From the NCBI GenBank assembly GCA_029549985.1, contig JAKPIB010000025.1, positions 1 through 51,434 on the forward strand: a stretch of 51,434 nucleotides of DNA, read 5' to 3'. This DNA is from Bacillota bacterium. GTDB lineage: Bacteria; Bacillota; Clostridia; Caldicoprobacterales; DTU083. The translations under genes and the position numbers were made by a program. Shown here one piece after another: positions 1-51,434 of this stretch; positions within the stretch are counted from its first letter, which is position 1; each line of letters begins with the position of its first letter. Under the pieces are notes generated by a model, which saw only the letters and a program-made list of their open reading frames with translations, ran no database searches and was not told the origin of the DNA.

Positions 1-31
1 ACAAACTTTGTATATAATTAGAATTAAGCAT
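1..31 (-). CDS. 5' end of an unidentified gene, cut by the window edge
   Basis: On the minus strand an ATG at 31-29 is preceded, 8 nt upstream, by a perfect AGGAGG (45-40). Ten codons (MLNSNYIQSL) are visible before the window ends. A short polar start followed by a Leu is compatible with ISL3-family transposases, but ten residues cannot establish a family. The start codon lies inside an inverted repeat (27-93), which would hide the ribosome-binding site in the mRNA. Confidence 0.5.
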   Translation of the reverse strand, partial: MLNSNYIQSL

Positions 32-93
32 AAGCAAAACCTCCTGTGAATATTCGTGGTGGTTTATTTACTCGGTAGGTTTTCGCTTATGCT
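27..93 (-). promoter_or_regulatory. Hairpin covering SD and start codon of the edge gene
   Basis: Positions 27-42 and 77-93 form an inverted repeat: AGCATAAGC then AAAACCT, with a single bulged base. In the minus-strand mRNA the downstream arm contains the last three bases of the SD and the whole ATG. When folded, the transcript would be poorly translated. Such sequestration is known for transposase genes exposed to read-through transcription and for RNA thermometers; which applies here is unknown. Confidence 0.5.
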
Positions 94-141
94 TTTTATT
101 TTTCCTGCTTTCTTACCCCAACATTTATTATAGAACCATAT

Positions 142-173
142 AAAAAAGAGAGTTTGATAGGACTCTCTTTTTT
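142..173. terminator. Bidirectional Rho-independent terminator
   Basis: Perfect 12-bp stem (142-153 with 162-173) and 8-nt loop. The right arm ends in a T-run and the left arm begins with an A-run, so it can act on either strand. It separates the edge gene from the permease at 270. Confidence 0.75.
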
Positions 174-236
174 TCTTTAATACAAACAACTATAATAGAC
201 CTTGTGCTGCCAACCATACCTGTGTTGTATCGTTGC

Positions 237-253
237 TTTGATCCTGGATCAAA
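237..253. promoter_or_regulatory. Palindrome upstream of the permease gene
   Basis: TTTGATCC-T-GGATCAAA is a perfect 8+1+8 dyad ending directly before the SD (GGGGA, about 255-260) of the gene at 270. It could be an operator or a 5'-UTR hairpin. No second copy was noticed in the window. Confidence 0.25.
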
Positions 254-269
254 AAGGGGACAGATCACA

Positions 270-1403
270 ATGCGGCTTTCTGCTCGTCTCATTGGCATTG
301 CCAAAAATATAGTGCATACCCTGAAGAAGGACATAGTTCTCTCTGCTGCCCTGACTCTTGCTGCGATAAGCTGCATATTTGCCAGGCCCAGGCTGGAGTA
401 TATAAACTTCAGCGTCCTATCAAGCCTCTTTTGCCTGATGATAGTCGTAAAGGCCTTTGAGGAGCTGCGCATACTGGACGGGCTCGCCGTATTCATACTC
501 ACAAGATGCAGGGACAGCCGCAGGGTGTCCCTCGTGCTGATATTGCTGAGCTTTTTTGCCTCGATGCTCATCACCAATGACGTAGCCCTGATCACCCTTG
601 TCCCTCTGGCCCTCATAATCGGCAGGAAAACCGGTATGAACGTGATGGAGACTGTGATCCTGCAGACCCTGGCTGCCAACATTGGAAGCAGCCTGACCCC
701 CATGGGCAATCCCCAGAACCTGTACATTTTTGCCCGTTATGGGCTGTCTGCAGGGGAGTTTTTCCCTGTTGTGGGTCTGCTTGCAGCTCTGGGGCTTATC
801 TGGCTGCCGGTCTTGAATCTAAGGACCGGAAAAGCCGCTATAAGCCTGGACTTTGAACGGGTAAGCACCGGCAGCATGAACAAAACCGCCGTTTGGACAG
901 CAGTGCTCCTGCTGGTCGTCATGTCGATCTTTGAGCTTGTGGACTATCGAATAGCCCTGGCTGCGACCCTGGCAGTGACCGTATGCTTAAACCGCAGGCT
1001 GCTTTCAAAGGCTGACTATGCCCTGCTGGTGACCTTTGTGTGCTTTTTCATATTCATCGGCAATGTATCTTCCATACCTGCGGTCAAAGGCTTTATGGAA
1101 AGCTCCCTGAGCAGCAGGGCATCGGTCTACTTCGGCTCCATTGTCATAAGCCAGGCCATAAGCAATGTGCCTGCAGCGATTTTCCTGTCCTCCTTCACAG
1201 GCCATTGGAGGGAGCTACTGCTTGGGGTCAATATCGGCGGCATGGGCACGATAATAGCTTCATTGGCCAGCGTCATATCCTACAAGCTTTATCTGAAGGA
1301 AAACCCTGCAGAAGGAAAAAGGTACCTTGCCGGCTTCAGCGCTTATAATTTTCTAAGTCTTTTCGTATTTGCGCTGCTCATGTATTTTGCCGTGGTATTA
1401 TAA
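270..1403 (+). CDS. Ion permease of the ArsB/NhaD/SLC13 superfamily
   Basis: Polytopic membrane protein of 377 aa. Hallmarks of the ion transporter superfamily are visible: a TNDVALITLVPLAL segment, then an NPQNLYIF segment, and a C-terminal SNVPAAIFLSSF segment. These correspond to the paired re-entrant hairpin motifs that form the ion path in this fold. The substrate (anion such as arsenite or dicarboxylate, or Na+/H+ exchange) cannot be told from sequence. The ATG at 270 is preferred because a GGGGA SD lies 9 nt upstream; an in-frame GTG at 204 has no SD. The gene is monocistronic and converges on the flavodoxin-fold gene. Confidence 0.8.
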   Translation: MRLSARLIGIAKNIVHTLKKDIVLSAALTLAAISCIFARPRLEYINFSVLSSLFCLMIVVKAFEELRILDGLAVFILTRCRDSRRVSLVLILLSFFASMLITNDVALITLVPLALIIGRKTGMNVMETVILQTLAANIGSSLTPMGNPQNLYIFARYGLSAGEFFPVVGLLAALGLIWLPVLNLRTGKAAISLDFERVSTGSMNKTAVWTAVLLLVVMSIFELVDYRIALAATLAVTVCLNRRLLSKADYALLVTFVCFFIFIGNVSSIPAVKGFMESSLSSRASVYFGSIVISQAISNVPAAIFLSSFTGHWRELLLGVNIGGMGTIIASLASVISYKLYLKENPAEGKRYLAGFSAYNFLSLFVFALLMYFAVVL

Positions 1404-1452
1404 GTATAAGCCGCACCCTGCCCTATTGCACCGGCAACGTTTATGAGCGATC

Positions 1453-2079
1453 CTATCTTATAAAATTGGTCCACACCCTGGGCTCTTCTTCAGGCTCCTT
1501 GACTCCTGCAGCTTTACCTGCTTTAATGCATTTCAGCAGCCAGGCCATATTGCGGCCAAGCTGGCGCATGGTCTGCATGCCCTCCGTATCCTGCATGACC
1601 TCCTCCGGGGTATTGCCGTGGACCATGTTCCAGTACTGGGATGAGACTACGGGCATACAGGATATGGTGAAATACTTGTTGAGCTGGTCCAGGGCTGCCG
1701 TTGACCCTGCCCGCCTGCAGCTCACCACCGCTGCTCCGGGCTTGTATTTGAAGCAGTCGCCCGCATAGAAAAGCCTGTCCAGAAAGGCTGTCATGCCGCC
1801 GGAGGCCGCCGCATAATGGACCGGGGCCCCGAAAACGAAGCCGTCAGCCTGCTCTGCCTTTTCCAGCGCGATGTTGACCGGGTCGTCATCGAATACGCAC
1901 CGGCCGGGGCTCTTGCTGTAGCAGCCGCCGCAGGCCGTGCAGCCGCGGATGGGCTTACTGCCGATATGGAATATCTCGGTCTCTATATTTTCCTTTTCAA
2001 GCTCTTTTGCCACCTCACACAAGGCGGTATAGGTGCAGCCCTTTGCCCTGGGGCTTCCATTGATCAACAAAACCTTCAT
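1453..2079 (-). CDS. Flavodoxin-fold NAD(P)H-dependent FMN oxidoreductase
   Basis: Protein of 208 aa. The N-terminus (MKVLLINGSPRAKGCT) is the phosphate-binding loop of the NADPH-dependent FMN reductase/WrbA-like family, followed by GCTACGGCYSKSPGRC, a Cys-rich segment common in anaerobe members. The region around residue 90 (GAPVHYAAASGGMTAFLDR) is the second FMN-contacting loop. It probably reduces quinones, nitro compounds or metal ions in the cytosol; the true substrate is unknown. An SD-like AAGGTGAGG lies upstream of the ATG on the minus strand. It is transcribed alone, tail-to-tail with the permease. Confidence 0.85.
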   Translation of the reverse strand: MKVLLINGSPRAKGCTYTALCEVAKELEKENIETEIFHIGSKPIRGCTACGGCYSKSPGRCVFDDDPVNIALEKAEQADGFVFGAPVHYAAASGGMTAFLDRLFYAGDCFKYKPGAAVVSCRRAGSTAALDQLNKYFTISCMPVVSSQYWNMVHGNTPEEVMQDTEGMQTMRQLGRNMAWLLKCIKAGKAAGVKEPEEEPRVWTNFIR

Positions 2080-2198
2080 ACAGACACCTCACCTTAATTT
2101 GGACTCTGATACATTTTATTTGGGATAAACATCCAATATAATTCTATCACAAACAGGACACAGTCTGTACCATAAATAAGTACATTTGCCCGGTACTG

Positions 2199-2251
2199 TT
2201 GCTGATAAATGCTGGTAGGGTGTATAATGGATATAATGCTGCAAGCATTAT
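2199..2251 (+). promoter_or_regulatory. Candidate promoter plus 5'-UTR dyad
   Basis: TTGCTG (2199-2204), an 18-nt spacer and TATAAT (2223-2228) form a reasonable sigma-A promoter for the genes from 2270. Just downstream, ATAATGCT-GCA-AGCATTAT (2233-2251) is a perfect 8-bp dyad near the expected transcript start. Confidence 0.45.
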
Positions 2252-2269
2252 GAAAGGCGGGGGATAGAT

Positions 2270-2683
2270 ATGCGTGTCAGATCGGCTGTCGACTGGTGGG
2301 TGTCGGCTATTTTCATACTTGTGCCGGTTATGCTGATAGCAGGCCTCTTATCCGTCACCGGTGTCTACAGGCTCGTTTATATGGCGATCGGGCTGCCGAT
2401 GCTGATATTCCTGGGCTGGATATATTTCGGGACTTATTATGAGCTCAGGGAGGACCATCTGTATTGCAGGAGCGGTTCCTTCCGTGAAAAAATAAAGTAT
2501 GATGACATCAAGTCAGTCAGGCTGTCGGGCGTGCTCTATTCTTCCATGGCCCTGTCATCAAAGCGGATAGAGATCAGGCAGCATGGCAAGGGTTTTTTCG
2601 CAGGCACGACATATATTTCCCCTATAGACAGAGAAAGCTTTTATAAAGAGCTACTGAGCAGATGCCCCAATCTGGAGGAATGA
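2270..2683 (+). CDS. Membrane protein with YyaB-like PH domain (bPH_4)
   Basis: Protein of 137 aa. Two membrane segments (about residues 10-30 and 35-52) are followed by a soluble domain beginning YYELREDHLYCRSGSF. It continues through a KIKYDDIKSV strand and ends TYISPIDRESFYKELL. That pattern is typical of the YyaB-like bacterial PH family (formerly DUF1200). The molecular role is unknown; such proteins are small envelope components. It is first in a co-directional run with the zinc-ribbon protein (61-bp gap) and YjbQ. Confidence 0.75.
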   Translation: MRVRSAVDWWVSAIFILVPVMLIAGLLSVTGVYRLVYMAIGLPMLIFLGWIYFGTYYELREDHLYCRSGSFREKIKYDDIKSVRLSGVLYSSMALSSKRIEIRQHGKGFFAGTTYISPIDRESFYKELLSRCPNLEE

Positions 2684-2744
2684 TGCTCATATCCTGACTG
2701 GGCCATACAATGCAATATAGCAATATTCAGAGAGGAGACTGCTG

Positions 2745-3188
2745 ATGAAAAGCATAAAGCCTGGCCGGGGGCCATCGGGCATGAATTTTATAGCCAGCAT
2801 AGGAGTCATAATATTCGGAGTGATATGGACTATCTTTGCCGCATTTATTGGTGGCGCTATCGGGGGCATCGGTCTGCTGTTCCCCCTTTTCGGGCTGGTG
2901 TTTATCTGTATGGGCATAGCTCAGGCCAAATACCATTATACGAATGCGACAGGCAAGGACAGATACTCCCTGTTTGATATAACCGAACCCCATGAGGAGG
3001 GCGACCCTTCCGACAACTGGATCAGGGACGCAGGTCCTCAGGACTTTGCCGGGGACGAAGCTCACAGGAGTGCCCGGGGCAGGGGAGACGGGAAGGCTGA
3101 TTACTATTACTGCCCCTACTGCGGCACCCGGTTGGAGGAAAGCTTCGCTTTCTGCCCCAAATGCGGAAAGTCGGTAGACAACGCCTGA
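2745..3188 (+). CDS. Membrane protein with C-terminal zinc ribbon
   Basis: Protein of 147 aa. Two hydrophobic, Gly-rich segments (about residues 14-38 and 40-60) are followed by an acidic linker. The C-terminus carries YYCPYCGTRLEESFAFCPKC, two CPxC knuckles that form a zinc ribbon. No enzymatic motif is seen. GAGAGGAG precedes the ATG. Function unknown; many Firmicutes encode such membrane-anchored zinc ribbons. Confidence 0.7.
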   Translation: MKSIKPGRGPSGMNFIASIGVIIFGVIWTIFAAFIGGAIGGIGLLFPLFGLVFICMGIAQAKYHYTNATGKDRYSLFDITEPHEEGDPSDNWIRDAGPQDFAGDEAHRSARGRGDGKADYYYCPYCGTRLEESFAFCPKCGKSVDNA

Positions 3189-3225
3189 TAAGCCGTATGT
3201 GTTGATTACGAGGGAGTGACTTGAG

Positions 3226-3642
3226 TTGAGATCCTTCAGGAAAGAGCTGTATTTCAATATACCCACGCGCAGGGCCTTTGTGAATATCACTGACATGGTA
3301 CAGGCCTGCATCGACGAGAGCGGGATCAAGGAGGGGCTGGTGCTGGTGAACGCCATGCATATCACAGCCAGCGTCTTCATAAACGATGATGAGCCCGGGC
3401 TCCACCAGGACTTTGAAAAATGGCTGGAGAAGCTTGCGCCGGAGAAGCCTTATGACCAGTACAGGCACAACGGGTTTGAGGACAATGCGGACGCCCACTT
3501 GAAGCGCCAGGTCATGGGGCGGGAGGTCGTTGTTGCCGTTACGAACGGCAGGCTCGATTTCGGGCCCTGGGAGCAGATCTTCTATGGTGAGTTCGACGGC
3601 GGCCGCAGGAAAAGGGTCCTTGTCAAGATCATAGGGGAATAA
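3226..3642 (+). CDS. YjbQ family protein (UPF0047)
   Basis: Protein of 138 aa, the normal family length. The family core is visible: [13 protein letters not shown] in the middle, then [36 protein letters not shown] and the basic C-terminus [12 protein letters not shown]. Members are often named secondary thiamine-phosphate synthase because they can rescue thiE mutants weakly; their true role is unclear. The start is TTG at 3226, 9 nt after GAGGGAG; an upstream TTG at 3221 is immediately followed by a stop. It probably shares a transcript with the two small membrane-protein genes. Confidence 0.85.
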
Positions 3643-3743
3643 ACAGCCTTGAGCTTATGCAGGACTTGAGTCCTTTATAGAGGGAACCATATGGGATACT
3701 GAGGTATAGAAAGCAAAAGAGAAACAAGAGGAGGCATTAACTA

Positions 3744-4859
3744 ATGGTCGATCCAAGAATAACAAAACTGGCTCAAAACCTTATCAACTATTCATGCCAG
3801 CTCAAGGCGGGCGAAAGGGTGCTTATCGAGACCATCGGGCTGGAGCTGCCCCTGGTAAAGGAGCTTATCAGAGAGGCATACAGGGTCGGTGCCATCCCCC
3901 TGGTAACGATCAAGGATAACGCAGTGAACAGGGCCCTTTACATGGGGCTTACTGAAGAGCAGATCAAGCTTATGGCAAAATACGAGGCAGACCGCATGTC
4001 CGACTGCCAGGCCTATATCGGCCTGAGGTCCGGCACCAATGCATCTGAGCTGTCCGATGTGCCTGCCGACAAAATGGAGCTTTATATGAAGCATTTCTGG
4101 CAGGTGGTGCACGGCAGGATCCGGGTGCCGAAAACCAAATGGGTGGTCTTAAGATACCCCTCGCCCTCCATGGCCCAGCTCGCCGGCATGAGCACAGAGG
4201 CCTTTGAGGACCATTACTTCAATGTCTGCAATCTCGACTACTCAAGGATGTCAAAAGCCATGGACCCGCTGGTCGACCTTATGAACAGGACCGATAAGGT
4301 CAGGATAACGGGCAAGGGCACTGACCTGACCTTTTCGATCAAGGGGCTCAAGGCTATCAAGTGCGACGGCAGGCTCAACATACCCGATGGCGAGATTTAC
4401 ACGGCCCCGGTCAGGGATTCTGTAAACGGCTATATCACATACAATACACCCTCTGAATATCATGGCTTCACCTATCAGAACATAAGGTTCGAGTTCAAGG
4501 ACGGCAGGATAGTAAAGGCAGAGTCAAATGACAATGAACGGATAAACAAGGTGCTGGACACCGATGAGGGCGCAAGGTATATCGGCGAGTTTGCCATAGG
4601 GGTCAATCCCTATATCACGAGCCCCATGAACGATACCCTTTTTGACGAGAAGATCGCGGGATCCTTCCATTTCACGCCCGGCAGCTCATATGATGACTGC
4701 GACAACGGAAACAAGTCGGCGGTCCACTGGGACCTTGTATGCATCCAGACTCCCGAATACGGCGGGGGCGAGATGTATTTTGACGACGTGCTTGTAAGGA
4801 AGGACGGCAGGTTCGTGCTGCCCGAGCTATACGGCCTGAATCCCGAAAACCTTAAATGA
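3744..4859 (+). CDS. M29 family metalloaminopeptidase
   Basis: Protein of 371 aa, a member of the AmpS/aminopeptidase T family, which removes N-terminal residues from peptides with two divalent metals. The expected ligands are visible: E217 (PDGEIYTAP), E282 (GEFAIGVN), H309 and Y316 (FHFTPGSSY), H328 and D330 (VHWDLV). The N-terminal half contains KAGERVLIE, also typical. It is cytosolic with no signal peptide. A GAGGAGG SD precedes the ATG. It is probably transcribed alone or with the DUF1294 gene 42 bp downstream. Confidence 0.9.
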   Translation: MVDPRITKLAQNLINYSCQLKAGERVLIETIGLELPLVKELIREAYRVGAIPLVTIKDNAVNRALYMGLTEEQIKLMAKYEADRMSDCQAYIGLRSGTNASELSDVPADKMELYMKHFWQVVHGRIRVPKTKWVVLRYPSPSMAQLAGMSTEAFEDHYFNVCNLDYSRMSKAMDPLVDLMNRTDKVRITGKGTDLTFSIKGLKAIKCDGRLNIPDGEIYTAPVRDSVNGYITYNTPSEYHGFTYQNIRFEFKDGRIVKAESNDNERINKVLDTDEGARYIGEFAIGVNPYITSPMNDTLFDEKIAGSFHFTPGSSYDDCDNGNKSAVHWDLVCIQTPEYGGGEMYFDDVLVRKDGRFVLPELYGLNPENLK

Positions 4860-4901
4860 TCCGGCACATACTACAGCATACGGGGGACAAAAGAACCTGC
4901 G

Positions 4902-5180
4902 ATGGATAGTATAGAAACAGTATTATGGTGCCTGGCAGGCCTCAACCTGCTCTCATTTTTGACCATGGGCATGGACAAGCTCAAGTCAAAACGGCATGCC
5001 TGGCGAATACCCGAGAGGACCTTGTTTTTCCTGGCAGTGATCGGCGGCTCCATAGGCATATGCCTGGGGATGCTTGTTTTTCGACACAAAACCAAAAAGC
5101 CTGCTTTTAGATACGGGATCCCGCTGATCATAGGCCTGCAGGTTCTGGTCTGTATCATGCTGATCCCCAGGCTCCTGTAA
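4902..5180 (+). CDS. DUF1294 membrane protein
   Basis: Protein of 92 aa with three hydrophobic segments. The DUF1294 signature is visible: GMDKLKSKRHAWRIPERTLF near residues 23-42, then a Gly-rich segment and RHKTKKPAFRYGIPLI. Function unknown. The SD is weak, so translation may depend on coupling to the upstream aminopeptidase. Confidence 0.8.
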   Translation: MDSIETVLWCLAGLNLLSFLTMGMDKLKSKRHAWRIPERTLFFLAVIGGSIGICLGMLVFRHKTKKPAFRYGIPLIIGLQVLVCIMLIPRLL

Positions 5181-5296
5181 AAGGTCCGGACAAAGGCAGG
5201 GAAAAGCAGGGATGGTGCCTGTTGCTTTAACCGGGGAAAGAGGTTAAAATATTAACTGGAAAAAGAACAATAAAAAATAAACAATATGGAGATTTT

Positions 5297-6274
5297 ATGA
5301 GTAAAAACAATTATGCAGTATTTATAGACCTTGAGAACACCGGCGGCAAAGCCGCTACCTTGAACAGTGTCATCGAAAAGGTCAAGATAAAGGGAGATAT
5401 CCTTATAGGCAGGGTCTACGGCTACAGAGAATCCTTTTCCGACCTTAAGGAGGTCCTGCTTTCCAATACATTCAGCGTCCTGCCTTCCATAAGGTACGGG
5501 GTGAACCAGAAGAACAACCTGGATATCCAGCTCGTGATAGATGCGCTGGATGTCGCCTACACCAACGACCTGATCGACTGCTTCTGCATCGTATCCGGCG
5601 ACAGTGACTACACGCCCCTGGTAGGCAAGCTCAAATCCATGGGCAAGTTCGTGCTGGGCATATCCCGTTCCGAGGTCGCTTCCAACATATTCATCAAGGC
5701 CTGCAACGAGTTCATCTTCCTTGAGTCCGTCACCACTGCGGTGGACAAGCCTGCCCAGGACGATGACTCCTACGACGATTCTTACGAGCTCATGAACCTG
5801 CTAGAAAAGATCATAAGCGACCAGGCAGATGAGGACGGCACGATGTTTGTGAGCGAGCTTAAAAAGACCCTGCTGCGCTTGAAGCCCGATTTCAGCGAGA
5901 AAAGCTACGGGTCCTCATCCTTTGGCAGGCTGCTGAACACCCTTGAGAACAAGTACAAGCGGATACATGTATTCGGCGACTTCAACTCACTGAAGGTAAG
6001 GCTTGTCAGTGAATGCAAGGCCCCGACCGCAGAGATCACGAAAGCCAACTGGCTCAGCATCCTTCAGGAAAAGCTGAACAAGCTCAAAAACAATGGCTTT
6101 GACCGGGTCAATCCGAGCATAATAAAGTCAGAGCTGCAAAAGGATTATCCTGATTTTGACGAGTACCGCATAGGGTTCAAAAAGTTCAGCGACCTCATGA
6201 AGCGCCTTGAGAAGGAGAACATGGTGTCAATAGAGTTCAATGAAGCCAAAACCATGCTTATTAAAATCAAGTAA
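5297..6274 (+). CDS. NYN-domain ribonuclease-like protein with two OST-HTH/LOTUS domains
   Basis: Protein of 325 aa. Residues 5-145 form a NYN (PIN-like, LabA/DUF88) domain with the acidic metal-binding residues D11 (VFIDLENTG), D76/D82 (NLDIQLVIDAL) and D102/D104 (SGDSDYTPLV). Residues about 164-237 are an OST-HTH/LOTUS domain, ending RIHVFGDFNSLKVRLV. Residues about 251-325 look like a second, more divergent copy. Family knowledge: NYN domains cleave RNA, and OST-HTH domains bind RNA or RNA helicases. The substrate is unknown. It sits just upstream of the rpsF promoter and may be co-expressed with translation genes only by proximity. Confidence 0.85.
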   Translation: MSKNNYAVFIDLENTGGKAATLNSVIEKVKIKGDILIGRVYGYRESFSDLKEVLLSNTFSVLPSIRYGVNQKNNLDIQLVIDALDVAYTNDLIDCFCIVSGDSDYTPLVGKLKSMGKFVLGISRSEVASNIFIKACNEFIFLESVTTAVDKPAQDDDSYDDSYELMNLLEKIISDQADEDGTMFVSELKKTLLRLKPDFSEKSYGSSSFGRLLNTLENKYKRIHVFGDFNSLKVRLVSECKAPTAEITKANWLSILQEKLNKLKNNGFDRVNPSIIKSELQKDYPDFDEYRIGFKKFSDLMKRLEKENMVSIEFNEAKTMLIKIK

Positions 6275-6287
6275 ACCTATAATTTTA

Positions 6288-6316
6288 TTGCACCTGTTGA
6301 AAAATGATGATATAAT
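6288..6316 (+). promoter_or_regulatory. Promoter of rpsF-ssb-rpsR
   Basis: TTGCAC (6288-6293), 17-nt spacer and TATAAT (6311-6316), 68 nt upstream of rpsF. The leader between promoter and gene could hold an S6:S18 autoregulatory site, as in other bacteria, but I could not identify the motif by eye. Confidence 0.6.
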
Positions 6317-6383
6317 TGCAAACTGTAACGTCCTTGCTCTGAACATGGTTTCAGGGCCATAGTCCAAAAGGAGGTGAAAGACG

Positions 6384-6671
6384 ATGAACAAATACGAATC
6401 GCTCTATGTAATCAATCCTACCGTTGATGAGGAAAGCATCAAGGCTTTGGTTGAGAAATTTTCAAGCCTTATCGTCCAGGAAGGCGGAGAGGTAACCAAC
6501 GTTGATGAATGGGGCAAGAGAAGGCTTGCTTTTCCTGTCAAGGATTTCAAGGAAGGTTACTACGTGCTGATGCACTTCACTGCCGCACCTGAAGTGCCCC
6601 AGGAGCTTGAGAGGGTTTTCAAGATCACAGACGGCATCATTCGTTACCTGACCGTAAAGTTAGATGATTAA
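6384..6671 (+). CDS. rpsF: 30S ribosomal protein S6
   Basis: Protein of 95 aa, normal length. [12 protein letters not shown], the [19 protein letters not shown] strand pair and the C-terminal [12 protein letters not shown] are characteristic of bS6, which pairs with S18 on the platform of the 30S subunit. A strong SD (AAAAGGAGGTG) precedes the ATG. First gene of rpsF-ssb-rpsR, the conserved Firmicutes order. Confidence 0.97.
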
Positions 6672-6688
6672 GAAGGTGGGTGTCAGAT

Positions 6689-7132
6689 ATGCTAAACAGG
6701 GTTGTGCTTATCGGGCGGCTTACTAAAGACCCCGAGCACAGATCCACACCCAACGGCGTCAGTGTTACGACCTTCACGCTGGCCGTTGACAGAAGCTATG
6801 CAAGCAGGCAGGGCGAAAGGGAAGCGGACTTCATTCCGATAGTAACCTGGCGCACCCTGGCGGACACCTGTGCCAGATACCTTAAGAAAGGCCGGTTGAC
6901 TGCCGTATCCGGACGGATACAGACCAGGTCTTATGAAGGCAATGACGGACAGAGGCGGTATGTGACCGAGGTCGTAGCCGACGAGGTCAGGTTCCTGGAC
7001 AGGTCAGAGACCTTCGGCGGCAGCTCCAATACCTTCGACAGGGCAGGCGGGTATCCCGATATCCCTGTCAATGAGCCTATAGACACGGGTTTCCAGCCGA
7101 TAGACGAAGATGACGATGAGCTTCCATTCTAA
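6689..7132 (+). CDS. ssb: Single-stranded DNA-binding protein
   Basis: Protein of about 147 aa. It begins [20 protein letters not shown], the usual start of the SSB OB-fold, with [17 protein letters not shown] further on. It ends in the acidic tip DDDELPF, which recruits replication and repair partners. ATG 6689 is chosen over the in-frame GTG at 6680 because AAGGTGGG is correctly spaced for the ATG and overlaps the GTG. It lies between rpsF and rpsR as in B. subtilis. Confidence 0.95.
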
Positions 7133-7150
7133 ATCAAAGGAGGTAGGAAC

Positions 7151-7396
7151 ATGGCTGAAGCTGCAGGCAGAAAGCAAAAAAGCAGAAGGCCCAGGCGTAG
7201 AGTATGTACTTTCTGCATAGACAAGGTTGAACATATAGATTACAAAGATGTTGCCAAGCTCAGAAAGTTCATAACAGAGAGAGGCAAGATCCTTCCCAGA
7301 AGGATCTCAGGCAATTGCGCAAAGCATCAGCGCCAGTTGACCGTTGCTATAAAGCGTGCGCGCCACATTGCGTTGCTGCCCTATACAGCGGACTAA
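7151..7396 (+). CDS. rpsR: 30S ribosomal protein S18
   Basis: Protein of 81 aa. The core [20 protein letters not shown] and the segment [20 protein letters not shown] are typical of bS18; the C-terminus [11 protein letters not shown] is near invariant. The N-terminal CxxC-type cysteines suggest the zinc-binding (C+) form. A GGAGG SD precedes the ATG. Last gene of the operon, followed at once by a terminator. Confidence 0.96.
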
Positions 7397-7403
7397 AGCA
7401 AGC

Positions 7404-7433
7404 AAACCGTTCCGATACAAGGAACGGTTTTTT
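7404..7433 (+). terminator. Terminator after rpsR
   Basis: Stem AAACCGTTCC (7404-7413) with GGAACGGTTT (7421-7430), a 7-nt loop and a T-run, 7 bp after the rpsR stop. A second, weaker hairpin (AAAACCGC 7459-7466 with GCGGTTTT 7484-7491) follows without a good T-run. Confidence 0.85.
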
Positions 7434-7509
7434 ATTTGCAAAGGCAGCGCCCTTGGATAAAACCGCATAAACACCCATATTGAGCGGTTTTGATACAGGT
7501 TTTGTTGCA

Positions 7510-7538
7510 TTGACAAAGGTTTATATAGAATATACAAT
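7510..7538 (+). promoter_or_regulatory. Promoter of the MazG-like/yybS/gdpP/rplI operon
   Basis: TTGACA (7510-7515), 17-nt spacer and TACAAT (7533-7538). It starts a run of six co-directional genes ending with dnaB, with no terminator visible between them. Confidence 0.7.
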
Positions 7539-7592
7539 TGAAAATACAATCAGATACTGCGGCGGCTGTAGGCATGAAAGGTGGTCTGTTCT

Positions 7593-7916
7593 ATGCATAA
7601 GGGCAAGGAATTTGACATAGCGAAGAATGTCCGGCTGGTAGAATGGCTGAAAAGCGAGATACTGACCTCTGTAGCCGACCTTTTTAAAATGCTCGCAGGC
7701 GGGATGAAGGAGTCCCAGGAAGTAATAACGGATTGTCTTGCCAGTATAATAGTAGCATGCTATTTGCTGGGCAGGAGGCTGGGCATACAGTTTGCCGCTG
7801 TAGACCGCAAGGTTGAAGCCAAGATCAGATTGGGAATAATAGAAGAGCACGAGGTTGAAACTGATTTTGGCGATTTGTCGGAGCTTAGCCGGCATATCAA
7901 GGAAAGCAGAGAGTAA
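7593..7916 (+). CDS. MazG-like family protein
   Basis: Protein of about 107 aa. The segment KNVRLVEWLKSEILTSVADL and the following helical region resemble the MazG-like family found upstream of yybS in Clostridia. True MazG enzymes are nucleoside triphosphate pyrophosphohydrolases with paired ExxE motifs; those motifs are not evident here, so activity is uncertain. ATG 7593 is preferred over the in-frame GTG 7581, which overlaps the AAGGTGG SD. The stop is 14 bp before yybS. Confidence 0.65.
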   Translation: MHKGKEFDIAKNVRLVEWLKSEILTSVADLFKMLAGGMKESQEVITDCLASIIVACYLLGRRLGIQFAAVDRKVEAKIRLGIIEEHEVETDFGDLSELSRHIKESRE

Positions 7917-7930
7917 ACAGAGGTGTTTTG

Positions 7931-8911
7931 ATGGACACGACTCAAAGAGCAATGATCGAGTGCCTGCTGACAGGTGTAGCTGCAGCCCTGCTCTTGATCC
8001 TGCTCTCATTTATACCTGTATTCAGTCTGGCTGTACTGCTCTTTCCCGTGCCCATGATAATAACAGGCGCGAGGAACGGCACCCTGTACGGCTTGTTGTC
8101 ACTGGCAGCATCAGCTGCTGTCATAAGTCTGGCAGTCAACCCGGAGGCCGGCATATATCTGCTGGCCTTAAACGTATTCCCTGTTTTAGGGCTTACCCTG
8201 GCCCACCATAAAAAGCTCAGTTCACGGGAAACCACCTTGATATCTGCAGGAGGCATACTCCTGTCCTTTGTTTTGTTTTTGACTTTGTACTCGGTATTTG
8301 CGGGCCGGTCCCTCTTTGATGAGTTCTGGCAGTCGGTAAGGGCATTCTTCGTTGACGGCTTTATCGATTTTAAAGGCGTACTGAAGACCTATCATTCCAT
8401 GGGCCTTTTTAAAAACTTCACGACCGAGGGCCAGCTGGCGGATTTTCTCATTAATGAAATGAAGCACTACGTGCCCTATACCATTATAGTATTCTCCTTA
8501 TCGATAGGGTTTGTGCATTACCTGGCGAGCAGATACGTGCTAAAGCGGATGGGAAGGTATGTGGCAGACATCCCTCCCTTCGATGAATGGCTCCTGCCCC
8601 GGGGCATGGGCCTGGGGTTCCTGGTCCTGCTGGTGGTGAGCTATTTCGGCAGCAGGCTGGGCATAGCCAGGTTCGACACAGTCCTTACAACCATAACCCT
8701 GCTCGTGACCTTCATCTTTTCCGTGCTGGGGCTTAGTGTAGTGTGGTTTTTCCTGAAGGCATGGAACCTGCCCACACCCCTGCGGCTTTTGATCATCATA
8801 CCGGGCGGTCTGCTGCTTTCCCTTGGCATGGGGCTGGCCATAGTCGGTATGGCGGATCATCTCCTGGGGCTCAGGCGGGTTTACATGAACCGGTTGAAGC
8901 CTCAGGAATAA
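7931..8911 (+). CDS. yybS: YybS family (DUF2232) membrane protein
   Basis: Protein of 326 aa with about eight membrane segments. Length, hydrophobicity profile and position directly upstream of gdpP match YybS. The N-terminal part resembles S components of ECF transporters (LLLILLSFIPVFSLAVLLFP, then a conserved MIITGARNG). No function is established. A TTG one codon upstream is possible, but the ATG at 7931 after GAGGTG is preferred. Confidence 0.8.
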   Translation: MDTTQRAMIECLLTGVAAALLLILLSFIPVFSLAVLLFPVPMIITGARNGTLYGLLSLAASAAVISLAVNPEAGIYLLALNVFPVLGLTLAHHKKLSSRETTLISAGGILLSFVLFLTLYSVFAGRSLFDEFWQSVRAFFVDGFIDFKGVLKTYHSMGLFKNFTTEGQLADFLINEMKHYVPYTIIVFSLSIGFVHYLASRYVLKRMGRYVADIPPFDEWLLPRGMGLGFLVLLVVSYFGSRLGIARFDTVLTTITLLVTFIFSVLGLSVVWFFLKAWNLPTPLRLLIIIPGGLLLSLGMGLAIVGMADHLLGLRRVYMNRLKPQE

Positions 8912-8933
8912 ACTGAAGGTAGGGGTGAGCTTT

Positions 8934-10937
8934 GTGAAAAACCGATTGACCAAAAGGTTGAACCTGCCTGAAGTAAGGGTATACCTGGCCGTGATCCTTC
9001 TGCTTGTGGTAGTCATAACCCTGTTTGACTATGTGATCGGTGGCATCGCATTTCTGCTTTTTCTCTTCCTTTTGCTGTACAACTGGGGTGTGGCCAAGCG
9101 GCGCAGGGAAGAATGGTACGAGTACCTGGAAAACCTGTCTGAAAACATTGAATGGGCAACGAAAAATGCAGTGCTCAGCATACCAATGCCGCTGGTAGTC
9201 ATTGAGGTGGGCGGAAGCATCACCTGGTACAACCCGAACTTTGGCGACCTTTTCAAGGGAGAAAAGCTTCTGGAGCGCAACATCAGCGATTTCATACCGG
9301 AGCTGAAGCCCAGGTATTTCACAGAGGGCGTCGATACCAGCTTCCATGAGATATCCCTTGGGGACAAGCGCTACAGGGTGCTTTGGACCCCCGTCAAGAC
9401 CGGCACGGGCAGCCGCAGGGACAGGGTGATATTCCTTCTGTACCTGCTGGATATCACTGAGGAGTACAGGATAAGGGAGCTCTTCCGCGCAAAGCGGCTT
9501 GCCATCGCCTATATCCACATAGACAACTATGATGAGGTGATAAACAGCACCGAGGAGGGCAAGGCCCCCGGTGTACTGGCTGAGATAGAGTCGCGCCTCA
9601 ACAGGTGGGCAAGCGGCCTGAACGGGAGCATAGTCAGATATGAACGGGATAAATTCATCCTCATATTGGAAGAGGCTGCTTTGGATAATGCGCTTAAAAG
9701 CAAGTTTGACATACTGGACAATATCAGGGAAATAAGCCTGGGCAACAGGATCCCGGTCACCCTTAGCATCGGCGTTGGCCAGGGCGCGGATACACCCGCG
9801 GCAGCCAGCGTAAGCGCCCGGGCCGCTGTCGAGCTTGCCCTGGGCAGGGGCGGAGACCAGGCGGTGGTCAAGCAGGGCACAAAGCTTTATTTTTATGGGG
9901 GCAAGAGCCAGGGCGTGGAAAAGCGGACCAAGGTCAAGTCCAGGGTCATCGCCAACGCCTTGAGAGAGCTGATGGAGCATTCAGAGCTGGTTTTGATCAT
10001 GAGCCATGCTTCCCCTGACCTTGATTCCATCGGGTCTGCCCTGGGCCTGTACCGGTGCGCTGTGCATGCAGGCAGGAAGGCCCATATAGTATTGAACAGG
10101 AGCAATGCCTCCGTTGACAATATAATAAAGACCCTGCTCGAAAAAGAGGCCTACAGGGATTTGTTCATCCGGTCAGAGGATGCCATGAACAGCATTGGCA
10201 AGGATACCCTCCTGATCATCGTTGACACCCACCGGCCGAGCTTTACCGAATCCCCCGAGCTTATAAGCCTGGCGGAGAACATCGTGGTGATCGATCACCA
10301 CAGGCGGAGCGCCGAAACGGTGGAAAATGCAGCCCTGACCTATCTGGAGCCCTACGCCTCATCAGCCAGTGAGCTGGTGACTGAGATAATACAGTACTTT
10401 GATGAAAAGGTGCCCATAGAGCAGATCGAGGCCGAAGCCCTGCTGGCCGGCATCACCATGGACACCAAAAACTTCATCTTCAAAACCGGCGTGAGGACCT
10501 ATGAAGCGGCATCATTCCTGCGCAGGGCCGGAGCCCAGCCCACATCGGTGAGGCAGTTCTTCCAGGACGACATCGAGACCTTTGCTGCCAGGTCCAAAAT
10601 TGTGGAGCGGGCGGAAATGATCGCGCCCGGCATAGCCATGTCGGAATGCGATCCTGATACGGAAAATGCGCCCTTGGTGGCGGCCCAGGCTGCGGACAGC
10701 CTGATCACGATAAAGGGCATAAATGCCTCGATAGTCTTGTGTGAAACCACAGAAGGCATATATATCAGCGGCAGATCCTTAGGCGACATCAACATGCAGG
10801 TCATCCTTGAAAAGCTGGGGGGCGGCGGCCATCTGACCATGGCAGGCGCCCGCCTTGAGAATACGACCATAACTGAAGCCAGGCTTAAGGTAAAAGCGGC
10901 GGTGGAGGAATATTTAAAGGAAGGTGAGAGCAAATGA
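8934..10937 (+). CDS. gdpP: Cyclic-di-AMP phosphodiesterase
   Basis: Protein of 667 aa with the full GdpP layout: two N-terminal membrane helices (about residues 12-50), a PAS-like domain (about 70-180), a degenerate GGDEF domain (about 185-305) and a DHH-DHHA1 phosphodiesterase module. In the GGDEF domain the signature is replaced by RYERDKF, as in other GdpP proteins, which bind or weakly hydrolyse nucleotides there. Catalytic residues are visible: H358 with the Asp residues of HASPDLDS, D454-H455-H456 (VIDHHR), and GGGGH (about 629-633) in DHHA1. It should hydrolyse c-di-AMP to pApA. The GTG at 8934 fits AGGGGTG; a GTG at 8925 overlaps it. The stop overlaps rplI (ATGA). Confidence 0.93.
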
Positions 10938-11380
10938 AGGTAATACTGCTCAAGGACGTAAAAGGACAAGGGAAAGCAGGCGAAGTCAAAAATGTTAGTG
11001 ACGGCTACGCCAGGAACTTTCTGATCCCCAACAAATTAGCCGTAGAGGCTACTGATAAGAATCTGAGCGAGCTGAAAGCCAGGCAGGCATCTGAGGAGCA
11101 CCGCAGGCAGCAGGAGCTGGCAGAGGCCAGGGCTTTGGCGGAAAAGATATCCAATGTTGAGGTCATAATAAAGGCAAAATGCGGGGACAACGGCAAGCTG
11201 TTTGGCTCGGTGACAAACAAGGAGATCGCTGATGCCCTTAAGGCCCAGCATGCTCTGGACGTGGACAAGAAGAAGATCGTACTGCCTGATCCCATAAGGA
11301 ATCTTGGAGACTTTACCCTTGATGTGAAGGTGTATCCTGAGGTGACAGCAAAGCTTCGCGTCAAGGTGACGGAAGAATAA
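10934..11380 (+). CDS. rplI: 50S ribosomal protein L9
   Basis: Protein of 148 aa. [19 protein letters not shown] and [14 protein letters not shown] are the N-terminal rRNA-binding domain of bL9. A long helix (residues 40-75) and a C-terminal domain ([16 protein letters not shown]) follow. The start overlaps the gdpP stop by 4 bp, indicating translational coupling. Confidence 0.97.
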
Positions 11381-11419
11381 CACAAACTGGCATCTAACTG
11401 CTACCGGGGGGACTTACAC

Positions 11420-13333
11420 TTGAACCAAAGCTCATGCACTGAGAAAAACAATAACTGCCCCATAGGGCCGGAAGCCGTAAATGAAGCTGATCTGCTCAGG
11501 CAGATAAAAGTGCTTCAAGACATGCTCGGCAGGATCCTGGGCCTTGAGGCAGACGGAAAGGCACCTGAGTCGCAGCCGGCAGAGGAGACGGGACTGCATG
11601 AGCAAGTGGCAGCCCTTTACAAGCTTACCTTTGACGAGGACATAGCCTTGTCTGACACTGCGCAGCTAGGTGAAGTCGTAAAAAAGATCGAGGACGGCAT
11701 AGCGGACATAGCAGCAAGGAAAACCGTTGAGCGCAGGCTTGAAAAACAGGTGCTGGAGAAGCTTGAGAAGCAGCAGCGCCAGTACATGGATGAGCTGAAG
11801 CTCCGCCTTATATCAGAAAAAGGCGGAGTGGAGAACGCCAATACCCTGCGCAGGTATGCCGAGCTGGAAAAAAAGGCCTTCACAAAACTGGCCCGGTGTG
11901 CCATGGAGCTTACCAGGCCGTCTTCTCTAAACGAAATAGTCGGCCAGGACAGGGCGGTAAAATCCCTGATCACAAAGCTGGCCACTCCCTTTCCCCAGCA
12001 CGTCATCATATACGGGCCGCCTGGAGTGGGGAAAACGACGGCAGCCAGGCTCGTGCTGGAGATGGCCAGGGAATATGACTATACCCCGTTTTCCAAGAAA
12101 GCACCCTTTGTGGAGGTGGACGGGACGACCCTCCGCTGGGATCCCCGGGAGATAGCAAATCCCCTGCTGGGCTCGGTGCATGACCCCATTTACCAGGGCT
12201 CAAGGCGGGATCTTGCCGAAAGCGGCATACCTGAGCCCAAGCCCGGCCTTGTGACCGAAGCCCATGGGGGTGTGCTTTTCATAGACGAGATCGGGGAGCT
12301 GGATATCTTCCTGCAAAACAAGCTGCTCAAGGTCCTGGAGGACAAAAGGGTGAGCTTTGACTCGGCCTATTACGACCCCGATGATGACCGGGTCCCCAAA
12401 TATATCAAAAAGCTCTTTGACGAGGGTGCACCCGCTGACTTCATACTCATAGGCGCGACCACCCGGCAGCCGGAGGAGATCAACGCCGCCCTGAGGTCCA
12501 GGTGCGCCGAGGTCTTCTTTGATCCCCTGTCGCCTGAGTCCATCAGACAGATCGTTTTGAACGCGGCAGCCAAGATAAACGTGGCACTGGACAGGGACGT
12601 GGCCGAAATGATCAGCCGGTACACCATGGAGGGCAGGAAGGCCGTAAACCTTCTGACTGATGCCTATGGCCTGGCCTTGTACAAGGCCGGTGGCAGGAGC
12701 TCTGATATCACCATCACAAAAGCGGACCTGGCAGAGGTCATCCAGATCAGCCGCCTGACACCCGGCAGCAGGGTATATGCAAGCCCCGGGAGCGAGGTGG
12801 GCCGGATCTTCGGGCTGGGTGTGAGCGGATTCCACGGCTCGGTCATAGAGTTTGAGGCGGCTGCTTTCAAATGCAGGGAAGGGTCTGCGGGCACAGTGCG
12901 CTTCAACGACACCGCAGGCTCCATGGCAAAGGATGCCGTAGCCAACGCAGCATCAGTCGTCAGGAAGCTGACCGGCGAGGATATAAAGGGTTATGACCTC
13001 CATATCAATGCCGTGGGCGGGGGCAGGATCGACGGGCCTTCCGCAGGTGCAGCCATGGCCCTTGTGATCCTGAGCGCCATAAAGGATATACCGATTCGAC
13101 AGGATATTGCAATAACCGGTGAAATTTCACTAAGAGGCAGGATAAAGCCCGTCGGCGGCGTATATGAAAAGATATGCGGAGCAAGACAGGCCGGTATGAA
13201 AAAGGTCATCATACCAAGGGAAAACATGAATGACGCATATACGGGTATGGAAGGCATAGAGATAATTCCCGTAGACTCTATCGAGGAAGCAGCGGACATC
13301 ATCCTCGAGCTGCCGCTTGGCCTGACAGCCTAG
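11420..13333 (+). CDS. lonC: LonC-type ATP-dependent protease
   Basis: Protein of 637 aa. It lacks the classical Lon N-terminal substrate domain; instead residues 1-165 hold a variable region and a coiled coil rich in E and K. An AAA+ module follows, with Walker A GPPGVGKTT near residue 199 and Walker B GGVLFIDEIGEL. A long insertion between them is typical of LonB/LonC. The C-terminal Lon protease domain has S541 (DGPSAGAAMAL) and K584 (GGVYEK). Their 43-residue spacing equals that of S679/K722 in E. coli Lon, so the dyad is intact. The start is TTG 11420 after a GGGGGG SD; no in-frame ATG fits. Confidence 0.88.
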   Translation: MNQSSCTEKNNNCPIGPEAVNEADLLRQIKVLQDMLGRILGLEADGKAPESQPAEETGLHEQVAALYKLTFDEDIALSDTAQLGEVVKKIEDGIADIAARKTVERRLEKQVLEKLEKQQRQYMDELKLRLISEKGGVENANTLRRYAELEKKAFTKLARCAMELTRPSSLNEIVGQDRAVKSLITKLATPFPQHVIIYGPPGVGKTTAARLVLEMAREYDYTPFSKKAPFVEVDGTTLRWDPREIANPLLGSVHDPIYQGSRRDLAESGIPEPKPGLVTEAHGGVLFIDEIGELDIFLQNKLLKVLEDKRVSFDSAYYDPDDDRVPKYIKKLFDEGAPADFILIGATTRQPEEINAALRSRCAEVFFDPLSPESIRQIVLNAAAKINVALDRDVAEMISRYTMEGRKAVNLLTDAYGLALYKAGGRSSDITITKADLAEVIQISRLTPGSRVYASPGSEVGRIFGLGVSGFHGSVIEFEAAAFKCREGSAGTVRFNDTAGSMAKDAVANAASVVRKLTGEDIKGYDLHINAVGGGRIDGPSAGAAMALVILSAIKDIPIRQDIAITGEISLRGRIKPVGGVYEKICGARQAGMKKVIIPRENMNDAYTGMEGIEIIPVDSIEEAADIILELPLGLTA

Positions 13334-13357
13334 CAAGATTACAGGGGGTTTGGAGTA

Positions 13358-14704
13358 ATGGAAACGATAACGCGCATGCAGCATATACCGCCTCACAACA
13401 TTGAGGCCGAACAGTCGGTTTTGGGTTCCATGCTCCTGGACAAGGAAGCGGTCGCCGCAGCGACAGAGGTTTTGCAAAGCGATGATTTTTATGTGGAGGC
13501 CCATAAGGAGATCTATGAGGCCATACTGGACATATACGACAGCGGGACGCCTGTAGACCTGGTCACGGTGGTGGAAGCCCTGCGGCAGAGAGGCTCCCTG
13601 GAAGCGGTAGGCGGCGGTGCATATATATCTGACCTTTCCATGGCAGTGCCCAGTACGGCCAATGTACGGTACTATATAAAAATCGTCGAGGAAAAGTCGA
13701 TACTGCGCAGGCTCATCTCCGCATCCAATGAAATAATCTGCGACAGCTACGAGGCTGCTGAGGACCTGGACCTGATCATCGATTCAGCGGAAAAAAAGAT
13801 ATTTGACATATCCCAGCGCAAGAATACCCGTACCTTCGAGCATGTAAAGACCATCCTGCTCGAAACCTACAACAAGATAGAAGAGCTGACCAAGAACAAG
13901 GGAAGGATAGTCGGCCTGGAGACAGGATTCACCGATTTTGACATGCGCACCTCGGGGCTTCAGCCGTCAGACCTGATCCTGGTAGCTGCGAGGCCTTCCA
14001 TGGGCAAGTCCAGCTTTGCCATCAACATCGCCCAGTATGCGGCTGTGCACAATAAGGTGCCCGTGGCCATATTCAGCCTGGAGATGTCAAAGGACCAGCT
14101 TGTCCAGCGTATGCTCAGCTCCGAGACCAATGTGGAGCTTCAGAAGATACGCACAGGCAACCTGAACGAGGATGACTGGATGAGGCTTGTGCAAGCAGCA
14201 GAGCCCCTTTCCCAGGCTCCTATATTTATAGATGACACACCGGGCATATCCGCCATGGAGATCCGCTCCAAGGCCAGAAGGCTCAAGATGGAGCATGGAC
14301 TTGGCCTTATCGTGATAGACTACCTCCAGCTCATGTCCGGCCGCGGCAAGGCCGAATCCAGGCAGCAGGAGGTCTCCGAGATATCAAGGTCACTGAAGGC
14401 CCTGGCCAGGGAGCTTGATGTGCCTGTCATCGCCCTGTCCCAGCTCAGCCGCGCACCGGAGGCTCGCCAGGACCACCGGCCCATGCTCAGCGACCTCAGA
14501 GAGTCAGGTGCCATTGAGCAGGATGCGGACCTTGTGGTGTTCCTCTACAGGGATGAATACTACAACCCGGAGACCGAGAAGAAAAACATAGCGGAAGCCA
14601 TCATAGCCAAGCAGAGGAACGGCCCTACCGGGGTCGTGGAGCTTGTATGGCTCGGTCAGTTCACCAAGTTTGCCAACTACGAGCGCATCCGGTCGGAATA
14701 CTGA
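13358..14704 (+). CDS. dnaB: Replicative DNA helicase
   Basis: Protein of 448 aa. The N-terminal domain begins at PPHNIEAEQSVLGSMLLD. The RecA-like ATPase carries Walker A ARPSMGKSS (near residue 212), IFSLEMSKDQL, a Walker B-like LIVIDYLQLMSG and LSDLRESGAIEQDAD, all DnaB-family motifs. It forms the hexameric helicase at the fork and is loaded with help from the DnaD and DnaI-type proteins encoded next door. No intein is present. Last gene of the gdpP operon. Confidence 0.97.
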   Translation: METITRMQHIPPHNIEAEQSVLGSMLLDKEAVAAATEVLQSDDFYVEAHKEIYEAILDIYDSGTPVDLVTVVEALRQRGSLEAVGGGAYISDLSMAVPSTANVRYYIKIVEEKSILRRLISASNEIICDSYEAAEDLDLIIDSAEKKIFDISQRKNTRTFEHVKTILLETYNKIEELTKNKGRIVGLETGFTDFDMRTSGLQPSDLILVAARPSMGKSSFAINIAQYAAVHNKVPVAIFSLEMSKDQLVQRMLSSETNVELQKIRTGNLNEDDWMRLVQAAEPLSQAPIFIDDTPGISAMEIRSKARRLKMEHGLGLIVIDYLQLMSGRGKAESRQQEVSEISRSLKALARELDVPVIALSQLSRAPEARQDHRPMLSDLRESGAIEQDADLVVFLYRDEYYNPETEKKNIAEAIIAKQRNGPTGVVELVWLGQFTKFANYERIRSEY

Positions 14705-14724
14705 TACAATAAGGCGCAAAAAAA

Positions 14725-14762
14725 CTCCGGCAGCATATAAAGCCAGCCGGAGCTTGTTTTTT
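14725..14762. terminator. Terminator between dnaB and the oxidoreductase
   Basis: CTCCGGC (14725-14731) pairs with GCCGGAG (14746-14752), with an A-run upstream and a T-run downstream. It can terminate both converging genes. Confidence 0.75.
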
Positions 14763-14767
14763 GTCTG

Positions 14768-15814
14768 TTACAGCATAACTTCCCTGCCAAGCCTGGCGGA
14801 ATCGTATATGCCGTTGAGTATCTTCTGTATCTGCAACCCGTCATCGGCAGAGGATATGGGCTCCTTGCCTTCCTTTATGCAATCAAGGAAGTGGCGGATC
14901 TGGTTTTCGAAGGAGTTTTCCTTTCCGACCACTGGTGTGGAATCTACAAGGTAATCGGCCTCCTCGCCGTATAAGGCCAGGGGATCAAGGGATATGCCGG
15001 CCTTTGTGCCGTAGATGTTGCTGTATATGCCGGTTTCCTTGCCGTTTATGGCCCAGCTTACATCAAAGGTCATGGAAGCGCCGTTTTCGAAACGGATAAA
15101 GCCTGAGGCAGAATCTTCGGTGTTGAATACCAGGTTGTCGGTGTCAAAAGCCACCCAGCGCCCGACGCCCTTTGTTTTGTAGTCACCGATCTTGTAATAG
15201 GCAGAGGCGCTGACGGAAACGGGCTTTGGCTTGCCCATAAAGTACCAGGTCAGGTCTATCACATGGACCCCTATGTCTATCACAGGCCCGCCACCGGATT
15301 TGGACACATCGGTGAACCAGCCCAGGGGAGTGCCTCGGCGCCTGAACCAGCCGGTCTTTGCGTAATAGATCTCGCCCAGCTTGCCGGACTCCTGGATCTC
15401 CTTGATAGCCTTGCTGTCCGCCCTGAACCGGTTCACAAAGCCCATCATGAAGGTGATGCCCGACTCATCAGCGGCTTTCTTCATGGCTTCGGCCTCTTGG
15501 ACGGTCATGGCCATGGGCTTCTCGCACAGGACGTGCTTGCCGGCCCTGGCTGCAGCTATGGCTGCCCTGGCATGGGCATTGTTCCAGGTGCAAATGCTTA
15601 CAGCGTCCACATCCTTCAATGACACAAGCTCGTCGATGTCAGCAGCCACATGCTTTATGCCGTACTTTTCCGCCACCTCGCGGGCACGGCTCTCCTTAAG
15701 GTCGCATACGGCTGTCAGCTCTGCGTCCGGCATCTTCAGGTACGCGGGGATATGGGCATTCTGGGCGATGTTGCCGGCGCCGATTATGCCGATTCGGATT
15801 TTATCCTTGCTCAC
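14768..15814 (-). CDS. Gfo/Idh/MocA family NAD(P)-dependent oxidoreductase
   Basis: Protein of about 348 aa. The N-terminal Rossmann motif is GIIGAGNIAQNAHIPAY and the family motif is HVLCEKPMAMT. A C-terminal alpha/beta substrate domain follows, with GGGPVIDIGVHVIDL holding the usual catalytic His region. Members oxidise or reduce sugars, inositols and similar polyols; the substrate is not predictable. On the minus strand AGGAG is 8 nt before a GTG at 15814; an ATG two codons upstream is too close to the SD. It follows the helicase-loader gene by about 40 bp and may share its transcript. Confidence 0.88.
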   Translation of the reverse strand: MSKDKIRIGIIGAGNIAQNAHIPAYLKMPDAELTAVCDLKESRAREVAEKYGIKHVAADIDELVSLKDVDAVSICTWNNAHARAAIAAARAGKHVLCEKPMAMTVQEAEAMKKAADESGITFMMGFVNRFRADSKAIKEIQESGKLGEIYYAKTGWFRRRGTPLGWFTDVSKSGGGPVIDIGVHVIDLTWYFMGKPKPVSVSASAYYKIGDYKTKGVGRWVAFDTDNLVFNTEDSASGFIRFENGASMTFDVSWAINGKETGIYSNIYGTKAGISLDPLALYGEEADYLVDSTPVVGKENSFENQIRHFLDCIKEGKEPISSADDGLQIQKILNGIYDSARLGREVML

Positions 15815-15855
15815 TTCCATCACTCCTATCAGATTTATGCTTATTTATATGATAA

Positions 15856-16857
15856 CTATTTGGTTGGCCTTTTTTGCAGAAGCCTGATGTCACGTCCTAA
15901 AAAACGGATCAGCATCGTGCTTCGGTTGTCAAAGAGCCTGGAAGTGACCCTGTCGGAATACCATTCCTTAAGGTCCGGAAGCGTCAGGTTGGTGGAGAGG
16001 AAGGTGTGCTTATCCTTCAGACAGCGTTCATTCAATATGTTGAAGAGCTCTTCCGCAGTAAAGTTGTTGCGTTTCGTCTCTGTCCCCACATCGTCGATTA
16101 TGAGGACGTCCACCGAGAATATCCGCTCCTTAAGGGTCAGCGGGCCTTCATCGGCTTTTTGCATAGCGCTTCTGAAAAGCTGCTCGAAGAGGTTGTAGGA
16201 TGTGATCTTAAGCACCGTGTAGCCCTTTTTCAGGATCGCTCCGGCCAGGCAGTTGAGGAGGAATGTCTTGCCCAGGCCTGTTTTGCCTGAAAAAAGGATA
16301 TTCTTTCTGGGGTTGTCCGGAAATTCGGCTGCATAATCCATCAGCAGTGTCTTTAGCTGGAGCATGTACTGCCGCTGGGTGAGATTGCTTTCTTCCAGGG
16401 GTTCGTCCGGAAAAACATTCGGATCGAAGGTGTCGAAGCTTTCCCTTTCAATGTCCGCCAGGTCGGACTGGCTGTAGGTTTTCTCGATGAGCCTTTGGAT
16501 CAGGCACCTGCATTTCTCCTTGACAAGGTCACCTGTATAGCCCGTATCCCTGCACAGCTCGCACCGGTACCGGAGAGTGAGATAATCCTCCGGGTACCCG
16601 TTCTGGACAAGGAGCTCCCTTTCCTTCTTTTTGAGCTGGTCCTTGTCAATGAGCTCGTTCGGTACGGCCGTTGCATCGGCATTCTGAATCAGGGCCCTTG
16701 CCCGCTTTGCCATAGCGGTAATAAAGGCATGACGAAGAGAGGCAAGCTCAGGTATGGTCCTCATGACCTCAGCCTCCCTTTCTCTCAAGGCTGCCTGCTC
16801 CTGCAGCCTCAGCTCATCGTATTCCCTTAGGGTCTCTCTGAGCAGGTTATCCTTCAT
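15856..16857 (-). CDS. DnaI/DnaC-type helicase loader (AAA+ ATPase)
   Basis: Protein of 333 aa. The N-terminal part is helical and contains a putative zinc site (C99, C102, C116, C118) as in B. subtilis DnaI. The AAA+ domain has Walker A GKTGLGKT (191-198), Walker B VLIIDD (251-256) and a sensor-like FLSTNLT. It should load DnaB at the origin or at stalled forks. Its start lies 14 bp after the DnaD-like gene, so the two are co-transcribed, and dnaB itself ends about 1.1 kb away on the other strand. Confidence 0.9.
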   Translation of the reverse strand: MKDNLLRETLREYDELRLQEQAALREREAEVMRTIPELASLRHAFITAMAKRARALIQNADATAVPNELIDKDQLKKKERELLVQNGYPEDYLTLRYRCELCRDTGYTGDLVKEKCRCLIQRLIEKTYSQSDLADIERESFDTFDPNVFPDEPLEESNLTQRQYMLQLKTLLMDYAAEFPDNPRKNILFSGKTGLGKTFLLNCLAGAILKKGYTVLKITSYNLFEQLFRSAMQKADEGPLTLKERIFSVDVLIIDDVGTETKRNNFTAEELFNILNERCLKDKHTFLSTNLTLPDLKEWYSDRVTSRLFDNRSTMLIRFLGRDIRLLQKRPTK

Positions 16858-16871
16858 GCCCGGCTCCCCGC

Positions 16872-18368
16872 CTATAGCTCATCTATGTTTTCAAACAGCT
16901 GCTCAAGCTCCTCGTCGCTGTAGACGTGCTGGGGGAACTTGGTGAAATCCAGCTGCTTCTTTAAGGTCTGGTTCTGTCCGGCTGCCTCGGGAAGCTTTTG
17001 CAGATGGGCCATACGATCGGCCTTTGCTTCCTTTATGGTCGTGATATTGTTCTGATGCCAGCTTGAAAGTATCTTGTTTATAAAGGGCATCTTGTCCCTG
17101 GCGGTCAAAGCATACTCGGCAGCCAGGAGTATGAGCTCAAAGGACATGTTCCATTCCTCGGTCCATTGCTTGTACAGCTTGCGGTCTGCCAGGGTCACGT
17201 CCCTGACCTCCCCGGCCCGTTCCAGTACGGCCCTTATTTCGTTTTCTATATACTTTTTCCTCGAAAGCCACGCCTTGATCGACTCTTCGGTCAAAAGGCC
17301 GTTCCTTGCCCATTGGCGCAGCATATTGTCCAGGCTTTCGAAGCTGGTCATCTTTTTCCGGATGCACTGCTTGCAAGCCAGGAGTATGACACCATGCTCC
17401 AGCTTGCACTCTTCGGTCCAGGCATTATACATTTGTATATGCTCCGGGGCAGGTGAGGTATTTTTATATCCGAGCTGGCGGTAGATCTCCTTGATCTTGT
17501 CCGCCTTGTCGCTTGAGCTTTCCAGATGCCTTTTGATGTCCTTTGCCGAGATGATGCCCTTTTCATAAAGGGAGCTCAGTATCTTGTCCAGATATGCAAA
17601 GGTGGGTGACTGTACCTTGGTGGTCTCCCGGGCGGCCGCCAGGATGGAATCCAGGCTGAAGCCCCATTGATCCTGCCACTTTTTGCACATATCCAGCTCC
17701 GCCTGTGAAGGGATCCTGTGTATACCGAGATACTTGAGCACTGCCTGGGTGTTTTTGTAGCAGCTTTCCTGGGCCCTGATATATTCCTCGGCCTTCTGCA
17801 GGGTGTTGATGCCTTCCCGTGCCCAGCCCTCGGCTACCTTGTCCAGGTAGTTTATGCTGACCTTGCTGTTTTTTCTCGACACGCAAAACCTGACCATCAT
17901 GAGGATGACCTCTTTGGGCAGGTTCAGGACTTCTATCCAGTCATATATGCGCAGGTATTCCTGCGGGGACAGGAGGCGCTTGTCAAATATCTGCTGCAGG
18001 CTTTGGTTGAAATCCCTGTACTTATACAGGGTCTTTTCAGAATTCAGCCCCTTGTTGTATACAAGGTCCTTCAGGTTGTGGTACACGACCGACAGCTGGC
18101 CGTCCTCATCCTCTGAGACCGAAAGGACTCCCTGGCGCTCCCAGTACCTGAAGGCATTTTCAACCACTGAGGTCTCCAGGCCAAGGGCATCGGAAAAGGC
18201 CTGGATGGTGTTTTCACTGCAGTCCTGATTGTAGCATTGCATCAGGCCAAACAGGTATACCTTCACAAAGTCGCCGGGCGCTTTGAGCATAAACTCGTGA
18301 ATGAAGAGGTTTTCTACAGGGGTGATGTCAAATATGTGATTGTTGTCCGAGTGCCTGCAAAGTGACAA
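16872..18368 (-). CDS. DnaD-like primosomal protein with four DnaD repeats
   Basis: Protein of 498 aa, roughly twice the length of B. subtilis DnaD. Residues 14-104 form a winged-helix domain (FDITPVENLFIHEFM). Then come four DnaD_2-like repeats at about 134-200, 209-282, 296-367 and 380-450. Each has a pattern of the type W...L..ILLAA followed by L.KILSSW...GI. The C-terminal tail (YSDEELEQLFENIDEL) resembles the DNA-binding tail of DnaD proteins. It probably remodels origin DNA or bridges DnaA and the loader. The start is TTG at 18368 with AGGA upstream. It is transcribed with the DnaI-type gene. Confidence 0.85.
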   Translation of the reverse strand: MSLCRHSDNNHIFDITPVENLFIHEFMLKAPGDFVKVYLFGLMQCYNQDCSENTIQAFSDALGLETSVVENAFRYWERQGVLSVSEDEDGQLSVVYHNLKDLVYNKGLNSEKTLYKYRDFNQSLQQIFDKRLLSPQEYLRIYDWIEVLNLPKEVILMMVRFCVSRKNSKVSINYLDKVAEGWAREGINTLQKAEEYIRAQESCYKNTQAVLKYLGIHRIPSQAELDMCKKWQDQWGFSLDSILAAARETTKVQSPTFAYLDKILSSLYEKGIISAKDIKRHLESSSDKADKIKEIYRQLGYKNTSPAPEHIQMYNAWTEECKLEHGVILLACKQCIRKKMTSFESLDNMLRQWARNGLLTEESIKAWLSRKKYIENEIRAVLERAGEVRDVTLADRKLYKQWTEEWNMSFELILLAAEYALTARDKMPFINKILSSWHQNNITTIKEAKADRMAHLQKLPEAAGQNQTLKKQLDFTKFPQHVYSDEELEQLFENIDEL

Positions 18369-18494
18369 CTGAACTACCGTCCTTTTATATGTACTGGGGC
18401 GATAAATACCCTATCAAGCACTTATAATCTTATCACATCGGGAGATAATTTCAATATATATGTCTTTGTACAAGCTTCAATTTATCAAATGGAC

Positions 18495-18523
18495 TTGCTA
18501 AATCCTGCATCAGAGTGTAATAT
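18495..18523 (+). promoter_or_regulatory. Candidate promoter of the DUF1858 gene
   Basis: TTGCTA (18495-18500), 17-nt spacer and TAATAT (18518-18523), 31 nt before the ATG at 18554. Confidence 0.45.
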
Positions 18524-18553
18524 GATAGTATAAAGAACAAGGAGGTTTTTGTT

Positions 18554-18757
18554 ATGGCACAGGTTAGCAAAGATATGACCATTGCACAGGTTTTAGAGAT
18601 AGATCGCGGCACAGCTCCTATTTTCATGGAGTTCGGTTTGCACTGCCTGGGCTGCCCGGCAGCTACAGGTGAGAGCATTGTCGAAGCGGCTGCAGTTCAC
18701 GGCATAGACGCTGATGCTTTGGTAGAGGCTTTAAACGACTATCTGAAGGACAAATAA
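18554..18757 (+). CDS. DUF1858 domain protein (redox disulfide family)
   Basis: Protein of 67 aa covering a whole DUF1858 domain: MTIAQVLEI at the N-terminus, then GLHCLGCPAATGESI with the paired cysteines of a CxxC redox or metal site. The family is found alone or fused to hybrid-cluster proteins, and is thought to act in redox chemistry. AAGGAGG precedes the ATG, and a terminator follows, so the gene is monocistronic. Confidence 0.88.
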   Translation: MAQVSKDMTIAQVLEIDRGTAPIFMEFGLHCLGCPAATGESIVEAAAVHGIDADALVEALNDYLKDK

Positions 18758-18774
18758 GCATGCATCAAGCCAAG

Positions 18775-18804
18775 AAGCTCTTCCGGCATCGGAAGGGCTT
18801 TTTT
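18775..18804 (+). terminator. Terminator after the DUF1858 gene
   Basis: AAGCTCTTCCG (18775-18785) pairs with CGGAAGGGCTT (18790-18800) across a 4-nt loop (one G-T pair), followed by a T-run. Confidence 0.85.
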
Positions 18805-18864
18805 AGTATAGAAATGCAAAATTACGCAGTTATCGATTTACAGGCCGGAAAAAGCAGGATTATC

Positions 18865-18945
18865 TGTGGATAATGTGGATATAAATGTTAATAAATAAGA
18901 TATATTCCTGAAATGTCGAAGATATTTGAACGATTATGTGGATAA
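18865..18945 (+). promoter_or_regulatory. DnaA-box cluster with an embedded Spo0A box
   Basis: Three matches to the DnaA box TGTGGATAA lie in an AT-rich intergenic stretch: perfect at 18865-18873, 8/9 at 18874-18882 (directly abutting) and perfect at 18937-18945. A Spo0A-box core TGTCGAA lies between them at 18914-18920. The cluster ends about 30 bp before a good promoter for the flavoprotein gene, so DnaA (and Spo0A) may control that promoter or replication. There is no dnaA or dnaN nearby, so a canonical oriC is not claimed. Confidence 0.6.
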
Positions 18946-18973
18946 TTATATAAAATATTCGGCATTATTCTGG

Positions 18974-19002
18974 TTGCATTGGCCCGTTGTTTCTGGTATT
19001 AT
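18974..19002 (+). promoter_or_regulatory. Promoter of the COG2509 flavoprotein gene
   Basis: TTGCAT (18974-18979), 17-nt spacer and TATTAT (18997-19002), the latter preceded by TGG like an extended -10. The start codon is at 19046. Confidence 0.6.
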
Positions 19003-19045
19003 CCTTTGGGCGTTTTGTTCATTCAGCAAGCAGGAGGGTATCACG

Positions 19046-20491
19046 GTGTTTAAGGATCGGTATGATGTGGTTATCATCGGTGCAGGCCCGGCGGGGATTT
19101 TCACTGCCATTGAGCTGTCCAGGCGCCAAAGCGGGTTGTCTGTACTGATCGTTGACAAGGGACGAGAAATAAGCAAGCGGATCTGCCCTGCCCGGGAGAC
19201 GGGCAAGTGCATGAACTGCCGACCCTGCGCCATCGTCAGCGGCTGGTCCGGCGCAGGGGCATTCAGCGACGGCAAGCTGTCTCTGAGCCCTGAAGTCGGC
19301 GGCAGGATCCTGGACTATATGGATCATGCAGAAGCGGTCGAGCTCATAAAATATACCGACAGCATCTATTTGGACTTTGGCGCGGATGCCCAGGTGCACG
19401 GCCTCAACACGGCCAGGGTCGAGGAGATCAAGTACGAGGCGATGAAGCACAACATCCAGCTCATACCCTGCGGCGTACGCCACCTGGGTACTGAAAAGGC
19501 ATTCAAGCTGCTAAAGCGAATGTATGAATACCTAATGGATGAAACCAATACAGAGTTCAGTGAGCTGACCGAGGCAAAGGATATCATCGTCGAAGACGGC
19601 AGGGTAACGGGTATCGTCCTTGAAAAGCGGGGCTGCGAGACAAGGACTGTCAAGTGCAGCTATCTTGTGCTGGCACCTGGGCGCGATGGCGCTGAATGGC
19701 TCTCCGACCAGGCAAAGAAGCTCGGGATCACTACATTCAATAATGAAGTGGATATCGGAGTCCGGGTCGAAGTGCCCAACGCAGTGATGGACCATCTGAC
19801 CAGGGATCTGTATGAAGCCAAGCTGGTGTACTATTCGGATACCTTTGAAAACAAGGTGAGGACCTTCTGCATGAACCCCGGAGGTGTCGTTTCCGAGGAG
19901 CATTATGACGGAAGGATAGCCGTGGTGAACGGGCACAGCTATGCTGACAGCAATCTGAAGACCGACAATACCAACTTTGCGGTCCTTGTTTCCACCAGGT
20001 TTACAGAGCCCTTCAACCAGCCCATCGAATACGGCAAATATGTGGCGCAGCTGGGCAATATGCTGACCGGTGGCGGGATCATGATACAACGCCTGGGCGA
20101 CCTTCTGATGGGCAGGAGGACCGATGCCAGCCGCCTTAAGAAGTCTGTAACGAAGCCGACCCTGGCCAGCGCTGTGCCGGGCGACCTTAGCTATGTCCTG
20201 CCCCAGAGGTATCTGACCTCGATCGTGGAAGCCCTGAAGGCCTTTGACAAGCTGGCTCCGGGGCTGTACAGCAGGGATACGCTCCTCTACGGCGTCGAGG
20301 TCAAGTTCTACAGCAGCAAGGTGCAGGTGAACAACAGGTTTGAGACGGAAGTCAAAAACATGTATGCCATCGGCGACGGGGCAGGTATAACCCGGGGCCT
20401 GATGCAGGCGTCGGCCACCGGCATCTGCGTGGCGCGAAACATACTTGACAAATGCGGCGCAGAGCACCGCGAAGGGCTTACTGTAGGCTGA
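19046..20491 (+). CDS. FAD-dependent dehydrogenase (COG2509 type)
   Basis: Protein of 481 aa. The N-terminal FAD-binding motif is DVVIIGAGPAGIFTAIELS. It is followed by a Cys-rich segment (CPARETGKCMNCRPCAIVSG) and WSGAGAFSDGKLSLS, which define the uncharacterised COG2509 flavoproteins. The C-terminus has the second FAD motif (MYAIGDGAGITRGLMQASATG). Substrate unknown; the cysteines may form a redox-active disulfide or bind a metal. The start is GTG 19046, 8 nt after AGGAGG; an upstream in-frame ATG at 18926 would include the promoter and has no SD. Four tRNA genes follow under their own promoter. Confidence 0.85.
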   Translation: MFKDRYDVVIIGAGPAGIFTAIELSRRQSGLSVLIVDKGREISKRICPARETGKCMNCRPCAIVSGWSGAGAFSDGKLSLSPEVGGRILDYMDHAEAVELIKYTDSIYLDFGADAQVHGLNTARVEEIKYEAMKHNIQLIPCGVRHLGTEKAFKLLKRMYEYLMDETNTEFSELTEAKDIIVEDGRVTGIVLEKRGCETRTVKCSYLVLAPGRDGAEWLSDQAKKLGITTFNNEVDIGVRVEVPNAVMDHLTRDLYEAKLVYYSDTFENKVRTFCMNPGGVVSEEHYDGRIAVVNGHSYADSNLKTDNTNFAVLVSTRFTEPFNQPIEYGKYVAQLGNMLTGGGIMIQRLGDLLMGRRTDASRLKKSVTKPTLASAVPGDLSYVLPQRYLTSIVEALKAFDKLAPGLYSRDTLLYGVEVKFYSSKVQVNNRFETEVKNMYAIGDGAGITRGLMQASATGICVARNILDKCGAEHREGLTVG

Positions 20492-20522
20492 ACAAAATTA
20501 TGATTGAACCATCAATTACTAG

Positions 20523-20551
20523 TTGACATATATGTTGACTTGTTGTATTAT
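20523..20551 (+). promoter_or_regulatory. Strong promoter of the tRNA cluster
   Basis: TTGACA (20523-20528), exactly 17 nt, then TATTAT (20546-20551), about 35 nt before the first tRNA. Confidence 0.75.
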
Positions 20552-20585
20552 ATAATTCGTTCGCGGCAAAAACGGGAACGATACT

Positions 20586-20661
20586 GACCCATTAGCTCAG
20601 GAGGTAGAGCACTTGACTTTTAATCAAGGTGTCCGGCGTTCGAATCGCCGATGGGTCACCA
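20586..20661 (+). tRNA. tRNA-Lys (anticodon TTT)
   Basis: Acceptor GACCCAT pairs with ATGGGTC. The anticodon loop is CTTTTAA between TTGA and TCAA arms, and the T loop is GTTCGAATC. CCA is encoded (20659-20661). Confidence 0.97.
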
Positions 20662-20668
20662 CCTTTCT

Positions 20669-20743
20669 GGCCCCTTGGTCAAGTGGTTAAGACATCGCCC
20701 TTTCACGGCGGTAACAGGGGTTCGAATCCCCTAGGGGTCACCA
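20669..20743 (+). tRNA. tRNA-Glu (anticodon TTC)
   Basis: Acceptor GGCCCCT pairs with AGGGGTC (one G-U). The anticodon loop is CTTTCAC and the T loop is GTTCGAATC. CCA is encoded at 20741-20743. Confidence 0.97.
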
Positions 20744-20798
20744 CTTTTGAAAGTTAGGATTTGGAGCTACAGACACTCTGGGTCCTGACTTTCCATAT

Positions 20799-20875
20799 GG
20801 CCCGGTAGTTCAGTTGGTTAGAATGCCAGCCTGTCACGCTGGAGGTCGACGGTTCGAGCCCGTTCCGGGTCGCCA
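20799..20875 (+). tRNA. tRNA-Asp (anticodon GTC)
   Basis: Acceptor GGCCCGG pairs with CCGGGTC. The anticodon loop is CTGTCAC and the T loop is GTTCGAGCC. CCA is encoded at 20873-20875. Confidence 0.97.
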
Positions 20876-20878
20876 TTC

Positions 20879-20954
20879 GCTGGTGTAGCTCAATCGGCAG
20901 AGCAGCTGATTTGTAATCAGCAGGTTAACGGTTCAAGTCCGTTCACCAGCTCCA
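20879..20954 (+). tRNA. tRNA-Thr (anticodon TGT)
   Basis: Acceptor GCTGGTG pairs with CACCAGC. The anticodon loop is TTTGTAA and the T loop is GTTCAAGTC. CCA is encoded at 20952-20954. Only 3 bp after tRNA-Asp. Confidence 0.97.
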
Positions 20955-20957
20955 AGA

Positions 20958-21001
20958 AAAACCCGCATTCCGTCATGGTTTGCGGGTTTTGTTTTTTTTT
21001 C
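20958..21001 (+). terminator. Terminator of the tRNA operon
   Basis: AAAACCCGCA (20958-20967) pairs with TGCGGGTTTT (20981-20990), then a long T-run. The stretch from here to 21210 holds nothing I can support as a gene. Confidence 0.9.
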
Positions 21002-21210
21002 TCATATGCCTTGTTCATGCCATTCGGTCACTATTTGGCGGCTGTAGCAGATTGGGTCTGATTACAAGAAGCTGCTTGAAATATGTATTTATCATCTTCT
21101 GTACGTATATAACGCAGAACCAATCTGGGTGTCTGAACAGTGAACCTATGATCGGCCATTTTTGCACCACCTGCTGCTAGACCTGGTTTTACTGGCTGCT
21201 GCTTCCGGGG

Positions 21211-22419
21211 CTAGCTACTTATCTCGCTCAGCTTGCCCATAAAGAGTATCGTACCCGTTGTGTCATCGGTTATCACGAACACAAATGGCCTGTTGGCTAT
21301 GAAGGAGACCTGGTCGGCAGCGGCTGATTCCCTCATTTCAACGACTGTTACTCCGGCAGCCTTGCTGCCCTCCTCGTTCACCTCGATGACCGCCTTGTGG
21401 AGCACCCGGGCGATAAACAAGCCGGGATGTATGTCTGAAAAGTCCGCGCCCGGTCCGAAAGCCTCTTCCATCCCCAGGGCTGCCAGGCCGGCATTCAGGT
21501 TCTTTATCCCGTATTCCAGCCTGAACTTCGGGATCTGGAGCATGGCATCCTCGACCTCGGTCATAGAGGTCCTTATTTTCTGCCACTTGTCAGCATCAAG
21601 GGCATCTATGAAATCGTTTATGTTTATGCCTTCATCAGGAAGGATCAGGTACATGGACAGCTTGTTGCTGCCGTAGGGAAGGCGTACTGCCTGGTAGTTG
21701 TCTCCCTTTGTATATTCGAGGGTCCCCTTGCGGCTCATCATATCGACAGTCTGGGTCTGGCCGTTCAAAGCCTGGAAGGTGGCGCTGAAGGTATCCTTGG
21801 GGTCGAATCTGTACTTCCATTGGCCTTTGAAGTATACGGCGTTGATAAGATACATGACGGTGTCCGTATCGATCGAATCTATCATTTTCTCGATCATGCC
21901 TGAGGTCTTGTCCTTTATCCAGCTGTTGATGGTATCGGGGGCATCGCTTTTCGAAAAATCCAGCTCCCTGACCAGGACGTCAAAGGTATCCTTGTTGAGG
22001 TCAAGAAAGCCCTGCTTTATCGGATAGCCATCTCTTATCCAGATGGAGTTGGCTATGTTGAGCGTTGTTTTACTGTCAACCTTCTCAAGATGCCTGAGCA
22101 GCTCCTTGTAGCTCTCATTTACTACGCTTCTGTCAAGGGCATCAAAGCCCAGGGCCCGGCCCATCCCATCCAGTGTGGTCGAGGCCGCGCCGTTGTATGT
22201 CATGGTCAGGGCCGTTGATATGCTGAAGGGGGACATAAATACGGAGCTGTCGGCATCCTCCTTGTTGAGCTCCTTGAATATGTCGAATCCAAATCTGGTG
22301 TTGGCATCTACGACCAGGCCGCTTACCTTGTCAAGATCTGCTCCTCCTGCCACGCTGCAGCCTGCAAGTACTGAGATAAGCACTACCATGCCCAGTATGA
22401 GCGCAAGTGCCCTGTACAT
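21211..22419 (-). CDS. Lipoprotein serpin (serine/cysteine protease inhibitor)
   Basis: Protein of 402 aa. A signal peptide ends in the lipobox VLAGC (Cys about residue 21), so it is probably anchored on the outer face of the membrane. The rest is a complete serpin: SVFMSPFSISTALTMTYNGA, NAVYFKGQWKYRFDP, the hinge EVNEEGSKAAGVT and the signature ANRPFVFVITDDTTGTILFMG. The small residues in the hinge suggest an inhibitory rather than a non-inhibitory serpin. The reactive bond should lie in or next to M362-R363-E364-S365, but P1 cannot be fixed by eye. A strong GAGGAGG SD precedes the ATG. It is transcribed alone, converging on the tRNA terminator. Confidence 0.93.
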   Translation of the reverse strand: MYRALALILGMVVLISVLAGCSVAGGADLDKVSGLVVDANTRFGFDIFKELNKEDADSSVFMSPFSISTALTMTYNGAASTTLDGMGRALGFDALDRSVVNESYKELLRHLEKVDSKTTLNIANSIWIRDGYPIKQGFLDLNKDTFDVLVRELDFSKSDAPDTINSWIKDKTSGMIEKMIDSIDTDTVMYLINAVYFKGQWKYRFDPKDTFSATFQALNGQTQTVDMMSRKGTLEYTKGDNYQAVRLPYGSNKLSMYLILPDEGININDFIDALDADKWQKIRTSMTEVEDAMLQIPKFRLEYGIKNLNAGLAALGMEEAFGPGADFSDIHPGLFIARVLHKAVIEVNEEGSKAAGVTVVEMRESAAADQVSFIANRPFVFVITDDTTGTILFMGKLSEISS

Positions 22420-22482
22420 AAGGAAACCTCCTCTTATTTACCGTTCACTTCAACTGACGCACAGGGGCCTGAAATTGTTCCG

Positions 22483-23331
22483 CTACACCCTTAAAAAACC
22501 TTTGCCGAAAACCTCGCTGGTATTGGTTATAGATATGAAGGCCTCACTGTCGTTTTCCTTTATATAGGTCCGAAGGCGCTGGGCCTGGGTGGCGTTCAAG
22601 GCTGTGAGGATGAGGTATTTCTCACTATGGGTGAATGCCCCGTAGCCCTTCCAGATCGTGGCTCCCCTGTGCAGCTTCTCATTTATATAGGCGCAGATCG
22701 GCTCCGGGTTTTCCGTTATGATCATCAATGATTTCTTTCTGTTGATGCTGTCTATCACCGAATCCACTATCACAGACTTTGAAAGCAGCCCCAGGACGGA
22801 GTACATGCAGGTCTTTATATCAAAAACGAACACCGTTGAAAAGGCTATCAGAAAGTCGGTGCACAAAAGTGCCTTGCCTATGTCAAGGGATGTATAGCGC
22901 TTCATGATCATGGCGGCTATTTCCGTACCTCCGGTGCTTGCTGCATTGTTGAAAAGGATGGCTGACCCGACACCGGGCAGAAGGACGCTGAACATCAGCT
23001 CCAATAAAGGCTCGTTCGTCAGCGGCTTGTTCATGGGAAGGTATATCTCAAACAGCTTTATCAGGGTCGAGTACAGGATACTGCAATATACGGTCTTGAA
23101 GCCAAAGCTCCTTCCGAGCAGCAAAAAGCCCAGCAGGATGAACAGGACGTTTATTATGAGCATAAATGTCCCCGGTGTCAGAAGCGAGCTCATGGAGCCG
23201 AAGATGATGGATAGGCCGCTGACACCGCCGGTCGAAAATTTGTTGGGAAACTTGAAAAAATAAACGCCGGCTGCTACCAGAGCCGACCCTATGGTCAAGT
23301 AACTATATTCCTTTACTTTGCTGAGCACCAT
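22483..23331 (-). CDS. YitT family membrane protein (DUF161/DUF2179)
   Basis: Protein of 282 aa. Five or six membrane helices come first, with the motif KFSTGGVSGLSIIFG typical of the family. A C-terminal cytoplasmic DUF2179 domain (MIITENPEPICAYINEKLHRG, then HSEKYLILTALNATQAQRLR) follows. Such proteins may be transporters; no substrate is known. An AGGGGG SD is spaced 8 nt from the ATG on the minus strand. It lies between the serpin and a Spo0E-like gene, all on the minus strand. Confidence 0.9.
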   Translation of the reverse strand: MVLSKVKEYSYLTIGSALVAAGVYFFKFPNKFSTGGVSGLSIIFGSMSSLLTPGTFMLIINVLFILLGFLLLGRSFGFKTVYCSILYSTLIKLFEIYLPMNKPLTNEPLLELMFSVLLPGVGSAILFNNAASTGGTEIAAMIMKRYTSLDIGKALLCTDFLIAFSTVFVFDIKTCMYSVLGLLSKSVIVDSVIDSINRKKSLMIITENPEPICAYINEKLHRGATIWKGYGAFTHSEKYLILTALNATQAQRLRTYIKENDSEAFISITNTSEVFGKGFLRV

Positions 23332-23434
23332 TTATGACCCCCTGCAAGATGGATTTACCCACTAATATTTTATCAGCTGCAAGGCAAAAAGAGAATCTTT
23401 CAGGCAAATTTCACAAGCATCCTGACCCAGTTCA

Positions 23435-23590
23435 TCAAGTAGTCTCCCTCAGCTTTATGATATTGTATTGAGTTATCAGCTCATCCAGCTTTCGGCTGAT
23501 CTCCAGGACCTCCTCATCGGTCAGGCTGCCCTTCTCGTTGATCTTATCCTCGAGATCCTTGCGAAAGGCGTCTATAATTTCTTTTGTCAT
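23435..23590 (-). CDS. Spo0E-like aspartyl-phosphate phosphatase
   Basis: Small gene of 51 codons read from the minus strand: it starts MTKEIIDAFRKDLEDKIN, has the Spo0E-family signature SRKLDELITQY in the second half and ends IIKLRETT. The pattern SxxLDxxI is the catalytic/contact helix by which Spo0E, YisI and YnzD dephosphorylate Spo0A~P. Length (45-90 aa) is typical. The SD is weak (GGTGA about 10 nt upstream). It implies a Spo0A phosphorelay and hence a sporulating host. No terminator separates it from the YitT gene 104 bp downstream. Confidence 0.75.
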   Translation of the reverse strand: MTKEIIDAFRKDLEDKINEKGSLTDEEVLEISRKLDELITQYNIIKLRETT

Positions 23591-23782
23591 CAAGTCATTT
23601 CACCACATTTTTACAGTTTATAGGTCACACCAAGCACTTATTGTAACATTATGTTTCCTGGAATGATAGCTTTTTCGTTAGTTAATTTTTATACAAGCGC
23701 TATGGTGGGAGCATATATTTCTAATATTCGGAGGGACAACGGCATATAGTGACTATAGCTGATATTAAGGGAAGTGATTCAT

Positions 23783-25303
23783 ATGAGACCGCAGCCCAAA
23801 AAAACCTTGAAGCTTGCATTGATTGCAGCACTGATTACAGCTTTGGCGGTTTGCCCGCTAATAATCTATGTCTCGTCAACTCCCGGGCACGGCCAAAACC
23901 CTGTTCTCGAAAGAGCTGCAAAGAGTCTGAATAGATATGAGATATCCGTAGACTTCGATCCGGCTGCAGGGATGCTATACTGTGATCAGAGTATCGTATA
24001 TATAAACAGGACGGACAAGGATTTAACACATATTTATTTTCATCTGTATCCCAATGCATACAAATATGAAGACAGGCCTGTGTTTCCACAGGAAGACATG
24101 CCCAGGGCATATCCTGACGGCTTTTCGTCCGGGTATCTTGAGCTTGAGGATGTCACAGTCGACGGCAGGGGCTGCCTTTATACCGTCGGTGGACATAGTG
24201 ACAGCCTGCTCATGCTGGTGCTTGATAACAGCCTGGCGCCCGGAGAAAGCACGACAATCGGATTCAAGTATAGCGTAAAGCTTCCATACTGCCTGGGGAG
24301 GTTTGGTTACGGCGACCATACATACAAGGCCGCCAACTGGTATCCCATTGCCTGTGTCTATGATGAAAACGGATGGAATCTCGACAGGTATTACCCGATC
24401 GGAGACCCCTTCTACAGCGAAGCCGCCAACTACTATGTGACCATCAGGGCTCCTTATGGATACATCCTTGCAACCACAGGCGATATTCTAAGCATGCGGG
24501 AAAAGGACGGCATTGCCGTCTGGACCATAAAAGCCCTTGCGGTACGCGATTTTGCCTGGGTGGCCAGCGACAGGTTCAAGGTGCTCAGTCGGAAGGTCGG
24601 TAAAACCATGGTACACTCCTACTATTTTTCATCCCATGGCGACATGGCGCTGGATTATGGCGCATCGGCCATCGAAGCCTTCAACTCCGCCTTCGGTGAG
24701 TACCCATACAAGCAGTTTTCCATAGTTGAGGCCGATTTTTATATAGGGGGCATGGAATATCCCAACCTGGTCATGATCGACCACAGTCTCTACTCCTCAG
24801 GCACATTCAAGTGGCTGGAGCTTATCATAGCCCATGAGACAGCCCACCAGTGGTGGTACGGCCTGGTCGGCAACAACCAGATCAAGGATGCCTGGCTTGA
24901 TGAAGGGCTAACTGAGTATTCAACCGTGCTGTACTATGGCCTCCGCTACGGCAGGGAAAAGGAGGAGGAGATGTACCGGAATGAGATCGCCTGGGGCAAA
25001 TACAGGTATATACAGGAGCTGGCCCTGTCCGAGCCTGACATCGATCAGACGATCCACAAGCCCGCCTATGAGTTTCCGGACTGGTACATCTACGATGCCC
25101 TGGTATATGGCAAGGGTGCTGTCATGTTCCACGGCATCAGGAAGCAGATCGGGGATCAGATGTTTTTTGATGTCCTGAAGCAATATTATGAAAAATTCAG
25201 GTTCTCCAATGCCGGCAAGGATGATTTGATAGGCGTATTGAACAGCATCACCGGCAGGGACTGGGAGGGGTACTTAGATAAGTGGCTTTATGACGACAAT
25301 TAA
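23783..25303 (+). CDS. M1 family zinc metallopeptidase, membrane-anchored
   Basis: Protein of 506 aa. It has an N-terminal membrane anchor or signal (about residues 8-30), then a beta-rich M1 N-domain and the gluzincin site H351-E352-x-x-H355 (HETAHQWW) with the third ligand E374 in WLDEGLTEY. The spacing HExxH-x18-E is canonical. YIGGMEYPNLVMID corresponds to the GxMEN-like substrate loop, here GGMEY. It lacks the long C-terminal domain of larger M1 aminopeptidases. Likely an extracytoplasmic aminopeptidase. ATG 23783 is preferred over GTG 23774 because AAGGGAAG is 8 nt before it. Confidence 0.88.
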   Translation: MRPQPKKTLKLALIAALITALAVCPLIIYVSSTPGHGQNPVLERAAKSLNRYEISVDFDPAAGMLYCDQSIVYINRTDKDLTHIYFHLYPNAYKYEDRPVFPQEDMPRAYPDGFSSGYLELEDVTVDGRGCLYTVGGHSDSLLMLVLDNSLAPGESTTIGFKYSVKLPYCLGRFGYGDHTYKAANWYPIACVYDENGWNLDRYYPIGDPFYSEAANYYVTIRAPYGYILATTGDILSMREKDGIAVWTIKALAVRDFAWVASDRFKVLSRKVGKTMVHSYYFSSHGDMALDYGASAIEAFNSAFGEYPYKQFSIVEADFYIGGMEYPNLVMIDHSLYSSGTFKWLELIIAHETAHQWWYGLVGNNQIKDAWLDEGLTEYSTVLYYGLRYGREKEEEMYRNEIAWGKYRYIQELALSEPDIDQTIHKPAYEFPDWYIYDALVYGKGAVMFHGIRKQIGDQMFFDVLKQYYEKFRFSNAGKDDLIGVLNSITGRDWEGYLDKWLYDDN

Positions 25304-25384
25304 GCAAAATTATATAATGCATGTATAATATGGGTATAATGGAATATAATAATCACAAGAAAATCTCCACATAAGGGAGGAATT

Positions 25385-25460
25385 TTGGATAGGGTGTCGA
25401 ATACACATAAATGTAACAATTTCGTAATATTCGAAATATAAGTGTAATATAATCCTATCC
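25385..25460 (+). promoter_or_regulatory. Leader region of the M23 gene: mini-ORF, Spo0A box, dyad
   Basis: AAGGGAGG (25373-25380) precedes TTG at 25385, opening an 18-codon reading frame to 25441. A Spo0A-box core TGTCGAA lies at 25395-25401. GGATAGG (25387-25393) is complementary to CCTATCC (25454-25460), which abuts the SD of the M23 gene. Whether the mini-ORF is translated or the dyad folds is unknown. Confidence 0.3.
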
Positions 25461-25476
25461 GGAAGGAGTCCACTCC

Positions 25477-27039
25477 ATGGCTCAAAAGAGGCTAGATGCC
25501 GCACTGAAGAAGGCCTGTTCTACAGCAGGTGAATTGCTTAAGAGGATGAAGGAAATGGTGCCCCTGAAAAAGAAGGTGTCTCTTAAAGGCAAGCTGCCCA
25601 TGTATGCGGGCAAGACAAAGGATTTCATGGTGTCCAAGGCATCAGCTCTGGCGCAGGCACCCTTGCATAAAAAGCGCAGGGTGGTAGCCATAGCTGTTGT
25701 TTCTGTTTTTGTTTTCACAGGGGCTATAGTTGGCGTAAAGGCGGTCACCAGTCCGGTCGATCAGGCGGCAGAGCTTGTGGATGCATTCAAGGTTTCCCTT
25801 CGTGATAAGCACATAGGCTATGTGGAAGATGTGGACACAGTAGCCGCCATTATCAGCCAGGTGAGGCAGGAAGCCATGGAGGTCTATGCCATGGAGGTTG
25901 AGCTCGATACGGCATTCAATTATGAAAAGGTAGCCATAAGCCCTGAGCTTCTGACTCAAACCTCTGAGATAGCAAGAGCGGTCCGCAGCGGGATAGATGT
26001 AAAGGTGAATGCCTGCGCCCTCCTGGTCAATGGAGAGCAGATAGGCATCCTGAGGTCCGACGAGGAGGTCGGAAGGCTGCTGGACCTGGTCAAACAGCCT
26101 TTCCTTACTGAAGGAAGCTCGGTTGAAAGCGTAGAAATAGTTGAAGAGGTCGAAACTGTCCCTGTTTGCGTTGATTATGGTGAGGTACTGGACGCCGAAT
26201 CCCTTGCCGAAGAAATAGCAAGGGGCAGGGAGACAGTGGAGGAATATACTGTGGTCAGTGGGGATACCCTCTGGTCCATTTCCAAAAAATATGACATGAC
26301 CATAGATGAGCTTGCGGCCATGAATCCGGAAATCCAGGACCTGAATAGGCTGAGGCTCGGTCAGAAGCTGAAGCTCTCCTACCCCAAGAGCGTGATCAGC
26401 GTCGCAACCGTTGAGTTGGTCGAGTATGAGGTAGCTATCCCCTACAAGACAGAATACACCAAGGACAAGTCAATGTATACCAACCAGAGCAAGACCGTTC
26501 GTTCAGGCAAGAACGGGGCAAAGCTGGTTCAGGCCCGCGTATCCAAGGTAAACGGGGTCGAGGAAAGCAGGGAGATCATTTCCGAAAAAGTGATCAAAGA
26601 GCCCGTGACTATGATCATTGCCCAGGGCACCAAGGCCATACCCCTGGTGTCCCGCGGCAGCGGCGCCCTGCTATGGCCAACGAAGGGCAACATCACCAGT
26701 GGTTTTGGCTACAGGTATATATTCGGCAAGAGAGACTTCCACCATGGCATTGATATTGCCAACTCCGTAGGTACACCCATATATGCAGCAGAGGCCGGTA
26801 CGGTGACCTTTACCGGCAGGGACGGAAGCTATGGCAATCTTATCAAGATCGACCATGGCGAGAATGTAGAGACAAGGTATGCCCACCTAAGCCAGATCCT
26901 GGTCTCCAAAGGCCAGCAGGTCAAGCGGGGACAGCTGATCGCTTATATGGGCAATACAGGCAGGACCACGGGCCCCCATCTGCATTTTGAAGTACGCTTG
27001 AATGGTACGGCTTTGAATCCGAGAAAATATCTGGACTGA
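25477..27039 (+). CDS. Membrane-anchored peptidoglycan endopeptidase (LysM-G5-M23)
   Basis: Protein of 520 aa. A basic cytoplasmic N-terminus precedes one membrane helix (about residues 68-90). The outer part has a helical region, a LysM domain (EYTVVSGDTLWSISKKYDMT, about 264-312), a G5 domain (about 318-390) and a C-terminal M23/LytM peptidase. Zinc/catalytic residues are visible: H422 and D426 (HHGIDIA), and H501/H503 (HLHFEVR). It should bind and cleave peptidoglycan cross-bridges during growth or sporulation. A GGAAGGAG SD precedes the ATG. Confidence 0.93.
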   Translation: MAQKRLDAALKKACSTAGELLKRMKEMVPLKKKVSLKGKLPMYAGKTKDFMVSKASALAQAPLHKKRRVVAIAVVSVFVFTGAIVGVKAVTSPVDQAAELVDAFKVSLRDKHIGYVEDVDTVAAIISQVRQEAMEVYAMEVELDTAFNYEKVAISPELLTQTSEIARAVRSGIDVKVNACALLVNGEQIGILRSDEEVGRLLDLVKQPFLTEGSSVESVEIVEEVETVPVCVDYGEVLDAESLAEEIARGRETVEEYTVVSGDTLWSISKKYDMTIDELAAMNPEIQDLNRLRLGQKLKLSYPKSVISVATVELVEYEVAIPYKTEYTKDKSMYTNQSKTVRSGKNGAKLVQARVSKVNGVEESREIISEKVIKEPVTMIIAQGTKAIPLVSRGSGALLWPTKGNITSGFGYRYIFGKRDFHHGIDIANSVGTPIYAAEAGTVTFTGRDGSYGNLIKIDHGENVETRYAHLSQILVSKGQQVKRGQLIAYMGNTGRTTGPHLHFEVRLNGTALNPRKYLD

Positions 27040-27069
27040 TTATCCAGGTGATATAAGCCAGGCTATGCG

Positions 27070-27103
27070 AAAGCCCGGGTGAGCACAACTCCCGGGCTTT
27101 ATT
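27070..27103 (+). terminator. Terminator after the M23 gene
   Basis: AAAGCCCGGG (27070-27079) pairs with CCCGGGCTTT (27091-27100) across an 11-nt loop; only a short T-rich tail follows. Confidence 0.7.
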
Positions 27104-27195
27104 TGCAGGTATTCCGGTATTTGGATCAAGCCACGACGTGTGATATATGTTATAATATATCCGGTCTTATATCCCTCATCAAAAGGGGGATCTCA

Positions 27196-28014
27196 ATGAG
27201 GTCAGGAAAACGGGTATTATATGCTGTGGCACCGGTGCTTGTACTTGTGGTCTTGCTAGGATGCAGCTTGCGCTTTGCAACATATATCCACGCCGGTGTG
27301 TATCCCGCATACAGGTTCCTGCAGGGCCGGATCATTGCCGTGAGGACAGGCAGCACTGAGCCGATAGAGACCGACGGCTTTATAATCCATAGCCGGCCCG
27401 GCATTGAAGCCGGAGCTGATGAGATAATCGATATCGCCCATCTCTACAGCGCCGGAGTCTATGAGTTCTTTGGCTATGACAGGTCAAGGCCTGTTGAAAT
27501 AGTATTGTTCGATGATGAAAAGGAGCTGAAAAAGGCCTTGTTCATACCGGAGGACCTATCCGCCATAGGGGCATATGCCGGAGGCCGGATAAACCTGCTT
27601 GGCCCTGAGAGCCTGAGCGAGGGATCGGCAGAAGGCAACCGGCCGGAAAATGTTTTTGTACATGAACTGGCCCACCTTGTCATGGATGATATCTGCAGGG
27701 GCAACTATCCCATGTGGTTCACTGAGGGCAGCTCCTTATATGTCGAATACCTGCTGCTTGGTTATGAATGGGGCGTAGGGTTTGAATATGACAGGGTATA
27801 TACGGTAGATGAGCTCACCCAAAGCTTCAGTGAACTGGATGAGCAGGCAGCCTACCGGCAGTCCTTTCTGCTGGTCCGGGGCCTGGTAGAAGGCTACGGA
27901 GCCGGGACATACCGGAGCCTGCTGCACGCCCTTGGAAAGGGAGAACCCTTTGAGACTGCCTTTTGCCGCATATACGGCTTTGACAGCAGGGAACTGGCAG
28001 AGCAGGCGCAATAG
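27196..28014 (+). CDS. Lipoprotein-like MA-family (gluzincin) metallopeptidase
   Basis: Protein of 272 aa. The hydrophobic N-terminus ends in VLLGC, a probable lipobox. The catalytic site is H156-E157-L-A-H160 (VHELAHLVMDD), with the third ligand E177 in MWFTEGSSLYVEY. The HExxH-x16-E arrangement matches the peptidase-MA-like domain. Substrate unknown; it likely acts outside the membrane. ATG 27196 follows GGGGGA by 5 nt; longer in-frame starts run back into the preceding terminator. Confidence 0.8.
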   Translation: MRSGKRVLYAVAPVLVLVVLLGCSLRFATYIHAGVYPAYRFLQGRIIAVRTGSTEPIETDGFIIHSRPGIEAGADEIIDIAHLYSAGVYEFFGYDRSRPVEIVLFDDEKELKKALFIPEDLSAIGAYAGGRINLLGPESLSEGSAEGNRPENVFVHELAHLVMDDICRGNYPMWFTEGSSLYVEYLLLGYEWGVGFEYDRVYTVDELTQSFSELDEQAAYRQSFLLVRGLVEGYGAGTYRSLLHALGKGEPFETAFCRIYGFDSRELAEQAQ

Positions 28015-28107
28015 GACGGTATTTGGCTGAAACCGGCTTTACATTCGCTTTGTTACGAAAATGTTAACAAAAAGCAATCTTTTGATAATGAAACCAGAAC
28101 AAATGCG

Positions 28108-28116
28108 TGTTATAAT
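28108..28116 (+). promoter_or_regulatory. Extended -10 promoter upstream of murA
   Basis: TGT-TATAAT (28108-28116), an extended -10 with no strong -35, 105 nt before murA. Confidence 0.4.
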
Positions 28117-28221
28117 AGGCATGGTAGTATGGATAATTATGCGGATATAAGGCCGGAAGGGTTTAGGTATACAAAAGAATACGGGAGGTGGAAGCCTTTG
28201 CCCTAAGGCAGAGGCGCTGCT

Positions 28222-29520
28222 TTGGAAAAACTTCTGATTAACGGTGGCAAGAGATTGACAGGGACTATAAAAGTAGGGGGAGCCAAGAACGCAGCAGTTG
28301 CCATACTGCCTGCTGCACTGTTGTCAGACAGCCCCTGCGTTATCAGTAACCTTCCTTATATAGATGATGTTATAGTAATATCCAGGATCATGGAGCAGTT
28401 GAATGCCAGGGTCGCCATGATCGGGCCCGGCAAGGCGGTAGTAAACGCTACCGGCCAGATCGACTGCAAGGCTACCAGCGACATGATAAAGAAGATGCGC
28501 GGCTCGATCTACCTCCTGGGCGCTCTCCTGGGCAGGGAAGGCAGAGTCGAGATGCTCTTGCCCGGGGGGTGCGAGATAGGTGCCCGCCCGATAGATCAGC
28601 ATATAAAGGGCTTTGAAGCCCTGGGTGCCAGCATCGATATAAGCCACGGCACCATTAAGGCACAGGCTGACAAGCTGGTAGGAGCGGAGATCTATCTGGA
28701 CGTTGTCTCCGTGGGAGCTACCATAAACATAATGCTGGCAGCAGTCAAGGCAGAGGGCATGACTACGATCGTCAATGCAGCAAAGGAGCCCCATGTCGTA
28801 GACGTGGCCAACTTCCTCAATGCCATGGGTGCCAACGTAAAAGGCGCCGGTACAGACACCATTAGGATAAAGGGCGTGGAGAAACTCACCGGCTGCGAGT
28901 ATTCCATCATACCGGATCAGATAGAAGCGGGCACATACATGATAGCAGCCGCTGCCACCGGCGGGGACATAACCGTAAAGGGTGTCATCCCCAAGCATCT
29001 GGAGTCGGTCACAGCCAAGCTGCTTGAAATGGGCATGGAGGTCATCGAAAGGGATGACAGCATCAGAGTAAAGGGAACAGGCAGGCCCAGGAAGGTGACC
29101 ATAAAGACACTTCCCTATCCTGGGTTCCCGACAGATCTGCAGCAGCCAACGACATCTCTGCTCAGCATATGCGACGGCGTAAGTATCATAAACGAAAGCG
29201 TCTGGGAGAGCAGGTTCAGGCATGTTGAAGAGCTCAGGCGAATGGGTGCGGATATAAAGGTTGAGGACCGCATCGCGATCATACAGGGAGTCGAAAAGCT
29301 GACGGGAGCATCGGTCGTCGCTACTGACCTGAGGGCGGGCGTGGCCCTGGTCATAGCCGGGCTCATGGCCGAAGGGCTCACAGAGATAGAGAATGTGCAT
29401 TTCATCGACAGGGGCTATGAGCGCATTGAAGAAAAGCTGGCCGGCCTGGGCGCGGACATCAGAAGAGTGGCTGACGGCGAGGCTGCTTTGAAAGTGGTCA
29501 ACTCGGACGCTGTGGTATAA
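28222..29520 (+). CDS. murA: UDP-N-acetylglucosamine 1-carboxyvinyltransferase
   Basis: Protein of 432 aa, standard length. It catalyses the first committed step of peptidoglycan synthesis, transfer of enolpyruvate from PEP to UDP-GlcNAc. [18 protein letters not shown] is the N-terminal signature. The PEP-binding cysteine is C117 ([11 protein letters not shown]), the same number as in E. coli and the target of fosfomycin. The C-terminal domain has [10 protein letters not shown]. The start must be the TTG at 28222, since an in-frame stop lies at 28204; the SD (AGAGG) is modest, while a much stronger one 30 nt upstream serves a two-codon frame. Confidence 0.96.
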
Positions 29521-29611
29521 CATATAATTATAAAATGGAATCATACTATTTGACATATTGAAGTGTCAGTTAACCGAATACCGGATATAAGCTGATATAA
29601 AGGAGAAAGCC

Positions 29612-29638
29612 ATGAGGAGGATATTCTTAGCTTTTTAA
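29612..29638 (+). CDS. Leader peptide MRRIFLAF of the ABC-F attenuator
   Basis: An ATG 6 nt after AGGAG (29601-29605) opens eight codons and a TAA. Codons 5-8 (Phe-Leu-Ala-Phe) form the 5' arm of a 10-bp helix with 29730-29739, so a ribosome stalled here would change the downstream fold. Short hydrophobic leaders of this kind control antibiotic-induced genes such as msrD and erm. Inferred; no homologue of this peptide is known to me. Confidence 0.6.
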   Translation: MRRIFLAF

Positions 29639-29808
29639 GTTAATACGACCGATAGAGGCGCAGGAGATATCCCCGGCCTCGTTGCCGGGTTGTGAGCCGT
29701 GCTTTTTTGCTGTGCGCCTTTATCCATATAAGCTAAGAACATCGGTTCGAATGGCAGTAATAAGGACAGCTATATCAGTCATCCAAGGCCTATTTATATA
29801 TCGTGATT
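29624..29808 (+). promoter_or_regulatory. Structured attenuator leader upstream of the ABC-F gene
   Basis: Two nested helices are directly visible. TTCTTAGCTT (29624-29633) pairs perfectly with AAGCTAAGAA (29730-29739). Inside it, GATAGAGGCGCA (29651-29662) pairs with TGCGCCTTTATC (29713-29724) with one G-U. CCCGGC/GCCGGG forms an inner hairpin. A candidate antiterminator is CAGTAATA (29755-29762), which can pair over 8 nt with TGTTATTG (29814-29821) in the terminator's left arm. Together with the leader peptide this fits ribosome-mediated transcription attenuation. Confidence 0.6.
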
Positions 29809-29809
29809 G

Positions 29810-29847
29810 AAACTGTTATTGGACGATCGTTCAGTAGCAGTTTTTTT
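29810..29847 (+). terminator. Intrinsic terminator just before the ABC-F gene
   Basis: A 16-bp stem with three G-U pairs (29810-29825 with 29828-29843) ends in seven T residues, 35 bp before the ABC-F start. Nothing but the leader peptide lies upstream for it to terminate since murA, so it is best read as a regulatory terminator. Confidence 0.85.
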
Positions 29848-29882
29848 GTTGGCCGAAGGATGACAGACGGGGAGAGTGAAAT

Positions 29883-31685
29883 ATGGCGCTATTGTTCCAA
29901 TGCATTGATATAAAAAAGGATTTTGGGCTGCAGTCTGTTTTGAAGCAGGTATCCTTTGACATAGAAGAGGGTGAGAGAGTAGGCCTGGTAGGGGAAAACG
30001 GGGCCGGAAAGACGACCCTGGCTGATATCATATATGGCAGCGTCAAGCCTGATGAGGGAAGCATCATCTGGCACAAGAAGGACGTCAGGATTGGCTACCT
30101 GAGGCAGTCAGCCTATTATACCTCCGAAACCCTCGGCGGCCTTCTAAGGGACTGGGGCGTAAAGAAGCTCTTAAACACCTTGACGGACACAGCAGATGGG
30201 CTTGTATCCGAGCTCGCAGGCAGCTGGGGGAATGAGCGGCTTGATGCCTTGAGCGGAGGTGAAAAGACAAAGCTTGCCCTGGCCAGGGTCTGGGCCGACG
30301 AGCCTGACCTGCTCATCCTGGACGAGCCTACGAACCATCTTGATTACAAGGGCGTCAGGTGGCTCATAGAAGAGCTTGCCCGTTTCGCAGGCACGATTTT
30401 GATAATATCCCATGACCGGTACTTTCTGGACAGGACAGCACACTGCATCCTGGAGATAGAGGACGGCAGGATACTGGAATACAGGGGCAACTATTCCTTT
30501 TACCGGGCAGAGAAGAGGAAAAGATATGAGGATATGCTCCATGCCTACAAGGTGCAGGAAAGGTACAAGGAAAAGCTTGCCCAGGAGATAAGGCAGCTTA
30601 GGGAATGGGCGGGCAAAGCCCACAGGGACTCAACCAAAAAGGACAGAAGCTCGGGCGTAAAGATGGGCTTTAAGGAATATCACCGGGTAAAGGCGAAGAA
30701 GCTGGACAAAAGGGTCAAGTCAAAAATCAAGCGGCTTGAAAAGCTTAAGGCCGAAGGGATAGATAAGCCCGTCGAAGAAGCAGGGGTGAAGTTTACCTTT
30801 GAGTACGGGGAGAAAAAAGGCAGGCGGATAATAGAGGCCGTCAATATAAGCAAGAGCTTTGGCAGCAGAGCCTTGTTCAGCGACAGCAGCTTTTACATCC
30901 TGCGGGGCGAAAGGGTAGGCATATTCGGCGAAAACGGCTGCGGTAAAACAACCCTGGTCAAAGCCCTGATAGGGCAGGAAACGGTAGAGGGAGGCCTGTT
31001 TGTTTCGCCGAATGCTGAAATAGGGTACATGAGCCAGGATGTGCTTGATTTCAGCAATAGCGGACAGACAGCCCTTGACCTGTTCGACATGGGCGACAGG
31101 AGGGAGCAGGGGCGGATCCGCACCATGCTTGCTAATTTGGGGTTCACGGCGGACCTTTTGTCCAAGCCTGTATGTGACTTAAGCCTGGGGGAGCAGACCA
31201 GGCTCAAGCTGGCGGGCTTTATATACAGGCAGTGCGATGTGCTTATCCTTGATGAGCCGACCAACCACCTGGATATCCACGCCAGGGAGCAGCTTGAGGA
31301 TGCCCTCCTCCAATATGACGGGACGATCCTGCTGGTGACCCATGACAGGTATATGCTTGAGCAGGTATGTGACAAGCTTCTTGTATTTGAAGGAGGAAAG
31401 ATAGAAAGAATTGAAGGAAGTCCGGCAAGCTATCTGAAAAACTACATAAATGACACTGTGGACACTGTGCATAATGTGGATAAAAAATCGCGAAACAAGA
31501 GCAATGATCCTGCAAAGGATGTGGATAAGCTTGAAAAAATCAAGGCCGAGGAGCTGATGATACTGGAAAACCAGATCATAACGGTCCTCGGCAAGCTAAG
31601 CCTGGCAAAGCCGGGTACGGAGGAATATGAAAAGCTCGACGCCGAATTCAAGGCGCTGATGGCGAGAAAGCAGGAGCTTGGCTAA
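29883..31685 (+). CDS. ABC-F ATPase, antibiotic-resistance (ribosome protection) type
   Basis: Protein of 600 aa with two ABC domains and no membrane segments. The first has Walker A GENGAGKTT (about residue 37), signature LSGGEKTKLALAR (about 123) and DLLILDEPTNHLD. The second has GENGCGKTT (about 349), LSLGEQTRLKLAG and VLILDEPTNHLD. Between them is a long basic linker (about 205-300) containing KAHRDSTKKDRSSG and RVKAKKLDKRVKSKIKRLEK. That linker resembles Lsa, Vga, VmlR and CplR proteins, which displace lincosamides, pleuromutilins or streptogramins from the ribosome. A charged C-terminal extension follows. The attenuator upstream supports drug-inducible expression. Exact drug range unknown. 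Confidence 0.88.
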   Translation: MALLFQCIDIKKDFGLQSVLKQVSFDIEEGERVGLVGENGAGKTTLADIIYGSVKPDEGSIIWHKKDVRIGYLRQSAYYTSETLGGLLRDWGVKKLLNTLTDTADGLVSELAGSWGNERLDALSGGEKTKLALARVWADEPDLLILDEPTNHLDYKGVRWLIEELARFAGTILIISHDRYFLDRTAHCILEIEDGRILEYRGNYSFYRAEKRKRYEDMLHAYKVQERYKEKLAQEIRQLREWAGKAHRDSTKKDRSSGVKMGFKEYHRVKAKKLDKRVKSKIKRLEKLKAEGIDKPVEEAGVKFTFEYGEKKGRRIIEAVNISKSFGSRALFSDSSFYILRGERVGIFGENGCGKTTLVKALIGQETVEGGLFVSPNAEIGYMSQDVLDFSNSGQTALDLFDMGDRREQGRIRTMLANLGFTADLLSKPVCDLSLGEQTRLKLAGFIYRQCDVLILDEPTNHLDIHAREQLEDALLQYDGTILLVTHDRYMLEQVCDKLLVFEGGKIERIEGSPASYLKNYINDTVDTVHNVDKKSRNKSNDPAKDVDKLEKIKAEELMILENQIITVLGKLSLAKPGTEEYEKLDAEFKALMARKQELG

Positions 31686-31698
31686 ATAATAACAAGCT

Positions 31699-33207
31699 CT
31701 ACTTTGATACCCGGAATATATGTTTATACTCCAGGCTTGCTTCAGGAGGTGTGCCACGTATATAACAATGACCGATCCATACCTCATTATCAAGCAGAAA
31801 TATCCTGTACCCTGTATCAGCGCCCGCAGAATCAAGTACCTTGTAGGCCTCTTTCCTGTCATAGGATGAAAGGTCGATGACACCGAACTCGTCACCTTCA
31901 CCGAATGCATGAAATTTATTTTCCAGGGTTACCTTTTCATATATAGGGTTTTTGACGCTGATCCTTCTTGCAGATACTTGGATAGAGGACTGTGACAGAT
32001 CCAACGTGAAATCGTTTTTTGATATTTCATATATTGTTCCTTTGTGCTGCTTAAGATAATAGTCTGGAAAGCTTGAGCTTATAGGTGCCAGAAAAATCAG
32101 GTCCATAATTTCGTAAACGCCGTATATATCAGTGAGACTGTCACCTTCGTTCGCCACAGGATTCTTGTCTCTGTTGAATATAGGGTTGGCGATAAGAGCG
32201 GCTATTGTGCCAACACAGACAGTAATCGCTATCATCACCAGCCATGCCTTGGGCTTTTTGAATGACAGCACGTTTTTCACCCTCTTCCTGGTATTGCTTT
32301 CACCAAAGGCCAGAAGACCTGCTGCGTGGAACCTGCGGTTCATCGCAAAGGACAACAGGGACAAGCTGTAGTCCTTTTTTATGGAGGAGCCCATAACTGA
32401 CAATACATGCTCGTCACAGCTCATTTCCATATCGCGGCCGGAGCAAAAGTATGCTATCCAGACCAGGGGGTTGAACCAGTATATGGCCGCGATCAAAAAG
32501 GACATAGGCCTTATTATATGGTCGAGCCGCTTTATATGATACTCTTCATGCCTCAGGATATACTCTTTTTCACTGTCGTTCATCCGGAAAGGCAGGTATA
32601 TTCGGGGCTTTAGAAATCCAAGCACAAAAGGTGAGGAGATGTTTTCACATTCATATACATTGCCTTTCAGCAGCACTGCCTTTGACAAATTCTGCTTCAG
32701 CTTTATAAAGCGTACCAAGCTGCATGCCAGCAGTGCCACGATGCCGGCGATCCAAATTACAGACGCTACATTAGTAACAATGTGTAAAAGGCTGGGGACC
32801 GATCCAACCGCTGTTTGTCCGGGAACATCCGGCAAAGGCTGAAATGGGCTGCGGGATATGCTGTGTATGGTAAGGCTTTCCCTTATTAAGCTATTAGCAA
32901 CGGAAATACCGGTTGTGATATCAGAAAGGTCAAAATTGCCCGGAGTATCGGGAATATAGGTCAGCGCGCCGCTGACCGGCGTCTGGGCCCTGGACATATC
33001 AAAGAAACCAATGTTGAAAATGCTGATAACGGACGGGAAAGACACAGGGCATATGAGCCTGAAGGCAGCAGCTATCCAAAGGCTGTATGAAAAAACCTTG
33101 GGTGACTTTTTTATAAGCTGCCGGACAATCAGTATGGCTATGATGATATAACCTGCAGTTATGCTCATATTGAGGACTTTAAGGAACACTTGATTTAAAA
33201 GCTCCAT
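31699..33207 (-). CDS. BlaR1-like M56 receptor protease with a non-PBP sensor domain
   Basis: Protein of about 502 aa. Membrane helices occur near residues 18-30, 40-58, 150-168 and 315-335. The cytoplasmic zinc protease site HEEYH is at about residues 220-224, within ILRHEEYHIKRLDH, followed by FNPLVWIAYFCSGRDMEMSCDE, the M56 signature. The C-terminal 165 residues face outside and lack the STxK and KTG motifs of the BlaR1/MecR1 penicillin sensor. The inducer is therefore probably not a beta-lactam bound covalently. The start at 33207 is 7 nt after GGAGG, immediately after the blaI stop. It should cleave or inactivate the BlaI-type repressor when triggered. Confidence 0.85.
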   Translation of the reverse strand: MELLNQVFLKVLNMSITAGYIIIAILIVRQLIKKSPKVFSYSLWIAAAFRLICPVSFPSVISIFNIGFFDMSRAQTPVSGALTYIPDTPGNFDLSDITTGISVANSLIRESLTIHSISRSPFQPLPDVPGQTAVGSVPSLLHIVTNVASVIWIAGIVALLACSLVRFIKLKQNLSKAVLLKGNVYECENISSPFVLGFLKPRIYLPFRMNDSEKEYILRHEEYHIKRLDHIIRPMSFLIAAIYWFNPLVWIAYFCSGRDMEMSCDEHVLSVMGSSIKKDYSLSLLSFAMNRRFHAAGLLAFGESNTRKRVKNVLSFKKPKAWLVMIAITVCVGTIAALIANPIFNRDKNPVANEGDSLTDIYGVYEIMDLIFLAPISSSFPDYYLKQHKGTIYEISKNDFTLDLSQSSIQVSARRISVKNPIYEKVTLENKFHAFGEGDEFGVIDLSSYDRKEAYKVLDSAGADTGYRIFLLDNEVWIGHCYIRGTPPEASLEYKHIFRVSK

Positions 33208-33209
33208 GA

Positions 33210-33572
33210 TCATTCCTCCATGTATTTGTCGATCAGCCGCTTGATTTCCTCTGCTTCCTTTTGAGATATTTTTCTGCCGCTTAAGAATGCTACCAGGAAA
33301 TTAGGCAGCGAGCCGTCAAAGGTACGCTCAACAAAGTAATCAGTTTCTTCTGCCTGCACGCTTTCCTTGGGGATCAGGACTTCCACGACTGCATTTTCAT
33401 TTTTGATAAAGCCCCGTTCACTGAGCTTTTTTATCACTGTATAGGTAGTGGACTTTTTCCAGCCCAGCTTTTCCGCGCAAAGCTCCACCAGCCTGCCTGA
33501 ACCGATGGGGGCATGGTCCCATACTATGGTCATGAATCTGTATTCGCTGTCACAAAGCTTAAGGCTCCCCAT
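33210..33572 (-). CDS. BlaI/MecI/CopY family transcriptional repressor
   Basis: Protein of 120 aa. The winged helix is seen in LCDSEYRFMTIVWDHAPIGS followed by KSTTYTVIKKLSERGFI. The C-terminal dimerisation helix is FLVAFLSGRKISQKEAEEIKRLIDKY. It binds dyad operators as a dimer and is inactivated by proteolysis. Two dyads of exactly the right type overlap its own promoter. It is co-transcribed with the M56 receptor. Confidence 0.92.
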   Translation of the reverse strand: MGSLKLCDSEYRFMTIVWDHAPIGSGRLVELCAEKLGWKKSTTYTVIKKLSERGFIKNENAVVEVLIPKESVQAEETDYFVERTFDGSLPNFLVAFLSGRKISQKEAEEIKRLIDKYMEE

Positions 33573-33630
33573 GAAAATGAACCCCTTCCTATCGCCAAAT
33601 GTAGCTTTGATATAATTTTTGCAGGATATG

Positions 33631-33685
33631 GGTCTATATTAATAGACCTCAATATGAGTCTATAACAATAGACCGAGTTTGTCAA
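33631..33685 (-). promoter_or_regulatory. blaI-like promoter with twin operators
   Basis: On the minus strand TTGACA (33685-33680), a 17-nt spacer and TAGACT (33662-33657) form the promoter. Two copies of the dyad GTCTAT-N4-ATAGAC overlap it: 33658-33673 spans spacer and -10, and 33632-33647 covers the transcript start region. Centres are 26 bp apart. This is the layout of autoregulated BlaI/MecI promoters. Confidence 0.8.
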
Positions 33686-33709
33686 GGGCTTTCTTAACAA
33701 ATTTTCACA

Positions 33710-33745
33710 TAAAAAATAACGGCATAAAAATCACTTATGCCGTTA
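33710..33745 (-). terminator. Terminator after malic enzyme
   Basis: TAACGGCATAA (33717-33727) pairs with TTATGCCGTTA (33735-33745) across 7 nt; on the minus strand it is followed by a T-run. Confidence 0.85.
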
Positions 33746-33757
33746 CTGCTGTTCTGC

Positions 33758-34930
33758 TTATATCCTTGCCACACCTGTCCTGCGCGCTGCCTCGGCTACG
33801 GCCTTTGCCACCGCCGGCACCACCCGCTCGTCAAAGGTAAGGGGCAGGATGCAGTCCTCGGAGAGCTCGCTTTCATCTACCACTGATGCAATGGCCCTGG
33901 CTGCGGCCAGCTTCATATCTTCATTTATATCGGATGCCCTTACATCCAGCGCGCCCCTGAATATGCCCGGGAAGGCCAGGACATTGTTTACCTGGTTTGG
34001 ATAGTCCGACCTGCCGGTGCCTACTATCCTTGCCCCGGCCTGCCTGGCGAGCCCGGGATCGATCTCGGGCACCGGATTTGCCATGGCCAGCACTATGGAG
34101 TCCTTGTTCATGGAGGAAACCATATCAGCCGTCACGATGTTGGGCGCAGATACGCCTACGAATACGTCTGCCCCTTTCATGGCATCTGCCAGGCTGCCCT
34201 TTATGCCCTCCGGGTTGGTCTGAGCGGCCAGCCTTTCCTTCATGAAATCGTTGCGCTCATCCCCTGGATAGAGGATGCCGTACCTGTCACACAGCACCAT
34301 GGACCTGACGCCCATCTGCAGCAGGAGCCTGGCTATTGCCGAGCCTGCGGCCCCTATGCCGTTTATGACGACCTTGATGCTGCCAAAGTCCTTGCCGATG
34401 ACCTTGAGGGCGTTTATAAGGGCGGCGGTCACCACTACGGCCGTACCGTGCTGGTCATCATGGAAAACCGGGATGTCAAGCTCCTTCTTGAGCCTGTCTT
34501 CTACCTCGAAGCACCTGGGCGCTCCTATGTCCTCAAGATTTATGCCGCCAAAGCTGGGGGATATGTATTTGACGGCCCTGACGATCTCGTCAACATCCTT
34601 TGTGTCCAGGCAAATCGGGAAGGCATCCACATCCGCAAAGCTTTTGAATAGCACGGCCTTTCCTTCCATGACCGGCATGGCGGCTTTGGGGCCTATGTCA
34701 CCGAGCCCGAGCACGGCTGTGCCGTCTGACACGACTGCGACCATGTTGCCGCGGCAGGTATAGCGGTATACATCGTCAGGATTTTGATGTATCCTCCGGC
34801 AGGGTTCGGCTACGCCCGGGGTATAGGCAGTGCTCAGATCATCCCTGCTGTTGACCGTGACCTTTGGCTGAATGGCTATTTTTCCCCTGTGTTTCTCGTG
34901 CAGCAATAAAGCCCTTTCATTATAATCCAT
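33758..34930 (-). CDS. NAD(P)-dependent malic enzyme
   Basis: Protein of 390 aa, the short bacterial form (about 390-410 aa) without a phosphotransacetylase domain. It oxidatively decarboxylates malate to pyruvate. Visible motifs: SRDDLSTAYTPGVAEPCRRI at the N-terminus, VMEGKAVLFKSFADVDAFPI, FHDDQHGTAVVV holding metal-binding residues, and the dinucleotide-binding KVVINGIGAAGSAIA. GGAGGG precedes the ATG on the minus strand. It is monocistronic, with its own terminator before the BlaI operators. Confidence 0.93.
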   Translation of the reverse strand: MDYNERALLLHEKHRGKIAIQPKVTVNSRDDLSTAYTPGVAEPCRRIHQNPDDVYRYTCRGNMVAVVSDGTAVLGLGDIGPKAAMPVMEGKAVLFKSFADVDAFPICLDTKDVDEIVRAVKYISPSFGGINLEDIGAPRCFEVEDRLKKELDIPVFHDDQHGTAVVVTAALINALKVIGKDFGSIKVVINGIGAAGSAIARLLLQMGVRSMVLCDRYGILYPGDERNDFMKERLAAQTNPEGIKGSLADAMKGADVFVGVSAPNIVTADMVSSMNKDSIVLAMANPVPEIDPGLARQAGARIVGTGRSDYPNQVNNVLAFPGIFRGALDVRASDINEDMKLAAARAIASVVDESELSEDCILPLTFDERVVPAVAKAVAEAARRTGVARI

Positions 34931-35095
34931 ATATGACCCTCCAATTATTGCGATTCATCTATGATAAAATTATATCATACTATCTACAGTATATAGCATT
35001 ATTCAAAAATTTCGGTTGCTGTTTATCAGGCTGCATGTTGCCAAGGCGGAAGAAATCTGATATATTTTTGAAAATCTGTTTTGGAAGGTGTATAT

Positions 35096-35995
35096 ATGAG
35101 CTTTAAATTGCTGGCCTATGGTGAGGTCCTGTGGGATATAATCGATGATCGTGAGTATATAGGCGGCGCACCCTTCAATGTGGCGGCCCATGCCGTAAGG
35201 CTCGGCTGCACCGGGGCGGTCGTGACCAGGGTAGGAGCGGATGAAAGGGGCATCAGGGCTATAGAGACAATTGAGAGCTTTGGAGTCGATACATCCTTTG
35301 TGCAAACGGATATAGAGCACCCCACGGGCACGGCATGCGTTGCCCTGGACGCCGAAGGCGTCCCGGCCTTCACCCTGCCGCTCAATGTCGCCTATGACTT
35401 TATTAAGCTATACGATGATGACCTGGAGAAAATAGAAAGGGCGGGGTTTGATGCCCTGTGCTTCGGAACCCTGGTCCAAAGGAGCAGGAGCTCTGCTGAT
35501 TCCCTCTACAGGCTGCTGAAGTCGGTTCGGTTCAAGCTTATCTTCTACGATGTGAACATCAGGCTGGGCTTTTTGCCAAAGGAGATCATAAGGGAGTCCC
35601 TGCAGCATTCAACGATAGTCAAGCTGAACGGTGATGAAGCCAGGCTCCTGTCAGACCTGCTCTTTGGCAAGGCCTATGATGAGGAGGCCTTCATGCAGAG
35701 GATAGCCGATGAGTTCTGGATCGATGTGGTGATCATAACAAAGGGCGGCGACGGGTGTGTCGTCTTTGACGGAAAAAGGGCCGAGCGTTGTCCTCAAAGC
35801 CCGGTTGCAGTAGCCGATACTGTGGGGGCCGGAGACGCTTTTTCAGCTGCCTTTCTGACCGCCTATGCCAAAGGAGCGGACCCCTTTGAGAGCGCCAGGC
35901 TGGGCAATATCCTGGGCGGCTATGTGGCATCCAAAAGTGGGGCTGTGCCCGAGTACACGGATGAGCTTAAGGAAAAGCTGGGGATATTGCGGTGA
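35096..35995 (+). CDS. PfkB family sugar kinase (fructokinase-like)
   Basis: Protein of 299 aa. The first PfkB signature region is GGAPFNVAAHAVRLGC. The second, with the catalytic Asp, is ADTVGAGDAFSAAFLTAYAKG. A substrate-lid segment near TGTACVALDAEGVPAFTLPL is typical of fructokinases and related kinases, which phosphorylate a free sugar with ATP. Exact sugar unknown. ATG 35096 is 7 nt after GGAAGG. There is no sugar transporter nearby, so its pathway is unclear. Confidence 0.88.
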   Translation: MSFKLLAYGEVLWDIIDDREYIGGAPFNVAAHAVRLGCTGAVVTRVGADERGIRAIETIESFGVDTSFVQTDIEHPTGTACVALDAEGVPAFTLPLNVAYDFIKLYDDDLEKIERAGFDALCFGTLVQRSRSSADSLYRLLKSVRFKLIFYDVNIRLGFLPKEIIRESLQHSTIVKLNGDEARLLSDLLFGKAYDEEAFMQRIADEFWIDVVIITKGGDGCVVFDGKRAERCPQSPVAVADTVGAGDAFSAAFLTAYAKGADPFESARLGNILGGYVASKSGAVPEYTDELKEKLGILR

Positions 35996-36133
35996 CCACA
36001 AGGCATGCGATCACAGGCTTTTATTGGATGTGTCCCGAGGTATGGCTAAAGAGCCGGATATCTATTATAATTGAAGGCGGGCATGTTCCCTCATATACAG
36101 TATATCCGGCATGATCACAGGGGGTCTTGAAAA

Positions 36134-36931
36134 ATGGGCTTGAAGGTCTGCTCGCTTTTCAGCGGCAGCAGCGGCAATTCGACATATATAGGCACGGAGA
36201 GGACACACATACTGGTTGATGCAGGCCTGGCGGGCAAAAATATCATTGCCGGTTTGCAGAATATCGGCGTAGACCCTTCCGAGCTAAAAGGCATACTGAT
36301 AACCCATGAGCATATTGACCATATAAAAAGCGCGGGCGTGATGTCGAGGAAGTTCAACATCCCCATATATGCTAATGAGAAGACATGGGCGGCAATGGAG
36401 GGCGTCATAGGCAGGATCAGCCCTGCAAATATACGTATCTTTGACAATGACATGGATTTCTATATCCAGGATATAAATGTCCAGCCCTATAAAATACCCC
36501 ATGACGCTGCGGATCCTGTGGGCTTCAGCCTGTGCTGGCAAAGAAAAAAAATAAGTATTACCACTGATTTGGGGCATACTAACAGCAAAATCATCAAGAC
36601 TGTTATGGATTCCGATCTGGTGATACTTGAGGCAAACCATGATCTGAACATGCTCAAGACCGGGCCGTATCCCTTGCAGCTAAAACGAAGGATTATGAGC
36701 AAAAAGGGGCATCTGAGCAATGAGGACAGCGGTAGGGCCTTGCTTGAGCTTGTAAAGGGAAGGGTGACCCACGTGCTCCTGGCCCACCTGAGCAAGGAAA
36801 ACAACTATCCCCAGTTGGCCATGGACACGGTTACCGGCATACTAGAAGCGGGCGGCGTCAGGGTAGGCAGGGACATCGTCCTTGACATGACCTACCGGGA
36901 CAGGGCCAGCAACCTTTATCATCTGAAGTAG
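36134..36931 (+). CDS. walJ: WalJ/YycJ metallo-beta-lactamase fold hydrolase
   Basis: Protein of 265 aa. The start MGLKVCSLFSGSSGNSTYIG is characteristic of YycJ/WalJ. The metal motif HxHxDH is H58, H60, D62, H63 (THEHIDHIKS). Further ligands lie in the HTNSKIIKTVMDSDLVILEANHD region. WalJ proteins are putative 5' exonucleases linked to cell-wall/replication coordination. It is followed by htrA, as in the B. subtilis walRKHIJ-htrC block, but walR and walK are not in this window. Confidence 0.9.
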   Translation: MGLKVCSLFSGSSGNSTYIGTERTHILVDAGLAGKNIIAGLQNIGVDPSELKGILITHEHIDHIKSAGVMSRKFNIPIYANEKTWAAMEGVIGRISPANIRIFDNDMDFYIQDINVQPYKIPHDAADPVGFSLCWQRKKISITTDLGHTNSKIIKTVMDSDLVILEANHDLNMLKTGPYPLQLKRRIMSKKGHLSNEDSGRALLELVKGRVTHVLLAHLSKENNYPQLAMDTVTGILEAGGVRVGRDIVLDMTYRDRASNLYHLK

Positions 36932-36972
36932 CCAGAGGGGAGGCCATGGCAGTCACCCCGGGAGGTTAGCTG

Positions 36973-38085
36973 ATGAGGAAAAGACAGCTTAATATGCTTT
37001 ATATAATGATCATTGCAATCCTTGCAATGATTTTTTTGCCGGCCTGTACGATGCCAAGGCGGCCAGAAGGCAGGCAGCTCAAATACCAGGAGCATCAGTT
37101 GCCCCTGAGCAGCATGCAGCCCCGCGACACTGCAGAGGGAGGGGCCATCGCTATCGTAGTTAAGGAGCTCAGCCCGTCGATCGTCGGTATATCCACAAAG
37201 CAAATATCCAGGGAGAACCTCTTTTTTTCCGGGCAGGAAACAGTGGAAGGAGTAGGCTCGGGTGTGATAGTCCATTCCAAGGGCTATATCCTGACCAACG
37301 ACCATGTGGCAGGAGGGGCCGATGAAATCAGGGTCATCCTCCACGACGGCAAGGAGCTGGAAGGCGAGGTCAAGTGGACCGATCCCACCCTGGACCTTGC
37401 GATAGTGAAGGTGGAAGGTGATGACCTGCCTGAGGCAAGGCTTGGTGAGAGCGAACGGCTTTTGGTGGGCGAGCCGGTCATAGCCATAGGCACGCCCCTG
37501 GGCCTGCAGTTCCAGCACACTGTCACTGCGGGCATAATAAGCGCTCTTGACAGGACAGTGCAGGTACCTACCGAGCTTGGCGAGAACTTCATGGAGGACC
37601 TCATACAGACCGATGCTTCAATAAACCCGGGCAACAGCGGAGGCCCCCTTATAAACCTGTCCGGTGAGGTGATCGGCATCAACACGGTCAAGGTCACCAG
37701 CGCGGAAGGGATAGGCTTTGCCATACCTATCGATGTCGCAAAGCCGATCATCAACCACTTTGTTGAGGATGAGGAGTTTGTGACCCCTTATATAGGCATC
37801 GTCGGCTTTGACAAGGCGATGGCCAGCTACTACAAGCGGGACGGCAGGCTTGAGGACGGGGTGTATGTAGTAGATATCGATCCCAGAGGGCCTGCATACA
37901 AGGCCGGTATCCGGGTGGATGACGTGATAACCAGGATCAACGACAGGCGGGTAACCAAGATGCTGGGGCTCAGGACTGCGATTTACTCCTACCATGTGGG
38001 CGATACGGTGAGGGTGACCGTGATAAGGGCAGGCCAGGAAAAAACCTTTGACATGACGCTGGAAGAGAAGAAAGACAGGTCATAG
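36973..38085 (+). CDS. HtrA-type serine protease, lipoprotein
   Basis: Protein of 370 aa. The N-terminal signal ends in FLPAC, a lipobox, so it is probably anchored by lipid on the outer surface, unlike the usual transmembrane anchor of Firmicutes HtrA. The trypsin-like triad is H111 (LTNDHVAGG), D141 (DPTLDLAIVKV) and S222 (NPGNSGGPLIN). A single PDZ domain (about 270-362) follows, with GVYVVDIDPRGPAYKAGIRV. It should degrade or refold damaged envelope proteins. GGGAGG precedes the ATG; gap to walJ is 41 bp. Confidence 0.92.
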   Translation: MRKRQLNMLYIMIIAILAMIFLPACTMPRRPEGRQLKYQEHQLPLSSMQPRDTAEGGAIAIVVKELSPSIVGISTKQISRENLFFSGQETVEGVGSGVIVHSKGYILTNDHVAGGADEIRVILHDGKELEGEVKWTDPTLDLAIVKVEGDDLPEARLGESERLLVGEPVIAIGTPLGLQFQHTVTAGIISALDRTVQVPTELGENFMEDLIQTDASINPGNSGGPLINLSGEVIGINTVKVTSAEGIGFAIPIDVAKPIINHFVEDEEFVTPYIGIVGFDKAMASYYKRDGRLEDGVYVVDIDPRGPAYKAGIRVDDVITRINDRRVTKMLGLRTAIYSYHVGDTVRVTVIRAGQEKTFDMTLEEKKDRS

Positions 38086-38141
38086 CATTTGCATAATATT
38101 TTCCATATTGGTATCATATAGCTGAAGGGGGAAGGGTAACT

Positions 38142-39122
38142 ATGCATTTGGATAAGGAAGAACAGAAAACCATAAAGCATCCGACGCCGCTTGCAGCAGG
38201 CCTTCTTTACTTGATAGTACTGGTTTTGATGCTGCTGACGTCATTCCTGCTGGGCGGGTATAAGCTAAAAGGCAACAGCTACTATGCTGTCATGCTAGTG
38301 GTGCAGCTGGCTGTGATACTGGTTCCGCCGCTGGTATACATGCTCTATGCGAACATCGACATAAAGAGGTCAGCAAGGCTCAACAGGATCAGCATCCCTG
38401 AGCTTTTCCTGACAGCAGGCATGGCGGTCTTTGGATATGGGGCCATCATTCCCATAAACCTGATCTGGTACTATTTTCTAAGCAGGTTTGGGACGCCACG
38501 GACGCCTGAGATGCCTCCGATCGAGACACCGGCCCAGTATTTGATGGCCCTTATAGTCATAGCCCTTGTGCCTGCCCTCATCGAAGAGTTTCTGTTCAGG
38601 GGCACCATAATGCGGGGCTATGAAAAATACAGCCGCCGGACCTCGGTATTGCTGACAGGCCTTTTGTTCTCCCTGCTGCATTTGCAGGTCATGTCCTTGC
38701 CGTCGATACTGCTTATGGGGATTTTGCTCAGCTATATAGTCAACCGCTCCAATACCATCTTTACAGGAGTGGTCTATCATTTTGTAAATAATGCCATAGC
38801 CGTGACCATAGCCTTTCTGACCGGCATATTGAATAAACTGCTGCCCATAACACAGGCCGGGGTGCCGGATATAAACGATATCACGCAGCAGGATATGATA
38901 GCGGCCATCATAGTATGGCTGTTTCTGGGGGCTGTCTCATTCGTGCTCTTCAGCGGATGCCTTGCCGGCTTTTATTTCGTTACCAAGGACAAGCAAGAGA
39001 AGGCAGAGGCAGCTGCCAAAAGGCCCCGTGCAGCTGAGGTCATACCGGTACTGGTCAGCGTCGTGATAATAGCGGCCCTGCTTGTGCTTGAGATCTTTGC
39101 GATGGCCGGCTCTGCTGCCTGA
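38142..39122 (+). CDS. CPBP family intramembrane glutamic protease
   Basis: Protein of 326 aa with about eight membrane segments. The CPBP/Rce1 motifs are visible: EEFLFRGTIMRGYEK (motif 1, paired Glu), LLFSLLHLQ (motif 2, His) and FTGVVYHFVNN (motif 3, His/Asn). It probably cleaves membrane-embedded substrates, such as signal peptide remnants or small peptides; the target is unknown. Linked to rlmH by a 12-bp gap. Confidence 0.88.
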   Translation: MHLDKEEQKTIKHPTPLAAGLLYLIVLVLMLLTSFLLGGYKLKGNSYYAVMLVVQLAVILVPPLVYMLYANIDIKRSARLNRISIPELFLTAGMAVFGYGAIIPINLIWYYFLSRFGTPRTPEMPPIETPAQYLMALIVIALVPALIEEFLFRGTIMRGYEKYSRRTSVLLTGLLFSLLHLQVMSLPSILLMGILLSYIVNRSNTIFTGVVYHFVNNAIAVTIAFLTGILNKLLPITQAGVPDINDITQQDMIAAIIVWLFLGAVSFVLFSGCLAGFYFVTKDKQEKAEAAAKRPRAAEVIPVLVSVVIIAALLVLEIFAMAGSAA

Positions 39123-39133
39123 AGGAGCTGAAG

Positions 39134-39613
39134 ATGAACATCAGGCTGATTTGTGTCGGGAAACTCAAGGAGAAATATCTGAGCCAGGGCATCAGCGAGT
39201 ACATGAAGCGCTTGTCCAGGTATGCGAAAGCGGAGATAATCGAGGTGGAGGATGAAAAGGCGCCGGAGAGCCTGTCCCCCGCAGATGAGGCCATTGTCAA
39301 GGAAAGGGAGGCCGCAAGGATAGCCCGACACCTCAGGGAGGGGTCGGTAAAGATCATCCTGGCCATAGAGGGCAGGTCCCTTGCCTCAGAGGAGTTCGCA
39401 GAACGGTTGAGGCAATACGGCCTTGCCGGGAAAAGCCAGCTTGATTTTGTCATAGGAGGCTCCCTGGGCCTTGACAGGAGTATTGCTGATAAGGCGGACC
39501 TGCTCTTGTCATTTTCAAGGTTCACCTTTCCTCACCAGCTCATGAGGCTGATATTGCTTGAGCAGATCTACAGGGCCTTTCGTATAATAAATAATGAGCC
39601 ATATCATAAGTGA
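39134..39613 (+). CDS. rlmH: 23S rRNA (pseudouridine1915-N3)-methyltransferase
   Basis: Protein of 159 aa, standard length for this SPOUT enzyme. MNIRLICVGKLKEKYL, the SAM-binding knot LDFVIGGSLGLD and the C-terminal SFSRFTFPHQLMRLILLEQIYRAFRI (quoted in parts: FPHQLMRLILLEQIYRA) are diagnostic. It methylates helix 69 of 23S rRNA in the assembled ribosome. An AAGGAG SD lies just after the CPBP stop, indicating one transcript. Confidence 0.96.
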   Translation: MNIRLICVGKLKEKYLSQGISEYMKRLSRYAKAEIIEVEDEKAPESLSPADEAIVKEREAARIARHLREGSVKIILAIEGRSLASEEFAERLRQYGLAGKSQLDFVIGGSLGLDRSIADKADLLLSFSRFTFPHQLMRLILLEQIYRAFRIINNEPYHK

Positions 39614-39689
39614 CATGAACAATATCAAACCGTCCTCATATTATATATTGAGATGTATCTCTCAGTATATTAGTAGGAGGAGTGGTTTT

Positions 39690-40262
39690 GTGAGAGAGGT
39701 AAATTTTATAGATGATAGGGACTGTCATGGCATCAAGATAAGAGACCGTGATGATTGCCATCATCATGAAGAAAAATGCAAACCCGAGGTCATAATCCTT
39801 GAATGCGGACACAGGCCCCAGGACGCATATTTTGAAATCGAGGAGGGCACTGTCACACCGGATCAGGAATTCGTGCTGGACCGTGTGAGGATCGATATGG
39901 CCTGTCTGACTAAGCCCATGGTTAAAATCGAATTCTCCAGCCTGGTCGTTTTTGAGGCAGAAGATACAGAAGCTGAAGAATTTGAGGTTGAGGTCGATCT
40001 CCTGTTCAGTCTCGTTAGGGTAAGCAAAGGTGAGAGAGAGGTCGTCCAGACCTGGAGATATTTATATAATATCGCTACCGGAGGTATAACTGAGCTGACA
40101 GTGGAGATGAGCCAGCCCTTCACCGTGACCTACTGCGACAAGCCCTGCCCGGGAACCTGTGAATATTTGATGATAGTAGAGGGCAACAACTTTGTGGGCG
40201 ATTTTGCTACCATGAGAGTCATCAGGCCCGACCTGAGTGTTATAGCCAAGAGCATTTGCTAA
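39690..40262 (+). CDS. DUF4489 domain protein (possible spore-surface protein)
   Basis: Protein of 190 aa. The His/Asp-rich N-terminus (RDRDDCHHHEEKC) is followed by a beta-rich domain resembling DUF4489. Its markers are ECGH, DQEFVLDRVRIDMACL, KPMVKIEFSS and a late cysteine cluster CDKPCPGTCEY. Such proteins occur in spore-forming Firmicutes and resemble surface-layer or coat proteins; a spore role is an inference. The GTG at 39690, 9 nt after AGGAGG, is preferred over an earlier ATG at 39594 that overlaps rlmH. Confidence 0.65.
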   Translation: MREVNFIDDRDCHGIKIRDRDDCHHHEEKCKPEVIILECGHRPQDAYFEIEEGTVTPDQEFVLDRVRIDMACLTKPMVKIEFSSLVVFEAEDTEAEEFEVEVDLLFSLVRVSKGEREVVQTWRYLYNIATGGITELTVEMSQPFTVTYCDKPCPGTCEYLMIVEGNNFVGDFATMRVIRPDLSVIAKSIC

Positions 40263-40293
40263 ACTGATTACAAATCGATGACGCTTGAATCCG

Positions 40294-40332
40294 AGATGTC
40301 CGGGTTAGATAAATAATCCGGGCATCTTTTAT
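40294..40332 (+). terminator. Terminator after the DUF4489 gene
   Basis: 14-bp stem with two G-U pairs (40294-40307 with 40314-40327), 6-nt loop and T-run. Confidence 0.85.
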
Positions 40333-40439
40333 TTTTCATGCATTATTTTGTATAATGTAGGCAGGAAGCCAATCCCCGGCTTGCATAAGCAGGAGCCCGG
40401 CAAAATGGGTGATTTGCATCGAAAGGTGATGTGATAGCG

Positions 40440-41621
40440 ATGGATCATGAGATCGTGCATCTTCCCAAGGAAGTTTGGAAAGGCACCATACTGCCGATCA
40501 GGTATACAACGGATAAGTATTATGACGTTATTGTAAACAATACAGAGAATGGTTATGTGATCAGCATCGAAAAGAAAAGCTTCGCAGAGCCGGTGACCCA
40601 TGCGCCGGCGGACCTGGACTTTCCGGACAGGCTCTATGCCGACCACTGGGAAAATGCATTCGCCTGGGGAGTGGTGGAGGAGGGGCGGCTGATAGCCGCT
40701 ATCGAGACAGCTCCTGAGCAGTGGTCCAACCGACTGAGGATCACAGAGCTTTGGGTGGCGGATGAATATCAAAGGCAGGGTATAGGCCATGCGCTGCTTG
40801 AGGTGGCAAAGGAGCAGGCAAGGCTGGAGCGTCGCCGGGCCATTATCCTGGAGACCCAGTCCTGCAATGTCGATGCAATAGAGTTTTACATGCATGAAGG
40901 CTTCCGTTTGGTCGGCCTGGATACCTGCTGCTATTCCAATACGGATATCCAGAGAAAGGAAGTAAGGCTTGAGTTCGGATGGTTCCCGGAGGAAAAGCAA
41001 AAGCTGAGGCGGGAAGATATAGAGATCAGACCGGAGACAGAGGATGACTGGTATGATGTCGAGCTTATCACACAGCGGGCATTCTGGAACCTGCATAATA
41101 TGGGCTGCGATGAACACTATCTTGTGCATAAGCTGCGCCGGGACATGGACTACCTTCCTGAGCTGAGCAGGATAGCCGTAAAGGACGGAGAGGTCATAGG
41201 GAGCATCATGTATTCAAAGGCCCGTGTCGTTGACGGGACAGACGTTCACGAGGTCCTGACCTTCGGGCCGTTCTGCGTAGCCTCCAAATGGCAGGGCTGC
41301 GGGGTAGGCGGGCTGCTGCTCAAAGAAACAATAGGCCTGGCTGCAAGCAAAGGCTATAAGGGTATCGTGATATTTGGCGAGCCTGAGTATTATCCCAGGT
41401 TTGGATTCAAAACATGTGACCACTTTGGTATAACGACTGCTGACGGCAGAAACTTCTCATCCTTTATGGCGATCGAGCTGGTTGAGGGCGGCTTGAAGGA
41501 TGTAAAGGGAAGGTTCTATCTATCGGAGGTTTTTGAAAATCTCCCCAGGGAGGAGGTGGAGGAATACAATAAGAAATTCCCCCGCCTGCCCAAGATAAAA
41601 TTCCCGGGGCATTGGGACTGA
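40440..41621 (+). CDS. Tandem GNAT acetyltransferase
   Basis: Protein of about 393 aa with two GNAT domains. The N-terminal one (about 55-180) has the acetyl-CoA loop VADEYQRQGIGHALLEVAKE. The C-terminal one (about 195-350) has ASKWQGCGVGGLLLKETIGL, followed by the typical YYPRFGFKTC. Whether both are active and what they acetylate is unknown. ATG 40440 is preferred since AGGTGAT is too close to the in-frame GTG 40431. Converges on the SDR gene. Confidence 0.85.
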   Translation: MDHEIVHLPKEVWKGTILPIRYTTDKYYDVIVNNTENGYVISIEKKSFAEPVTHAPADLDFPDRLYADHWENAFAWGVVEEGRLIAAIETAPEQWSNRLRITELWVADEYQRQGIGHALLEVAKEQARLERRRAIILETQSCNVDAIEFYMHEGFRLVGLDTCCYSNTDIQRKEVRLEFGWFPEEKQKLRREDIEIRPETEDDWYDVELITQRAFWNLHNMGCDEHYLVHKLRRDMDYLPELSRIAVKDGEVIGSIMYSKARVVDGTDVHEVLTFGPFCVASKWQGCGVGGLLLKETIGLAASKGYKGIVIFGEPEYYPRFGFKTCDHFGITTADGRNFSSFMAIELVEGGLKDVKGRFYLSEVFENLPREEVEEYNKKFPRLPKIKFPGHWD

Positions 41622-41648
41622 TAAAACCCTGAGACAGCAGCCTGGCGT

Positions 41649-42518
41649 TCAGCTTTTCGGGCACCCGAACCTGATATTGCAGAGCTGCTCCGATATCGCC
41701 AATAACCTGTCGGCGTTTTCCTTGTTGACCTGTGAGCTGTACCTTGCAGGCTTCAGGGATTTGAAGTATAGCTCCTTTGGCGGAGTATCCGCCGTGCAAA
41801 GCATCAGGTAGGTCTTTGCCGGCTCATCGGGACTGACGCCGAATCTTCTCCTTATGCTCCAGACCAGATCAACGATCAGGCCTGTGTTCTTATTGCCTAT
41901 GCTTGTATTTACCAGCCCGGGGTCCACACCATAGGCTGCTATGCCCTTATCCCGATACATTTCATTCAACGAATAGGCAAACAGCATGTTGCACAGCTTG
42001 GACTGCTTGTAGGCCAGCAGCGGATTGTAGCCCTTTTCGAACATCAGGTCCTTCCACCGCATTCTCATCATTTTGTGAGAGGCGCTGGAGGTAAACAGTA
42101 TGCGGCCTTTGGCGCGGATCAGGAAGGGCAGGAGCTCATGGGTCAGGATGAAGCCTGCCAGATGATTGAGGGCAAACTGATGCTCGTAGCCCTCATTGGA
42201 CGTCATATACTTGCTTCTTACGCAGCCGGCGTTGTTGATGAGCGCATATAGCTCATCGTTGGAACTTTCGTGCAGATGTTGCCTTATGTCCGAAGCTATT
42301 CGAAAAACCTCCTGCCGGTGTACCATATCTCCGTAGAAAAAGACGATCTCACCCTCAGGGCATTTTTCAATGAGCCTTTTTCCGGCCGCCTCACAGTTTT
42401 CCTTGCTGCGGCCGACTCCTATGACCTTGAATCCGTTTTGAAGGAGCAGCTCACAGACGGAATAGCCTATGCCCGAGGTCGCACCAGTCACAACTACACT
42501 TTTGCTTTTTGCCTGCAT
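41649..42518 (-). CDS. Short-chain dehydrogenase/reductase
   Basis: Protein of 289 aa. The classical SDR elements are present: TGATSGIGYSVCELL (cofactor loop), NNAG (ALINNAGCV), the catalytic Ser region LFTSSASHK and the YxxxK motif YKQSK. Overall it resembles retinol-dehydrogenase-like SDRs. The GVGRSKE segment after beta-2 suggests NADP preference. Substrate unknown. No partner gene; transcribed alone. Confidence 0.88.
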   Translation of the reverse strand: MQAKSKSVVVTGATSGIGYSVCELLLQNGFKVIGVGRSKENCEAAGKRLIEKCPEGEIVFFYGDMVHRQEVFRIASDIRQHLHESSNDELYALINNAGCVRSKYMTSNEGYEHQFALNHLAGFILTHELLPFLIRAKGRILFTSSASHKMMRMRWKDLMFEKGYNPLLAYKQSKLCNMLFAYSLNEMYRDKGIAAYGVDPGLVNTSIGNKNTGLIVDLVWSIRRRFGVSPDEPAKTYLMLCTADTPPKELYFKSLKPARYSSQVNKENADRLLAISEQLCNIRFGCPKS

Positions 42519-42676
42519 AACAAACCATCCCCATTCATGCCACGATCCCTCAGTTATATATGATTTAACAGTATTATATCATCGATAATTCATTTCAAGC
42601 TCCTATACGGAGTATACTGCCAGGCAAAATATGCCGAGCAGGGTAAATATTCAACTACAACTCCATAGCCCTATGA

Positions 42677-42685
42677 TGGTATAAT
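42677..42685 (+). promoter_or_regulatory. Extended -10 promoter of the MATE gene
   Basis: TGG-TATAAT (42677-42685), 51 nt before the GTG start; no clear -35. Confidence 0.4.
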
Positions 42686-42736
42686 AGCCATAGTTTGATT
42701 TGCGCAAGAAACTGAAGGGAAAGGCAGATACAAAAA

Positions 42737-44140
42737 GTGACCAGGACTTACAACCTAACAGACGGCAGCATACTCAAAGCCTTGTTTAAAATCGCCCTCC
42801 CCATTATGGGGACCTCCTTTGTACAAATGGCATACAACATGACAGACATGTTCTGGGTAGGCAAGCTCGGCTCCGGGGCTGTCGCCTCCGTCGGAACTGC
42901 AGGCTTTTTCACATGGCTTGCGGCTGCATTCATACTCATACCCAAGATAGGGGCGGAGGTCGGCGTAGCCCAGGCGGTCGGCAGGGAGAACATATCCGAA
43001 GCGAGGGTATACATAAAGCACAGTATACAGATGGCTGTTTACCTGGGATTGGGATACGGGCTCATCCTTATACTCTTCAGGCATCCCTTGATCGGCTTTT
43101 TCAACCTGGAGGACACAGGGATCATAGAGGATGCGGTCACTTATCTTATGATCGTGTCCGTCGGGCTCGTCTTTTATTTCGTTGCCCCGGTCTTTACTGC
43201 CATGTTCAACGGGTACGGGGACAGCAGGACACCCTTCCTCATCAATACCACCGGGCTTGTTGTAAATATGATCCTTGACCCTGTATTGATCTTCGGCATC
43301 GGCCCCTTCCCCAGGCTGGGGGTTTTGGGCGCTGCTTTGGCTACCGTTATCGCCCAGGCTGTCGTGATCGTAGTGTTTGTAGCAGTGACCCCGAGGAGAC
43401 CGGAGCTTTTCTCAGACCTGAAGCTCCTATCGGCTCCCAGCGCAGGCTATGTCGCCAGGATAGTCAGGCTGGGCCTGCCTGCAGGGCTGCAAAGCGGGCT
43501 GTTCACCATATTTGCCATGATCATTGCAAGGATCATCGCCAAATGGGGGCCTGTGCCGATAGCTGTGCAGAAGGTGGGTTCTCAGATCGAGGCGATCTCC
43601 TGGATGACAGCGGGTGGGTTCCAGACGGCTATGAGCACCTTTGTCGGGCAAAACTATGGGGCAAACAAGTGGAAGAGGGTGGCCAACGGGTATTTTGTGG
43701 GAATGGCGATCATGTCCATAGTCGGTATTGTGGCTTCTGCTCTTCTGATCCTTGCCGCAAGGCCCCTGTTTTCGATCTTCATTCAGGAAGATGAAGCCAT
43801 CAGGGAGGGTATAGTATACCTGCGGATACTGGGGCTTTCACAGCTCTTTATGTGCCTTGAGTCCACTTCCGCCGGAGCATTCAACGGGCTTGGCAAAACC
43901 GTTCCTCCGTCGGTGGTGGGCATAGTGTTCAATGCCCTCAGGATCCCTGCCTCGCTCATGCTGTCTTCGACTGCTCTCGGCCTCCACGGGGTATGGTGGG
44001 CCATCAGCGTATCCAGCATATTCAAGGGTACAGTGCTGTCTGCGTGGTACATGGCTACCCTGACGAAAAATGCAGAAATAACACCTGTGATGATGTATAT
44101 CAGAAACAAATGTAGTGCGAATGTTGAAAAAAATGCTTGA
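42737..44140 (+). CDS. MATE family efflux transporter
   Basis: Protein of 467 aa with twelve predicted membrane helices. The first half starts TDGSILKALFKIALPIMGTS and has QMAYNMTDMFWVGKLGS, a typical MATE N-lobe. The second half begins near LGLPAGLQSGLFTIFAMI and includes FVGQNYGANKWKR. It should extrude cationic drugs or metabolites with Na+ or H+. The start is GTG at 42737 behind an AAGGGAAAGG stretch. The stop codon overlaps the -35 of the riboswitch promoter. Confidence 0.92.
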   Translation: MTRTYNLTDGSILKALFKIALPIMGTSFVQMAYNMTDMFWVGKLGSGAVASVGTAGFFTWLAAAFILIPKIGAEVGVAQAVGRENISEARVYIKHSIQMAVYLGLGYGLILILFRHPLIGFFNLEDTGIIEDAVTYLMIVSVGLVFYFVAPVFTAMFNGYGDSRTPFLINTTGLVVNMILDPVLIFGIGPFPRLGVLGAALATVIAQAVVIVVFVAVTPRRPELFSDLKLLSAPSAGYVARIVRLGLPAGLQSGLFTIFAMIIARIIAKWGPVPIAVQKVGSQIEAISWMTAGGFQTAMSTFVGQNYGANKWKRVANGYFVGMAIMSIVGIVASALLILAARPLFSIFIQEDEAIREGIVYLRILGLSQLFMCLESTSAGAFNGLGKTVPPSVVGIVFNALRIPASLMLSSTALGLHGVWWAISVSSIFKGTVLSAWYMATLTKNAEITPVMMYIRNKCSANVEKNA

Positions 44141-44165
44141 CCAAATCCTGGATAGACTATATTAT
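44137..44165 (+). promoter_or_regulatory. Promoter of the c-di-GMP riboswitch transcript
   Basis: TTGACC (44137-44142), 17-nt spacer and TATTAT (44160-44165), about 40 nt before the aptamer. Confidence 0.6.
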
Positions 44166-44207
44166 ATATTTACAGCCTTATAATGTATATTTACAAGTGA
44201 ATACTAA

Positions 44208-44305
44208 TAAATATGTAAATAGCAAATCTATCGAAAGGTAGAGACGCAAAGCCACAGGTCTAATTATAGCATTTGCTATACATGACAGCTGGGTTGCCAT
44301 ATTAT
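44208..44305 (+). ncRNA. Cyclic-di-GMP-I (GEMM) riboswitch
   Basis: Core elements of the class I aptamer are present in order: P1 AATATG (44210-44215) with CATATT (44298-44303); P2 CTATC-GAAA-GGTAG (44228-44241) with the GNRA tetraloop; the conserved GACGCAAAGCCACAGGTC (44243-44260); a P3 hairpin TATAGC-ATTT-GCTATA (44265-44280); and GACAGCTGGGTTGCC (44284-44298), including the tetraloop receptor. It senses c-di-GMP and should control the transcript for the secreted protein at 44392. Confidence 0.92.
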
Positions 44306-44311
44306 ATATTT

Positions 44312-44341
44312 GAGTAATAGGTACCAGCTATTACTCTTTTT
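44312..44341 (+). terminator. Riboswitch expression platform (terminator)
   Basis: GAGTAATAG (44312-44320) pairs with CTATTACTC (44328-44336), 7-nt loop, then T-run. It lies only 9 nt after P1 and before the coding region, so the riboswitch probably acts by transcription termination. I could not decide whether ligand turns the gene on or off. Confidence 0.85.
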
Positions 44342-44391
44342 ATTTTATGGTATGCGTCCCGGATAAAAATCAAAATGGGGAGGTATTATCC

Positions 44392-44844
44392 ATGAAAAAG
44401 CTGTCCGTAATGCTGCTGGTGATGGCATTAGTATTTGCGGCCCTTGCTCCGACTGCTTTTGCAGCGGTGTCAGAATACGACCAGGTTCAGGATTTGGTAG
44501 ATAAGGCCAATGCAAAGATCGAAAAAGCGGTTGGAGCAGCGATCGAAGAAGCGGACAGGGTGACGGAAAAGTATCTTGAGGACCTTGATAAGCTGGAGAG
44601 CAAGAAGGAAGCAGGCATCTTCGATTCAAACAAGTATGAGCAGGAGAAAGCCAGGCTTGCAGCCAAATATGAGCAGAAGATCGACAAGATAATCGACAAG
44701 CTGGTCGAAAAAACGGGTAAAGTTGCTGCCAAAGCAATAAATGATGCAGTAAAAAAGGGATTTGTCGTGATATGCGAAGAGGTGGAGGTTGAAATAGCCG
44801 GCCGGACAGTACTTATCGATCCATTGAGAATAGCTGATTTCTGA
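44392..44844 (+). CDS. Small secreted helical protein under c-di-GMP control
   Basis: Protein of 150 aa. A clear signal peptide (MKKLSVMLLVMALVFAALA ... AFA) should be cleaved near residue 24. The mature part is mostly charged amphipathic helix (residues 30-115) rich in K, E, D and A, likely a coiled coil. It ends in a short strand-like segment (EEVEVEIAGRTVLIDPLRI). No enzyme motif. GGGGAGG is 8 nt before the ATG. Flanked by riboswitch/terminator on one side and a terminator on the other. A role in attachment, matrix or the cell surface is plausible because c-di-GMP controls such functions, but this is inference. Confidence 0.8.
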   Translation: MKKLSVMLLVMALVFAALAPTAFAAVSEYDQVQDLVDKANAKIEKAVGAAIEEADRVTEKYLEDLDKLESKKEAGIFDSNKYEQEKARLAAKYEQKIDKIIDKLVEKTGKVAAKAINDAVKKGFVVICEEVEVEIAGRTVLIDPLRIADF

Positions 44845-44863
44845 TGCATAGGCGTCCCTTTAT

Positions 44864-44891
44864 GCTGTGACGGCAAAGTCACAGCTTTTTT
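44864..44891 (+). terminator. Terminator after the secreted protein gene
   Basis: GCTGTGAC (44864-44871) pairs with GTCACAGC (44878-44885), 6-nt loop and T-run. Confidence 0.9.
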
Positions 44892-44985
44892 ATTTGTGCT
44901 GCAAGATATTTTTGAAGGTTATTCTCAAGATTTGTAGAAATAAAGCTAAATGATCAGTTCATGAATTGTAACTATGGAGGGCATT

Positions 44986-45894
44986 GTGAATACAGGATTT
45001 TATATTGGGGCTGAAAATGAATGCCTTGAGAAATCAGTTCAGAGCTCCGGCTCACTGGACCTGCTCGGCAAGGGTGACGGTGCGGAGGTAATGCTTCAAA
45101 GGATAAAGGCAGACAAAACGGTGTTTATAGAACCGGGTGAGCCCAGCGAGCTCATGGAGTTTTTCTATATACTCGATGGAGTTATCGAAGTAGAGCATGA
45201 CGACAAAATAACCATGCTGAAACGGGGCGATTATTTTTATTCCCACAAGCTCAAGCAGACCATACAGTTCAGGACCAAGACGGATGTTTCCTTGATTTAT
45301 TTCACGACCCATCCGGTATTCTACTATCTCAGTGCCACGATAAAGGAGCTGAAGGCACTGGCTGACAAGGTCTCTGAAAAGGACCGGTATATCCTGGAGC
45401 ATAACAGGCGCGTCAGGGACTATGCATTGAAAATAGCCGGCAAGCTGAACCTGTCTAAGGAAAGGAGCGAGAACCTGGCCTTTGCCTCCATGTTTCATGA
45501 TCTGGGCAAGATAAACATACCGGATGAGATACTCAACAAGCCTGGTAAGCTGACGGAGGAGGAGTTTGAGCTTATCAAGCAGCATCCCGCTGACGGCAGC
45601 AAGCTGGTCCAGAAGACATATTACGAAGGCATTGCAGACATAATCCATCAGCATCATGAAAGGCTTGATGGTTCGGGATATCCTCAGGGTCTGAAGGGTG
45701 ACGAGATACTGCTGGAGGCAAAGATCATAGCGGTTGCGGATACATATGATGCAATGACCATCGACAGGGCATATAGAGGCAGAGTATCGCCGCAGGAGGC
45801 GGTGGATGAGCTTATCAGTATGAAAGGCATCTTTTATGATGAAAAAGTGGTCGATGCATTTGTTCAGGTTTTAAAAGAGGAGAATATAATATAG
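44986..45894 (+). CDS. Cupin/HD-GYP domain protein (putative c-di-GMP phosphodiesterase)
   Basis: Protein of about 302 aa. The N-terminal 110 residues form a cupin-like beta-barrel (FIEPGEPSELMEFFYILDGV, then MLKRGDYFYS), probably a ligand sensor. The C-terminal HD-GYP domain has the metal motif FHDLGKINIPDEILNKPGKL, then HQHHERLDGSGYP with an intact GYP and AKIIAVADTYDAMTIDRAY. HD-GYP enzymes degrade c-di-GMP. GTG 44986 is 5 nt after GGAGG; an ATG at 44974 precedes that SD and is unlikely. It adjoins the c-di-GMP riboswitch module and leads a likely operon with the ECF and esterase genes (15-bp and 20-bp gaps). Confidence 0.88.
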   Translation: MNTGFYIGAENECLEKSVQSSGSLDLLGKGDGAEVMLQRIKADKTVFIEPGEPSELMEFFYILDGVIEVEHDDKITMLKRGDYFYSHKLKQTIQFRTKTDVSLIYFTTHPVFYYLSATIKELKALADKVSEKDRYILEHNRRVRDYALKIAGKLNLSKERSENLAFASMFHDLGKINIPDEILNKPGKLTEEEFELIKQHPADGSKLVQKTYYEGIADIIHQHHERLDGSGYPQGLKGDEILLEAKIIAVADTYDAMTIDRAYRGRVSPQEAVDELISMKGIFYDEKVVDAFVQVLKEENII

Positions 45895-45909
45895 CCGGAG
45901 GGAGTTAGG

Positions 45910-46689
45910 ATGCATGCACCATCATCTAAAGGAAACAGACTGACGACACACGTACTGGTATTGATAGGACTGTTTTCAGCTCTGTGCTATGTTGCGCTTT
46001 ATTTGAAGATACCGATCCCGTCTCCCGTGGGCAGCCCATTCTTGCACATGGGCAACATGATCGTCATACTCGCAGCCCTCTTGTTCAACGGCTTTATCGG
46101 TGGGATCTCAGGATCTGTCGGCATGGGTCTGTTTGATGCCTTGAACGGCTATGGCTTCAGCGTACCCAAGACCCTGATCCTGAAGTTTGGCATAGGGATA
46201 GTCACGGGGACGATCGCCCGAAAGGGCAGAAGAGACAATACCGGATCGCCCGTTTTATGGATAGGAGCAGCATCAGCGGTGTTTCTGGCGGCAGGATCGG
46301 TCCTGTTGGCTGTTTCCCTGCTCAAAGGCAATGTGATCAACATACAGGGCGTAGAAAAACCCCTTGTGATCAATCCGGTCCTATACATATTTTCCCTGAT
46401 CTTAGGTTCAGCCCTGGCTGCAGCAGCCATCCTTTCCCGCAGATACCCGGTCGAGATCCAGTATGCCATACTGGGTGCCGTTGCCGGCATTGCTTTCAAC
46501 CTGGCAGGAGAATTCACCTTTTACGTATTTTACGCTCTTTTGGCAGGCACGAGCCTTTATCCTGCAGTCCTGGCCGCTGCCGTGAGCCTGCCTGCGACCC
46601 TGATAAACGGTGTTTTCTCGATCATCGCAGCCATAGCCCTTTATATACCGATAAGCAGGGCGCTTGGCAGGATAAACTTCAGTCTGTAA
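45910..46689 (+). CDS. ECF transporter S component-like membrane protein
   Basis: Protein of 259 aa with six or more membrane helices. The N-terminal region (VLIGLFSALCYVALYLKIPI, then GNMIVILAALLFNGFIGGI) resembles substrate-binding S components of energy-coupling factor vitamin transporters. No EcfA ATPases or EcfT are encoded nearby, so it would have to use a shared ECF module. Ligand unknown. GGAGGGAG precedes the ATG. Confidence 0.75.
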   Translation: MHAPSSKGNRLTTHVLVLIGLFSALCYVALYLKIPIPSPVGSPFLHMGNMIVILAALLFNGFIGGISGSVGMGLFDALNGYGFSVPKTLILKFGIGIVTGTIARKGRRDNTGSPVLWIGAASAVFLAAGSVLLAVSLLKGNVINIQGVEKPLVINPVLYIFSLILGSALAAAAILSRRYPVEIQYAILGAVAGIAFNLAGEFTFYVFYALLAGTSLYPAVLAAAVSLPATLINGVFSIIAAIALYIPISRALGRINFSL

Positions 46690-46709
46690 CAGAGCAGGAG
46701 GTATGGTCG

Positions 46710-47843
46710 ATGATTGATAATCCCAACCTGAAGGTGATCGCCTTAAGCGAGGCAGAAAGCCTAAAGGTCCATGGTAGGACGACAGGCAGCCTCTCTCCAT
46801 TGACCCTCTTTTGGACAGGGAGCGGCCTGGAGCTTAATGTGACCGGGTCGGAGCTATGGATCGAGCTGGAAGTGGATTATGATATCTTCGAGCAGTGGAT
46901 CACCATATTGATCAACTCAGAGCCAGTCAGCAGGCTTATGCTGGTACCGGGGCGGTACTGGCTCTGCGTATTCAGGGGTATGGATAAGGCCAAGGCAAAA
47001 AACGTCCGCATCGTGAAGGATGTGCAGCCGATGGGGAGCGACCCTGCCGCCTGCCTGCAGATCCACGCCCTAAAGTCAGACGGGAGCTTTCTGCCCGTTG
47101 AGGACCGGCCGGTCAGGATCGAGTTCATCGGAGACAGCATCACATCCGGCGAAGGCGCGATAGGCGCCAGGCAGGAAGAGGACTGGATACCCATGCTTTT
47201 CAGCGCGGTAAGGAGCTATACCTATATGACGGCGGCCCATCTGAACGCCGATTACCGCGTAGTATCCCAATCCGGCTGGGGGGTGCTGTGCGGCTGGGAC
47301 AACAATCCCAACAGCAGCATACCAAGGTATTACGAGCAGGTTTGCGGCGTGCTGACAGGGGAAAGGAACAGGGCGCTGGGAGCCTTTGAGCAAAATGACT
47401 TCGATTCCTGGCAGCCGGATATAGTGGTGGTCAACCTGGGAACGAACGACGCCGGTGCCTTCAACTCGCCTGAATGGAAGGATGAGGCCACTGGAAAGGT
47501 ATACAAGCAAAGGCTCAACAGTGACGGGACCTATAACGCCGAGGACCTGAAGGCCTTTGAGGATGCTGTAGAGGCTTTCCTTTTCAAGCTCAGGAAATGC
47601 AATAAAAACGCCCATATAATATGGGCCTATGGCATGCTGGGCATACCGATGATGCCCGCCATATGCAGGGCTGTAGACAGCTATATGGGGAAAACCGGGG
47701 ATGAAAAGGTTTCTGTATTCAGGCTGCCTCAGACAAGGGAGGAAACGCTGGGAGCCAGGATGCACCCCGGAGCAGCAGCCCACGAGGAAGCGGCCAAAGC
47801 CCTGGCAGAGCGCATCAGGGAGCTGCTTTCACAAAAGAAGTAG
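46710..47843 (+). CDS. SGNH/GDSL esterase, CE2-like
   Basis: Protein of 377 aa. An N-terminal beta-sandwich (residues about 1-125) precedes an SGNH hydrolase domain. Catalytic elements: Ser in RIEFIGDSITSGEGAIG, Gly in SQSGWGVLCGW, Asn in NLGTNDAG and His in RMHPGAAAHEEA. This two-domain architecture is typical of carbohydrate esterase family 2 deacetylases. It has no signal peptide, so it probably acts on imported acetylated sugars. ATG 46710 is 8 nt after AGGAGG; a longer frame starting at 46257 would overlap the ECF gene and is rejected. Confidence 0.87.
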   Translation: MIDNPNLKVIALSEAESLKVHGRTTGSLSPLTLFWTGSGLELNVTGSELWIELEVDYDIFEQWITILINSEPVSRLMLVPGRYWLCVFRGMDKAKAKNVRIVKDVQPMGSDPAACLQIHALKSDGSFLPVEDRPVRIEFIGDSITSGEGAIGARQEEDWIPMLFSAVRSYTYMTAAHLNADYRVVSQSGWGVLCGWDNNPNSSIPRYYEQVCGVLTGERNRALGAFEQNDFDSWQPDIVVVNLGTNDAGAFNSPEWKDEATGKVYKQRLNSDGTYNAEDLKAFEDAVEAFLFKLRKCNKNAHIIWAYGMLGIPMMPAICRAVDSYMGKTGDEKVSVFRLPQTREETLGARMHPGAAAHEEAAKALAERIRELLSQKK

Positions 47844-47864
47844 ATAGAAGTCACATGTCAATAA

Positions 47865-47905
47865 AAAGCCGGGCAGGGATTAAGGTCCCGTGACCCGGCT
47901 TTCTT
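47865..47905. terminator. Bidirectional terminator
   Basis: AAAGCCGGG (47865-47873) pairs with CCCGGCTTT (47894-47902), with an inner GGGA/TCCC extension. It separates the convergent esterase and ThuA-like genes. Confidence 0.8.
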
Positions 47906-47917
47906 GATGCAAGAAAT

Positions 47918-48631
47918 CTATTTTTCAAGGGGCTCGGTATTCGGGCATGAAAGGGGCGGATACTGGCCGTCCGGCCTGGCCCAGAGCACTGCGTTGTACA
48001 GGATCCTCCTGACGGTCTCGTTGTAGTATATGGGGTATTGCTCGTGCCCCGGCTGGAAATAGAACACCTTGCCATAGCCCCGTGTGAAGGTGCAGCCTGA
48101 GCGGAACACTTCTCCGCCTTTGAACCAGCCTACGAAGATGAGATCATCGGGCTTTGGGATATCGAAGTATTCACCGTACATCTCCTCATTGGGGAGCTCA
48201 AAATACTGTGGGATGCCCTTGGCTATCGGGTGCCTGGGTGCTACCGTCCAGAGCCGTTCACGGTCATCATCCCGCCACCTGAGGGTGCAGCTCGTCCCCA
48301 TGAGCTTCATGAACGGCTTTGATGCATGGGCTGAGTGCAGCGCTATAAAGCCCATTCCTGCCAATACCCGGCCATGTATTTTTTCTACAAGCTCATCGGG
48401 CACTTCATGGTGATGCATATGCCCCCACCAGATCAGCACATCCGTTGTGTACAGCACATCATCAGGCAGGCCGCATTCCGGATCATCCAGGGTCGCGATG
48501 CGGACATTTATCCCTTCACAGTCCTTGAATATCGATGCGATAGCTCCATGGATCCCCTCCGGGTATACTTCTCTGATTTCCCGGGATGCTTTTTCATGCC
48601 TTCCCTCGTTCCATACTGTTACATTTATCAT
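47918..48631 (-). CDS. ThuA-like (trehalose utilisation) domain protein
   Basis: Protein of 237 aa, class I glutamine-amidotransferase-like fold. Visible ThuA elements: [13 protein letters not shown] at the N-terminus, [40 protein letters not shown] and the late [19 protein letters not shown]. ThuA proteins are linked to sugar metabolism, but the reaction is unknown. A GGAGGGA SD precedes the ATG on the minus strand. The intergenic stretch up to 48888 shows no gene. Confidence 0.88.
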
Positions 48632-48888
48632 CCTGTTCCCTCCTGATCGCTGCGTGCAGCAGCAGTATTTACACTGATTTATTGAGCATATTTGATTTTA
48701 TCACAAATCAGGTGTAAAAACCCTTTCTTTTTTGTAGAACTGCTCATATTATATTGCTCTCTGCCATAATCCCCATACACCGGAGGATTTTTGATTTCTT
48801 TGAAGAACTATGAATATATTAGCCATATGCTCACGGTACACGGTCATATACTGTATGAAGGTAACATGAAATGTCCCGAGGTGTTCAT

Positions 48889-49344
48889 ATGAAGGCTGCC
48901 TGGCGCAGGGCTTTGGCATTCGCATTGACAGCATATACTGCCTTACTTGTTTACTGGATGTTTTTCGGTTTCGGCAGGCACACTTATGCCAATTACATGT
49001 ACAATCTCAAGCCGTTTTCGACGATCATGCTGTACTTAAGCGTCAGCGGCAGGGGCATCAACACATATAAATGGCTCCTGAACCTGGCGGGCAACATAGG
49101 TGTGTTCGTCCCCTTCGGTTTCATGCTGCCGGCCGTTTTCAACAAGACCTTCCTGAACTTGCTTTACATCATTTTTAGCGGTATATTTGTACTTGAGCTG
49201 CTGCAGCTCATAACCAAAAGGGGCAGCTTTGATGTAGATGACTTTCTGCTCAATATCATAGGGTTTTCGATTGGGTATCTCATATATCTGGGCGCGCGGA
49301 GAGCAAGCAGGAGCAAGGCAAAAAGGCATAGGACCGCCCGGTGA
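48889..49344 (+). CDS. VanZ family protein
   Basis: Protein of 151 aa with four membrane helices. The VanZ motifs NLKPFSTIMLYL, NLAGNIGVFVPFGFMLPA, SGIFVLELLQLITKRGSFDVDD (quoted in parts: LELLQLITKRGSFDVDD) and NIIGFSIGYLIY are clear. VanZ gives low-level teicoplanin resistance in Tn1546; chromosomal members have unknown roles. ATG 48889 follows GAGGTG by 5 nt and is preferred to the ATG at 48871. Confidence 0.88.
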   Translation: MKAAWRRALAFALTAYTALLVYWMFFGFGRHTYANYMYNLKPFSTIMLYLSVSGRGINTYKWLLNLAGNIGVFVPFGFMLPAVFNKTFLNLLYIIFSGIFVLELLQLITKRGSFDVDDFLLNIIGFSIGYLIYLGARRASRSKAKRHRTAR

Positions 49345-49362
49345 TCAGCTCATTCTCCGAAC

Positions 49363-49578
49363 CTACCAGTCAACCTTGCCGCACCTGGGGCAGGTTATCC
49401 CAAAGCCGTTGAGCAGCCCTCGGGTAAGCCTATAGCCTATTGTTATGGGGGAGACCTTTTGTGCCTTTGGGGCCAGTCCCCGGGATACGAGCAGCAGCCT
49501 GCCGATTTGGCCTATCACTATGCCGGCCATCTCGATAAAGCCTGCTTCTTTACCGCAGCTTCTGCACTTAAAGGGCAT
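49363..49578 (-). CDS. Small zinc-ribbon protein
   Basis: Protein of 71 aa. An N-terminal CRSC and a C-terminal CPRC (ITCPRCGKVDW) flank a hydrophobic middle, a likely two-knuckle zinc ribbon. Function unknown. Convergent with the VanZ gene. Confidence 0.6.
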   Translation of the reverse strand: MPFKCRSCGKEAGFIEMAGIVIGQIGRLLLVSRGLAPKAQKVSPITIGYRLTRGLLNGFGITCPRCGKVDW

Positions 49579-49725
49579 GGCGGCACCTCCCTTTCCGGCA
49601 AATGGTGTTGGGCAAAAGCACTGTCATCATACGTTGTAGTTCAGAATATGCTATAGGCTCGGTATTGGTCCTGATTTTTGACGGGTGATCCCAAAAAAAC
49701 AGTTGTGCAAGTAGTGCCGGAAGTC

Positions 49726-49747
49726 AAGTCCATAAAAGTGTGTAAAA
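49726..49747 (+). repeat. IS256 left inverted repeat
   Basis: The 22-bp end contains GTGTAAAA, typical of the family. It is followed by CTCGGTTAAAA, also found (as complement) inside the right end at about 51228-51238. Confidence 0.8.
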
Positions 49748-49783
49748 TTACTCGGTTAAAAAGCAGTATTTAATGACTGCATT

Positions 49784-49957
49784 AAAGCGTTTATGCCGCG
49801 AAAGCTGTTGACGATGAGTACATGGCATGTTAGGCTGGTTAGCCGGGCATCACTACACCAGCGTCAGGTCTACCTATCATTGTGAGGTGATGGCCTTGAT
49901 GCCTTTAAACATGCCATGGGAGGCTCATGGTCAACAGACCGTGGAATAAATGCGGTT
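49784..49957 (-). repeat. Long imperfect inverted repeat in the IS256 non-coding end
   Basis: 49784-49831 is complementary to 49908-49957 with interruptions. The best blocks are CATGGCATGTT (49821-49831) with AACATGCCATG (49908-49918), and GTTGAC-N-ATGAG (49807-49818) with its complement (49924-49935). Looser pairing continues outward to the transposase stop. The 76-nt interior can itself fold (GGCATCAC with GTGATGGCC). It may be a structured RNA, a termination/insulation device or a remnant of a nested element. Confidence 0.55.
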
Positions 49958-51185
49958 ATCCAGGGAAAGCAATTAAAGCAGCTGTGCCTTCTTCTGAATC
50001 ATTACTCCCGACAGTTTGGTAATAAAGTTCCATATCAAAGTATTTGCGCCCTGTCTGCCATTTTTCGTCCTGCTCCATTAAAAGTGCTCCCATGAGCCGG
50101 ATAACAGATGCCTCATTGGGGAAGATCCGAATGACCCGTTCCCGGCGTCGGATTTCCTCATTAAGTCTCTCTACTCCATTGGTGGTACGAAGCCGCTTCC
50201 GGTACCTGAAAGGCAAAGCTAATACAGCAGTAATATCGTCAAAAGCTTCGTCCAGCAAACTTGTGGCTTTTGGTGCCCTGGCTTCGTACTTTGTAATGAT
50301 CTGGTCCCGAACTTTGCGGGCACTCTCAAGGTCGACAGACTCGTATAGCCGGCCCAGGTCTTCCTTGATTTCTGGCTGCAATGCTTTAGGTGCATGGTCC
50401 AACATGTTTCTGGAGAAGTGGGTTTGACAACGCTGCCAGCTGGCTCCCTGAAAGTGTTTTCTTACAGCTTGAACAAGGCCTTTGTGGTCATCCGAGGTAA
50501 CCAGGCGGACATCTTTCAGTCCCCGTTCTTTTAAGGATCCAAAGAACTCGCCCCAACTGCTTTCGGACTCACTGTTTGCCAGCTCAAATCCAATTACTTC
50601 ACGATGTCCTCCTTCATTGATACCGATGGCAATAAGCAGTCCTCTGGATTGTATACGCTTGTTTTCACGGACTTTTACATAAACGGCATCCACCATTACA
50701 AAGGGATAATGGCTTTCCAGAGGCCGTGTTCGAAATGCATTTACCATTGGATCCAGGTTCTTGCATAGAGTGGAGATGGTCGATCTTGAAAACTTCTTAC
50801 CACAGAGCTCTTCAGTAATCGACTCAATCTTTCGGGTAGAGACTCCGTTGATGACCATCTCCATCATTGCCAGCATCAGTGCCTGCTCGCTCCGTTGATA
50901 GCGCATAAATAGCTCGGTGCTGAACTGACCATTGCGATGACGGGGTACCCTTAAGGTAAGTGTGCCAACTCGAGTAGTTAGTTGCCTTTCTCTAACGCCA
51001 TTACGATAGGCGGTTCTTCCTTCCGTCCTTTCATATGGGGCAGCACCTAGCTGTTCTGTAGATTGGGCCAAGAGTACCTGGTTGAAGATTTCCTCCAACA
51101 GTTTGGAAAATGCTTCATCCCTGCCATTTGATAAAAAAAGTTGATGCAAAAGTTCCTCGGTTATTGTAATATTAAACTGAGCCAT
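49956..51185 (-). CDS. IS256-family (DDE) transposase
   Basis: Protein of 409 aa, full length and uninterrupted. DDE catalytic residues: D166 (MVDAVYVKVRE), D232 (VTSDDHKGL) and a Glu in NGVERLNEEIRRRER (E339 or E343), which is the IS256/Mutator signature. The zinc-like CQTHFSRN motif is also present. AGGAGG is 7 nt before the ATG on the minus strand, so it appears functional. Confidence 0.95.
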   Translation of the reverse strand: MAQFNITITEELLHQLFLSNGRDEAFSKLLEEIFNQVLLAQSTEQLGAAPYERTEGRTAYRNGVRERQLTTRVGTLTLRVPRHRNGQFSTELFMRYQRSEQALMLAMMEMVINGVSTRKIESITEELCGKKFSRSTISTLCKNLDPMVNAFRTRPLESHYPFVMVDAVYVKVRENKRIQSRGLLIAIGINEGGHREVIGFELANSESESSWGEFFGSLKERGLKDVRLVTSDDHKGLVQAVRKHFQGASWQRCQTHFSRNMLDHAPKALQPEIKEDLGRLYESVDLESARKVRDQIITKYEARAPKATSLLDEAFDDITAVLALPFRYRKRLRTTNGVERLNEEIRRRERVIRIFPNEASVIRLMGALLMEQDEKWQTGRKYFDMELYYQTVGSNDSEEGTAALIAFPG

Positions 51186-51260
51186 GGTTCATCCTCCTCG
51201 GTTTGGTATTTGTCGGGTAACTTATATTTTAACCGAGGTATGAGTTATGGCTCAACTCAT

Positions 51261-51282
51261 TTTTACACCATTATATAGACTT
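51261..51282 (-). repeat. IS256 right inverted repeat
   Basis: Complement of this stretch reads AAGTCTATATAATGGTGTAAAA (halves AAGTCTATATA and ATGGTGTAAAA), matching the left end at 18/22. An in-frame stop for the flanking gene falls within it. Confidence 0.8.
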
Positions 51283-51434
51283 AATCAACACATACTTTAC
51301 CAATTTGTTGGATTTCCAACTTAACAGATCTTTGCGATCGGATGATACGGTTATTTCAACCCAAATGTCGCCTTTCGTATGTTTAAAAAAGCCTGCTTGT
51401 GGATCTTCGATTTTAAAGGAGGAATATCCCGTTA
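51271..51434 (-). pseudogene. 3' end of an unidentified gene, probably truncated by the IS
   Basis: A minus-strand frame enters from the right edge and stays open for 53 codons (about TGYSSFKIEDPQAGFF ... KGDIWVEITVSSDRK ... LVKYVLIKSI). It stops at a TAA that lies inside the IS right repeat. Ending within the repeat suggests that the IS cut the gene and supplied the stop. The family is not recognised. Confidence 0.5.

Follow-up and report, generated by a model that had tools for sequence, protein, structure and literature searches.

The window, the whole stretch of 51,434 nucleotides of clostridial DNA that was analyzed, contains a gene for an ARE ABC-F ribosome-protection protein, and the RNA upstream of this gene is probably a ribosome-sensing transcription attenuator that follows the logic of vmlR and cplR. 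The vmlR leader of Bacillus subtilis consists of an anti-antiterminator (AAT) that bears an upstream open reading frame (uORF), an antiterminator and a terminator, which together precede an ARE ABC-F gene (PMC9226507). The cplR leader of Clostridioides difficile and its relatives employs both transcription and translation attenuation and responds to PLSA drugs (PMC10201436). The first-pass annotation had proposed a leader-peptide transcription attenuator in front of the ABC-F gene, with a leader helix and an antiterminator that exclude each other, and this proposal is supported by the computed switch and by conservation in relatives. The result is a model at the nucleotide level, backed by covariation, in which an uncharacterised clostridial lineage would enable ribosome protection only under drug.

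The target gene and the parts of its leader

The ABC-F protein has the two ABC domains and the ribosome-protection linker of the VmlR2 group of ARE ABC-F proteins, with a score of 459.8 bits against NCBIfam NF000355 (cut-off 380). Its closest solved relative in the PDB is VmlR2 (8BUU, E 4e-162; the structure deposited with PMC10201436), to which it aligns over residues 9-521 and again over the C-terminal residues 554-599; the match to VmlR (6ha8) has an E value of 7e-117. Its scores are below the NCBIfam exception cut-offs for Vga (359/725 bits), Msr (334/680), Lsa (286/750) and CplR (311/780). The Shine-Dalgarno (SD) sequence of the gene, at about 29869-29876, follows the T run and is part of neither the terminator nor the antiterminator.

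Table 1. Elements of the leader and the gene that follows it, with positions in the window.
Feature	Position	Strand	Basis
Leader Shine-Dalgarno sequence, AAAGGAG	29599-29605	+	Sequence
Leader ORF, 8 codons, MRRIFLAF	29612-29638	+	Sequence; ATG AGG AGG ATA TTC TTA GCT TTT TAA
Strand 1, the 5' strand of the AAT, within the leader codons	29624-29633	+	Pairing and covariation
Insert hairpin, 12-bp stem 29651-29662:29713-29724	29651-29724	+	Sequence; neither its sequence nor its length conserved
Strand 2 (middle strand), partner of strand 1 or of both terminator arms	29730-29758	+	Conserved in L019
Antiterminator, 23 bp	29732-29838	+	Duplex energy, switch calculation
Intrinsic terminator, 16-bp stem and T7	29809-29847	+	Sequence, covariation
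ARE ABC-F ribosome-protection protein, 600 aa	29883-31685	+	NCBIfam NF000355, PDB matches

All of the parts listed in the first-pass annotation (SD, leader, 10-bp helix, nested 12-bp helix and 16-bp terminator with seven Ts) were found where it had placed them (Table 1). A short uORF with a good SD lies upstream of an ARE ABC-F gene and an intrinsic terminator precedes that gene, as in attenuators of the vmlR/cplR type. The outer, or leader, helix joins TTCTTAGCTT in strand 1 to AAGCTAAGAA at 29730-29739 with 10 of 10 positions paired, and the helix nested within it has 12 pairs, of which one is G-U. A second contact between the two sides, 29751-29755 with 29609-29613, spans the leader start codon. 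The terminator stem (29809-29844) has 16 pairs and a 4-nt loop, and its T run (29841-29847) ends 35 nt before the ATG at 29883. Folding of the RNA from 29590 to 29885 gave -95.3 kcal/mol (z -3.8), a stability equaled by 1 of 200 shuffles. A scan of the element against Rfam 15 gave no match at or above a gathering threshold, the sole match being one by chance (E 3.4). The insert hairpin was considered as a repeat, which was ruled out by its single copy in the genome. Another small ORF, MAVIRTAISVIQGLFIYRD, is found at 29751-29810 on the + strand; it has no good SD, and its start lies inside the antiterminator strand.

Conservation and covariation among relatives

The family of the source genome comprises 13 genomes, and the gene is present in 11 of them. 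The terminator is kept in ten further ABC-F homologues of the same family, nine of which (L010-L017 and L019, with ABC-F proteins 58-87% identical) also keep the leader, the middle strand and their pairings; in the tenth, L018, the terminator is present and the leader was not resolved. In searches with a covariance model of the terminator, every sampled family genome yielded exactly one copy, always preceding the ABC-F gene. A match at L052 was judged to be due to chance, as the stretch examined shows no leader. When the window is aligned with its congener L019, the leader, including the identical SD AAAGGAGAAAGCC, the middle strand and the terminator stand out as conserved islands separated by unconserved stretches, a pattern that is more telling than the fold stability of one sequence. 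The homologous leaders read MRKIFLAA, MRICFLAG, MRNCFLA, MRICFLAS, MRNCSLAG, MRNCFLAE, MRISFLAR and MRICFSVR. Across the family, the insert is 44-132 nt and the second spacer 48-226 nt long, and because these lengths vary so widely, neither is a fixed part of the element. The first-pass annotation had called the roughly 170 nt between leader and terminator unusual, but the size of the insert varies freely and is not a conserved property. The leader helix is also present in more distant ABC-F loci, and inspection of L024, L025 and L033 gave no clear leader. The search of viral contigs returned no relative of the element, and that of plasmids one distant copy, on a Paenibacillus megaplasmid.

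In the leader helix, over 15 homologues, 89% of the cells are paired and 8 of 12 pairs are altered on both sides, figures to be read with the caveat that strand 2 was picked by its complementarity to the leader, which inflates the paired percentage and can flatter compensatory changes. Despite this selection, the pairs sit at the same place in every leader. The covariation score of 24 cells, against 9.1 expected, was reached by none of 500 shuffles, and the covariation far exceeds that of any slid register in the same 15 homologues. The terminator covaries at five pairs over 11 homologues. In most of the family, the leader codons (TGTTTCTTAGC) resemble the right arm of the terminator (TGTTCATTAGC), and either of them can pair with the middle strand (GCTAAGGAACA); L010 has joint changes in all three strands (TGTTTCTCAG, CTGAGGGATA and TGTTTCTCAGC). 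Shuffles of single sequences, which compare the leader with the whole downstream stretch, were weak at many loci, and covariation and targeted duplex tests were used in their place. By covariation, the uORF is embedded in the anti-antiterminator helix, as in the vmlR/cplR type. The first-pass annotation had pointed to a covariance comparison with the ABC-F upstream regions of relatives as a check, and in this comparison the leader and its pairings are conserved and both leader helix and terminator covary.

The proximity of murA, which ends at 29520 just upstream of the element, and a promoter search of the + strand between murA and the leader that gave no clear candidate would both fit an ordinary murA terminator or a constitutive brake, with the short ORF an accident. 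However, the SD, leader, strand 2 and antiterminator are conserved, the strands covary and the element is tied to the ABC-F gene at one copy per genome. The same element also occurs elsewhere before a GNAT gene, with no murA within the 6 kb examined, and a murA terminator or simple brake is highly improbable.

Predicted competition between antiterminator and terminator

The antiterminator consists of an outer half (29732-35:29835-38, 29737-40:29829-32, 29741-44:29824-27 and 29747-48:29822-23) and an inner half (29750-58:29812-20). The first-pass annotation had named the strand 29755-29762 as a partner of the left arm of the terminator, which is close to the inner helix and partly right, but it had missed the outer half, in which 29732-29748 pairs with the loop and right arm (29822-29838). 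In the window, the duplex has an energy of -24.3 kcal/mol, whereas shuffling the middle strand gives -11.1 +/- 2.8 (0/300); the duplex is also stronger than the terminator hairpin at -16.2 kcal/mol. The antiterminator beats the shuffles at all ten family loci tested, with z from -2.8 to -6.1 and 0/300 in eight of them. Permutation of partners among ten groups gave 0.0004 for the inner and outer halves together, a test in which not every alternative is beaten because the sequences are alike; the outer half by itself did not pass (0.16). In the distant ABC-F groups 4, 6 and 8, the antiterminator is weak or absent in the duplex test (z near 0), but the leader helix is present.

The switch was calculated from partition functions of a transcript exposed to 29838, which places the polymerase almost at the last bases of the T run, on the assumption that it hides about 9 nt. 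With the leader free, the leader helix forms with a probability of 0.96, the terminator with 0.90 and the antiterminator with 0.01-0.02. When the leader is masked by a ribosome with the AUG in its P site, the terminator drops to 0.05 and the antiterminator rises to 0.86-0.90. The antiterminator is thus, by computation, exclusive with both the AAT and the terminator, as in the vmlR/cplR type. The magnitude of the switch, 19.4 pairs, was reached by none of 150 linker shuffles. Masking favors the antiterminator in nine of the ten family loci and at both GNAT loci, with a partial switch in L013; L012 and L019 show some antiterminator even when the leader is free. When the whole terminator of the window is exposed at equilibrium, it wins by about 5 kcal/mol even with the leader masked, and the decision must therefore be kinetic, with the antiterminator forming first during transcription. 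The inner half, which pairs with the left arm, can precede synthesis of the right arm and so suits co-transcriptional capture.

The model suggested by these calculations is as follows. Without drug, strand 1 would pair with strand 2 to form the AAT, the terminator would form and RNA polymerase would halt at about 29847, before the ABC-F gene. With drug, we infer that a ribosome stalls on the first leader codons, where its front edge would cover strand 1. The freed strand 2 would capture the left terminator arm first and the right one second, read-through would rise and transcription would enter the ABC-F gene, whose product would clear the drug from the ribosomes. The inducing drugs would presumably be pleuromutilins, lincosamides or streptogramins A.

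Such a switch would respond to any ribosome that is slow on the first codons, and the leader might instead sense a general slowing of translation through starvation, cold or tRNA loss. Ribosome assembly defects also induce vmlR (PMC9226507), and the AGG arginine codons at positions 2 and 3 might be slow. However, the gene downstream encodes a ribosome-protection ABC-F, and the homologues differ in codon 2 (AGG, CGG, TTC, ATT and CGC), which leaves sensing of general slowing improbable compared to that of a drug.

Probable ribosome position and relation to known leaders

The first-pass annotation had placed the stall on Phe-Leu-Ala-Phe, a claim that the homologues do not support. The core TTCTTA starts 11-15 nt past the AUG in 20 of 20 leaders scanned, but the homologues translate it in all three frames, giving Phe-Leu, Val-Leu or Ser-stop, and in L010 FLA has become FSV along with its pairing partners. 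It is therefore the nucleotides that are conserved and not the peptide, and residues 4-8 are best regarded as a side effect of RNA pairing. Reading frame thus makes it possible to tell RNA constraint and peptide constraint apart in a leader ORF; confusing the two is a common trap with leader peptides.

A drug-dependent elongation arrest on the nascent ..FLA(F) peptide, stalling late as in the erm and msrD leaders, would account for the FLA in most family leaders, and a ribosome on codons 5-7 would cover strand 1 as well. It is nevertheless unlikely, given that residues 4-8 vary (IFLAF, CFLAG, CFLA, CSLAG, SFLAR and CFSVR) together with their RNA partner, that homologues read the same nucleotides in other frames (VLN, VLK, RS-stop and CS-stop) and that the leaders have no conserved arrest sequence of the macrolide type. 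As in vmlR and cplR, the likelier trigger would be a ribosome held on codons 1-3, since the position of TTCTTA relative to the AUG points there. The initiation toeprint on vmlR is found 16 nt past the A of the AUG, and an AUG-bound ribosome covers to about +16 (PMC9226507). In CplR-like relatives, the uORF has three codons and its stop is immediately followed by the pairing strand, which is as far from the AUG as it is here (judged by eye), and stalling at codons 1-3 would explain both the 8-codon and the 3-codon designs.

The element shares with vmlR the uORF in the AAT, the antiterminator, the terminator, a related ARE ABC-F target and, by prediction, the release of the antiterminator by a start-held ribosome. 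However, vmlR has a three-codon uORF (MIN) and a hairpin, SL-4, that sequesters the SD (PMC9226507), whereas in the present leader eight codons run through the pairing strand and the SD of the gene is free. cplR is similar in its short uORF (M-R-I/M-R-M) and two hairpins, but its terminator holds the SD of the gene (PMC10201436). The cplR-like relatives found here place the pairing strand at the same distance from the AUG, but their antiterminator strand pairs with the left arm (L054-L064, by eye), whereas both arms are captured in the present leader. The target protein is closest to VmlR2, but the vmlR2 uORF, MK[L/Q], differs in length and sequence (PMC10201436). msrD likewise represents leader-peptide transcription attenuation of an ABC-F, by a macrolide-specific elongation arrest within the peptide (PMC10314930) for which there is no evidence here.

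The 8-codon leader differs from the three-codon uORFs (MIN, MR[I/M] and MK[L/Q]), which are a trait of the described vmlR/cplR members and not of the mechanism; its first three codons are MRR, with MRI, MRN and MRK in relatives. There is no sequestration of the main-gene SD, and hence no such translation-attenuation layer. What is new is the 8-codon uORF running through the pairing strand, the capture of both terminator arms and the unsequestered SD; the logic was already known. No description of this leader was found in the part of the literature that was searched. Separately, CplR-like ABC-F relatives at L054-L067 have 3-codon uORFs (MFN, MRK, MKN, MRQ and MRN) directly followed by a pairing strand, and a terminator that contains the SD of the gene, as published for cplR.

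The terminator model also matches genome G202 (L053 and L069, the latter at G202:C65:88500-94500), where an SD, a leader MPVVLN, a helix of GGTTGTTCTTAAC with GTTAAGAACAACGG and a terminator lie upstream of a gene for a 279-aa GNAT acetyltransferase (PF13527). In a second species of the same genus, G137 (L074, 89% identical), this leader recurs with substitutions, and the antiterminator test was passed at both loci (0/300 each). The more distant GNAT homologues L076 and L077 were without the element. Tentatively, these loci may belong to a leader class that is widespread in clostridia and has leader codons mimicking the terminator's right arm, which would let a single middle strand unzip both arms. 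It would act as a movable drug-sensing module for protective genes of different kinds, with ABC-F genes in most lineages and a GNAT gene in at least two species of one genus. From the switch at the GNAT gene one would predict a so far undescribed inducible gene, whose product may act on a ribosome-targeting drug.

Elsewhere in the window, a BlaR1-like M56 peptidase gene and a penicillinase-repressor-like regulator (PF05569, PF03965; 31699-33572, - strand) lie in convergent orientation to the ABC-F gene, with no beta-lactamase noticed beside the pair. A cluster of four tRNA genes is found at 20586-20951 on the + strand (Rfam). A c-di-GMP-I riboswitch (RF01051, 81.5 bits) at 44211-44301 on the + strand precedes a 165-aa ORF (44347-44844), with an ORF carrying an HD-type motif after it (44974-45894) and a MATE-like efflux ORF before it (42737-44140), all ORF labels being assigned by eye.
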